A DNA stretch of 36,194 nt from the IMG/VR virus record IMGVR_UViG_3300045135_000696, positions 1 to 36,194 of that record; one strand, 5' to 3'. The first letter of the stretch is position 1; the number at the start of each line of letters is the position of its first letter. The translations under genes were made by a program, and so were the position numbers. The notes below the pieces were generated by a model. It was given only the letters and a program-made list of their open reading frames with translations, was not told the origin of the DNA and searched no databases. Of the stretch, positions 1 to 36,194 are shown piece after piece. The stretch comes from a virus.

Positions 1-51
1 ATCCGCCAGCGCGTGTTCAGTGGTCGGAATGGACCAGACAAAGTTAGCCAT
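1..51 (-). CDS. 5' fragment of DUF7936-like protein (cut by window edge)
   Basis: Reading leftward from the ATG at 51-49, the first 17 codons (MANFVWSIPTTEHALAD) match exactly the start of the complete gene at 34619-34918. The rest lies beyond base 1. It overlaps the 3' end of the next upstream gene by 8 bases, as the complete copy does. It is best seen as the same gene met twice because the genome is circular, not as a second gene. Confidence 0.8.
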   Translation of the reverse strand, partial: MANFVWSIPTTEHALAD

Positions 52-124
52 TGGCTTGTGCCTCCATGTGAGCCTTATAGGCGTCGATCACTTCTTGGGT
101 GTGAACTGCGGAACACACCGCCTG
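1..124. repeat. Left copy of a 124-bp exact direct repeat
   Basis: These bases are identical to 34868-34991, after which the two copies diverge (base 125 is C, its counterpart T). The repeat covers the 5' end of a DUF7936-like gene and the 3' half of the small fibre-adjacent gene. Because one copy starts exactly at base 1, I read it as the overlap left by an assembly fork in a circular genome rather than as a biological terminal repeat. That is an inference. Confidence 0.95.
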
Positions 125-298
125 CACCTTGGCATCCTCGGCGCTGTAGTCGTCACCGGGGGCCACAACGTGGCGGTGGAAAGACCGGCTGATCTCCTCG
201 CCGTCGCGCTTGATTACGGTGGCCGTGCGCACCTGAACGTGGGCAAAGTCGCCCACCACTTCAATCTTGTCCGCAAAACTTTCTTCGGTTAGTGCCAT
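44..298 (-). CDS. Small fibre-adjacent protein, allele A (84 aa)
   Basis: A small acidic protein encoded directly downstream of the tail fibre. The ATG at 298 has a good ribosome site (AAGGAG about 7 bases upstream). The N-terminal half (KIEV, QVRTATVIKRDG, ISRSFHRHVV) is followed by VAPGDDYSAED and a C-terminal half that is residue-for-residue the same as in the 83-residue copy at 34911-35162. The N-terminal halves differ at many positions. Similar small proteins follow tail fibres in many marine phages, but no function is established. Its position and its variation together with the fibre tip suggest a fibre chaperone or an accessory tip subunit. That is inference. Confidence 0.75.
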   Translation of the reverse strand: MALTEESFADKIEVVGDFAHVQVRTATVIKRDGEEISRSFHRHVVAPGDDYSAEDAKVQAVCSAVHTQEVIDAYKAHMEAQANG

Positions 299-317
299 TG
301 TATTACTCCTTGGTCCG

Positions 318-337
318 CCTCAAGAGTCCACTTGAGG
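318..337 (-). other. Conserved hairpin between fibre and downstream gene
   Basis: Inverted repeat CCTCAAG / CTTGAGG with a 6-base loop, between the fibre stop codon and the Shine-Dalgarno of the next gene. The same hairpin and flanks recur at 35182-35201 beside a different fibre allele. There is no T-run after the stem, so it is not a standard terminator. An mRNA processing or stability element, or a recombination anchor for exchanging fibre tips, is possible. Confidence 0.6.
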
Positions 338-340
338 TAA

Positions 341-2869
341 TTAGGATGCTTCGTACGTGAAGCCTAAAGCTATTACCGCTACTGCCCCTGATCCTCCGCA
401 GACTTCTGCTGGCAGTGATGCCGCAAAAGTAGTGTTGTTTGCTCCAGTGGAGTCATTCACAGCGCCATTGGAGGTAATACTATTAAAATTAACTGTACCG
501 CTAACGCCATGAATCGCGCCTTGAAACGCAGTAAATGGGATAGTAAACGTAAACGAAGTGTCAGTACTTCCTGCCGTTACAGACAAACCAGTAATAGCAA
601 TAGAGCAGTGAACAATCCTACCTACTTTGGTGTATCTAGCATGACTAATCACCGCTGTCCCAGTAATATTTGTAAGGCCGGAAACAGTAGGCGTCCAAGT
701 CCCCTCCTCATAATCATCCAGCAGATTCGCCGCCCCAGTGCCGCCGAGATACACGCCGCCGGAGAGGTAGAGGTCCGTAAACCTGCGCGCTGAGTCACCA
801 AGCCCGACAGTGTTATCAGCTAACGCCCCGCTTGAATTGGTAGGGAGCATTGAGGCGCTGCTTCCAAAATACAGGCCGGACTGGTTATGAATCGTAGGGA
901 CTTTAGCCACCCCGGAGAGGTAGAGGTCTTTGTAACGTGCAGTAGATGCACCTATGTCGTGCTGTGCGTCTTCGCCCGAATCTGCCGTCATGTCCCAAGG
1001 GATAAGCCCAGCACCTTCATCAAAGCGAATCCCAACAGTGCCTGAATTGCCAATAACAAGATCGCCAAACTTGCTGCGAATACTCCCGACCGTGGTGCCG
1101 TCTTTGCGGAAGTCCACAATAGGGCCATCGGTTGCCAAGCGGTTAAAGAATGCAAGCCCACCGCTACCTGCCGAACCCGTTAGATCACGGGCAATAGATA
1201 AATAACCATCGGCAATACCCACACCTGCGTGTGATGTGGTGCTGGTTGTAATAAGCGTTGCGGGGGTCTGAGTAGTCCCCACCAGCAAGTTGCCACTCGC
1301 ATCGAGGCGGGCGCGTTCTGCGCCGCCAGCATACAGCTTAGTAGCGCCGTTATAGCCAAGGTTTAGCGCGTCGCTAACATATATCCAACCTTCGTTAGCC
1401 GGATATGTAGTCGTTCTGGTGCTAGACTGGATGCCAATTTCCATGTTTGAGTTTGCATCGTTACGAACGACCAAATTCGCAAAAGCGCTAGACCCCGAGC
1501 TAGAATTTTTAATTAGCCCGCCAATGGCCCCATCGGTGTTTGCTTCAACGTGGAAAAGGCGGGCCGGATTACTCGTCCCAATCCCGACGTTCCCCGAGCT
1601 GTCGATGCGCATACGTTCTACGCCGTTTACATAAGTCTGTAAACTGTCGTTAGAGTTATCATAGATAAGACGACCGACGTTCCCGATATCGGCATCTCCG
1701 AAATAAACAGCGGCAATGTTTGTGTTACTTGCTGTCAAAGATAGGATTGTAGAGCTATCTGAATCCACTATGCTCAAATCATATGAAGGACTCGTCGTCC
1801 CAATCCCGACGTTGCCGCCATTTAGAATAGCCGCATAATTAACGTCGCCGCCTGTAGGAGCATCAACGTAAAGACCTGTTGCAAGTGTTGCGCTTTGACC
1901 ATTAAAGGTTTCTACCTTAACGCCAGCAACTTCTCCTGCGCCATTAAAACTACCCGATGTTGTTGGAGCAACTCTAAGGCCTGAAATTTTTGAACTAGCG
2001 TTAACAGAAGCAGGAGCGTTAAGCGTTCCAGAAACAAGACCAATAGAGCCTACGTTGTTATTTGCAGGAGTTACTGATGGATTAAAAATAACGCCAGCCT
2101 GTGAGCCTGCAATAGTTATAGAGCCTTCTACATCAAGGATGCCGTCAGGTGACGAGTCACCAATCCCCAACGCCTCCGCACTAGCGTCCCAGAAAAACTT
2201 AGGCGTCGTGCCGGTGTCTTCGTAGAAGGAGATGTCGCCGCCACCGTCAATGTCCATTCTTTTTACAAAAGTAGACAAGTTATTAGCGGTATAAAATTGC
2301 AATATACCGGCGTTGCTATTACTTTCCCAACGAGCCGAGTTAATTTGGGCTTGGTTTTTGTCTTGAGAGCTTGAGTTTGTCCCTTGAAAAATTAAGTCAA
2401 AACTTCCTTGAGACGCCCCTGCAGCTGTTTTTTGAATATTTACATCGCCAGCCGAAGTCAGCCCATCAGCCGTGACATTGCCGGTAACGTCGATGCCGGT
2501 GGCGGTGGTGGCGAGTTTGGCGGCGTTGTCGTAGTAAAGGGTTACTGTTTTATTAATAGCATGGAACTCGGCCTGAGCGCCCCCAGCAGAATCTTGAATC
2601 AGAGTCGCTGTTCCATTGCTTTTGAGAGTTAGTTTCCCTGTCCCTAAATCTTGGACGTAGCTATTAGACCCATCGTGATAAATCTGAAGGTCCGACCCAG
2701 CGCCGAAGATGGCTTTTTCATTGTCCCCAAAGACAATGTTCCCACCCGCGCCGATGCCGCTGGGAAGCTCAGACAGTTGAACTTTGACATTCCCACCCGA
2801 CCGCACCGCGATCAGGTAGTCAGTGCTTTGAAGTGCCCCGCCGTCTGACAGCTCGGAAATCTTGCTCAT
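341..2869 (-). CDS. Tail fibre / receptor-binding protein (842 aa), allele A
   Basis: Long fibrous protein expected to sit on the tail tip and bind the host surface. The N-terminus (MSKISELSDGGALQSTDYL) is the usual fibre attachment type of marine phages. The body is a chain of beta-rich modules with NGxxxLYYDN, GIGTxxPxxxL, MRIDSSGNVGIGT and RYKDLYLSGGVYLGG motifs. After DDYEEGTWTPT comes a C-terminal globular tip of roughly 110 residues. Starts one base after the stop of the upstream assembly gene. The DNA is visibly more AT-rich than its neighbours, typical of exchanged fibre modules. The partial gene at 35213-36194 shares the YKDLYLSGGVYLGGTGAAN and DDYEEG junction but has an unrelated tip. 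The start of the variable region suggests a recombination boundary there. Confidence 0.85.
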   Translation of the reverse strand: MSKISELSDGGALQSTDYLIAVRSGGNVKVQLSELPSGIGAGGNIVFGDNEKAIFGAGSDLQIYHDGSNSYVQDLGTGKLTLKSNGTATLIQDSAGGAQAEFHAINKTVTLYYDNAAKLATTATGIDVTGNVTADGLTSAGDVNIQKTAAGASQGSFDLIFQGTNSSSQDKNQAQINSARWESNSNAGILQFYTANNLSTFVKRMDIDGGGDISFYEDTGTTPKFFWDASAEALGIGDSSPDGILDVEGSITIAGSQAGVIFNPSVTPANNNVGSIGLVSGTLNAPASVNASSKISGLRVAPTTSGSFNGAGEVAGVKVETFNGQSATLATGLYVDAPTGGDVNYAAILNGGNVGIGTTSPSYDLSIVDSDSSTILSLTASNTNIAAVYFGDADIGNVGRLIYDNSNDSLQTYVNGVERMRIDSSGNVGIGTSNPARLFHVEANTDGAIGGLIKNSSSGSSAFANLVVRNDANSNMEIGIQSSTRTTTYPANEGWIYVSDALNLGYNGATKLYAGGAERARLDASGNLLVGTTQTPATLITTSTTSHAGVGIADGYLSIARDLTGSAGSGGLAFFNRLATDGPIVDFRKDGTTVGSIRSKFGDLVIGNSGTVGIRFDEGAGLIPWDMTADSGEDAQHDIGASTARYKDLYLSGVAKVPTIHNQSGLYFGSSASMLPTNSSGALADNTVGLGDSARRFTDLYLSGGVYLGGTGAANLLDDYEEGTWTPTVSGLTNITGTAVISHARYTKVGRIVHCSIAITGLSVTAGSTDTSFTFTIPFTAFQGAIHGVSGTVNFNSITSNGAVNDSTGANNTTFAASLPAEVCGGSGAVAVIALGFTYEAS

Positions 2870-2870
2870 T

Positions 2871-3215
2871 TCAAACCTCCACCTGCGGCCAGTCGTCCGC
2901 GCTTAGATTGGGCCAGTTTACATTATTCGGCAGATCCCGTAGAGCCTGCCGATACGCTGCCCACGCCTCTCGATCCACGGGAGCGTCGGGGAGTTGGGTC
3001 CAGTCTGAGGCCGTCAGAAGCTGGTTCCGATACTCCCGATTGGCAATCGCCCTCTCCGCCTCCAGAGAGGCCGTAGGAGCCTCTTTAAGCTCTACCCCGT
3101 CCCACTCCAGCCTAAAGGGATTAAGCCCCTCAGGGATCGCTACAGAGCCTTCTGGGGGCTCCTGCCCTGTATAGATAGAGACGATCTCGTCCCCGTCAAT
3201 GACTGCCCACTTCAT
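2871..3215 (-). CDS. Tail fibre assembly protein (114 aa)
   Basis: The C-terminal half (YRNQLLTASDWTQL, then REAWAAYRQALRDLP) matches the phage tail assembly chaperone family (Phage_tail_APC type), found directly before or after fibre genes and thought to help fibre folding or attachment. The N-terminal half (MKWAVIDGDEIVSIYTGQ) is a short beta-rich domain common in this group. The start ATG overlaps the stop of the large tip gene by ATGA, and the stop lies one base before the fibre start, so all three are translationally coupled. Family placement is fairly secure; the molecular role is inferred. Confidence 0.75.
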   Translation of the reverse strand: MKWAVIDGDEIVSIYTGQEPPEGSVAIPEGLNPFRLEWDGVELKEAPTASLEAERAIANREYRNQLLTASDWTQLPDAPVDREAWAAYRQALRDLPNNVNWPNLSADDWPQVEV

Positions 3216-6200
3216 CGCTTGAGCCTCACAGCCTGAATGTAGGTTCCCGGTGCCCTAAAGGAGCGGGGGAAGGTGCCGTTGGTATTGGTCGCCGCTTGGA
3301 GGATAAAGCGCCAATCCGAATCATCCGCCGGGATTGAATACTGCATCGTGCTTGAGAATAGAACCTGCTGAATCTGCGCCCAGTTGGTCGTGTCATAGAC
3401 CGAATCGCCTACAAAATACTGCGTGGCCTTCAGGGTCGTCCCCTGATAGATCAGCACCCGGATGGCGATATAAGGCGCGCCAGAGGCTTCGGGGTGCGCC
3501 CGTAGGCCCCACGAGATTTCCGCCAAGTCTCCGCTGGCGTAGGTCTGACCAGTAAGGCTGGCGAGGCTTAGGAAGCTGGTGCTGTAGTTGGTATTCGACG
3601 CCATATCCGCTCGGGCGGTGTTGGTAATAGCCCGCCCAGCCACTTGGGTCGTCCCCACACCCCCCGTCGCAATGATCAGGTTGCCCGCACTGGTGTCGAG
3701 CGTCACGCCGTCAATGGAGAGCCGGTCCGCGTTGAGCGATCCTGCCGTGATGTTGGAGGCGTTGAGGTTGCTGATCGTCACCGTCGAGGCGTTGATCGAG
3801 CCAGCGGTGATTGAGCCAAGGTCGGCGCTGATCGCGGCCAGATTGGTCACGTTGATGGCGTCGGCGTCCACCGTGCCATTGATTAGCAGGCTGCCATCAA
3901 TCTGCACGTCAGTCGTAAAGCGCGCCTTGTTGCTCACCACTTGGAAGGGTATGAGCGGGGTGGTCGTGGTGTCGGAGGGGTTCACCACGCTGAACTTGTC
4001 AGCAATGACCGCAAACTCGCTCGTGGGCGTAGCCGTCGCCGTAGTGCTCAGCAGGCCGAAGCCGGACACCCGACCATTGCTGTCGATCTTGACCGTGTAG
4101 TTGGCCTCGATGCCGTTGATGCTCGTGGCGTTGGTCGTGATCGAGGTGGTGTTGGTTCCCACCGTCGTGGTCAGGCTGGTCACGCTGGAGCTGATCGAGG
4201 TGATGTCGCCCTCTGTCGCCGTGACGCGAGTGTCGAGGGAGGAGACAGCGGTGGCGTTTGCTGCAACGCCCGTCGATGGATCATTGACCGTTGATTGCAG
4301 CGCCGTCACGTCCGTGCTGATCGACGTGATGCTGCTTTCTGCGGACGTCACCCGAGTGTCTAAGCTGCTCACCGCCGTGGCGTTTGCAGCCACCCCAGTG
4401 GTCGGATTGTTCACCGTGCTCTCAAGGGCCGTCACGTCGGAGGACAGGCTGGTGATCGTGCCCTCTGCCGTGGTCACCCTTGTGCTGAGTGATGACAGGC
4501 CCGATGCGTTGGCCGCGACGCCCGTGGTGGGATCGTTCACCGTCGACTCAAGGTCGGTGATTGCGGACGAGTTGGAAGTGATCGTGCCTTCCGCGCTGGT
4601 CACACGGGTGGTCAGCGAAGTCAGCGCCGAGGAGTTGGCGGCAATGTTGCTCTCAGCCGTCGTCAGGTCTGCTTGCAGCGTCGTCACGTCGGCGGAGATG
4701 GAAGTGATGCTGCCCTCTGCGCTCGTCACTCTCGTCCCCAGAGAGGACAGGCCAGAGGCATTCGCAGCCACGCCGGTCGTCGGATCGTTCACGGTGGACT
4801 CAAGGGACGTGATTGCGGACGCCTGCGTCGTCAGCTGCCCTTCCGCCACCGTAGTGCGGGAGTCAAGGGATTGGATCGCCGTGCTCGTGCCAGCCGTGAG
4901 ATCGTCCAGCGTCTCAAGGTCTAGCTCGCCAGTGGACTCCAGCTCGATGGGGTTGGTGTCGGCCTCGTCCTCAACCCGCGTCAGGAAGTCTAGCCGCGTC
5001 GTCAGCACCGTGGTGCTCTGCGCCTCGCTCGTGATCTGCCCTTCAACCGTGGTGACACGAGTGTCGAGGGAAGTGATGGCGCTGCTGTTGGCTGCAATGT
5101 CCGTCTGAGCCGTGGTGATGGCCCCAGCGTTGGTCAGGATGTCCGCCTGCGCCGTGGTGAGATCAGAGGACAGCGACGTGATGTCGGAGCTGTTGATCGT
5201 GATGTTGCCTTCGGCGCTCGTGACCCGCGTGGTCAGGGCCGTGATGGCGGAGGCGTTGGTGGTGATGTCGGTTTGAGCCGTGGTCAGGCCCGACTGGAGG
5301 CTGGTGATGTCGGACGCTTGGCTCGTGATTGAGCCCTCGGCACTCGTCACCCGAGTATCTAATGCGCTGATCGCGGACGTGTTGGTGCTGACGTTGGTGT
5401 TGGTCGTCGTCAGGTTATTGGTCAGCGTCGTGATGCTGGTGCTGTTCGACGTGATGTCGGTTTCGGTCTGCGTCACCCTCGACTGGAGCACGGTGATCGC
5501 GTTGGACGTGGTGGAGAAATTGCCCCCCGCGTCCTGCAAGACCGTCTCAAGGTCCGTGATGTCCGCGCTGATGGCAGTGATGGACGCGCCTTGCGTCGTC
5601 ACCGTGGTGTCGAGGGTCGAGATCGCCGAAGCGTTTGCGGTGATTGCCGCGCCATTCGTCGCAATGTCTGCGGTGTTGGTGTCGATGTCCCCTTCGGCGA
5701 TCGTCATGCGAGTCTGAAGGGCGGTAATCGCGGAAGCATTCTGCCCGATGCGGGGGTCTAGCAGGGATTGCCAAGCGCTCCCGTCCCAGTAATAGGGGGC
5801 GTTGTTATCGTCCGTGTCATACCAGCGGGAGCCGTCAGGGATGGGATTGGGGACGCCGCCAACGCCAGCCACCGGCGCCGTGTCCTGAAGATAAACGTCA
5901 GCCACGCCTGCCGTGATGTCGCCGAGCAGGCCTTGCAGGTTTTGCAGCGACCCCTCAAGGGTGTCGATGTTGCCTTGGATCGTGCTGTTGGACTCATTAA
6001 CAAATATGGCAACGTCGCCAAGGTTCTGGATGTCTACCTCAAGTCCCGTCTCAAGGTTGAGGATCGTTTCCCCTTCCGTCTCGACGCGGAGAATGTCCTG
6101 CTCAAGGATGCTGTTGAGCACGTCCGTCTGGCCCAGCACGGTGGTGCCATCGGTGTCATAAAGATCGGTGCCAACGGTGGAGCCCACCGTGGCGTTGTCC

Positions 6201-8188
6201 TCGGGCTTCGTCCCGGCCGAGTCAGTGACGCTCGGCCAGTCTGCCGTCTCGGCAAAATTGGCGTCATCGTTAAGCTGACTCGTCGCAATCTGCCCAGCCG
6301 TGGCTGTGACGGTGGAGGTGTCGGAGTCGGGATCGCGGATCGACTCGCGGCCATCAACGTCCTCGGAGCGGGCCCAGTAGTAGCGCGTGGTGCCCCTCGC
6401 GAGCTCGTGCCGGAAGCGCGTGCCGCGTACTCGGCCCACCTCGACGGCGTTGGCCCAAGCGCTGTCCGCCGAGGCGTAGATCACCACCTCGTCGTACATG
6501 GAAGGCATCGAGGGCGCCTCCCACTCCAGCAGGATGCCCTCCTCCTCACTGGTGGCGGTCAGGCCACTCGGCGAAGGCACCGCCGGATCGTTAAAGACAA
6601 TCGTGCCGGCTGCCGTGCGCGTGCTGTAGTCACCGAGCGCCGGGTCGGTATAGGCGGAGGCGCTGTCCTCCCGCACCGTGAGCATAAAGCCTTTTTCGGG
6701 ATCGAAGGACCACGCATCGACCACAAAAACCTTTGAGGACCAGCTGAGCTCGGACACCGTGAGGTTGATGCGGTCGCCCACGCCGACCTTGAGGGCCTTC
6801 CAGTTGAGCGGCACCACGGCCGTCGTCTGCTGATTGTTCAGGCGCAGGGACCGCCACGCCAGCCGCTGGGCCATGTATTGGTCATTGGTCATGGGCAGAG
6901 CGATGGACGTTGCCAGCTCTTGCCCGTCGTCTCTCGTGCTTAGGTAATCGCTGTCCTGCACGCGCAGGAACTGCGTGGCTGCGTAGTCGGCAGAAGGATC
7001 GACAAAGGTGCCGCGCACGGTGTTGAAGCGCTGAGCTCGCGGCCGCTCGGGCTGCACCTGCACGTCGCCCACGATGTCGTTTTCGGTGAAGGTGAACGTG
7101 GGCGCCTCATAGGCTGCGGCGCGGATGCGGTACTTACCGCCGGACCAAGTGAGCGTGCCCGCCATCGAGGAGAGCAGGTTGCGGATATTGTCGGCGTAGG
7201 CGGTGCCGGTATCGAGGACGCCGTTGCAGGTGAAGCGCTTGGTGGAGCCGCCGGAGGGCACCGTGACGGTGGCATCGCACTGGTCAGCTGCCGTCGCCAC
7301 CATGGCCCAGTCGATGTCGGAATAGGACACGCCCTCGGCACCCATGCCAAGGTCTGCATCGAAGAGATAGTCGGCGAGGCAGAGCGCGGGGTTATCGGAC
7401 CATTCCCAAGTGGTGGGGTCCGCCAGCCGATGCAGGCCAGAGCCGCCGTTGGTTGAGTCAAGGCGCGGATCGTAGACCTTCTTGCCCTTGACCACGGCGC
7501 GGATGCTCTGCGGCGCACCGTTCGACCATACGCCCTCGCCCGTGCGGGTTCCGAGCTCGAAGGCGCTGACAACGTAGCAGGTGCCCTTGCCGACGTGGGA
7601 GGTGGTCCAGTCGCTGAAGGCCGAGGCGAGCTCGGAGACGTGGCTCTGCGTGTCAGAGCCGAGCCGCCGATAAAAGTTGGTGACCTCATTGCCAGAGATG
7701 GGCCCATAGGTGCCGCTCGTGACGCCGCCCGTGCCCGCCCAATCAATGATGGCGGAGGGGATTTCATCGCCGTCGAGCCAGATGGCCTCGATGTCGTCGC
7801 ACTCGTGGGAGACAAGGCTCACCACTGTCCAAAGGGTGTTATTGTCCTGCGTGCCTGCGGTCGGCTTGGTGTTGGTGTAAACCACGGGGCCGGACACCCG
7901 AGCTCGGCCATAGACGATCTTGGAGGGCTCGATGGCCGAGCGGACCATGACGTCACGGGGTGCGGAGGCAGCTGCCTTGCGGGCGTCGGATTCTTGCTTT
8001 TTGCTGTAGGAAGCAACCATCGCAACGTCGGCGACGGCGGCTGCGGTAGTGATTGCTGCGACGGTGGTGGCGCTGAATCCAGTTGCGGCGCCCGTACCAG
8101 CTGCAACCCCTCCCGCCCCAACCCCAGCGGTCGCGCCGGCAACGTATGCTTTCGCAGCGATTATGGCTTGAGCGACTGCTGTGGCCAT
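3212..8188 (-). CDS. J: Tail tip / host specificity protein J-like (1658 aa)
   Basis: Largest protein of the genome, at the J position of the lambda tail operon, forming the tail tip that contacts the host. Residues 1-70 are Ala/Gly/Thr rich and possibly membrane-interacting. Residues about 80-520 are the J-type tip core (PSKIVYGRARVSGPVVYTN, RLDSTNGGSGLHRLADP). A fibronectin-III-like domain (PSGLTATSEEEGILLEWEAP) follows near 540-640. Residues about 810-1366 are a long coiled coil of near-repeats (SAITxLxTRVTSAEG). The C-terminal region (SLLINGTVDADAINVTNL, ITAGSINAS) is the usual distal J domain. Start ATG has GGAG 6 bases upstream and overlaps the gpK-like stop (TGATG). Unusually long, because of the coiled coil. 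Confidence 0.9.
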   Translation of the reverse strand: MATAVAQAIIAAKAYVAGATAGVGAGGVAAGTGAATGFSATTVAAITTAAAVADVAMVASYSKKQESDARKAAASAPRDVMVRSAIEPSKIVYGRARVSGPVVYTNTKPTAGTQDNNTLWTVVSLVSHECDDIEAIWLDGDEIPSAIIDWAGTGGVTSGTYGPISGNEVTNFYRRLGSDTQSHVSELASAFSDWTTSHVGKGTCYVVSAFELGTRTGEGVWSNGAPQSIRAVVKGKKVYDPRLDSTNGGSGLHRLADPTTWEWSDNPALCLADYLFDADLGMGAEGVSYSDIDWAMVATAADQCDATVTVPSGGSTKRFTCNGVLDTGTAYADNIRNLLSSMAGTLTWSGGKYRIRAAAYEAPTFTFTENDIVGDVQVQPERPRAQRFNTVRGTFVDPSADYAATQFLRVQDSDYLSTRDDGQELATSIALPMTNDQYMAQRLAWRSLRLNNQQTTAVVPLNWKALKVGVGDRINLTVSELSWSSKVFVVDAWSFDPEKGFMLTVREDSASAYTDPALGDYSTRTAAGTIVFNDPAVPSPSGLTATSEEEGILLEWEAPSMPSMYDEVVIYASADSAWANAVEVGRVRGTRFRHELARGTTRYYWARSEDVDGRESIRDPDSDTSTVTATAGQIATSQLNDDANFAETADWPSVTDSAGTKPEDNATVGSTVGTDLYDTDGTTVLGQTDVLNSILEQDILRVETEGETILNLETGLEVDIQNLGDVAIFVNESNSTIQGNIDTLEGSLQNLQGLLGDITAGVADVYLQDTAPVAGVGGVPNPIPDGSRWYDTDDNNAPYYWDGSAWQSLLDPRIGQNASAITALQTRMTIAEGDIDTNTADIATNGAAITANASAISTLDTTVTTQGASITAISADITDLETVLQDAGGNFSTTSNAITVLQSRVTQTETDITSNSTSITTLTNNLTTTNTNVSTNTSAISALDTRVTSAEGSITSQASDITSLQSGLTTAQTDITTNASAITALTTRVTSAEGNITINSSDITSLSSDLTTAQADILTNAGAITTAQTDIAANSSAITSLDTRVTTVEGQITSEAQSTTVLTTRLDFLTRVEDEADTNPIELESTGELDLETLDDLTAGTSTAIQSLDSRTTVAEGQLTTQASAITSLESTVNDPTTGVAANASGLSSLGTRVTSAEGSITSISADVTTLQADLTTAESNIAANSSALTSLTTRVTSAEGTITSNSSAITDLESTVNDPTTGVAANASGLSSLSTRVTTAEGTITSLSSDVTALESTVNNPTTGVAANATAVSSLDTRVTSAESSITSISTDVTALQSTVNDPSTGVAANATAVSSLDTRVTATEGDITSISSSVTSLTTTVGTNTTSITTNATSINGIEANYTVKIDSNGRVSGFGLLSTTATATPTSEFAVIADKFSVVNPSDTTTTPLIPFQVVSNKARFTTDVQIDGSLLINGTVDADAINVTNLAAISADLGSITAGSINASTVTISNLNASNITAGSLNADRLSIDGVTLDTSAGNLIIATGGVGTTQVAGRAITNTARADMASNTNYSTSFLSLASLTGQTYASGDLAEISWGLRAHPEASGAPYIAIRVLIYQGTTLKATQYFVGDSVYDTTNWAQIQQVLFSSTMQYSIPADDSDWRFILQAATNTNGTFPRSFRAPGTYIQAVRLKR
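4090..5760 (-). repeat. Coding repeats: 42-residue coiled-coil units in J
   Basis: The part of J encoding residues about 810-1366 is built of degenerate repeats. The clearest series carries VNDPTTGVAANA-type motifs whose DNA copies start near 4268, 4394, 4520 and 4772, spaced 126, 126 and 252 bases. The unit is therefore 126 bp or 42 residues, six heptads, consistent with a continuous trimeric coiled coil. A degenerate unit (SNIAANSSALTSL) fills the gap near 4646. The copies differ at many third positions, so the array is old or selected. Repeat number could change by recombination. Confidence 0.85.
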
Positions 8189-8574
8189 CAGATTCTCCAG
8201 CCTTCGAGGGCGTAGCGCAGCGGCGCCCGATACAGCCCGACTTTGAGCGGGACCAGTGCGCCGTCAGGTACACGCACGCCAGTGATCTCGCCCACACCCG
8301 GCAATTTTAGCAGGAGCACGTCCGCCGTGCTTGTCTGATCAACGGGAACCGATGGCCCAAGAATGTGGCTTAGCAGACCCGCTAAGCCGCCATGACGGGT
8401 CATGATGGCCTCAGCCTCCTCCTGCGTTGAGTAGGTCAGCCCCAGCGCTGGATCATAGCCCCTGAGGGCCTCAAAAACGGCCCGTGCGAGCTGGCAGCAA
8501 TCAAGGCGGCCCCACGCAAAGGGCTCGTCACCAAAGGCCCGTGTGACGCTCCTGACGGCCTCCTCGCGGGTCAT
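8188..8574 (-). CDS. gpK-position NlpC/P60-like (DUF6950-type) tail protein (128 aa)
   Basis: Lies where lambda gpK, a tail-tip peptidase, is found, between the gpL- and J-like genes. The N-terminal segment FAWGRLDCCQLARAVFEAL resembles the catalytic-cysteine helix of NlpC/P60-fold proteins (pattern FxWGxxDCxxLA). I do not see the usual catalytic histidine: the later strand reads VLLLKLPGVGEITGVRVPDG. It may be a structural, inactive member such as the DUF6950 family. I choose the ATG at 8574, forming TGATG with the upstream stop; the only longer start is a TTG. Role in tail tip assembly or local peptidoglycan digestion is inferred from position. Confidence 0.7.
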   Translation of the reverse strand: MTREEAVRSVTRAFGDEPFAWGRLDCCQLARAVFEALRGYDPALGLTYSTQEEAEAIMTRHGGLAGLLSHILGPSVPVDQTSTADVLLLKLPGVGEITGVRVPDGALVPLKVGLYRAPLRYALEGWRI

Positions 8575-9227
8575 CAACGCATCTTGAAGTAAGAAGCCCC
8601 ACCGATGCCGGCGCCTGCCGCGCCAGTTGAGCCACCGCCAAAGCGCTGCGTGCGACCGCCCCAGCGGAACTTGGCATCGAGCATTTGCGGGAGGTACTCA
8701 TAGAACTTATCGGCCGCAAACTCAGCTTGGTGATCTGCATCGTTTTGGAGCCGGCCATTGATCTTCTCGAAGGCGGCAAAGTGACTTTCGCAGGTCACGC
8801 GGATGACGCTTCCCGAACCGATGGCCACTTGTATGTCATCGACATGGCCCGCCCACATGGGGTGCGGGGAATCAATGAGGGCCCTGCTGCTATCAAGCAG
8901 ACCGATGAGAATGTAGACGTTGCGAAGCACGCTGTCATCGGTGAGCGCTTGAGAAGCGATGCCGGCATCAATGCCGGAAAGCATTAAATCGACGGAATAG
9001 GGAGAAACGTCGCGCCCCTCGTCTAGCTTGCTGATGCCGCCGAAGTCGCCCACCCCTTCCCATGTCTGACTCGTGCCGCCCCAGTCGTTGGCCGTGATCG
9101 GGCCGATGTCATCGTGGAGATAGAGCGTGCCCGTGGGCGAGTCGAACTCCAGCTGAGTGAATACCACCGGCCGGATGAGCGCATCATCAAGGGCGGTTGC
9201 ATTGGCTGAGCTCAGGTCGCGGCTCAT
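8574..9227 (-). CDS. Minor tail protein, gpL position (217 aa)
   Basis: A tail-tip protein placed between the gpM-position gene and the NlpC-like gene, as gpL in lambda. The sequence has a conserved look for this group: VVFTQLEFDSPTGTLYLHDDIG, then TWEGVGDFGGISKLDEGRDVSPYSV, a beta-rich pattern seen in DUF2163-type minor tail proteins. The end (GGASYFKMR) is glycine rich. Start ATG overlaps the preceding stop by ATGA. It lacks an obvious Cys cluster such as the iron-sulphur site of lambda gpL. Assignment rests on synteny plus a weak family resemblance. Confidence 0.65.
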   Translation of the reverse strand: MSRDLSSANATALDDALIRPVVFTQLEFDSPTGTLYLHDDIGPITANDWGGTSQTWEGVGDFGGISKLDEGRDVSPYSVDLMLSGIDAGIASQALTDDSVLRNVYILIGLLDSSRALIDSPHPMWAGHVDDIQVAIGSGSVIRVTCESHFAAFEKINGRLQNDADHQAEFAADKFYEYLPQMLDAKFRWGGRTQRFGGGSTGAAGAGIGGASYFKMR

Positions 9228-9814
9228 GCGATCACGTCCTCAACTGCTTCAATGGTGAAGGTAGAGAAGATGCCGGGCTGATTGGTCCAGCCACTTGAAG
9301 GGCTTACCAGCCGGAAGATGCCGGTGGGCGAGCTCAGCGTGAGCGTCGCATTGTCAGCAGGTGCTTCGCGGAGCTCGGGCACAAAGTCGACTGTGGCAGC
9401 CCCTGCGCTGATCGTGGCATCGGCCACCGCCATCTTGAGCTCGCCGTTGACGGTGAAGAGATCGCCACGGAGGAAGGCGTAAGTGCCGCTGGTCCAGCCG
9501 TCGGTGACCAGCTGGTTGCCCGTCTGGCTCGCGCCATTGACGCGGGCCGTGCCCGCCCCGTCAGCGCGGCGGGTGTAGCTGTGGTCCGTCAGGTAGAAGT
9601 TATTGGCCGTGCCTTGCAGCTGGGCCAAGAAAGCCTGCATGACCGCACGGTCAGCGCCGGTGAGGTTGTCGAAGGTCAAAGACGCAAGCCAGCGCGTGCC
9701 GCCACGCTGCGCGGTCTGGATCGCGCCAGTCAGCGGCGACACAAATTGCCGAGCGTTGGAGATGATCTCCCAGCTGCTGGCGGAGGGCGTAATTGAAGGG
9801 AAGCCAAGCGGCAT
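9224..9814 (-). CDS. Distal/minor tail protein, gpM position (196 aa)
   Basis: First gene after the tape measure, expected to form the ring between tail tube and tip. Beta-rich sequence with FNNLTGADRAV-like signature (TFDNLTGADRAVMQAFLAQL) and FYLTDHSYTRRADG, common in phage genes at this place. No enzyme motif. Start ATG forms TGATG with the tape measure stop and ends in ATGA with the next gene, so it is coupled to both. The role comes from position; I do not recognise a named Pfam family with certainty. Confidence 0.6.
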   Translation of the reverse strand: MPLGFPSITPSASSWEIISNARQFVSPLTGAIQTAQRGGTRWLASLTFDNLTGADRAVMQAFLAQLQGTANNFYLTDHSYTRRADGAGTARVNGASQTGNQLVTDGWTSGTYAFLRGDLFTVNGELKMAVADATISAGAATVDFVPELREAPADNATLTLSSPTGIFRLVSPSSGWTNQPGIFSTFTIEAVEDVIA

Positions 9815-11493
9815 CAGAATCTCCTCCGCGCCAACATATCAGCGATCTCGGCCTTCTGCCGGCGGAGCTCGGCCGAGAAGATGGCGCGATCTTGGGCGCT
9901 TGCGCCGCCAGAGATGTTCACCACCGGCGCATAAGTAAGCCCACCGCCGCCCAGCTGGTCATTGGCGACCACTGCGCCAGAGCGGCCCGGCACCATGAGC
10001 TCCGGTCCGCGCTCGCCGACGATATACGGGCGCCCACCCGTCACGCTGCCGCCGTCAGCGCGGAAGCCGAGGGCAGCACCGATGGCTCCGAAGATGCCGC
10101 CGCCGGCACCGCCGCCGCCGGGGAAGATGCTTTTGAAGGCGCTCATCAGCTGGCTCTTCAAAACCTGCGAGGCCATCTCGGTCAGGATGTTGGAGAAGGA
10201 GCGCAGCATCCCCTCCTTGCCGTCCGTGACGCCGCTGATCAGTGCATCGGAAAGATCAGATTGCAGGTCGGCCACTTTGTCTTTTGCGTTGGTCGTCACG
10301 TCATCAAGGGCTTGGGCTGTGCCGGTCTTTACCCCTGCGAGCTCCTCTGCCGTCTTGCGGGCGCCCACGGTGATCTCCTCAAGGGTCGCCATGATGTTCT
10401 CAGAGGGGAGCCCGTCGGCCAGCGCGTCGGTGATCTGCTGGCGGATCAGATCAGCTTGCCGACCGAAGGCGGTGGCGAGGCCCTCAAGCGTGCCGCTCAC
10501 GCTCGTCTCGATCTCATCCATGCCAAAGGCGCGGGCGAGCACGTTGTATTTCTCAATGAGGAAGTCGACGGCCTTGGCTGCTTGAGCCATTCCACCAAGC
10601 AGGAACTGCATGAAGTTGGCGAAGCCAAGCTGCACGTTCTTGATCACGAGGCGGAGGCCGAGGATGGCATCGGCGACGAAGCCGAAGGCCCGAGCCAGCG
10701 CATTGGCCACGCGCTGACCGATGCTTCCGAAGTCCTCGGAGTCGAGCGCCGATTGGCGGATCAGGTTGGCAACGTGCTCGACGATGGGGGCGAAGGCAAC
10801 GGCCAGCTGATTGCCCACACCCTGAAAGACTGCCTTGGTGCGCTCAATGGCATCATTGGCTTGCTCGACCTGTACGGTGTCGACGCGACCAAGGGCTACG
10901 CCAAGCGCCTGCGCCTCCTCCATCATTTCCTTGAGGCCAGCCGAGCCCTCGCCCAGCGTGTTGACCAGCGCCACGCCTTCGGAATCAAAGAGTTTCATGG
11001 CGAGGCGCACGCGATCGGCTTGGCTTCCCACCCCTTGCATGGCGTCGGCCACGATGGCCATCTGCTGGTCTAGCGGCAGTTTGACGAGCGCGGCGGCGTC
11101 GATGTTGAGCTCTTCGAGGGCGCCCTTAGCTTCGCCGGTGCCGACGGCGGCTTCTGCCACCCGGCGCGTCATGCGCTGAAGGGCCATATTCATGGTTTCA
11201 GTGCTGACGCCCGTGAGCTCGGCGGCGTGCTGGAGGCCCGCCAGCGTCTCGGTGGTGGTGCCCAGCTTGTCAGCGGTCTTTCCGAGATTGTCGATGCTGA
11301 CCATCGACATCCGCGTGAAGGCGGCGAGGGCGGTGGAGGCTGCGGTGGCTGCGCCGGCGCCGAACTTAACGAAGGCCGGCGTGAGCTCATTGACGCGCTT
11401 GCGGGTCTTGGTCGCAGCGGCTTGGATCGACTTGAACGCTGCGGCGGTCTTGTCTTTCGCAAGGATTGTCAGGACGGTCTTTTGGTCAGCCAT
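9814..11493 (-). CDS. H: Tail tape measure protein (559 aa)
   Basis: Sets tail length and helps DNA passage. The N-terminal 60 residues are helical and Ala/Lys rich. A hydrophobic Ala/Gly stretch (FGAGAATAASTALAAF) follows, then a long helical body with LGTTTETLAGLQHAAELTGV, the common tape-measure motif. A second hydrophobic block lies near residues 290-330. The C-terminus has the widespread signature ADGGSVTGGRPYIVGERGPE. At 559 residues it is short for the family; with about 1.5 angstrom per residue the tail would be roughly 80-85 nm. It starts inside the 3' end of the frameshifted GT frame, as in lambda. The Shine-Dalgarno (GAGG) is weak, so coupling is likely. Confidence 0.9.
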   Translation of the reverse strand: MADQKTVLTILAKDKTAAAFKSIQAAATKTRKRVNELTPAFVKFGAGAATAASTALAAFTRMSMVSIDNLGKTADKLGTTTETLAGLQHAAELTGVSTETMNMALQRMTRRVAEAAVGTGEAKGALEELNIDAAALVKLPLDQQMAIVADAMQGVGSQADRVRLAMKLFDSEGVALVNTLGEGSAGLKEMMEEAQALGVALGRVDTVQVEQANDAIERTKAVFQGVGNQLAVAFAPIVEHVANLIRQSALDSEDFGSIGQRVANALARAFGFVADAILGLRLVIKNVQLGFANFMQFLLGGMAQAAKAVDFLIEKYNVLARAFGMDEIETSVSGTLEGLATAFGRQADLIRQQITDALADGLPSENIMATLEEITVGARKTAEELAGVKTGTAQALDDVTTNAKDKVADLQSDLSDALISGVTDGKEGMLRSFSNILTEMASQVLKSQLMSAFKSIFPGGGGAGGGIFGAIGAALGFRADGGSVTGGRPYIVGERGPELMVPGRSGAVVANDQLGGGGLTYAPVVNISGGASAQDRAIFSAELRRQKAEIADMLARRRF

Positions 11494-11967
11494 TCTTTTC
11501 CCGCCTCATCTCAAACCAAGCCGCCCAGCCCAAAAACTCCCTGTAGTCCATCCGGCGAATTTCCCCGACCGTTTTGTGCAAATGCTCAGCCAGGGCAAAC
11601 TGCATTTGCAGGTCGGGGTCGCCCTTTAGTTTCCCGCCACGTCCTCCGCGCTGGCATCCTCGGCGTTGATCTCGCCAACAATGCGCGCCAGCACGTCAGG
11701 ATCGACGCTTCGGAGCAGCTCGGTCTTTTCGATCTTGCGAAAGACCGGCCGCCCCTCCCCGTCAATCAGGCGGTGCACCAGCGTCATCACCATGGCCTCG
11801 GCGCTTTTGCCAGCGTTGGCGAGCTCCATGATCTCCCCGAGGTTGTGGAGGCTGATGCCCGGTCGAATGTAGACCGTCGCCTCCCACTCGGGGATTTGGA
11901 GCTCACGCGGCTCGGCGCTGAGCTTGGCTTTGTAATGGCTCTTTGCCCTCTCCAGCAAAGTGCTCAT
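11486..11967 (-). CDS. GT: GT-type tail assembly chaperone by -1 frameshift (about 160 aa)
   Basis: Product of the same start as the G-like gene but shifted by -1 at the slippery heptamer G-GGA-AAC (11635-11629), just before the zero-frame TAA. After the shift translation adds about 47 residues (LKGDPDLQMQFALAEHLHKT, then GEIRRMDYREFLGWAAWFEM) and ends at TGA 11488-11486. The added WAAWF segment resembles the T domain of lambda gpGT, and the position between tail tube and tape measure is the classic one. The fusion would guide tail tube polymerisation around the tape measure. The frameshift is inferred from sequence alone. Confidence 0.85.
11626..11967 (-). CDS. G: Tail assembly chaperone, G-like (113 aa)
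   Basis: Zero-frame product of the tail chaperone gene, between the tail tube and tape measure genes. The sequence (MSTLLERAKSHYKAKLSAEP, then IYIRPG-type strand TVYIRPGISLHNLGEIMELA) matches proteobacterial phage gpG-like chaperones. It binds the tape measure and keeps it soluble during tail assembly. The start overlaps the tail tube stop by one base (TGATG), so it is coupled. It ends VAGN-stop right at the slippery site. Confidence 0.85.
   Translation of the reverse strand: MSTLLERAKSHYKAKLSAEPRELQIPEWEATVYIRPGISLHNLGEIMELANAGKSAEAMVMTLVHRLIDGEGRPVFRKIEKTELLRSVDPDVLARIVGEINAEDASAEDVAGN
11629..11635 (-). promoter_or_regulatory. Programmed -1 ribosomal frameshift site (GGGAAAC)
   Basis: On the minus strand the bases read GGGAAAC, split as G GGA AAC in the zero frame. 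This is the canonical X XXY YYZ arrangement, closely related to the lambda G/T site GGGAAAG. The zero-frame stop TAA follows at once, which should raise the shift frequency. The -1 frame stays open for 47 codons. Confidence 0.85.
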
Positions 11968-12359
11968 CAGGCCACCGTGGACTCAGACAGTGCGCCGGTG
12001 CCTTGCAGGCTCACCGATGCCTCGACCAGCCCGTCAAACGATGCCGTGCGGCTCACCTCGGTCACGATAGCGGTGCCCGTGTAGTAGGTGTCCGTGGAAG
12101 CGTCGCCTTCAGGGTAGACCGCAAAGGTCACCTCGGCGCCGATGGTCAGTGCACCTTGGCCGTTGGTGTCCGTCTCGTCCCAGAACACGTCAAGGCTGCC
12201 CGTGAACGTGGTGAGGCTCGACTTGAAGGTGCGCGCCGTGTCGCCCATGGACGTGTCCTCAAGCGTGTCAGCGCTCTCAGCAATCGTCCAAGACCGAACC
12301 TCGGCCACCGTATTTGCGCCGACTTTGACGACGCCTTCGCTGCCCTTGTGAGTTGCCAT
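11967..12359 (-). CDS. V: Major tail tube protein, gpV-like (130 aa)
   Basis: Forms the tail tube. The sequence is a typical tail-tube beta sandwich: KGSEGVVKVGANTVAEVRSW at the start, then a pattern of SADTLEDTSMGD, FKSSLTTFTGSLDVFWDETD and YPEGDASTDTYYTGTAIVTE seen in many siphovirus tube proteins. About 130 residues is the usual length of the core domain without an Ig-like extension. It starts 7 bases after a strong GGAGG site that lies within the end of the preceding small gene. One of the most secure tail assignments after the tape measure and J. Confidence 0.85.
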   Translation of the reverse strand: MATHKGSEGVVKVGANTVAEVRSWTIAESADTLEDTSMGDTARTFKSSLTTFTGSLDVFWDETDTNGQGALTIGAEVTFAVYPEGDASTDTYYTGTAIVTEVSRTASFDGLVEASVSLQGTGALSESTVA

Positions 12360-12361
12360 GC

Positions 12362-12526
12362 TTAATCCTCCAATGCCACGGGGGCGTCATCATCAGCCGG
12401 CTCAGGTGCCGGCGCTTCAATAGGCTCGGCCACAACGGCCCAGCCCTTTGATTCCATCAATTGTACCTTATCGGCGCGAACTCGGATAACAGTCGCCGCG
12501 CCATCGCTCATCTCAATCAGCGTCAT
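12362..12526 (-). CDS. Small uncharacterised protein between tail terminator and tube (54 aa)
   Basis: Short gene overlapping the stop of the upstream gene by ATGA and ending two bases before the tail tube start; its last codons contain the Shine-Dalgarno of the tube gene. The protein begins MTLIEMSDGAATVIRVRADK, has a central LMESKGWAVV and a Pro/Ala/Asp-rich tail. The pattern of a small beta-strand domain ending in an amphipathic helix with KGW is common in phage head-tail regions, but no function is established. Coupling on both sides argues that it is real. Confidence 0.7.
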   Translation of the reverse strand: MTLIEMSDGAATVIRVRADKVQLMESKGWAVVAEPIEAPAPEPADDDAPVALED

Positions 12527-12966
12527 GCTCCCACCTCCACGTTGTTCTCTAAGGTCACATAGTCGACCTCGACGTTGAGAGTAGCGCGAGCCACCGGCTG
12601 GTCGCCGTCGCCGGAAAAATCCGAATCGAAGGCGGTGACGCGGGTGTCCTTTGCGTTCCCACCCCGCGTGCGGTCGGTGTAGAGCGCCTCCTCAATTTCC
12701 ACACAAATGGCGTCGAGGGTGTCGTCATAGGCGGTGACGGCTTTGACGTACACGTCGACGCTCACGGTGAGCGTGCGCACCTGCGTCCGAGGCGGCGTGA
12801 TGGTCGCATAGTCGGTGGCCTCGGTGCTCGTGTAGATGGCCAGCCCCGGCAGGCGATCCTCGGCGATGGGGTAGACACGGGTTTGGTAGACGTTGGCGCC
12901 GGTCGTCGCCAGCCCCGTCAGCGTCGTCTCGATGTCATCGCGGATCAGCTTGCGAACGTGTGCCAT
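12523..12966 (-). CDS. U: Tail terminator / minor tail protein U-like (147 aa)
   Basis: At the U position of the lambda operon, upstream of the tail tube. The N-terminus (MAHVRKLIRDDIETTLTGL) and the block VYPIAEDRLPGLAIYT are typical of the gpU-like tail terminator family in alphaproteobacterial phages, followed by the strand LTVSVDVYVKA. The ring it forms caps the finished tube and joins it to the head. The start forms TGATG with the preceding stop. Confidence 0.75.
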   Translation of the reverse strand: MAHVRKLIRDDIETTLTGLATTGANVYQTRVYPIAEDRLPGLAIYTSTEATDYATITPPRTQVRTLTVSVDVYVKAVTAYDDTLDAICVEIEEALYTDRTRGGNAKDTRVTAFDSDFSGDGDQPVARATLNVEVDYVTLENNVEVGA

Positions 12967-13274
12967 CAGGGCGCCTCAAGCATCATCTCGGTGATCCCCG
13001 TGCCGTCAGGCATCACCACTCGGATCGTGTAGGTCACGCCGCCAATGGCCAGCGTTGCGCCCTCGGTGGCCCCGCTTACGTCCGCCGTGCGTGCGGTGAC
13101 GCGGGGCTGCGTGACCGCAAATGTTGAACCACCCCCAACGTCAACGGCCTCATAGGCGTTGTCGAAGATAACGGTGACAGCAGACGACGCCCCTCCTCCA
13201 GCAGGAGTGAAAGTCGCAGCCACTCCAAAGTCAGCGAGGAGGATGAGTCGGTCATCGGCAGTCTCAACGGCCAT
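12966..13274 (-). CDS. Head-tail joining protein, gpFII-like (102 aa)
   Basis: Small beta-rich protein between the capsid region and the tail terminator, where lambda gpFII lies. It has the features of that group: FGVAATFTPAGGG near the N-terminus, a central strand VTVIFDNAYEAVDVGGG, and a C-terminal YTIRVVMPDGTGITEMMLE. It would sit below the portal ring and give the docking surface for the tail. The assignment rests on synteny and pattern. Confidence 0.65.
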   Translation of the reverse strand: MAVETADDRLILLADFGVAATFTPAGGGASSAVTVIFDNAYEAVDVGGGSTFAVTQPRVTARTADVSGATEGATLAIGGVTYTIRVVMPDGTGITEMMLEAP

Positions 13275-13277
13275 GGT

Positions 13278-13493
13278 TTAGTCCTGAGCCTTGCGCGCCC
13301 GAGTGCGGCGTCGCGGCTTGGTTTCTTCGCTGAGGCCCAGTGCGCGATCTGCCACCGGCGCCTCCTCGGCATGAGGAGCCACGCGCCCCATCGCCATCAA
13401 TTCCTTGGCTTCAGCATCATCGAGCTCGACCAGTGCGCCCATCTTGCGGACCCGGCCAGCTGCTACGGTGTTGCGGAGCACTTTATATTTCAT
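13278..13493 (-). CDS. Small gene after capsid, gpFI position (71 aa)
   Basis: Basic small protein directly downstream of the major capsid gene. It opens MKYKVLRNTVAAGRVRKMGA, a short beta-rich unit, then a helix (DDAEAKELMAMGRVAPH) and a basic tail (KPRRRTRARKA). Similar small proteins are common after HK97-type capsids. I do not know its role; head stabilisation or completion is possible. The start is preceded by GGGGG and four T bases, and a strong hairpin lies between it and the capsid stop. Confidence 0.65.
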   Translation of the reverse strand: MKYKVLRNTVAAGRVRKMGALVELDDAEAKELMAMGRVAPHAEEAPVADRALGLSEETKPRRRTRARKAQD

Positions 13494-13511
13494 AAAACCC
13501 CCAGAGGATCA

Positions 13512-13529
13512 GGCCCCCCGGAGGGGGCC
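13512..13529 (-). other. Very stable hairpin just after the capsid gene
   Basis: Inverted repeat GGCCCCC / GGGGGCC. On the minus strand the loop is TCCG closed by C-G, a UNCG-type tetraloop. It starts about 20 bases after the capsid stop. No T-run follows, so it is probably not a terminator. It may protect the capsid mRNA 3' end or dampen downstream transcription. Confidence 0.7.
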
Positions 13530-13548
13530 GTCACCTTAGTGCTTAGGC

Positions 13549-14793
13549 TTAGCTGCCGCCGTCATTTGCAAGGCAGAAACTGACAGCATTTCTGACCGCT
13601 ACGTCGCAGCTTTGCAGGGCTACTACCCGTACCGTTCCGCTAGTGCTGGCGGTGTAGGGATCGACCACGATGTCGAGGCCCCCGAACATGCCGACCAGCA
13701 GGTCTGCGAAGTTGCCGAAGTAGGCATCCCCAGCAGCTGCTTGGTTGGACACGATGGCGCGATAGCCATTGATCGTGCCACCGGGCTCGACCACAAACTG
13801 AGCCGTGTTGGTGGCCTTCTCGGTGGTCTTGAGTGCGCCATACATGGCAGCGCCCATGATGTAGGCCAGATTGCCGAGGAGCGCGTTGTCCTCTGCGACC
13901 TTGGTCTCCATCTCGACCACTTGAGCGAAGGTCGGCACGAGATCAGGAGCGGTTCCGAAATCAACGGTGTTGATGCCGGAGGTGTTCTTGATCCCGGTGG
14001 GCTGACCCGAGGAGCCGGAGCCGGAGAGCGCGCCAAGGTCGATTGCGAGAGCAATGGCCTGTGCGAGATCGTCGCGGATCAGGGCCTCAACGTCGAGGCT
14101 CGACTGGATGAGCAGCTGACGGGTGACGTCCGTGTGAGCACCGAGGGTTTTCGGCGTCATGGACACGGAGCCCACGGTCATCTCGGACTCAGAAGAAGCC
14201 CCACCTTCCGTTGCAATCCACCCAGCGGCAGCTGCTGCGGTCTTCTTGGGGATCTTCACATCGCCGGAGAGGCCGTTGAGCATCCGAGCGCCGGCTTGCA
14301 TGACGGAGCTGCTGTTACGCAGCACGTCGATGAAGTCGCCACCACGGAAGTCATCGGTGAACAGGGCAGCCTCGTCGGCGCTGTTCAGGTCACGCTTCCA
14401 GTTGCGGAGCACTTCGGCCGGGAGCAGGATGCCCTGAGCGGCGCGACCGTACTGGTCGGCAGCTGCGCGGGAGCACTCAAACTCGAACGCAGCGGCTTCT
14501 TGAGCGCGGCGGTCGGTCGGGTTGGCGAGGGCATGGATAGCACGGATGATGCTGAAGCGCTTCACCTCCTGCTTGGTCATGCCGACATCTTGCGCCTCAA
14601 GGGCACGCTCGGAGCCGATCACCTCGAGGAGCTCGCCACGGAACTCTTCGACGCTCTTGCCCTCTGCGATTGCCTTGCGGGCCATCTCGCCTTGGTTGTG
14701 CCGAGCACCGAGCTCGACGATTTGCGCGGCACTGCGCTGTGCGGCTTTGCGGGCTTCCGCCTCGACTGCCGCGATGTCCACTTGATCGGTCAT
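13549..14793 (-). CDS. Internally initiated major capsid protein (414 aa)
   Basis: Alternative product of the fused frame, starting at Met404 (MTDQVDIAAVEAEARKAAQR). The ATG at 14793 is preceded by AAGGAGG five bases upstream (14805-14799), one of the strongest ribosome sites in the window, lying in frame within codons for NPKEVI. A 414-residue protein with an N-terminal helical delta region of about 70 residues fits HK97 gp5-like capsids (about 385 residues with a 102-residue delta domain). This would let the phage make hundreds of capsid subunits and only a few protease fusions. Translation from here is inferred. Confidence 0.7.
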   Translation of the reverse strand: MTDQVDIAAVEAEARKAAQRSAAQIVELGARHNQGEMARKAIAEGKSVEEFRGELLEVIGSERALEAQDVGMTKQEVKRFSIIRAIHALANPTDRRAQEAAAFEFECSRAAADQYGRAAQGILLPAEVLRNWKRDLNSADEAALFTDDFRGGDFIDVLRNSSSVMQAGARMLNGLSGDVKIPKKTAAAAAGWIATEGGASSESEMTVGSVSMTPKTLGAHTDVTRQLLIQSSLDVEALIRDDLAQAIALAIDLGALSGSGSSGQPTGIKNTSGINTVDFGTAPDLVPTFAQVVEMETKVAEDNALLGNLAYIMGAAMYGALKTTEKATNTAQFVVEPGGTINGYRAIVSNQAAAGDAYFGNFADLLVGMFGGLDIVVDPYTASTSGTVRVVALQSCDVAVRNAVSFCLANDGGS

Positions 14794-16002
14794 GATGACC
14801 TCCTTGGGATTGTTGGACTCAACGGTGATTTGAGGAACGTGCCCGCTGCGACCAACGCCGACTGTCACGTCAGCGGGGATCGAAACGATGCTTGCCTCGA
14901 CGGGGCGCCAAGACTTGGCCACATAGGTGTCCTTGTCCTTGCGCTCCAGCTTGTTGATGGCGTATCCAATGGAGACATTCGCACGGATACCGTCCACCAC
15001 ATCATCGAAAACCTCGCGGGCAAGTGGGCCTTTTCCAAAGCGCACCGTCGCACGGAGTCGCCGTGCCGAGCCATCAAGGTCAACCGATTCAATCACGCCA
15101 ATCTGCTGCTCGGGGTCATGGTCGAGCAGAAGCGGGGCGCGGCCGCTGTTAAGGAAAGACAGGTCAATGGCCTCGGCCGAGTGCTCCAGCACCTCGGTGC
15201 CGAAGCTGCGCTCGACGGGCTCCTCGGAGGAGACAGCCATGCGCACCCGGCGCTCGTCAGCATTGACGGCCTGCGGGTCGAGCTCCATGGCCCGATGCAC
15301 CACCTCGGGAGCAGCTTTGCGCTCCTCTTCCATGTTGCCGCGATCTTCAGCCGGCTCGATGGGGTCGATCTTGGTGAGCGTGCTGAAGCGATGGCCCACC
15401 ATGACATCGGAGGGCTGGCCTTCGCTGTCGAAGATGCGAATGAGGGCGGCAGGATCGTCGGGCTCGCCGTTGATCACCACGTCGGTGCCCGGCACCTCGA
15501 TCTGGCCATCGCGCACGATCTCCTCGATCTGCCCGCGTGCCATTCCGCCAGCGCTTTCCCATTCGACAAAATCGCCGATGCTCAGCTCATCAGGTTCTGC
15601 GCGTTCCATGTCACGCTCCTCTTGGTGACTCTCCCCGTCATTATAGCCCCTTTCCGCATCATCAGCGTCATCCATGCGGTCGGAGATGTTATTGGCCCAA
15701 GTCCGGCCGGGGTCGCCACCCCACAAGGCCCACGCTATTCTCCCTGCGGAGGGGTAGCCCTCCTCGCCGGGGCTCCAGCCCTGTCCCTGCTTGTCCACCT
15801 CATGGCGGGCGAAATAGGACACCATGCGCTTCACCGTGTCGAAGCTGAGCTCGCGTCGGTTGCTGATGTCACGAGCTCGGGCGACGCCTACCTCGGTGCC
15901 GCCGCGTCCGTACTCCTCGCGCCACGCAAGGCCGCGCTCGGCCTCTTCGACCATGCCGTCGGTGGGGGTGGTGCTGATTTCCACGCCTTTATACGTCGGC
16001 AT
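13549..16002 (-). CDS. Fused prohead protease and HK97-fold major capsid protein (817 aa)
   Basis: One frame carries several domains. Residues 1-115 are a conserved phage domain (KGVEISTTPTDGMVEEAERG; YPSAGRIAWALWGGDPG). Residues about 132-200 look like a small Tudor-like domain (DFVEWESAGGMARGQIEEI). Residues about 225-390 are an HK97-family prohead serine protease with His in LLLDHD (about 295) and Ser in NVSIGYAI (about 344). From Met404 there is a coiled-coil delta region and the HK97-fold capsid (FRGGDFIDVLRNSS; GWIATEGG; DVTRQLLIQSS). Such fusions occur in other phages. The start has GGAGGT 8 bases upstream and overlaps the portal stop. Two internal ATGs, at Met132 and Met404, have their own good ribosome sites. 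Confidence 0.9.
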   Translation of the reverse strand: MPTYKGVEISTTPTDGMVEEAERGLAWREEYGRGGTEVGVARARDISNRRELSFDTVKRMVSYFARHEVDKQGQGWSPGEEGYPSAGRIAWALWGGDPGRTWANNISDRMDDADDAERGYNDGESHQEERDMERAEPDELSIGDFVEWESAGGMARGQIEEIVRDGQIEVPGTDVVINGEPDDPAALIRIFDSEGQPSDVMVGHRFSTLTKIDPIEPAEDRGNMEEERKAAPEVVHRAMELDPQAVNADERRVRMAVSSEEPVERSFGTEVLEHSAEAIDLSFLNSGRAPLLLDHDPEQQIGVIESVDLDGSARRLRATVRFGKGPLAREVFDDVVDGIRANVSIGYAINKLERKDKDTYVAKSWRPVEASIVSIPADVTVGVGRSGHVPQITVESNNPKEVIMTDQVDIAAVEAEARKAAQRSAAQIVELGARHNQGEMARKAIAEGKSVEEFRGELLEVIGSERALEAQDVGMTKQEVKRFSIIRAIHALANPTDRRAQEAAAFEFECSRAAADQYGRAAQGILLPAEVLRNWKRDLNSADEAALFTDDFRGGDFIDVLRNSSSVMQAGARMLNGLSGDVKIPKKTAAAAAGWIATEGGASSESEMTVGSVSMTPKTLGAHTDVTRQLLIQSSLDVEALIRDDLAQAIALAIDLGALSGSGSSGQPTGIKNTSGINTVDFGTAPDLVPTFAQVVEMETKVAEDNALLGNLAYIMGAAMYGALKTTEKATNTAQFVVEPGGTINGYRAIVSNQAAAGDAYFGNFADLLVGMFGGLDIVVDPYTASTSGTVRVVALQSCDVAVRNAVSFCLANDGGS
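14794..14805 (-). promoter_or_regulatory. Internal ribosome binding site before the capsid domain
   Basis: The minus strand reads AAGGAGG then TCATC then ATG. The spacing of five bases is near optimal and the match to the anti-Shine-Dalgarno is better than for most true starts here. It is placed exactly at the protease/delta domain border. A second internal site, GAGGAG with six bases before ATG 15609, precedes the Tudor-like domain. Confidence 0.7.
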
Positions 16003-17479
16003 CGTCTGCCACCTCCGGCACCACAGGCATCTGCTGCGCCGCGTAGGGCTCCAGCGCGTACTTCACGCCGAACTGAGCCATGAGCTCGCGATCCTTGGCG
16101 ATTTGGGAGAGGAGCTCCTCAACGTCGCGGCCATAGTTTGAGGCCACGTCCTGAAGGGAGAGAATGCCCGCCTTCATGCCGGTGATCGCCGCCGTCATTT
16201 CCTTCTGCGGGTCCACCCAATTCCACGCTCGGCCCCGGAACTCTGCCGCATCGGAGAAGCGCTCAAACTGCCGGACGGGGATGCCAAAGCTGTCCACCTC
16301 CATGGCCGCCTCAAGCCATGCGTCGAAGGCCGGCCGCACAAAGTGGTCAAGCATGAACTGCTGAAGCGTGCGGTAGTAGTCACGCTCCTCAAGGGCGCCC
16401 TGCCGAATGCTGCTGTAGCTGGTCGCCTCAAGGTCATTGGAGAGGGACGTGTAGGACACCCCGAGCCCCGAGGCGATGCCTTTTAGCACTGACGTGTGGA
16501 AGGCGTCGAACTCGTTCGAGGGGTATTGCGGGTCGAAGGTCTTGAAATCGACGCCCTGCGGAAGCTGGTGGAAGGTGCCGGGCTGCGCGTCCATGATCGG
16601 CACATTGCCATCCATGTCATCAGCCACAAAGCCGTCGCCGCTGGGGGACGTGAAAAAGCCCATCTTGCTCGCACCGACTCGGGCGTTGACGATGGCGGCC
16701 TCGCGCAGCGCGCCCAGCTGCTTCATGGCAGACAAGGCCGGCGCCATCCACGGCTCGCCTCGGGTCTGCCCAGCGCGGAGCGGGCGGAAAATGTGGATCA
16801 CCTTGCTCGCCTCAATCCGCCGATGCTTCGGGGAGCGCGTTTGCGTGGTGAAGTCATAATCGCCGGGGTGGCCCGTCAACACATGGTAGGCCACTGGCCG
16901 ACGGAAGCGGTCGAGCTCCACGCCCATGCGAATCTCATTGCCATTGGGCAGGCGCTCCGACTTCTCCTCGTCGATCTGGTCCGGCTCGATGAACTCAAGG
17001 GCAAAGGAATCGTGGAAAGAGGCGCCCCGGTGCTTGATGATGAACACCTCGCCGTCCCTTGCAAGGCCCTCCATGACCATCTTCTGCACGTCATTCCAGC
17101 TCATCTTGCCGTCGACGGTGCAATTGCCGATCCGGCCCCAGCGCCGGAAGGCGGCCTCAACGGCGTTGTTCCCGCTCTGGTCCAGCCGGCCAACGCTATC
17201 CACCGCCTTGACCTGAAGGGTGAAGCCACGATCCCCAATCACGTTGGTCTTGAGGAGCTCAAGGTAGCGCTTCGCGTATTCGTTATTGCGCGCAAGGTCG
17301 CGGGTCCGCGCCCGCATCCTTGAAATTACGGGGTAGAGCTCCGAATCTGCACTGCGCTCGCTGCCGGGGAAGTCAGCAAAAAGCCGCCCAGTGCTGGCGG
17401 CCGCGTAGGATCGCTTGAAGGTGCGGCCCTTGATGGGCTCCGGCTCCGGCTTCTTCTTGAACCAGTCAGCGATCCCCAT
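15989..17479 (-). CDS. B: Portal protein, lambda gpB-like (496 aa)
   Basis: Forms the dodecameric ring at the head vertex for DNA passage. N-terminus MGIADWFKKKPEPEP, then the lambda portal family pattern: SELYPVISRMRARTRDLARN, RYLELLKTNVIGDRGFTLQ, the DGEVFI block, LEFIEPDQID, and VIHIFRPLRAGQTRGEPWMA. The helical wing and the segment LSNDLEATSYSSIRQGALEE are standard for PF05136-type portals. Length is normal. The C-terminus (PYAAQQMPVVPEVADDADV) overlaps the start of the protease-capsid gene by 14 bases. The order connector-portal-protease follows lambda W-B-C. Confidence 0.92.
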   Translation of the reverse strand: MGIADWFKKKPEPEPIKGRTFKRSYAAASTGRLFADFPGSERSADSELYPVISRMRARTRDLARNNEYAKRYLELLKTNVIGDRGFTLQVKAVDSVGRLDQSGNNAVEAAFRRWGRIGNCTVDGKMSWNDVQKMVMEGLARDGEVFIIKHRGASFHDSFALEFIEPDQIDEEKSERLPNGNEIRMGVELDRFRRPVAYHVLTGHPGDYDFTTQTRSPKHRRIEASKVIHIFRPLRAGQTRGEPWMAPALSAMKQLGALREAAIVNARVGASKMGFFTSPSGDGFVADDMDGNVPIMDAQPGTFHQLPQGVDFKTFDPQYPSNEFDAFHTSVLKGIASGLGVSYTSLSNDLEATSYSSIRQGALEERDYYRTLQQFMLDHFVRPAFDAWLEAAMEVDSFGIPVRQFERFSDAAEFRGRAWNWVDPQKEMTAAITGMKAGILSLQDVASNYGRDVEELLSQIAKDRELMAQFGVKYALEPYAAQQMPVVPEVADDADV

Positions 17480-17481
17480 GC

Positions 17482-18075
17482 TTAGAACCTCACTTGAATC
17501 GTGGAGCCGTTCTTCTTCCCGCGCTTCACGAGCTCGGCGTTTTTATGCTGCACCACCTCGCGCCGGTAGTGGTCACGGGCATCGAGGAGCTCTTGAAAGC
17601 TCAGCTTGGTCAGGCTACGGCCGGCGATGGAGTAGGAAGCGACATCACTGTCGGCCTTGCCGGCCAGCAGAGTCTCGATTTTGTCCAGCATGATCTCGGC
17701 ATGGATGCGCGGATCGGCTTGGTTGTCATCCATGTCAGGGACGGCAGTGAAGTCCCCGATGTCGACGACGATGCGATTGCCGGAGCTCGTCTCCGTGATC
17801 TCCAGCTGCCAGTGATAGAGGCCGGGGGCGAAGAGCGCGCTGTCGACGCTGCTGACGCTGAACAGGTAATAATCGTCCGTCGAGCCCGCCGCCTGCGGCA
17901 GCTTGATCTCGTTCGCTCCGCCGCCGGTGATCCGGGCCACATATTCGGCAGTGAAACCGGAGCTCGTGGGGTAGTCGTCGGCGATGTCGGAGCGCTTCCA
18001 CTGGATGAAGTCGCCCACCACGATTTCGGTGGGTTCACCTTCGGGGGCATTCGCTGGATCAAATAGATTTGCCAT
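17482..18075 (-). CDS. Head-tail connector, gpW-like C-terminus (197 aa)
   Basis: At the W position between terminase and portal. The C-terminal 65 residues (KIETLLAGKADSDVASYSIA, GRSLTKLSFQELLDARDHYR) have the gpW-like layout of helix, short beta hairpin and helix, ending in a basic tail. The N-terminal 130 residues (EIVVGDFIQWKRSDIADDYP; GLYHWQLEITE) form an added beta-rich domain that lambda gpW (68 residues) lacks. The ATG at 18075 begins just after the terminase stop; the longer alternative would begin with TTG. gpW closes the filled head below the portal. Moderate certainty for the C-terminal domain, none for the extension. Confidence 0.6.
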   Translation of the reverse strand: MANLFDPANAPEGEPTEIVVGDFIQWKRSDIADDYPTSSGFTAEYVARITGGGANEIKLPQAAGSTDDYYLFSVSSVDSALFAPGLYHWQLEITETSSGNRIVVDIGDFTAVPDMDDNQADPRIHAEIMLDKIETLLAGKADSDVASYSIAGRSLTKLSFQELLDARDHYRREVVQHKNAELVKRGKKNGSTIQVRF

Positions 18076-18077
18076 CG

Positions 18078-19928
18078 TCACCGCCAACTATTCACGAAGC
18101 CGCCCACGCGCTGCGGTCTTGGGATGAAGCCTTGCCGCGCCGGTGCGGGCGGCGCCTTCTCCTCAGTCTCCACCGGGGCTGCCTCCAAGCGGGCAGCCAA
18201 GGCGTTAACGTTCACGCCAATGATAGCATGAGCAGCCAAAGCGTACACAAAGCAGTCGAGGGCCTCGTTTCGGGGCCTCGTCTTGATGAACTCCCGCCGC
18301 TGAAAGCCCTTGTGATACCTCGTCACGATCTTCTCGGCGGTCAGCTGCTTGAAGTATTCATCGGGCAGGGTGTCGGAAAAGTGGACATAGGAGGGTCCGA
18401 TTTCCGACACCTTGAGCCGCCCGAAGACCACATCCTTCACCGTGTGCACGCCCACCGGAAACAGGGGGCACTTGCCCACGTTGTTCTTGCTCGGCCGCCC
18501 CACCATGGCCTTCCCTTCGCCGCCCACCCCCTTGATGGCGAACACGCGCCGTCCGGCGTTGCGCTTGCAATACGAATAAACCGCGTTGGTGTAGTGACCG
18601 CCCGAGTCGACACAACTTGCCCGCACCATCAGCTGGCGTCCGGACTCCGTCTCATACTGCGCGAAGAGTTTGGAGTCCAGCGCCGTCCATAGCTGCGGCG
18701 TCGATGGGTCGCCCCAAAGCGTGTCATGGGAAAGCACCCACGTCTCGTCGTCGCGCCCGTGACCCAGCAGGGTCATCTCCAGTCGGTTGTCCTGCACGTC
18801 GACGCCCGCCGTCAGCACGATCACCTCATCGGGGATCGAGGGCAGGGGCTCCCGCCTCTCCGCCAGCGCCCAGTCGTCGACCGTCTCCCCTTGGTCCTCC
18901 CACGTCTCGCCGAGGTAGGTATTGGTCCACACCCGGAGCATCTCGGGGCTCTTCTTCGCGGCCATGAAGTCGCGCACCCCATCCGCCAGCGGCGTCCATG
19001 GCGAATACATGCCGTTGATGGCGAAGCCGGCCACCCCGTTGAAGGGTTTATCAGCCCTCCACTCGCCATTTCTGATCGCCCAAATGCGGTCGGCGTCGCT
19101 CCACAAGGCGCCACATCCTTCGCAGGCATAGCGCGCGGTTTCGGGGTCTTTGTCGATCCATTGCACATTGGCCCATTTCAGCACCTGAAACTGCTCGCAG
19201 TGGCGGCACGGGACATGATAGCGGCGCTGATCCGACGCCTCGAAAGCCTGCTCGATGCGACTGGCGCCCTTGTTGGTGGGCGTGCTCACCATGATGACCT
19301 TACGATTCCAGAAGGTGGCGGCCCTCTTCCGCGCCAGCTGGATCGGATCGCCCTCCGTTCCCGCGCTCGACGGATAGCGGTCCACCTCGTCGCAGAGCAC
19401 CAGCCGGATCGGGCGGGAGGCGAGCCCCGCCGCACTGTTCGCGCCCACCATGGTCAGGGCGCCACCGGGAAAGACCTTGTGCAGCGTGGTGTTGCCACTA
19501 TCCCGAGCTCGCGGGTCTTTGATCTTCCCGCGCAGGGCCGGCGTCGAGCGCACGAGGCCAGCGGCCACCCGGTCTTTAGAAAACGCCTGCGCCATCTCAA
19601 GGGTCGGCTGCAAAACCAATATCGGGCAGGGATCGTGGGCAATGTGGAAGCCGAGGATGTTGAGAATCGCCTCGGTCTTGCCCAGCTGAGCTCCGGCCAT
19701 CACCACCACCTCGGGGGTCGCCGGATCGGAGCAGGCGTCCATGATGCCGCGCTGGTACTCGGCGCGGGAGGTGTACCAGCGGCCGGGCTCGCTACTGCTT
19801 TGCGAGTCGAGCCGTCTTTCGCGGTCGGCCCACTCGCTGACGCTTAGCCGGGGCGGCGGCTTCATCACCTTCAGCGCCGTCCTCGCTGCGTTCCACATTC
19901 GCGTCCGTTGGGCTGCTCTTTGGGTCAT
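18078..19928 (-). CDS. A: Terminase large subunit, GpA family (616 aa)
   Basis: ATP-driven packaging motor and nuclease of the lambda gpA family. After LSVSEWADRERRL the ATPase follows: Walker A-like VMAGAQLGKTEA (about 78-87), Walker B RLVLCDEVDR (about 175-184), the coupling segment VSTPTNKG. A zinc-ribbon-like pair CRHCEQF and CEGCGALW lies at about 240-280. The nuclease half shows LTAGVDVQDNRLEMTL and SCVDSGGHYTNAVY. Length is normal. I choose ATG 19928 (GAGGAG about 10 bases upstream); a TTG at 19946 would add six residues. The 5' end overlaps the small subunit gene by 137 bases in another frame. GpA-type terminases usually cut cos sites. Confidence 0.92.
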   Translation of the reverse strand: MTQRAAQRTRMWNAARTALKVMKPPPRLSVSEWADRERRLDSQSSSEPGRWYTSRAEYQRGIMDACSDPATPEVVVMAGAQLGKTEAILNILGFHIAHDPCPILVLQPTLEMAQAFSKDRVAAGLVRSTPALRGKIKDPRARDSGNTTLHKVFPGGALTMVGANSAAGLASRPIRLVLCDEVDRYPSSAGTEGDPIQLARKRAATFWNRKVIMVSTPTNKGASRIEQAFEASDQRRYHVPCRHCEQFQVLKWANVQWIDKDPETARYACEGCGALWSDADRIWAIRNGEWRADKPFNGVAGFAINGMYSPWTPLADGVRDFMAAKKSPEMLRVWTNTYLGETWEDQGETVDDWALAERREPLPSIPDEVIVLTAGVDVQDNRLEMTLLGHGRDDETWVLSHDTLWGDPSTPQLWTALDSKLFAQYETESGRQLMVRASCVDSGGHYTNAVYSYCKRNAGRRVFAIKGVGGEGKAMVGRPSKNNVGKCPLFPVGVHTVKDVVFGRLKVSEIGPSYVHFSDTLPDEYFKQLTAEKIVTRYHKGFQRREFIKTRPRNEALDCFVYALAAHAIIGVNVNALAARLEAAPVETEEKAPPAPARQGFIPRPQRVGGFVNSWR

Positions 19929-20220
19929 AGTTTTCAAGCTCCTCAAGCGCTTCCCTCACCAAGTCCTCGATCACGGCTTGGCACTTCCCCGCCTCTCCTT
20001 CGCTGGCGACCACCGGGGCCGCCTTTGTGGGCACGCTCATCATCTTGGCCTTCACGGCCATGAGGACAGTCTCCCACGCTTTGATCACGTCATCGACCAC
20101 CACGAGCTCGCCGCGCACCTTTGCGAGCTCCAGCTCCGCGATCTCCGCCTCGGCGTTGACCTTGCGGGTGCGGGCCTCGTCATAGGTGCCGCCGATCTTC
20201 ACTCCGCCTGTGCTTGGCAT
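19792..20220 (-). CDS. Terminase small subunit, Nu1-like (142 aa)
   Basis: DNA-recognition subunit of the packaging enzyme. The core TYDEARTRKVNAEAEIAELE, LAKVRGELVVVDDV and IKAWETVLMAVKAKMMSVPT is the conserved helical oligomerisation region of the Nu1 family. The usual N-terminal winged-helix DNA-binding domain is missing or very short: only about 12 residues precede TYDEA. The C-terminus is acidic, then basic (KRQRVGRPRKTARLAKQ), and may contact DNA. It overlaps the large subunit start by 137 bases. Shortened small subunits without the wHTH are common beside GpA-type terminases. Confidence 0.75.
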   Translation of the reverse strand: MPSTGGVKIGGTYDEARTRKVNAEAEIAELELAKVRGELVVVDDVIKAWETVLMAVKAKMMSVPTKAAPVVASEGEAGKCQAVIEDLVREALEELENYDPKSSPTDANVERSEDGAEGDEAAAPAKRQRVGRPRKTARLAKQ

Positions 20221-20405
20221 AGGTTCCGCCTATCGTTTCTTGAATTAGGTTAGCCAAAATCTATCGGTGCAAAAACTCGGCGCCGCTGCGTGACCCGCAA
20301 GGCTTGGCGTTGGGAGTACCTTTGACCGGGGGGTGGGGGCGTGGGCGTCCCTCTGGCCGCCTCTGTGCCCCGTGGCGGTGCGTTCTCGGTCGAGGCTGTG
20401 CACCC
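20221..20405. other. Non-coding gap before terminase; candidate cos region
   Basis: A 185-base gap in an otherwise gapless operon, directly upstream of the terminase small subunit gene, where cos lies in lambda-type phages. It holds a strongly G-rich run on the plus strand (about 20328-20345, GGGGGGTGGGGGCGTGGG) and short C-rich blocks. I see no ORF and no clear promoter. The terminase type and position suggest cohesive-end cutting here, but no cos consensus can be shown. Confidence 0.35.
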
Positions 20406-20945
20406 CTACGCCCTGCTCCGCGTGTAGCGCTCAAGGCCCTTGGAGAGCCGCTCAGGGAACACGCGCCGGATCAACTCCACGGCCCGCTGCTGGGTCGTGA
20501 GCGCCTCGAACATCTTGAGGGGGATGGGTCCATGCAGTTTGTCGATGGGCAGCCGCTTCTTCGTGCGGCGCTTGAACACATGGCGGCCGATGCTGTCCAC
20601 GATGAACGCGCCTTCGTACACCTTGCGCTGGCCCCACGCCTTGGCGCTCACCCCCACCTTGGTCTGCACTGGCTTGAAGTCCTTCAAGGGAATGGCCCCA
20701 TAGCGGGAGCGCACCTCGAACACGAGGTCTTTGAGCCTAGCCCTTGCGGCGAAGTAGAACCCGCGACGCTTAAGGTCCTTCTGCGCCACGCCCGCCTCCT
20801 TGGCCACCTCCTTCACCATCTGTCGGCCAACCTGCCCGCCGGTCTGGTTAAGCGCCCACCATGTGGCCTTGGGCAGCTTCTTCTTTTGGAAGTCGGTTAA
20901 ATTCTTTTGAAATTGCTCAATATCATGCTTGACGCTTAATTCCAT
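20406..20945 (-). CDS. Z: Minor tail protein Z-like (179 aa)
   Basis: Resembles lambda gpZ (prophage minor tail protein Z family): helical N-terminus ending LPKATWWALNQTGGQVGRQM, then KEVAKEAGVAQKDLKRR and beta strands (GRHVFKRRTKKRLPIDKLHG) with the conserved PI-KLHG-PIP segment (LPIDKLHGPIPLKMFEAL). gpZ acts at the head-tail interface or in tail completion. In lambda it lies between FII and U; here it is the second gene of the late operon, upstream of terminase, which is unusual. It starts in a TAATG overlap with the preceding 44-residue gene, so it is translationally coupled to it. Confidence 0.8.
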   Translation of the reverse strand: MELSVKHDIEQFQKNLTDFQKKKLPKATWWALNQTGGQVGRQMVKEVAKEAGVAQKDLKRRGFYFAARARLKDLVFEVRSRYGAIPLKDFKPVQTKVGVSAKAWGQRKVYEGAFIVDSIGRHVFKRRTKKRLPIDKLHGPIPLKMFEALTTQQRAVELIRRVFPERLSKGLERYTRSRA

Positions 20946-21079
20946 TATTTCGCCCCCTTATTATTATGGCGCGGCTTGTTAAATAATACAGCGCTCACTG
21001 GATATACCTTGGGGCTCTGAGGCCTCACCCCACCGGGCCACTGCTCGAAGTGCTTCCGCTCAAATATATAAACCAGCAT
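20945..21079 (-). CDS. Small first gene of the late operon (44 aa)
   Basis: Short ORF (MLVYIFERKHFEQWPGGVRP, end FNKPRHNNKGAK) with GGAG six bases before its ATG and a stop that overlaps the Z-like start (TAATG). It contains a hydrophobic start then a basic C-terminus. No family recognised. It starts only 15 bases after the T-run of a terminator-like hairpin. It may be a genuine small gene or mainly a leader ORF that couples translation to gpZ. Confidence 0.55.
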   Translation of the reverse strand: MLVYIFERKHFEQWPGGVRPQSPKVYPVSAVLFNKPRHNNKGAK

Positions 21080-21093
21080 CGTGCTCTCCAATT

Positions 21094-21168
21094 AAAAAGG
21101 CCCCGACGGGCACAACGGGCGAGGAACGCCCGCCGAGGCACAAAAAGGCGCCCCGGTATCGACGGGGC
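21094..21168 (-). terminator. Tandem rho-independent terminators, leftward
   Basis: Minus strand, upstream one: stem GCCCCG / CGGGGC with a 7-base loop (21168-21150), then GCC and TTTTT (21146-21142). Downstream one: stem GGGCG / CGCCC (21131-21117), a second small hairpin GCCC / GGGC (21111-21100), then C and TTTTT (21098-21094). They would end transcription of the cro-primase operon. Only 14 bases separate the last T-run from the first late gene, leaving no room for a late promoter in between. Confidence 0.8.
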
Positions 21169-21230
21169 CACTCGGCGACCATCTCCAACGGGGGAGAGGG
21201 GAACGCTGGAGGGTCAGCACGGTCATGGTA

Positions 21231-21545
21231 TCACGATCCGAAATCCTCAATTGACTCCATGACCCATTCATAAAGCTCCGGCCGGTGCTCCTTCATCGCG
21301 GCCATGTCCTTCGTGAAGCCCATCTGCCCCGTCTGGATGTTCCGAGCCGTCCAGTAGTTGGCCTTGCGCGGCACCCGCCCCTCAGCGCACACCTTGAACG
21401 TGACCCATTCGTCTGAATGGTCCTGCCTGCGGCAGAAAATGTCCCATTCGGCGTCCCCGATATCCGTGGTGCAGTCATAGTGCCACCAGCCCTCGCTTTT
21501 AGGCGGCGGGTTCCCCTTGTAGCTTCTGGCCTTGTCGTCACTCAT
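21231..21545 (-). CDS. Uncharacterised 104-aa early protein
   Basis: Start chosen at ATG 21545 because AGGAGGT lies 6 bases upstream; a longer frame reaching back into the helicase gene has no such site. The protein is rich in aromatic and charged residues (SEGWWHYDCTTDIGDAEWDI; KANYWTARNIQTGQMGFTKD) and looks like a small folded soluble domain. Two cysteines (YDC, FCRR) and one more (VCAEG) do not form a clear metal site. No family recognised. Last gene of the leftward early operon, before the terminators, so a role in replication or host takeover is possible. Confidence 0.7.
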   Translation of the reverse strand: MSDDKARSYKGNPPPKSEGWWHYDCTTDIGDAEWDIFCRRQDHSDEWVTFKVCAEGRVPRKANYWTARNIQTGQMGFTKDMAAMKEHRPELYEWVMESIEDFGS

Positions 21546-21614
21546 ATCCTTACCTCCTATAGGGTTTAGGACGCTCAAGATATCACAAAACCCAGAACAC
21601 AAAACCCCGCTCGT

Positions 21615-21726
21615 GGAACAGGAACAGGAACGCCCCTTGTATAAAGGGGGCTGTTCCACTGTTCCGTTCCCTCGCCTTGCCCCGGAACAAAGTGGAACAG
21701 TGTTCCAAAGTGTTCCGTTCTGTTCC
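21615..21726. repeat. Dense GGAAC / GTTCC repeat array, candidate replication origin or operator
   Basis: Eleven copies of the pentamer in 112 bases. GGAAC starts at 21615, 21621, 21627, 21684 and 21694; GTTCC starts at 21653, 21661, 21666, 21702, 21712 and 21722. Some pair as a dyad (GGAACAGTGTTCC at 21694-21706). A further hairpin CCCCTT / AAGGGG around GTATA lies at 21633-21649. The array fills the gap between the primase-helicase stop and the next gene. Iteron-like arrays beside replication genes usually bind an initiator; a repressor operator is the alternative. Confidence 0.75.
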
Positions 21727-21729
21727 CGC

Positions 21730-23640
21730 TCATCGCGAGCCCAAATTGATCTGGTTGAGCAGGTTCTGATCGACGATAACAAAGCCGTTTTCGGCCTCTT
21801 TTATAATGTCCGAATCAATTAAAACTCCCACAAGGTCGCGCTTATTATTAGGCCGCACATACCTATCAGCGGTGCTTTCTTCTTTGCCTAAATCATTTTT
21901 TATGAAATCTTTCAAAGCGCTTTTAGTTATATAAGGCTTCCCATCTACTCTTTCTTCCCCAGTGCTTCGCCAAGCATCGGTAAAGGTCTTGGTGTGCTTC
22001 GCCACCTTGCGGGACGGCCCCTCTTCGTCCTCCCCGTCACACTCCGTTATAAATGGCACGGCACTGCTTATTTGTTCCCCTTCATCATCAAACCAACCGG
22101 GGATTTTGACGCCCTTGAGCTCAATGCAAACGTGCGGCGCGAGCTCTGCATCCTTGCTCTTGCGCTGGATCACCTTGATGGCTCCGCCCTTCTTCTTCGG
22201 TGGGGCCACGCTGATCTCGATGTCGAGGGCACCGCGCCAAGCACTGCTCCCCCTTGCTCGGTGCTGCGCGTCCTCACTGTTCCCGGTGTGGTGCACCAGC
22301 AGCACGGTGGCGTTGAAGTGGTTGATCAGGGCATCGCAGGCATCAATGAAGGTCTTGGTGTCGGCCGCGCTGTTCTCATCGCCCTCCATGTGCCGGTGCA
22401 CCGTATCGACGGCGATGATGTCGGGGATGAAGCCAAGGGCCTCGACGGCCTCGATGACGCGGCGCAGGCCCTCTGGGCGGTTCAGGTCGATAGCATCTGT
22501 CGACAGGTAGAAGTCGACATCGGCCACTTGGTGGTGATGCTTCCAGGCGGCGATGCGAGCTCGAAGGCCAGCATGGCCCTCTCCGGCGAGATAGAGCACC
22601 GTGCCCTTCTTCACCTTCAGCCCGGCCCACTCGGGAATCCCCGCTGCAATGTGCAGGAGCCAGTCGAGCGTGACAAAGGTTTTGCCCCCGCCCGATGGCC
22701 CATGCACCATCATCAGCGCCCGCTTCTGCACCCACATCTTGACCCACCAGTTGATGGCGGCAGGCTGGGCGGAGAAGTCATCGGCCTTGACGATCCAGTC
22801 ATTGGCGGGCGGGGCGAGGGCCCTTGTACCGAGGAGCGCCTCCGCAATCTGCGAGCCCAGCGCCACATCGGATGCCGTGTCCTCCTCTGGCGCATATCGC
22901 GCCACCGAGCGGGCAATGCGCGCCACCTCGGAGGAAAGGAGCGGTGGATCGCAGCGCGTCTCGTTCGTTACCTCAAGGGCGGCCAGTATCTCCCGCTCGC
23001 CGAGCCCGTGCCGACGCATGGCGCCAGCAACGGCGGTCAGCCCGTCGTTACGATTGCCCTTGATGAGCTCGGAGTCGGTGCTGATCTTCTTTTTAGACCT
23101 GTTTAGGTATTGATCAAGCCACGGCTGCGGGACGCGGAAGGGCGCGACGCCTTCGAGGGGATCGTCGCTTGCCTCCCACTCGTAGCGCTTGCCGTTGATG
23201 GTCGATGGGTAAGCGACGAAGTATTTCCCGTCGCTTAGGAGGTCCACCCCCTGCTCCAGCTTGCAGGACGTGATGGCGGGGTCATAGAGGGCCAAGTAGT
23301 GGTAGCCACCCCCGGCCGTCAGCTGCGTGGCGCCGTCCTCGTGAGGGCCCGCCACCTTCTTCCAGTCGTCCCAACCATCGAGGCCACCGTTGCGCGGGTC
23401 AACGTCGAAGACGACGAGGCCGCTTTCCTTCCCGGCGGCGATGCCGACGTTATAGGCCGGGTTCTCAGTCCACCATTTGCGGATGCGCTCGGCGTCCGTG
23501 GTCGCGTCGTGCACCCCGTGGGCCGTGGCCGGCACCTTCCGATTGGGCACGAGCGGCAGCACGGGCCAGCCCATGGCTGCGTAGCGTAGGGCGGTCTTTA
23601 GGGTCAGTGGTTCAAGCTGTTGCACGTTTGATGACGTCAT
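21730..23640 (-). CDS. Primase-polymerase (PrimPol) fused to RepA-like helicase (636 aa)
   Basis: Replication initiator. Residues about 15-190 are an archaeo-eukaryotic type primase-polymerase domain (Prim-Pol family): KTALRYAAMGWPVLPLVP, GLVVFDVDPRNGG with the metal-binding DVD, and TAGGGYHYLA. A PriCT-like segment follows near 200-265 (RNDGLTAVAGAMRRHGLGER). Residues about 290-520 are a RecA/RepA-like helicase with Walker A HGPSGGGKT (about 312-320) and Walker B-like IIAVDTVHRH. The last 90 residues look like a winged helix (KSALKDFIKNDLGKEESTAD) and are encoded by visibly AT-rich DNA. No other DNA polymerase gene is present. It starts within the 3' end of cro (29-base overlap). Confidence 0.88.
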   Translation of the reverse strand: MTSSNVQQLEPLTLKTALRYAAMGWPVLPLVPNRKVPATAHGVHDATTDAERIRKWWTENPAYNVGIAAGKESGLVVFDVDPRNGGLDGWDDWKKVAGPHEDGATQLTAGGGYHYLALYDPAITSCKLEQGVDLLSDGKYFVAYPSTINGKRYEWEASDDPLEGVAPFRVPQPWLDQYLNRSKKKISTDSELIKGNRNDGLTAVAGAMRRHGLGEREILAALEVTNETRCDPPLLSSEVARIARSVARYAPEEDTASDVALGSQIAEALLGTRALAPPANDWIVKADDFSAQPAAINWWVKMWVQKRALMMVHGPSGGGKTFVTLDWLLHIAAGIPEWAGLKVKKGTVLYLAGEGHAGLRARIAAWKHHHQVADVDFYLSTDAIDLNRPEGLRRVIEAVEALGFIPDIIAVDTVHRHMEGDENSAADTKTFIDACDALINHFNATVLLVHHTGNSEDAQHRARGSSAWRGALDIEISVAPPKKKGGAIKVIQRKSKDAELAPHVCIELKGVKIPGWFDDEGEQISSAVPFITECDGEDEEGPSRKVAKHTKTFTDAWRSTGEERVDGKPYITKSALKDFIKNDLGKEESTADRYVRPNNKRDLVGVLIDSDIIKEAENGFVIVDQNLLNQINLGSR

Positions 23641-23803
23641 CGCGATCTGCCTTTAGCTCCCCATTGGTGATCACCTCAAGCTCAAACTGCCGAGCCATTG
23701 GCGGCCTTTCTCCCCAGCGGCCGATTGCGTGCGGCCATACGTCGAGCGCCCGAGCGAGCGCCTTTTTGCCACCGAAGTGCTGGATGGCTTCAAGCGTGGT
23801 CAT
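23612..23803 (-). CDS. cro: P22-Cro-like repressor (63 aa)
   Basis: Small DNA-binding protein with the P22 Cro pattern: MTTLEAIQHFGGKKALARAL is helix 1 and the start of the helix-turn-helix, DVWPHAIGRWGERPPMARQF the recognition part, then ELEVITNGELKAD. P22 Cro reads similarly (DHFGTQRAVAKAL, VSQW, YRLEIVT). It would bind operators in the divergent region to its right and damp early transcription. GGGGGA lies five bases before the ATG. First gene of the leftward early operon. No CI partner is visible anywhere in the window. Confidence 0.85.
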   Translation of the reverse strand: MTTLEAIQHFGGKKALARALDVWPHAIGRWGERPPMARQFELEVITNGELKADRDDVIKRATA

Positions 23804-23918
23804 TTTGTTCCCCCATGAAGTGTTGCGGTGAGGGTTGACACAATACGGGAGAGGCTAGTACCTTTGCAACACCCCAACCGGCAAAGGTGCCAACCGGGGA
23901 CAATCAGAGGAGGCCATT
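23804..23918. promoter_or_regulatory. Divergent early promoters with operator-like repeats
   Basis: The only divergent intergenic region. Leftward promoter candidate: -35 TTGCAA (23869-23864), 18-base spacer, -10 TATTGT (23845-23840). Rightward candidate: -35 TTGACA (23835-23840), overlapping the leftward -10; its -10 is weak (TAGTAC near 23856-23861). Inverted repeats: ACCTTTGC (23860-23867) with GCAAAGGT (23881-23888), and GTGTTGC (23820-23826) with GCAACAC (23866-23872). CCAACCGG also occurs twice. These are likely Cro operators. The rightward start has GAGGAGG five bases upstream. Confidence 0.65.
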
Positions 23919-24599
23919 ATGGCCATTTCATTGAAAAGAACGGGCGACGTGTCTGCCCTCAACGTGCGGCTGCTCGTGTACGGCGCAGCTGGCGCGGGCA
24001 AGACTTCACTAATTCCCACCCTGCCATCGCCCCTTGTGCTTAGCGCAGAGGGTGGCCTGCTTTCGATCAAAGGCGCTGACGTGCCCTTCATCGAGATCAA
24101 GTCGATGGACGATCTCAAGGAAGCCTACCAATGGCTGACGGAGAGCGAGGAGGCCGCGCAATTCAAGTCGGTCGCGCTCGACTCCATCTCCGAGATCGCG
24201 GAGGTGGTGCTGACGGCGGAGAAGGCGACCGCCAAAGACCCGCGGCAAGCCTACGGGGCGCTGCAAGACCAGATGCAGATGATCATCCGCGCCTTCCGCG
24301 ACCTACCCGGCAAGCACGTCTACTTCAGCGCCAAGATGGAGAAGGCGCAGGACGAGACGGGCCGCATTCTTTACGCCCCCTCCATGCCGGGCAACAAGCT
24401 GGCCCAGCAGCTGCCCTATTTCTTCGACGAGGTGCTGGCGCTTCGCGTCGAGAAGGACGCCGAAGGGGTGCCGCAACGCGCCCTCATGTGCGCCTCGGAC
24501 GGCCTCTGGTCCGCCAAGGATCGCTCGGGGCGGCTTGATGCGTGGGAAGGCGCAGACCTTGGCGCCGTCATCAACAAAATCATGGCGGAGGGCGCGTGA
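23919..24599 (+). CDS. Sak4-like AAA (AAA_24) ATPase, recombination (226 aa)
   Basis: First gene of the rightward early operon. A RecA-core ATPase of the AAA_24/Sak4 group: Walker A YGAAGAGKTS (21-30), LVLSAEGGLLS strand, Walker B-like FKSVALDSISEIAEV, and KHVYFSAKMEK with SMPGNKL and a final DGLWSAKDRSGRL. Sak4-type phage proteins are short RAD51-like recombinases that act with a single-strand binding protein in annealing or strand exchange. A DUF669 SSB-like gene and a Cas4-like nuclease lie in the same operon, which fits. About 225 residues is the normal length. Confidence 0.8.
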   Translation: MAISLKRTGDVSALNVRLLVYGAAGAGKTSLIPTLPSPLVLSAEGGLLSIKGADVPFIEIKSMDDLKEAYQWLTESEEAAQFKSVALDSISEIAEVVLTAEKATAKDPRQAYGALQDQMQMIIRAFRDLPGKHVYFSAKMEKAQDETGRILYAPSMPGNKLAQQLPYFFDEVLALRVEKDAEGVPQRALMCASDGLWSAKDRSGRLDAWEGADLGAVINKIMAEGA

Positions 24600-24844
24600 T
24601 GGCTTCAAAGCCCGACCCGGTGAACAACCCCGAGCATTACAAGACCGGCGGCATCGAGTGCATCGACGCCATGGTGCAGGTTTTCGGGGAGGAGGCCGTG
24701 CGGACCTATGCCCGCATCAATGCCTTTAAGTACCAATGGCGTGCTCCGTACAAAGGCAAGACCGCCGAGGACTACAAAAAGGCCCTCTGGTACCTGCGCT
24801 TTGCTGACGGGGATGATCCCCGCAAGGATCGGCCCAATGAGTGA
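24599..24844 (+). CDS. DUF3310 family protein (81 aa)
   Basis: Start ATG overlaps the ATPase stop (TGATG) with GGAGG seven bases upstream. The protein has the DUF3310 signature: VNNPEHYKTGGIECIDAM near the N-terminus, then AFKYQWRAPYKGKTAEDYKK and ALWYLRFA. This family is widespread in phages, often called nucleotide kinase or SaV-like without experimental support; it seems to be a small helical protein. The biochemical function is not established. Position in the replication-recombination operon suggests a role in DNA or nucleotide metabolism. Confidence 0.85.
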   Translation: MASKPDPVNNPEHYKTGGIECIDAMVQVFGEEAVRTYARINAFKYQWRAPYKGKTAEDYKKALWYLRFADGDDPRKDRPNE

Positions 24845-25022
24845 TCGCAACGCATTCGCGGCCTTTGCCATGCAGGCGCTGATTAAGCATCAGCCGGAGC
24901 TCATAAAGAGCGGGGCGCACGATGATTACCAGCTGGGCCTTATTGCATGGCAAGCCTTCCGCATCGCTGACGCCATGGTCAAGGAAGGCCGGGTGCAGGA
25001 GGTGAAGCATGGCGATGCTTGA
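24837..25022 (+). CDS. Uncharacterised 61-aa protein
   Basis: Small helical protein (MSDRNAFAAFAMQALIKHQP; YQLGLIAWQAFRIADAMVKE) overlapping both neighbours, by 8 and 14 bases. The pattern of an ATG inside the previous gene's last codons is the same as for other coupled genes here. A longer frame to the left is a shadow of the DUF3310 gene. No family recognised. The amphipathic helices suggest a small helical bundle or subunit. Confidence 0.65.
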   Translation: MSDRNAFAAFAMQALIKHQPELIKSGAHDDYQLGLIAWQAFRIADAMVKEGRVQEVKHGDA

Positions 25023-25422
25023 GCGCACCCCGACGCTGGCGGAGCTCATCGGCTTCTGGCAGGAGGCGAAGCAGTCCGAGAAGGCGTGGCAGGACCGTCG
25101 CCGCCTCATCGAGGACGAGATCGCCCAGCACCTTGAACTGACCGACATGGAAGGCGTGCAGACGATCAAGACCGACACGCACGTCATGAAGGTCACGCAA
25201 CGGCTCAACCGACGCATCGACACTGATGCGCTGCAAGAGCTCGCGGCGGAGCACGGGCTGCAAGCCCACCTCGCCGACCTATTCCGCTGGAAGCCGGAGC
25301 TCAATCTCCGCCAGTGGAACGATGCCGACGAAGGCATCCGCAAGGCCCTTGAGGGGGCAATCACCACCAAGCCCGGGCGGCCTTCGTTCGCCCTTGCAAA
25401 CCCAAACGATAAGGAGCAGTAA
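25009..25422 (+). CDS. Uncharacterised 137-aa early protein
   Basis: Start ATG has GGAGG six bases upstream. Helical N-terminus (LAELIGFWQEAKQSEKAWQD, then RRRLIEDEIAQHLEL) followed by a short beta unit (GVQTIKTDTHVMKVTQRLNR) and IDTDALQELAAEHGL. This arrangement of coiled coil then beta strands recurs in phage proteins encoded next to DUF669 and PD-(D/E)XK genes. The function is unknown. It lies between the Sak4-like ATPase and the SSB-like gene, so an accessory role in recombination is a reasonable inference. Confidence 0.7.
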   Translation: MAMLERTPTLAELIGFWQEAKQSEKAWQDRRRLIEDEIAQHLELTDMEGVQTIKTDTHVMKVTQRLNRRIDTDALQELAAEHGLQAHLADLFRWKPELNLRQWNDADEGIRKALEGAITTKPGRPSFALANPNDKEQ

Positions 25423-25424
25423 AA

Positions 25425-25889
25425 ATGGCACAACTTGGCCAAGTGTTCAGCGCCTCTGAGGCGCCTGCAAGCAATGATTACTCGCCGATTCCGGCGGGCT
25501 GGTACAACGTCCGCATCACCGAGGCGGAGCTCAAGGAAACCAAAGCCGGCACCGGCAATTACGTCAAAGTGCGCTATGACGTGACCAGCGGCGACCACGC
25601 CGGCCGCGTCATCTTCGGCATGATCACGGTGCGCAACCCCAATGCCAAGGCGGAGGAGATCGGGCGGAGCCAGCTGGCCAAGCTCATCCGCTCCATGGGG
25701 CTGGAGGAGGTGTCCGACACGGACCAACTCATCGGCGGTGAGATGCTGGTCAAGGTCACGATCCGCCAGTCGGAAGAGTATGGGGACAGCAATGAGGTGA
25801 AGGATTGGAAGGCGCAGAGCACGCCTTCGATCTCGAAGCCGAGCAGCCCTCCGCCAGCACCGACCGGCGGCCTACCTTGGAGCAAGTGA
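25425..25889 (+). CDS. DUF669 SSB-like protein (154 aa)
   Basis: Matches DUF669: PIPAGWYNVRITEAELKETK, then GTGNYVKVRYDVTSGDHAGR, SQLAKLIRSMGLEEV and VKVTIRQSEEYGDSNEV. These proteins have an OB-like fold and are encoded next to Sak4-type ATPases; they are regarded as single-strand DNA-binding proteins. After residue 135 comes a flexible Pro/Ser tail ending in GGLPWSK, where SSBs often carry a protein-contact tip. AAGGAG lies 8 bases before ATG. The stop overlaps the next start as TGATG. Confidence 0.85.
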   Translation: MAQLGQVFSASEAPASNDYSPIPAGWYNVRITEAELKETKAGTGNYVKVRYDVTSGDHAGRVIFGMITVRNPNAKAEEIGRSQLAKLIRSMGLEEVSDTDQLIGGEMLVKVTIRQSEEYGDSNEVKDWKAQSTPSISKPSSPPPAPTGGLPWSK

Positions 25890-26725
25890 TGGCCACCCTG
25901 CCTCAGCCCATCAACACCCTCGGGGCGTTGATTGATCAGCACCATGAGGCAGTCAGCGAGCGCCCCCGATTCCACATGGGGGCGTCAGCTCTCGGCCACC
26001 ACTGCGACCGCTGGCTCTGGCTCAACTTCCGGTGGGTGGTGGTGCAGGAGTTTCCCGGTCGGATGCGCCGCCTGTTCCGCCGTGGGCACATGGAGGAGGA
26101 CGTGCTCATGGCGGACATGAGGGCGGTGGGCATTGTGTTCAGTGAGGCTCAGGCCAAGGTCGACTTTGGCGGCTTTGTGCGGGGGAGCGCCGACGCCGTG
26201 ATTGAGCGAGGCGTGCCGGAGGCGCCGAATAAGCGCCACGTCGCCGAATTTAAGACCCACAATCGGCAGTCCTTCAAAGATTTGGTCAAGCACGGGGTCA
26301 AGAAGTCGAAGCCCCAGCACTGGGCTCAAATGCAAGTGTATATGCTCGGCCTCGACATCGACCGGGCTTTATACGTTGCGATTTGCAAGGACGACGACAC
26401 GCTTTACTCCGAGCGCGTGCGGCTCGACGTGGAGGCGGCGGAGTCATTTGTGGAAAGGGGTGCACGTTTGTCCCTTGACAATCGCCTTCCCCCGCCCCTC
26501 TCAACCGACGCCACCCATTGGCGCTGCAAGATGTGCCCGGCCCATGGCTTCTGCCACGGGGGCGCGCAGGTGAATCGCTCCTGCCGATCCTGTAAGTGGG
26601 CCCGAGCAAAGGACGATGCCACCTTCTACTGCGAGCGGCACGGAGGCACGATCCCGCGCAGCTTCGAGCCCAAGGGCTGCGATGAGTGGGAGGTGATCGA
26701 AGATTTGGAGGCGCAGCACCGATGA
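25889..26725 (+). CDS. Cas4/RecB-like PD-(D/E)XK nuclease with Fe-S cysteines (278 aa)
   Basis: Start chosen at 25889 (TGATG, GGAG six bases upstream). The PD-(D/E)XK core shows VRGSADAVI (catalytic Asp near 101) and KRHVAEFKTH (E-x-K near 119-121), then KPQHWAQMQVYML, the QxxxY motif. One cysteine lies near the N-terminus (ALGHHCDRW, about 39) and three near the C-terminus (CKMCPAHGFC, about 212-221), the layout of 4Fe-4S nucleases such as Cas4 and AddB. A second Cys pair plus YC (CRSCKWARAKDDATFYC) follows. It likely resects DNA ends to feed the Sak4-like recombinase. It is not part of a CRISPR system: no array or cas1 is present. Confidence 0.8.
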   Translation: MATLPQPINTLGALIDQHHEAVSERPRFHMGASALGHHCDRWLWLNFRWVVVQEFPGRMRRLFRRGHMEEDVLMADMRAVGIVFSEAQAKVDFGGFVRGSADAVIERGVPEAPNKRHVAEFKTHNRQSFKDLVKHGVKKSKPQHWAQMQVYMLGLDIDRALYVAICKDDDTLYSERVRLDVEAAESFVERGARLSLDNRLPPPLSTDATHWRCKMCPAHGFCHGGAQVNRSCRSCKWARAKDDATFYCERHGGTIPRSFEPKGCDEWEVIEDLEAQHR

Positions 26726-26937
26726 GTATGACCTTCGAGGCGGAATTGCAGCGCTATCTATCGCGGGGCATGACCTTGCAGCACCGGCGGCTCGAATGGA
26801 TTCGACGGCTGAAGAACGGCGACCCGTACCAGAACCAGATGGAGGAGCGGGTCAAATGGAAGCAAGAGGTGGTCGCAAGGTCTGATAACCACCTCCCGCT
26901 GCCGGCCACTTGGGACATTTTGCCAGTTTATTTATAG
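26722..26937 (+). CDS. Uncharacterised 71-aa protein
   Basis: ATG overlaps the nuclease stop (ATGA). Highly charged helical protein: MSMTFEAELQRYLSRGMTLQ, HRRLEWIRRLKNGDPYQNQM, ending in PLPATWDILPVYL. No recognised family. Coupling to the nuclease suggests a helper, but nothing specific can be said. Confidence 0.6.
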   Translation: MSMTFEAELQRYLSRGMTLQHRRLEWIRRLKNGDPYQNQMEERVKWKQEVVARSDNHLPLPATWDILPVYL

Positions 26938-26948
26938 GGAGAAGAACG

Positions 26949-27170
26949 ATGGAAAACAAAAAAGGAAAGATCATAAATCAGCCGGTTGTCGACAGATTGT
27001 GGATTGGGGGGCGGGAGGTCGATTTCCACCTCATCGCTGCCGCGCCTGAGTTGCTGGAGGCTTTGGAATTCATGGTCTGGTATACAGAGTTGGTGTATTC
27101 GAGCGAGATCCTGAAAAAGCTTGAGGACAAAGCCCGCGCAGCCATCGCAAAAGCAAAGGGAGAAGAGTGA
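26949..27170 (+). CDS. Uncharacterised 73-aa protein with LIAAAPELLEALE motif
   Basis: Start chosen at ATG 26949 with AGGGAG seven bases upstream. The motif FHLIAAAPELLEALEFMV is a hallmark of many small phage proteins of unknown function (often NARLIAAAPELLEAL). After this comes a lysine-rich helix (ILKKLEDKARAAIAKAKGEE). The N-terminal codons are AT-rich compared with neighbours. Function unknown. Confidence 0.7.
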   Translation: MENKKGKIINQPVVDRLWIGGREVDFHLIAAAPELLEALEFMVWYTELVYSSEILKKLEDKARAAIAKAKGEE

Positions 27171-27223
27171 TGACTTGGCAACCGATTGAGACAGCGCCGC
27201 TTCACCTGCACCCCAAACAGTAA
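27170..27223 (+). pseudogene. Truncated DUF551-like remnant (17 codons)
   Basis: Directly coupled to the previous stop (TGATG), the frame reads MTWQPIETAPLHLHPKQ and stops. MxWQPIETAP is the characteristic N-terminus of the DUF551 family, whose members normally continue with KDG and some 50-100 further residues. Here the sequence breaks after TAP. The following 15 bases lead to the helicase start. A truncated gene or leader peptide are the options; truncation seems more likely. Confidence 0.6.
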
Positions 27224-27238
27224 ACCCAGAGGCGACTA

Positions 27239-28825
27239 ATGCTCCGCGATTACCAGCAGCGCGCCATTACCGCGCTCTATGAATGGTTCAGAAACAACGC
27301 CTACGGCAACCCCGTGCTGGAGCTCCCCACGGGTGCCGGGAAGAGCCACATTGTGGCCCAGCTGTGCCGCGACATCATGGCCGAGAATCCGTCCGCCCGC
27401 GTTCTCATGCTCACCCACGTCAAGGAGCTCATCGAGCAGAACGCAGGCAAGCTCCGAGATGCTTGGCCCAACGCACCCATGGGCATCTTCAGCGCTGGCC
27501 TCGGCCGCAAGGACATCGACGCCATCACCTTCGCCGGCATTCAAAGCATCTATCGGCACGCGAAGCGCCTTGGCCATGTGCACCTCGTCGTCATCGACGA
27601 GTGCCACCTCGTGAACAATAACAGGGACGGACGATACCGGAAGCTCCTCGATGCGCTCACTGAGATCAACCCGGACCTGCGCGTCGTGGGCCTCACGGCG
27701 ACGCCATACCGGCTCGGGCAGGGGATGCTTGATCAGGGCGAGGACGCGCTCTTCAGCGACATCATCAGCGTGGTCAGCATCAGCGAGCTAGTGGCGAAGG
27801 GCTACCTGTCGCCCCTGCGCAGCAAGCTCCCGCCCAAGGGCCAGATTGACCTGCTCGGCGTTGGCAAGGTGGCCGGCGAGTTTAACCAAAGGGAGCTGGA
27901 GGCGGCGGCACGGCTCTCCGAGATCGAGGCCGTTGAAGCCATCATCCAATACAGCGGAGGCCGTGGCTCATGGCTCATCTTCTGCACCGGGGTCGATCAT
28001 TCTGAGGAGGTCGCCTCCGCCCTGCGTCAGCGCGGCGTCAGCGCGGCCTCGATCACGCAAAACACGCCCAAGGACAAGCGGGCCGAGCTCATTGCCGAAT
28101 TTAAGGCTGGGCGCATCCAAGCCCTCACCAACTGCAACGTGCTCACCACCGGCTTCGATCACCCCGGCATTGATCTCATCGCCTTCCTACGCGCCACCAT
28201 GTCGGCGGGGCTGTACATGCAAATGGCCGGGAGAGGCATGAGGATCGCAGAAGGCAAGACCGACTGCCTTGTGCTCGACTTCGCCGGCAACATTGAGCGC
28301 CATGGCCCCGTGACCAACGTGAAGCCCTCGAAGCGCTCGCGGCGCGAGGATGGCATTGAGGGTGACTCCCCGGTTAAGGCGTGCCCTGAGTGCCATGAGC
28401 TCGTGCTCATCAGCGAGATGACCTGCCCCGCCTGCGGCCATGTGTGGCCGGAGAAGGAGCGCGAGTGGCAGCTGGCGGACGACGACATCATGGGCGCCAA
28501 TTCCACCCGCGTGGTCAAGGTGGCCGATTGGGCTTGGCGCGAGCACATTGCGAAGAAGTCGGGAAACTACATGGTCAAGGTGACCTATTACCCCTCCGCC
28601 CTAAGTGAGATTCCGGTGACGGAATATCTGGCCATCCTCAATCAAGGCTATGCTGGCGAGAAGGCCCAGCAGCGCCTGCTGAGCCTCTTCGAGCGATCCG
28701 GTGCGGAGCGCTGGAGCAATGCGTTGCCCGAGCTCTGCGACATCCTGAACCAAGCCCAGCCGCCAGCAGCCATCAAGGTGGAGAAGCAAGGCAAGTGGGA
28801 TCGGGTCATTGGGACCGAGTGGTGA
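27239..28825 (+). CDS. SF2 DEAD/DEAH-box helicase with zinc finger (528 aa)
   Basis: ATP-dependent helicase of superfamily 2. Motifs: Q-like LRDYQQRAI at the N-terminus, I LPTGAGKS (29-36), Ia MLTHVKELI, II VVIDECHLV, III GLTATPYRL, IV WLIFCTGVDHS, V LTTGFDHPGIDLIAFLR, VI YMQMAGRGMR. A CPECHELV...TCPACGHVW zinc ribbon follows near residue 380-405, then a C-terminal domain with YYPSALSEIPVTEYL. Similar phage proteins are taken as replication or recombination helicases. GAGG precedes the ATG. The stop overlaps the next start as GTGA. Confidence 0.9.
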   Translation: MLRDYQQRAITALYEWFRNNAYGNPVLELPTGAGKSHIVAQLCRDIMAENPSARVLMLTHVKELIEQNAGKLRDAWPNAPMGIFSAGLGRKDIDAITFAGIQSIYRHAKRLGHVHLVVIDECHLVNNNRDGRYRKLLDALTEINPDLRVVGLTATPYRLGQGMLDQGEDALFSDIISVVSISELVAKGYLSPLRSKLPPKGQIDLLGVGKVAGEFNQRELEAAARLSEIEAVEAIIQYSGGRGSWLIFCTGVDHSEEVASALRQRGVSAASITQNTPKDKRAELIAEFKAGRIQALTNCNVLTTGFDHPGIDLIAFLRATMSAGLYMQMAGRGMRIAEGKTDCLVLDFAGNIERHGPVTNVKPSKRSRREDGIEGDSPVKACPECHELVLISEMTCPACGHVWPEKEREWQLADDDIMGANSTRVVKVADWAWREHIAKKSGNYMVKVTYYPSALSEIPVTEYLAILNQGYAGEKAQQRLLSLFERSGAERWSNALPELCDILNQAQPPAAIKVEKQGKWDRVIGTEW

Positions 28826-29199
28826 GGCTCCTGCGCGACGACAAGCGCTTCTTGGCGCGCCTGCTGGAGCCGTTGGCCCGTGAGGCCAAAGGCCGCGTCA
28901 TGTGGGCCTATAGGGCCGCGTGGGAGGATGGGGAGGCGGAGGAGTCAGCATCGCATCGGAAGGAAAACGCCGGCCGTAGGGCCGCCAATCTGTGGGTCAG
29001 GGAGATGATGATGGAAACACCGGCAGCCGTTTTGCGGTATCGTGAATTGATCGAGCAGGGGCCTCCGCGCTTCTGCCACACCTGCGACCACTTCGACAAA
29101 GAGGAAGGACACTGTGCCCACTTCGACGCGACGCCCCCGGCCGACTTCACGGCGACGGAAAACGCCTGCGACCAGTGGACGATCGAGGTGCCCTTCTGA
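28822..29199 (+). CDS. Zinc-binding phage protein with CxxC...C...C motif (125 aa)
   Basis: GTG start forming GTGA with the helicase stop; an upstream in-frame ATG (28795) would add nine residues inside the helicase gene. The N-terminal half is a charged helix (RRAANLWVREMMMETPAAVL). The C-terminal half has a conserved metal-binding look: FCHTCDHFDKEEGHCAHFDA then PPADFTATENACDQW (pattern CxxC...C...C-x-x-W). Small phage proteins with this motif often sit beside VRR-NUC nucleases. The function is unknown; DNA binding or a nuclease partner is possible. Confidence 0.75.
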   Translation: MRLLRDDKRFLARLLEPLAREAKGRVMWAYRAAWEDGEAEESASHRKENAGRRAANLWVREMMMETPAAVLRYRELIEQGPPRFCHTCDHFDKEEGHCAHFDATPPADFTATENACDQWTIEVPF

Positions 29200-29521
29200 A
29201 CATTGGGAGCAGCGTGAGCTCGTCAAATGGTTCCGCCAGACCTATCCCCACACCCGCATTTTTTCCGTGCCCAACGGTGCGGCCGTGAGCCCTGCCCAAG
29301 CGGCTCGGCTCAAGGTCGAGGGGTTGAGCGCCGGCGTGCCCGATCTGTGCGTGCCGGAATGGTCCCTGTGGATCGAGATGAAGCGGCAGGAGGGTGGCCG
29401 GCTCAGTGCGGCGCAGAAGGGCTGGATTGAGTATTTGGAAGAAGTGGGCCACACCGTGATCGTGGGGAAGGGGTGGGAGGATGCGCGTGGCCAAATCATT
29501 CGCATACTACAACGAGTTTGA
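29114..29521 (+). CDS. VRR-NUC domain nuclease (135 aa)
   Basis: The domain begins EHWEQRELVKWFRQTYPHTR, then FSVPNGAAVSPAQAARLKVE, GLSAGVPDLCVP with the catalytic PD, LWIEMKRQEGGRLSAAQKGW with E-x-K, and ends VIVGKGWEDARGQIIRIL. This is a stand-alone VRR-NUC, a Holliday-junction or flap type nuclease of the PD-(D/E)XK superfamily. There is no ATG close to the domain. The nearest start is GTG 29114 (GAGGAAGGA upstream), giving an Arg-rich 30-residue leader that overlaps the zinc gene by 86 bases. The leader composition looks like a frame shadow, so the true start is uncertain. Confidence 0.8.
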   Translation: MPTSTRRPRPTSRRRKTPATSGRSRCPSEHWEQRELVKWFRQTYPHTRIFSVPNGAAVSPAQAARLKVEGLSAGVPDLCVPEWSLWIEMKRQEGGRLSAAQKGWIEYLEEVGHTVIVGKGWEDARGQIIRILQRV

Positions 29522-30470
29522 CCCATATGCGGCGCAATGGCTCCGCAACCTGATAGCAGCTGGGTACATCGCGCCTGGCGTCGTCGACGAGCGCAGCATC
29601 GAGGAGGTGAGCGCAGATGACCTCAAAGGATTCACGCAGTGCCACTTTTTCGCAGGGATCGGTGGATGGGCTCTCGCAGCTCGACTTGCTGGATGGGCTG
29701 ATGATGAACCCCTCTGGACCGGCTCTTGCCCCTGCCAGCCCTTCAGCGCGGCAGGAAAGCGAGGAGGGACCGAGGACGAGCGCCACCTTTGGCCAGTCTT
29801 TTTCCGCCTCATCGCGCAGTGCCGTCCTCCAGCAGTTGCTGGAGAGCAGGTTGCATCAAAGCTTGGATACCAATGGCTCGCCGGAGTACGCGCTGACTTG
29901 GAGTCGGAAAACTATGCCGTCGGGGCCGTCGATTTGTGCGCTGCGAGCGTCGGCGCGCCTCACATCAGACAGCGAATGTGGTGGGTGGCCGACGCCGGTG
30001 ACATCGGATCACATGGGCTCAAGGCGAGCCACGGCGCACAAAGAGCACTGGACAAGCAATGCTGGGACGACGCTGACCGATGCGGCTTGGTATGCAACGG
30101 GATGGCCGACGCCTCGAACGGTGGACGCGCACGGCCGGAGCCTGAACGATGGGAAGCGCGGAGCCAGTCTGATCGAGGCGGCCGCGGGCTGGGCAACGCC
30201 GACGACGCGGGACCACAAGGACACGGGCGACTTGGGCGGCTCAATGGTTCGCAAGGACGGCAAGACACGCTTGGACGCTCTGGGCCGCCAAGCGTGGATA
30301 GCTGGCAAGGAGTCCTCATCCCTTGCGCCGACGGAAAAGCGCGGCGCATTGAACCCAGCATTGAGCCGCTGGCTCATGGGATACCCAGCCGAGTGGGACG
30401 CCTGCGCGCCTACGGCAATGCCATCGTCCCGCAAGTCGCGGCCGAAGTCTTGAAGGCGTGGAGGTTCTAA
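29481..30470 (+). CDS. dcm: C5-cytosine DNA methyltransferase (329 aa)
   Basis: Phage DNA cytosine methylase. Motif I HFFAGIGGW (55-63), IV GSCPCQPFSAAGKRGG with catalytic Cys85, VI AVAGEQV (118-124, EQV for the usual ENV), VIII IRQRMWW (162-168), X YGNAIVPQVA (311-320). The N-terminus (YYNEFDPYAAQWLRNLIAAG) is typical of phage Dcm proteins. The region from about 170 to 290, target recognition, is rich in Gly/Asp/Arg and repeats ADA/NADDAG-type units. It probably protects phage DNA or marks it; the target cannot be read from sequence. It overlaps the nuclease gene by 41 bases and almost the whole length also codes in the +1 frame. Confidence 0.88.
   Translation: MRVAKSFAYYNEFDPYAAQWLRNLIAAGYIAPGVVDERSIEEVSADDLKGFTQCHFFAGIGGWALAARLAGWADDEPLWTGSCPCQPFSAAGKRGGTEDERHLWPVFFRLIAQCRPPAVAGEQVASKLGYQWLAGVRADLESENYAVGAVDLCAASVGAPHIRQRMWWVADAGDIGSHGLKASHGAQRALDKQCWDDADRCGLVCNGMADASNGGRARPEPERWEARSQSDRGGRGLGNADDAGPQGHGRLGRLNGSQGRQDTLGRSGPPSVDSWQGVLIPCADGKARRIEPSIEPLAHGIPSRVGRLRAYGNAIVPQVAAEVLKAWRF
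29617..30453 (+). CDS. Overprinted ORF within dcm, +1 frame (278 aa)
   Basis: An open frame of 278 codons inside the methyltransferase gene, shifted by +1. It has a strong ribosome site of its own: GAGGAGGTGA (29601-29610) nine bases before the ATG. The protein has structure: Ser/Pro-rich N-terminus, ALTWSRKTMPSGPS, three GW(P/A)TPxTxD units (GWPTPVTSD, GWPTPRTVD, GWATPTTRD), LDALGRQAW, and LNPALSRWLMGYPAEWDACA with PTAMPSSRKSR. To my recollection, proteins with WPTPTxxD and LNPxxxxWLMGxPxxW motifs occur widely in phages next to or within cytosine methylase genes, so it is probably expressed. Function unknown. Confidence 0.7.
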   Translation: MTSKDSRSATFSQGSVDGLSQLDLLDGLMMNPSGPALAPASPSARQESEEGPRTSATFGQSFSASSRSAVLQQLLESRLHQSLDTNGSPEYALTWSRKTMPSGPSICALRASARLTSDSECGGWPTPVTSDHMGSRRATAHKEHWTSNAGTTLTDAAWYATGWPTPRTVDAHGRSLNDGKRGASLIEAAAGWATPTTRDHKDTGDLGGSMVRKDGKTRLDALGRQAWIAGKESSSLAPTEKRGALNPALSRWLMGYPAEWDACAPTAMPSSRKSRPKS

Positions 30471-30568
30471 GCCTCCCGTTTTTAGAAAGAAACGGTCTAT
30501 AGAATTTCTGGAGAAAGGCTAAGTGCAGGCGTAGGGTTAAGGCTCCAAAACAAGGAGGCACCACCACC

Positions 30569-30763
30569 ATGAACAAAGCCGCTTTTATCGCCCTCATCGC
30601 CCTCTTCGGCGCAGCCATCGCCACGGATCAGTCATACGTTGACGCGCAGGCCGAGCAGGACCACACCGAGGAAATGGTCTGCATGGGCTACTGGCCCCCG
30701 GAGGTTGCCGAGTTTGAGCTCGACTGCTCCGACTACGGAGGCCGCCATGAGTTTCGCCAATGA
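30569..30763 (+). CDS. Small exported protein with signal peptide (64 aa)
   Basis: Starts MNKAAFIALIALFGAAIATD, a clear signal peptide or N-terminal membrane anchor. After AxA come DAQAEQDHTEEMVCMGYWPP and a short acidic tail with a second Cys (LDCSDYGG). Similar small phage secreted proteins with DAQAEQDHYxxMVC are familiar in siphovirus genomes, function unknown. AAGGAGG lies about 10 bases upstream. The 98 bases before it hold a 6-bp hairpin CCGTTT / AAACGG (30476-30495) without a T-run, and no convincing promoter. Confidence 0.75.
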   Translation: MNKAAFIALIALFGAAIATDQSYVDAQAEQDHTEEMVCMGYWPPEVAEFELDCSDYGGRHEFRQ

Positions 30764-30999
30764 GCTCCTCCAAGCGCTCGCCCGTGGTCATCATCTCCAA
30801 TTCGAGGAGCCGCCCCGCTCAGCGCGTAAATCCGCGCCGGCCCACCTATTACCAAGAAACGCAGCTCGGCCGGAAGGCGCGGCTGATGAACCGCTGGCGA
30901 GACACCTGTCCCTTCGGGATGGCGGAGATCGGCCGCCGCATGGCGTGGCTGGCGGGATGGGAGGACGCGCACCATGAGCTCGGCTTTGAGCGTGTCTGA
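30760..30999 (+). CDS. Small basic protein, RMF-like C-terminus (79 aa)
   Basis: ATG overlaps the upstream stop (ATGA), which decides the frame over a rival start at 30747. The N-terminus is basic (MSSSKRSPVVIISNSRSRPA). The C-terminal MNRWRDTCPFGMAEIGRRMA, WLAGWEDAHHEL has the CPxxxxxxGRxxAWLAGWxDA pattern seen in ribosome modulation factor-like small phage proteins. If correct it might bind ribosomes; the similarity is only in this short segment. Confidence 0.55.
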   Translation: MSSSKRSPVVIISNSRSRPAQRVNPRRPTYYQETQLGRKARLMNRWRDTCPFGMAEIGRRMAWLAGWEDAHHELGFERV

Positions 31000-31174
31000 T
31001 GTTGACGCCATCATTGATAGAATGACGGAGGAGGAGCTCATCGACTTCATGGGTCCGCAATTCTGGATCAGCTTGGTGCACAAGCATTTGAGCGATGAGG
31101 TATGGGTGCCGGACGTGAGGAGGGAAGTCCGTGATCATCTCTTGGACGTGCAAGTGGGTCGGCTGCGGTCATAA
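30974..31174 (+). CDS. Uncharacterised 66-aa acidic helical protein
   Basis: ATG with GGAGG nine bases upstream, overlapping the previous gene by 26 bases. Acidic amphipathic helices (VSDVDAIIDRMTEEELIDFM; LVHKHLSDEVWVPDVRREVR). No family recognised. Small early proteins at the promoter-distal end of phage early operons often act on host targets; here this is only a possibility. Confidence 0.6.
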   Translation: MSSALSVSDVDAIIDRMTEEELIDFMGPQFWISLVHKHLSDEVWVPDVRREVRDHLLDVQVGRLRS

Positions 31175-31313
31175 GCAGACAACCGACACCGACTTTTTCG
31201 GGCCTAACGTGGCCCACTGCTTCAAGTGCAAGCGAGCCACGCGGCTCATGGTAGCGAAGCGGGCCGATGGCAAGGGTGTCGCCATCGAGTCCCGTCCGCT
31301 GCCGGAGGATTAG
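31131..31313 (+). CDS. Small zinc-ribbon protein (60 aa)
   Basis: GTG start, GGAGG seven bases upstream, overlapping the previous gene by 44 bases. Contains TCKWVGCGHKQ and HCFKCKRATRL: four cysteines (7, 12, 30, 33) in a CX4C-X17-CX2C zinc-ribbon spacing, with CGH also available. Likely a zinc-stabilised nucleic-acid or protein binder. Last gene of the rightward operon; its TAG overlaps the stop of the convergent gene. Confidence 0.7.
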   Translation: MIISWTCKWVGCGHKQTTDTDFFGPNVAHCFKCKRATRLMVAKRADGKGVAIESRPLPED

Positions 31314-31447
31314 CCCAGCCGATCCATCAGGGTCAGCGCCACCCAAATAAACGGCGCAGCAAGGCCCAGTGCCGGCAGTAGGATCAGGGCCGCGATTAAC
31401 GCGCACACCACCACGGCCCAGCCTGCCAGTTTCTCATGCGTCTCCAT
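31310..31447 (-). CDS. Small membrane protein (45 aa)
   Basis: Starts METHEKLAGWAVVVCALIAA and continues LILLPALGLAAPFIWVALTL, then a short MDRLG end: one long or two close transmembrane segments. GGAGG lies four bases before the ATG. Last gene of the leftward late transcript; its stop overlaps the stop of the rightward operon. It could be a holin-like or membrane-acting accessory protein, but there is no family evidence. Confidence 0.6.
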   Translation of the reverse strand: METHEKLAGWAVVVCALIAALILLPALGLAAPFIWVALTLMDRLG

Positions 31448-31613
31448 CTTCCCTCCTCGGCACGGCCGCCAGCCTTGGCGAGTCATCAAGGATCATGCGC
31501 AGAGCCTTGCGAGCTCGCGCCAGCAGCGCAGGATCGTCCGTCACCACCGTGATCGTCACTGAAGCCCAGTGGTCGTCGGTTTCGGTGTCCTCCTCCCACT
31601 CGATGCGGTTCAC
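31434..31613 (-). CDS. Uncharacterised 59-aa acidic protein
   Basis: GTG start overlapping the upstream stop (GTGA). Sequence MNRIEWEEDTETDDHWASVT, ITVVTDDPALLARARKALRM, then ILDDSP and a basic end. A strand-helix unit of the kind found in small ferredoxin-like folds. It overlaps the next gene's start by 14 bases and contains its ribosome site. No family recognised. Confidence 0.55.
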   Translation of the reverse strand: MNRIEWEEDTETDDHWASVTITVVTDDPALLARARKALRMILDDSPRLAAVPRREDGDA

Positions 31614-31849
31614 GAGTGCGCTGCCTTATAGCGATCCCGAGGCCGGTAGGCGCGCCCCACGATGCTGTTGAGTGCTCGGTTGAGGTCGGCGTCCGTCTTG
31701 ATGTCGAACACGTCCCCGACGCCTTCTGCGATGATCCGGTGCGCGTGAGGCCCATGGCCCGGCATATGGAAGATTTGCGCCCCCTGCCGCTCGGCCACGC
31801 GCTTGAGGCTGTCCTTGATGGTCGGGGCGTAGGTGTTATTGGTGATCAT
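31610..31849 (-). CDS. Uncharacterised 79-aa protein
   Basis: ATG 31849 overlaps the phosphoesterase stop (ATGA) and has GAGAGGA six bases upstream. Sequence MITNNTYAPTIKDSLKRVAE, RQGAQIFHMPGHGPHAHRII, then FDIKTDADLNRALNSIVGRA. The His/Gly-rich patch (HMPGHGPHAHR) could bind metal. No known family. Coupled to the metallophosphoesterase. Confidence 0.6.
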   Translation of the reverse strand: MITNNTYAPTIKDSLKRVAERQGAQIFHMPGHGPHAHRIIAEGVGDVFDIKTDADLNRALNSIVGRAYRPRDRYKAAHS

Positions 31850-33039
31850 GCTGCGTCCTCTCCAATCATTTCCGGGGTGATGATGACACGGCCGCACTCG
31901 CCGTGCTTCTTGTGATAGGTGATGACCTGCGCTTCGCGGCCGGACATATAGCCTCCCCTCGATGCGTAGGCGTCCGAGGCCGCGAGCGTCCGATGCTGCG
32001 TGATCACCATGAGGTTGCCCTCGACTTCATGGCGGTGATGGAAGTGCCCCATGTGGGCGAAGCTGTGCCGCGTCCGCCCGAACACCTCTCGAAACTTGGC
32101 CACAAAAACATCGTCGATGGCCGTGATCTTGCGTTTGTGGCCATGGTGGAAAAACAGACTCGTGTCGCCCCACTCGAAGCAATAGTAGGGGTCCGGCGAC
32201 TGGTCCACCGTGACGCGGGGCTCGTCCTCATAAAGCGCCGCCAGCCATTCGCGCATCCAAATCGAGCTCACGGGGTTGTGGTTGCCCTCAGCCTCGATGA
32301 GGTGCACCCATGGGTACTTATCCAGCATCATCTGCATGATCTGGCGCCGCACTCGTATCCAGAGCCGGACGATGCGGGAGAAGCGCGTGTCGGCATCGAG
32401 GAGGTGCTTAGAAGCCGGCGTCAGCGGGTCCATGCCGTCGAAATGCAGGTCGTCGCCGAGGAAGCAGAGGATCGCCCCAGCCGCTTTGGGCGCCTGCTCA
32501 ATGGCTCGCTCAAACCAGCCCACCAGCAAGCGCTCGGCAATGGCGGTGTCCCAATCGTCGCCCCGCGTCTCCTCGCCCCATGCCAGCATCCCAAAGTGGA
32601 AGTCGGTGATGACGTGGAGATTGACGAGCTCGGGATCGGTCGGCTTCGGCTTCGACTTGTTCCGAGGCTCGCGGGGTATCTCCTCCTTGCACGCCTCGAT
32701 GAAGTCGAGGGCGATCTGGCGGAGCGCCTCCTGATCGGTGGCGGTCTTGACCCATTGCAGCTTGGGCTGCCCGTCGTCGCCGTAGAGCGTCGACACGCCC
32801 TTGACGGCGAAGGGGGTGGTGGTGGGGTGCCTCATGTCCGCCTCGGGCGCGTAGCCCATCTTGGCGGCTCTCAGGCGTACACGCTCGACGGCCTGCCGGC
32901 CGTTGTTCCGATGCTCGCCAAGGGCCTTCGCTGCCGCGTGCATCGAGCCATGCTCCAGCACGGCGCTGATCCATTTGCGCTCGGTGGAGCTCACGGCGTA
33001 ACTGAGGAGCTCGGGGTCGACCTTCATGGGTGCAGACAT
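31846..33039 (-). CDS. Calcineurin-like metallophosphoesterase with N-terminal HTH (397 aa)
   Basis: Two parts. Residues about 15-65 (STERKWISAVLEHGSMHAAA, KALGEHRNNGRQAVERVRLR) look like a helix-turn-helix. From about 135 there is a calcineurin-like phosphoesterase with its metal motifs: DFHFG (146-150), GDD (195-197), GNHN (252-255), FFHHGH (296-301) and GHFHH (331-335). Such phage enzymes may cleave phosphodiesters in nucleotides or DNA; the substrate is unknown. I choose ATG 33039 (TAATG with upstream stop, GAGGTG eight bases before). Odd place: inside the lysis/late operon, between the spanin-like genes and small proteins. Confidence 0.85.
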   Translation of the reverse strand: MSAPMKVDPELLSYAVSSTERKWISAVLEHGSMHAAAKALGEHRNNGRQAVERVRLRAAKMGYAPEADMRHPTTTPFAVKGVSTLYGDDGQPKLQWVKTATDQEALRQIALDFIEACKEEIPREPRNKSKPKPTDPELVNLHVITDFHFGMLAWGEETRGDDWDTAIAERLLVGWFERAIEQAPKAAGAILCFLGDDLHFDGMDPLTPASKHLLDADTRFSRIVRLWIRVRRQIMQMMLDKYPWVHLIEAEGNHNPVSSIWMREWLAALYEDEPRVTVDQSPDPYYCFEWGDTSLFFHHGHKRKITAIDDVFVAKFREVFGRTRHSFAHMGHFHHRHEVEGNLMVITQHRTLAASDAYASRGGYMSGREAQVITYHKKHGECGRVIITPEMIGEDAA

Positions 33040-33254
33040 TAGCAATGCACCTCGATGCCACACATGGCCTCAAAGGCGGCGTTGTGGCCGATGATCTGCT
33101 TGATGGTATCTTCGGTGTCGAGCCTGCTTGCGCAGATTGGCTCGAACACGGTGCAAGCGGGATCAGTCCCTAAGGGAGCGCTCGCGCACCCCGTCAGGAT
33201 CGTCACCGCCGTCAGTATTGCGGCTTGCTTCGCGATTTGCTTTGCGACGCGCAT
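33039..33254 (-). CDS. Rz1-like outer-membrane lipoprotein, o-spanin candidate (71 aa)
   Basis: N-terminal signal sequence with lipobox ILTGC (Cys23), so a lipoprotein. The mature part PACTVFEPICASRLDTEDTI, KQIIGHNAAFEAMCG fits the phage Rz1-like group with CxxFxPI...DT..TI..HN.....C. The o-spanin anchors in the outer membrane and, with an inner-membrane partner, fuses the envelopes at lysis. It overlaps the upstream membrane gene by 92 bases in another frame, reminiscent of Rz/Rz1 nesting. Confidence 0.7.
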   Translation of the reverse strand: MRVAKQIAKQAAILTAVTILTGCASAPLGTDPACTVFEPICASRLDTEDTIKQIIGHNAAFEAMCGIEVHC

Positions 33255-33390
33255 GGATTCCCCTCCTCACGCTTTCAGCCATCTCCCTCAAGCTGTCCGA
33301 CTCCACCTCGGCTCGGCCGTGCCTGCTGCCCATAATGTAGGCATAAAGGCACGCACCGAGCACTGAGGTGATGAGGATTGCCTCAAGCAT
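33163..33390 (-). CDS. Single-TM protein, i-spanin candidate (75 aa)
   Basis: N-terminal transmembrane segment ([20 protein letters not shown]) followed by a charged helix ([34 protein letters not shown]). This N-in, periplasmic-helix layout and the out-of-frame overlap with a lipoprotein gene suggest an Rz-like inner membrane spanin, though at 75 residues it is short. Its ATG overlaps the stop of the upstream holin-like gene by 8 bases; no strong ribosome site is visible, so it may be coupled. Confidence 0.55.
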
Positions 33391-33577
33391 CGTCGGCGTT
33401 CTTGTTCTTGCCTACGTTGCCGGCGAGCACGTTGAGCACGCGCAGGACCATTGCCACCACCTTGTCATCGGATTGGGTCGGGGTCAGCGCGGTGATGGCC
33501 GTGGCGGCCGTGACAAGGCCCGTGATGGCCGTGAGCCATGCGGGTGCAGCGTCGAGCAGGCTGAAGATTGCGTCCAT
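33383..33577 (-). CDS. Holin-like membrane protein (64 aa)
   Basis: Start chosen at 33577 (GGAGG seven bases upstream). One hydrophobic segment ([20 protein letters not shown]) then [20 protein letters not shown] and AGN. The motif TPTxxDDKVVxxxLxxLN is frequent in small phage membrane proteins near lysis genes, often annotated as holin-like. It would make holes in the inner membrane or act as antiholin. It follows the lysin gene directly. Confidence 0.6.
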
Positions 33578-33588
33578 GAGAGTGCCTC

Positions 33589-34035
33589 CTAGGGCCATTG
33601 GTAGGTGGGCCAAAGGATCGTGAGGGCCCATTCGTCATGCTGAGAGAGGACGGCCATGAGCTCATCGAACGCCTTGCGCGAGCTCACGATGCCGGGCTTG
33701 CTATTCACCACCATGTAATCGGTGCCGACGAGGATGCAGCCCTCGCTGTGCTCGATCCAATTGCCGGGGTGAAAAAGAATATGGGATCGGTTGGGAACGT
33801 CGCACACCTCCCAAGCCGCTTGATACTGCTCCTGCGTCAGGCGCGAGATCAGCGGCGAGGGCCGCTTCTTGAGCTCATAGCGCCCGGAGGGGATACAGCT
33901 GACATTGCGGGCATTGCCCTCCCACGGCCGCTCCAGCGTCTTGCAGGACCATTCGCCAATCGTAAGGGTGCCGAACACGCCCCACGGCGAGTTGCCCATG
34001 CGGCGGAGGATTGCTTGATTATGCGTCGCCATCAT
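33589..34035 (-). CDS. DUF5675 family protein, putative lysis enzyme (148 aa)
   Basis: Matches DUF5675: [20 protein letters not shown], then [15 protein letters not shown] and [20 protein letters not shown]. HxGNxxxxSxGC is the family hallmark and recalls the His/Cys motif of L,D-transpeptidase-like enzymes. It lies between small membrane protein genes, precisely where an endolysin is expected, and no other peptidoglycan hydrolase gene exists in the window, so it is my endolysin candidate. Activity is not proven. ATG 34035 has AAGG six bases upstream. Confidence 0.7.
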
Positions 34036-34210
34036 CAAGCGCCTTGGTGCGCTTCAAGTAGAAGCGGAGGGCGGCAAGACCGGAGCAGATACCGATGAGG
34101 GCGGCGACCAGCTGGAGCCATTCGGTGATGAGGGGAAGGTTGGCCGTGATGGCACTGACGACGGAAGTGGCAGCGAGCGCGTCGGCTGCTTTGTGTGCTT
34201 GATCTTGCAT
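34019..34210 (-). CDS. Small membrane protein, holin candidate (63 aa)
   Basis: ATG 34210 (GGAG six bases upstream; a GTG 12 bases before is less likely). Hydrophobic segment(s) VVSAITANLPLITEWLQLVA, ALIGICSGLAALRFYL, then a basic-acidic tail [11 protein letters not shown]. This is the general plan of small class II/III holins or phage membrane proteins in lysis cassettes. It overlaps the lysin start by 17 bases. Confidence 0.6.
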   Translation of the reverse strand: MQDQAHKAADALAATSVVSAITANLPLITEWLQLVAALIGICSGLAALRFYLKRTKALDDGDA

Positions 34211-34244
34211 GGCCCGCTCCACTTCCGTGTGCCCTCCGATTATA

Positions 34245-34436
34245 TCAATCGTCAGCTGGCGGGGCTAATGATTCCGCCAGCGTGTTCTGCCGCACCTCGG
34301 CCGCCACGCGCAGGTTTTCATGCTCCTCCGCCAGCGCATTCATGCGCTCCCGGATGCGCAGGATCGCGGCCACGTTGGCCTTCTGCTCGGGGGTCAGGTC
34401 GTCCTCTTTGTATTCAACACCGTCAACCGTGATCAT
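34245..34436 (-). CDS. DUF6447-like small coiled-coil protein (63 aa)
   Basis: MITVDGVEYKEDDLTPEQKA at the N-terminus (short beta hairpin), then a coiled coil (ILRIRERMNALAEEHENLRV). This layout MITxDGxEYxxDxLxxE matches the small DUF6447-type proteins seen in marine phages. Function unknown. It overlaps the upstream gene's stop (ATGA). Confidence 0.65.
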   Translation of the reverse strand: MITVDGVEYKEDDLTPEQKANVAAILRIRERMNALAEEHENLRVAAEVRQNTLAESLAPPADD

Positions 34437-34585
34437 TTATCTCTCCCGTTCCACAATTCAAAAAGCACGCGGACCTTTTCCTTGAGCGTCTCAACGTCCG
34501 CGTGCTGCTTGGCCAGCACAATCACCAAGCCGATAAAGCCCACAAATATGGGCCAGATTGCGGAGATGGCGTCGAGCACGTCCAT
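34433..34585 (-). CDS. Small single-TM protein (50 aa)
   Basis: MDVLDAISAIWPIFVGFIGL, VIVLAKQHADVETLKEKVRV, ending ELWNGRDK: one transmembrane segment followed by a short amphipathic helix. AAGGAG lies six bases before the ATG. Coupled to the next gene by ATGA. Shape is like small holin/spanin-type proteins; the role is inferred from position in the lysis cluster. Confidence 0.65.
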   Translation of the reverse strand: MDVLDAISAIWPIFVGFIGLVIVLAKQHADVETLKEKVRVLFELWNGRDK

Positions 34586-34618
34586 TCATCACTCCTTGCC
34601 TCTCCGCTGGTTAGTTTA

Positions 34619-34918
34619 TCACCAAGGCGTCCCGGTGGCCGTGATGGGGTTTTGGTCGGCTTCGATGCGTGCCGCCAGCGCCGCCTCCGTCGCGTCCTTG
34701 TCCACGCTCTCCCACACCCAAGCGAGTACGTCAGCCTCGGTGAGATCGTCATAAGCCACGAAGTCCTCGGACTCAGGGTCGTAGGTGAAGCCAGCGGTGC
34801 CGTAGGAGGAAGCGCTGTAGTCGCCGTCAGAGGCCGTGCAACGCCAATGGGCCACCGTAATACCCCCATCCGCCAGCGCGTGTTCAGTGGTCGGAATGGA
34901 CCAGACAAAGTTAGCCAT
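34619..34918 (-). CDS. DUF7936-like protein (99 aa)
   Basis: Complete copy of the gene cut at the left window edge. MANFVWSIPTTEHALADGGI, TVAHWRCTASDGDYSASSYG, then YDPESEDFVAYDDLTEADVL and AWVWESVDKDATEAALAARI. The pattern V-H-W-x-x-T-A-x-D-G-x-Y-x-A-x-x-Y-G followed by LTEADVLAWVW is typical of a small-protein family common in marine phages near tail fibres (DUF7936 type). Function unknown; possibly virion associated. It overlaps the upstream gene by 8 bases. Confidence 0.75.
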   Translation of the reverse strand: MANFVWSIPTTEHALADGGITVAHWRCTASDGDYSASSYGTAGFTYDPESEDFVAYDDLTEADVLAWVWESVDKDATEAALAARIEADQNPITATGTPW

Positions 34919-34991
34919 TGGCTTGTGCCTCCATGTGAGCCTTATAGGCGTCGATCACTTCTTGGGTGTGAACTGCGGAACACACCGCCTG
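34868..34991. repeat. Right copy of the 124-bp exact direct repeat
   Basis: Identical to 1-124. To the left of this copy the sequence runs on into the rest of the DUF7936-like gene, whereas the other copy ends at the window edge. To the right the two copies differ by many substitutions. The pattern fits a fork between two alleles in a circular genome. Confidence 0.95.
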
Positions 34992-35162
34992 TACTTTAGG
35001 GTCTTCGGCGCTGTAGTCGTCACCGGGGGCCACAACGTGGCGGTGATAGCTTTGGGAAATGACGTTGCCGTCCTCCACGATCCGCGTGGCCGTGCGCACT
35101 TGAACGTGGCCGCTTTCGGTCACCTCGATTTTGTCCACTACTGCTTCTTTCGTTAAAGCCAT
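34911..35162 (-). CDS. Small fibre-adjacent protein, allele B (83 aa)
   Basis: Counterpart of the 84-residue gene at 44-298. Same start MALT, but KEAVVDKIEVTESGHVQVRT, RIVEDGNVISQSYHRHVV replace the other version; from APGDDYSAED on the two are the same except A to P before KVQAV. The start has a good ribosome site (AAGGAG). One version goes with fibre allele A, this with allele B. This co-variation suggests a contact with the fibre tip or its folding. Confidence 0.75.
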   Translation of the reverse strand: MALTKEAVVDKIEVTESGHVQVRTATRIVEDGNVISQSYHRHVVAPGDDYSAEDPKVQAVCSAVHTQEVIDAYKAHMEAQANG

Positions 35163-35181
35163 TGTGTTTCTCCTTGGTCCG

Positions 35182-35201
35182 CCTCAAGAGTCCACTTGAG
35201 G
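35182..35201 (-). other. Second copy of the fibre/downstream-gene hairpin
   Basis: Same inverted repeat CCTCAAG / CTTGAGG and flanks (TTGGTCCG before, TAATTAGG after) as at 318-337, between the fibre allele B stop and the small gene. Conservation here, where neighbouring coding sequence differs, suggests selection or use as a recombination joint. Confidence 0.6.
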
Positions 35202-35212
35202 TAATTAGGCGC

Positions 35213-36194
35213 TTAATCTGTAAAATAAAATCCATGGATGTGCATTGCCGCATTAATATTGCTTGCTTCTGTTCCCAGAAAATCAGAACCATCACTTTGC
35301 TCATAAAATCTAATTTCTGTAACGTTTGCCGCAATGTGTAATGAAACATTTAAATCTGTTTTGAATCCTGCTTGATAATTTAATATTGCTCCGCCTTCTT
35401 TAGTAGTTGCGCTAGAAGTAAACGGAAGCGAGCCTATCTTAAAATGAGTGTTGCTTGCTACTGCTCCACTAAGCTGAAAACGCAATGTGACATAAACTAC
35501 ATTTCCTATTTTCCGGTAGTGGCCTGTAGTGTTGTTGTATCCCACACTTGTTGCCCCTGATGTAAGCGTAGGCGTAAACGCCCCTTCTTCGTAGTCGTCT
35601 AAATGATTCGCCGCCCCAGTGCCGCCGAGGTAGACGCCGCCGGAGAGGTAGAGGTCTTTGTAACGTGCAGAAGCTGCACCTATGTCAATAGCGGCGTCTC
35701 GGCCTAAGCTAGTTGTGGTATCAAAAGGAATATAGGCACTAGCATTATCGTCAAATCGTAAACCTACGTCTGTAGTGCCAATGAGCAAATCCCCGGAGCG
35801 TGAAGAAATACTCCCGACCGTGGTGCCGTCTTTGCGGATGCCGATAATTTCACCATCTGTCGTAAGCCGGTTAAATATTGCTGCACGATTAGATGTCGTG
35901 ACAAACGATGCTTCCCCGGTCTCCCTAATTACAGCCCCTTCGGTAGTATTGTCGTTAGCAGTCTTCCCCACCAGCAAGTTGCCGCTAGTATCAAGGCGCA
36001 TATATTCAGAGCCGTTACGCTTCCAAATATGGTTATTTACTCCAGCACCGGCAGGGGCATAAACGACATCGTTGTTTGAATCAAACGTAAGGATATCGCG
36101 GCTTGTTCCGCCACTATCTTCAAATTTTAAATCACTGCCGTTTGATAGATATATATCGCCGGAGAGGTAGAGGTCTTTGAAGCGCCAACTAGAC
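35213..36194 (-). CDS. Tail fibre, allele B, C-terminal part (runs off right end)
   Basis: Open frame continuing past base 36194; the first visible codons read SSWRFKDLYLSGDIYLSNGS, so an ATG at 36001 is internal. About 327 residues are visible. Modules: YLSGDIYL, SGNLLVGK, FNRLTTDGEIIGIRKDGTTV (shared with allele A), RYKDLYLSGGVYLGGTGAAN and DDYEEGAFTPT. After that the tip (SVGYNNTTGHYRKIGNVVYV, TLRFQLSG) is unrelated to allele A except for the Y-x-K-x-G strand. AT-rich, with a 3' end identical in layout to allele A. It is an alternative receptor-binding version or a paralogue. Confidence 0.8.
   Translation of the reverse strand, partial: SSWRFKDLYLSGDIYLSNGSDLKFEDSGGTSRDILTFDSNNDVVYAPAGAGVNNHIWKRNGSEYMRLDTSGNLLVGKTANDNTTEGAVIRETGEASFVTTSNRAAIFNRLTTDGEIIGIRKDGTTVGSISSRSGDLLIGTTDVGLRFDDNASAYIPFDTTTSLGRDAAIDIGAASARYKDLYLSGGVYLGGTGAANHLDDYEEGAFTPTLTSGATSVGYNNTTGHYRKIGNVVYVTLRFQLSGAVASNTHFKIGSLPFTSSATTKEGGAILNYQAGFKTDLNVSLHIAANVTEIRFYEQSDGSDFLGTEASNINAAMHIHGFYFTD

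Follow-up and report, generated by a model that had tools for sequence, protein, structure and literature searches.

A locus in a viral genome, IMG/VR record IMGVR_UViG_3300045135_000696, very probably encodes one two-subunit C5-cytosine methyltransferase of the M.EcoHK31I kind from two overlapping reading frames. The longer frame, alpha (dcm), has the motifs of a catalytic subunit, and a gene nested within it in the +1 frame, beta, would provide the recognition region together with motif IX. We refer to the whole analyzed stretch of 36,194 bases as the window; tail, head and replication genes are present in it, and the features of the locus are collected in Table 1.

In profile searches, alpha matches PF00145 (E 1.1e-12) and phrog_363 (E 9e-78), whereas the match of beta is to phrog_1008 (E 3.6e-28), a phage family labeled DNA methyltransferase, with no match for beta among Pfam, NCBIfam and PDB profiles. 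The beta frame contains three GW(P/A)TPxTxD units and LNPALSRWLMGYPAEWD, and its C terminus overlies alpha motif X. Coordinates, frames and motifs of both open reading frames proved to be as a first-pass annotation of this DNA had described them. The locus follows helicase (DEAD/SNF2-type) and VRR-NUC nuclease genes, and the order VRR-NUC, dcm, SNF2 helicase is also found in Escherichia coli E62 (L278). Elsewhere in the window, the 817-codon major head gene (13549-16002, minus strand) faces an open frame of 823 codons on the other strand (13612-16083, plus strand), and long antisense frames also stand opposite 31846-33063; these antisense frames are probably an effect of GC content.

In the model that we propose, alpha would supply the catalytic domain, with SAM binding, the catalytic Cys and motifs I to VIII, and motif X would close this domain, the segment between VIII and X being merely a disordered spacer that is kept open. 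Beta, with a ribosome site of its own, would be translated independently in the +1 frame, would supply the WPTP target-recognition region and motif IX as a folded recognition domain, and would dock on alpha in trans, at the place of the small domain of M.HhaI. The predicted heterodimer would have methyltransferase activity at a target site read by beta, and neither chain would methylate alone.

Table 1. Genes and sequence features of the alpha/beta locus, numbered along the window
Feature	Positions	Strand	Remarks or basis
VRR-NUC nuclease gene, directly upstream, overlapping the start of alpha	29114-29521	+	PF08774, E 6.2e-6
Alpha (dcm), predicted C5-cytosine methyltransferase catalytic subunit	29481-30470	+	329 aa; motifs I, IV, VI, VIII and X; without motif IX
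GAGGAGGTGA, Shine-Dalgarno-like site before the beta ATG (29617)	29601-29610	+	Sequence
Beta, putative recognition region and motif IX subunit, +1 frame within alpha	29617-30453	+	278 aa
Beta N-terminal extension	29617-29784	+	Unconstrained in the beta frame; fourfold-degenerate sites, AlphaFold2
Alpha motif I, HFFAGIGG	29643-29666	+	Alignment
Alpha motif IV with catalytic Cys, PCQPFS	29730-29747	+	Invariant in alignment
Stretch constrained in both frames, where alpha motifs VI-VIII overlie a helix/strand segment of beta (residues about 57-119)	29785-29975	+	
Alpha motif VI, GEQV	29841-29852	+	Invariant in alignment
Alpha motif VIII, APHIRQR	29955-29975	+	Present in 154/160 loci
Putative recognition region in the beta frame; apparently an unstructured spacer in alpha that must stay open	29976-30342	+	dN/dS, stops, pLDDT
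Putative beta recognition unit 1, GWPTPVTSD	29983-30009	+	Sequence motif
Putative beta recognition unit 2, GWPTPRTVD	30100-30126	+	Sequence motif
Putative beta recognition unit 3, GWATPTTRD	30187-30213	+	Sequence motif
Putative beta motif IX, GALNPALSRWLMGYPAEWD	30343-30399	+	Strict pattern; position before X as in single-chain homologues
Alpha motif X, AYGNAIVPQ	30408-30434	+	Pattern in 147/160 alpha, 0/160 beta

Motifs divided between the two frames

Motifs were counted over 160 loci, 80 of them viral and selected by alpha and 80 from bacterial genomes and selected by beta. For the viral set, contigs were scanned with an alpha profile and loci were chosen solely by the peptide patterns of motifs I and IV. 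The bacterial set came from scanning genomes with a beta profile, and Pseudomonadota account for most of its loci, Planctomycetota, Verrucomicrobia, Acidobacteria and others for one case each. Motifs IV, VI, VIII and X are each present in alpha in 147 to 157 of the 160 loci, and a narrow pattern for motif I is matched in 128. By pattern search, motif IX was found in alpha at 0/160 loci and motif X in beta at 0/160. The strict pattern of motif IX is present in 142 of the 160 beta frames, with visible variants in the other 18. The motifs that characterize a C5-cytosine methyltransferase (PF00145), namely, I, IV (PCQ), VI (ENV/EQV), VIII and X in one fold, are thus all in alpha, and motif IX and the candidate recognition domain expected between VIII and X are found solely in the +1 frame.

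In the window, motif IX of beta reads LNPALSRWLMGYPAEW, which we take to have the motif IX form (L.P......MG.P) seen in M.HhaI, and the WPTP target-recognition region lies in beta as well. This putative assignment draws on pattern, position and relatives, matches to Pfam or PDB profiles being below significance.

Predicted structures point to the same division. The catalytic domain of alpha is mostly above pLDDT 80-90 in the AlphaFold2 model, and Foldseek aligns some 200 columns of it with M.HhaI (E 4.8e-9) and M.HaeIII; residues 176-273 are mostly below 50, with values of 32-48 in the recognition stretch. The first-pass annotation had presumed that the repeated ADA/NADD units of this stretch formed the target-recognition region of the dcm frame, a placement that fails on both the low pLDDT and neutral evolution in the alpha frame (dN/dS about 1). 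The alpha repeats would instead appear to be a shadow of beta rather than a recognition domain. Beta modelled alone gives a poor structure (mean pLDDT 59.6), in which the confident parts are residues 66-111 (73-84 over most of them) and the motif IX helix (240-260), and residues 1-60 are coil (52-57). Such a model is as expected of a chain that would fold on its partner, which we regard as supportive but not as proof.

These observations bear on the possibility that alpha is a working methyltransferase by itself and that beta merely tunes its specificity or stability. All catalytic motifs are present in alpha, annotators list alpha singly as a cytosine methyltransferase, and the predicted recognition domain of M.EcoHK31I was placed in its large subunit (PMC3404938). 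Nevertheless, an alpha that works alone is improbable, as it would be without motif IX, and a stretch between VIII and X that is both neutral and predicted to be disordered argues that there is no conserved recognition domain in this chain.

Constraint along the two frames

Constraint swaps from one frame to the other along the locus. Among 18 close pairs, differences upstream of beta are concentrated at the third codon position of alpha (0.28 versus 0.07 and 0.04 at the other two), and those in the stretch between VIII and X fall on alpha position 1, which is position 3 of beta (0.22 versus 0.11 and 0.12), with a dN/dS of 1.06 for alpha and 0.30 for beta. A finer map of dN/dS was drawn from 66 pairs, many of which share sequences, and its values are descriptive: constraint comes from alpha alone up to about motif IV; motifs VI-VIII are constrained in both frames (alpha 0.42, beta 0.66), and synonymous differences in alpha, about 0.45 before this stretch, drop to 0.15; the recognition region, taken by thirds, gives 0.29-0.59 for beta and 0.98-1.31 for alpha; and the sequence from motif X onward is driven by alpha, whose wobble comes back after X.

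Fourfold-degenerate sites of alpha change at a rate of.59-.66 up to about residue 89, after which the rate falls gradually, with values of.23-.34 in several bins from residue 111 on. Strong constraint by this measure begins near alpha residue 111, or about beta residue 66. Constraint in the beta frame is absent over the first ~50-65 codons, and the conserved part of beta starts near residue 57-66. The reduced synonymous variation that the first-pass annotation had expected of the dcm frame is therefore seen, alpha synonymous sites being strongly constrained from about motif VI on. Its picture of dual coding applies over motifs VI-VIII and near the junction of motifs IX and X but not to the full length, along which the frames alternate.

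Although its residues are neutral in the recognition region, the alpha frame is kept open there: three sets of loci hold 0, 1 and 3 alpha-frame stops where 210, 231 and 146 are expected, the expectations being computed with beta codons free to vary synonymously. An alpha frame that is open through this region implies that frame 0 is read through to motif X. Alpha would then be translated through a stretch of indifferent residues, in keeping with a spacer on the way to motif X and contrary to frameshifting.

The frameshifting in question would make a single-chain enzyme by programmed shifts, the first to +1 once motif VIII has been read and the second a return ahead of motif X. The parts lying in alternate frames do give a complete canonical motif order, and frame-changing indels are indeed seen between split and fused relatives (L189/L190). 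A single chain of this origin is nonetheless very unlikely, disfavored by the depletion of stops in the alpha frame, which would be needless if ribosomes left that frame. In addition, about 55 codons over motifs VI-VIII are constrained in both frames, far beyond a slippery site; beta start sites are enriched, as described below; and two shifts in opposite directions would be required.

Relatives with other layouts

Relatives with other layouts were found with mycobacteriophage Arturo gp75 and profile A3. Staggered pairs make up 61 of these 80 relatives, with an alpha that ends after motif VIII and a second gene, in the +1 frame, that holds LPTP units, IX and X. Another 15-16 are single open reading frames with the order I-VIII, LPTP units, L.P.F.EWM.GWP.GW and GNGVVPQQ in one chain, clean examples being L295, L299, L302, L305, L306 and L308. 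Single-chain and staggered-split homologues thus contain the same parts, in the same order, as alpha and beta combined, and hhalign aligns nested beta through motif IX with the second (TRD-IX-X) subunit of staggered relatives (probability 97.3, E 2.3e-11). In the mycobacteriophages, Arturo (gp76/gp75, L002 1592-2687) and also L280-L294, the neighboring genes are both called DNA methyltransferase. Such neighbors are two halves of one split C5 methyltransferase, and their open frames overlap by about 190 bases.

Two viral contigs differ at the frame junction (L189 2300-2800 and L190 2100-2900); their DNA is 89% identical, and a difference of one base decides whether the alpha and beta frames are joined or separate. 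L190 was considered as a single-chain homologue and dropped, since a one-base deletion relative to L189 joins its frames and its motif X is broken. Either misassembly or decay of the copy may explain L190.

The homology to unsplit enzymes also bears on whether beta is an independent protein (a regulator, an anti-restriction factor or a DNA mimic) overprinted on dcm and not part of the enzyme. Beta does have its own start and its own family (phrog_1008), and it has no Pfam domain. We consider independence highly improbable, however, because motif IX is never in alpha and is supplied by beta, if at times as a visible variant; because single-chain relatives contain the beta module in cis, flanked by VIII and X; and because no beta without an overlapping alpha occurs among the 80 genome loci. 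A companion overprinted de novo is likewise disfavored by the homology of beta with the in-cis recognition/IX modules. The first-pass annotation had proposed a partner of the methylase, a regulator or an anti-restriction companion; the partner is favored over the other two, as the recognition region and the motif IX that alpha lacks both appear to be in beta.

A branch with 100/100 support in the catalytic-region tree separates the nested loci from the split and single forms, which are intermingled. A single origin of the nested family is suggested by this topology; the tree is unrooted, and we infer a single-chain ancestor because canonical C5 methyltransferases are single chains. It is moderately probable that a large phage clade of single origin has its recognition region solely in the nested +1 gene, that this gene arose by two compensating frame changes in a single-chain ancestor and that the original frame has become a neutral spacer. 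In that case, the large subunit of M.EcoHK31I would be the wrong place for its recognition domain, contrary to what has been published.

Conservation and start sites of the +1 frame

The length of the +1 frame is by itself weak evidence for beta, and conservation is decisive. The frame stays open by chance with a P of about 0.003 by synonymous-codon permutation of alpha and 0.007 under phage codon usage, and chance also gives the longest gene of the window a +1 run of 292 codons. The +1 frame matches beta at 80/80 alpha-selected viral loci, which are the best 80 of at least 581 matches and may favor the nested form, and none of them is a dcm homologue that lacks the frame. At the 67 viral loci in which VIII and X could be anchored, the +1 frame has 2 stops between these motifs against 99 expected, and the +2 frame has 486 against 434 expected. 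From the other side, alpha overlaps beta in the same frame relation at 80/80 beta-selected bacterial-genome loci, which answers for this set whether beta homologues are always overlapped by dcm. The long-lived coding of two proteins that had been suggested from the window is conserved at 160/160 loci.

Start signals agree with these counts. A +1 ATG or GTG with a Shine-Dalgarno match of at least 5 bases is present at 52% of 197 loci versus 9.8% after synonymous permutation, an enrichment of about fivefold. The starts are clustered 26-56 bases upstream of motif I, their exact position is not conserved, and the N-terminal residues made from the start are not conserved as protein. The ribosome site proposed for beta in the first-pass annotation, GAGGAGGTGA ahead of the ATG, is confirmed in place and is among the strongest.

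That the +1 frame is an untranslated by-product of the alpha sequence and GC-rich codon use, for which the P values from a single genome and the 292-codon run leave some room, has a negligible probability given the stop depletion (absent from the +2 frame), a beta dN/dS of 0.30 where that of alpha is 1.06 and the enrichment of beta starts, and a chance frame is refuted by the stop and codon-position data. The comparison of homologous loci indicates instead that beta is a real conserved gene inside alpha and that the locus represents an old, functional dual coding of what appears to be one enzyme.

At one locus (L032 2332-3522), a single in-frame stop breaks alpha and beta is intact; this could be a sequencing error, suppression or a decaying copy.

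Possible role and annotation

No type II restriction gene was found among the window neighbors scanned, and the locus does not have the makeup of a restriction-modification system. Because no restriction gene was found beside it, the most likely role is orphan self-methylation, by which phage DNA would be protected from host restriction.

Most of the records that we looked at annotate one frame only, which in the RefSeq and most of the GenBank records among them is alpha (E. coli E62, L278 350-2126; L362; L363); both frames are annotated in K1ind2 (L001) and PhiXhv-28 (L361). The label "Mte8-like" on beta of phage K1ind2 may refer to a database name of M.EcoHK31I. With beta left out, half of the proposed enzyme is missing from most records. 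Cloning just the annotated dcm from such phages may accordingly yield an inactive enzyme, and target-site predictions made from the dcm frame would use meaningless sequence. More generally, a domain appears to have moved into another frame of its own gene and to have been kept across phages and prophages of several bacterial phyla, which offers hundreds of natural cases for measuring how constraint is shared between two frames. The phage family is an old one with many members, for the most part unannotated, and it is under-described in both extent and anatomy.

Comparison with known systems

According to Lee, Kam and Shaw, who are said to have reported it in 1995, the small subunit of M.EcoHK31I is encoded within the gene of the large subunit, in another frame, and the window locus has this type of nesting. 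M.AquI and M.EcoHK31I have been described as exceptional C5-methyltransferases made of two polypeptides (PMC3404938). The arrangement, which the first-pass annotation called little described, is not new in kind (cf. M.EcoHK31I, PMC3404938). The large subunit of that enzyme holds motifs I-VIII, X and the predicted recognition domain, and the small subunit holds motif IX alone (PMC3404938). Compared by description, M.EcoHK31I (YGGCCR, E. coli) resembles the window locus in that alpha has I-VIII and X and beta has IX. It differs in being part of a restriction-modification system, whereas the window locus is phage-borne with no restriction gene found adjoining it; when plasmids and E. coli were searched for an M.EcoHK31I-like copy linked to restriction, the cases opened were pseudogenes and prophage-type loci. 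A second difference is the recognition domain, published as lying in the large subunit but here constrained in beta and neutral in alpha; as its placing in M.EcoHK31I was predicted and does not define this kind of enzyme, this may be a correction of the published prediction rather than a difference.

M.AquI (CYCGRG) is likewise a C5-methyltransferase of two polypeptides, with its split in the variable region (PMC3404938). Its small subunit holds IX and X, whereas X stays in alpha in the window, and none of the 160 beta frames contains it. The topology of M.AquI is matched instead by the staggered-split phage relatives (61/80; Arturo gp76/gp75). M.HhaI shares the catalytic fold of alpha, and the same motif order once both frames are combined, but is one chain from one frame and is monomeric. 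In the PHROG library, phrog_363 and phrog_1008, which match alpha and beta, respectively, are both called DNA methyltransferase, and the library is silent on their nested partnership; no description of the phage family as nested pairs was found in the literature searched. The principle of a subunit gene nested in another frame is already known from one bacterial enzyme, and what is new is the extent of the phage family, its probable single origin and the placing of the putative recognition region in beta.
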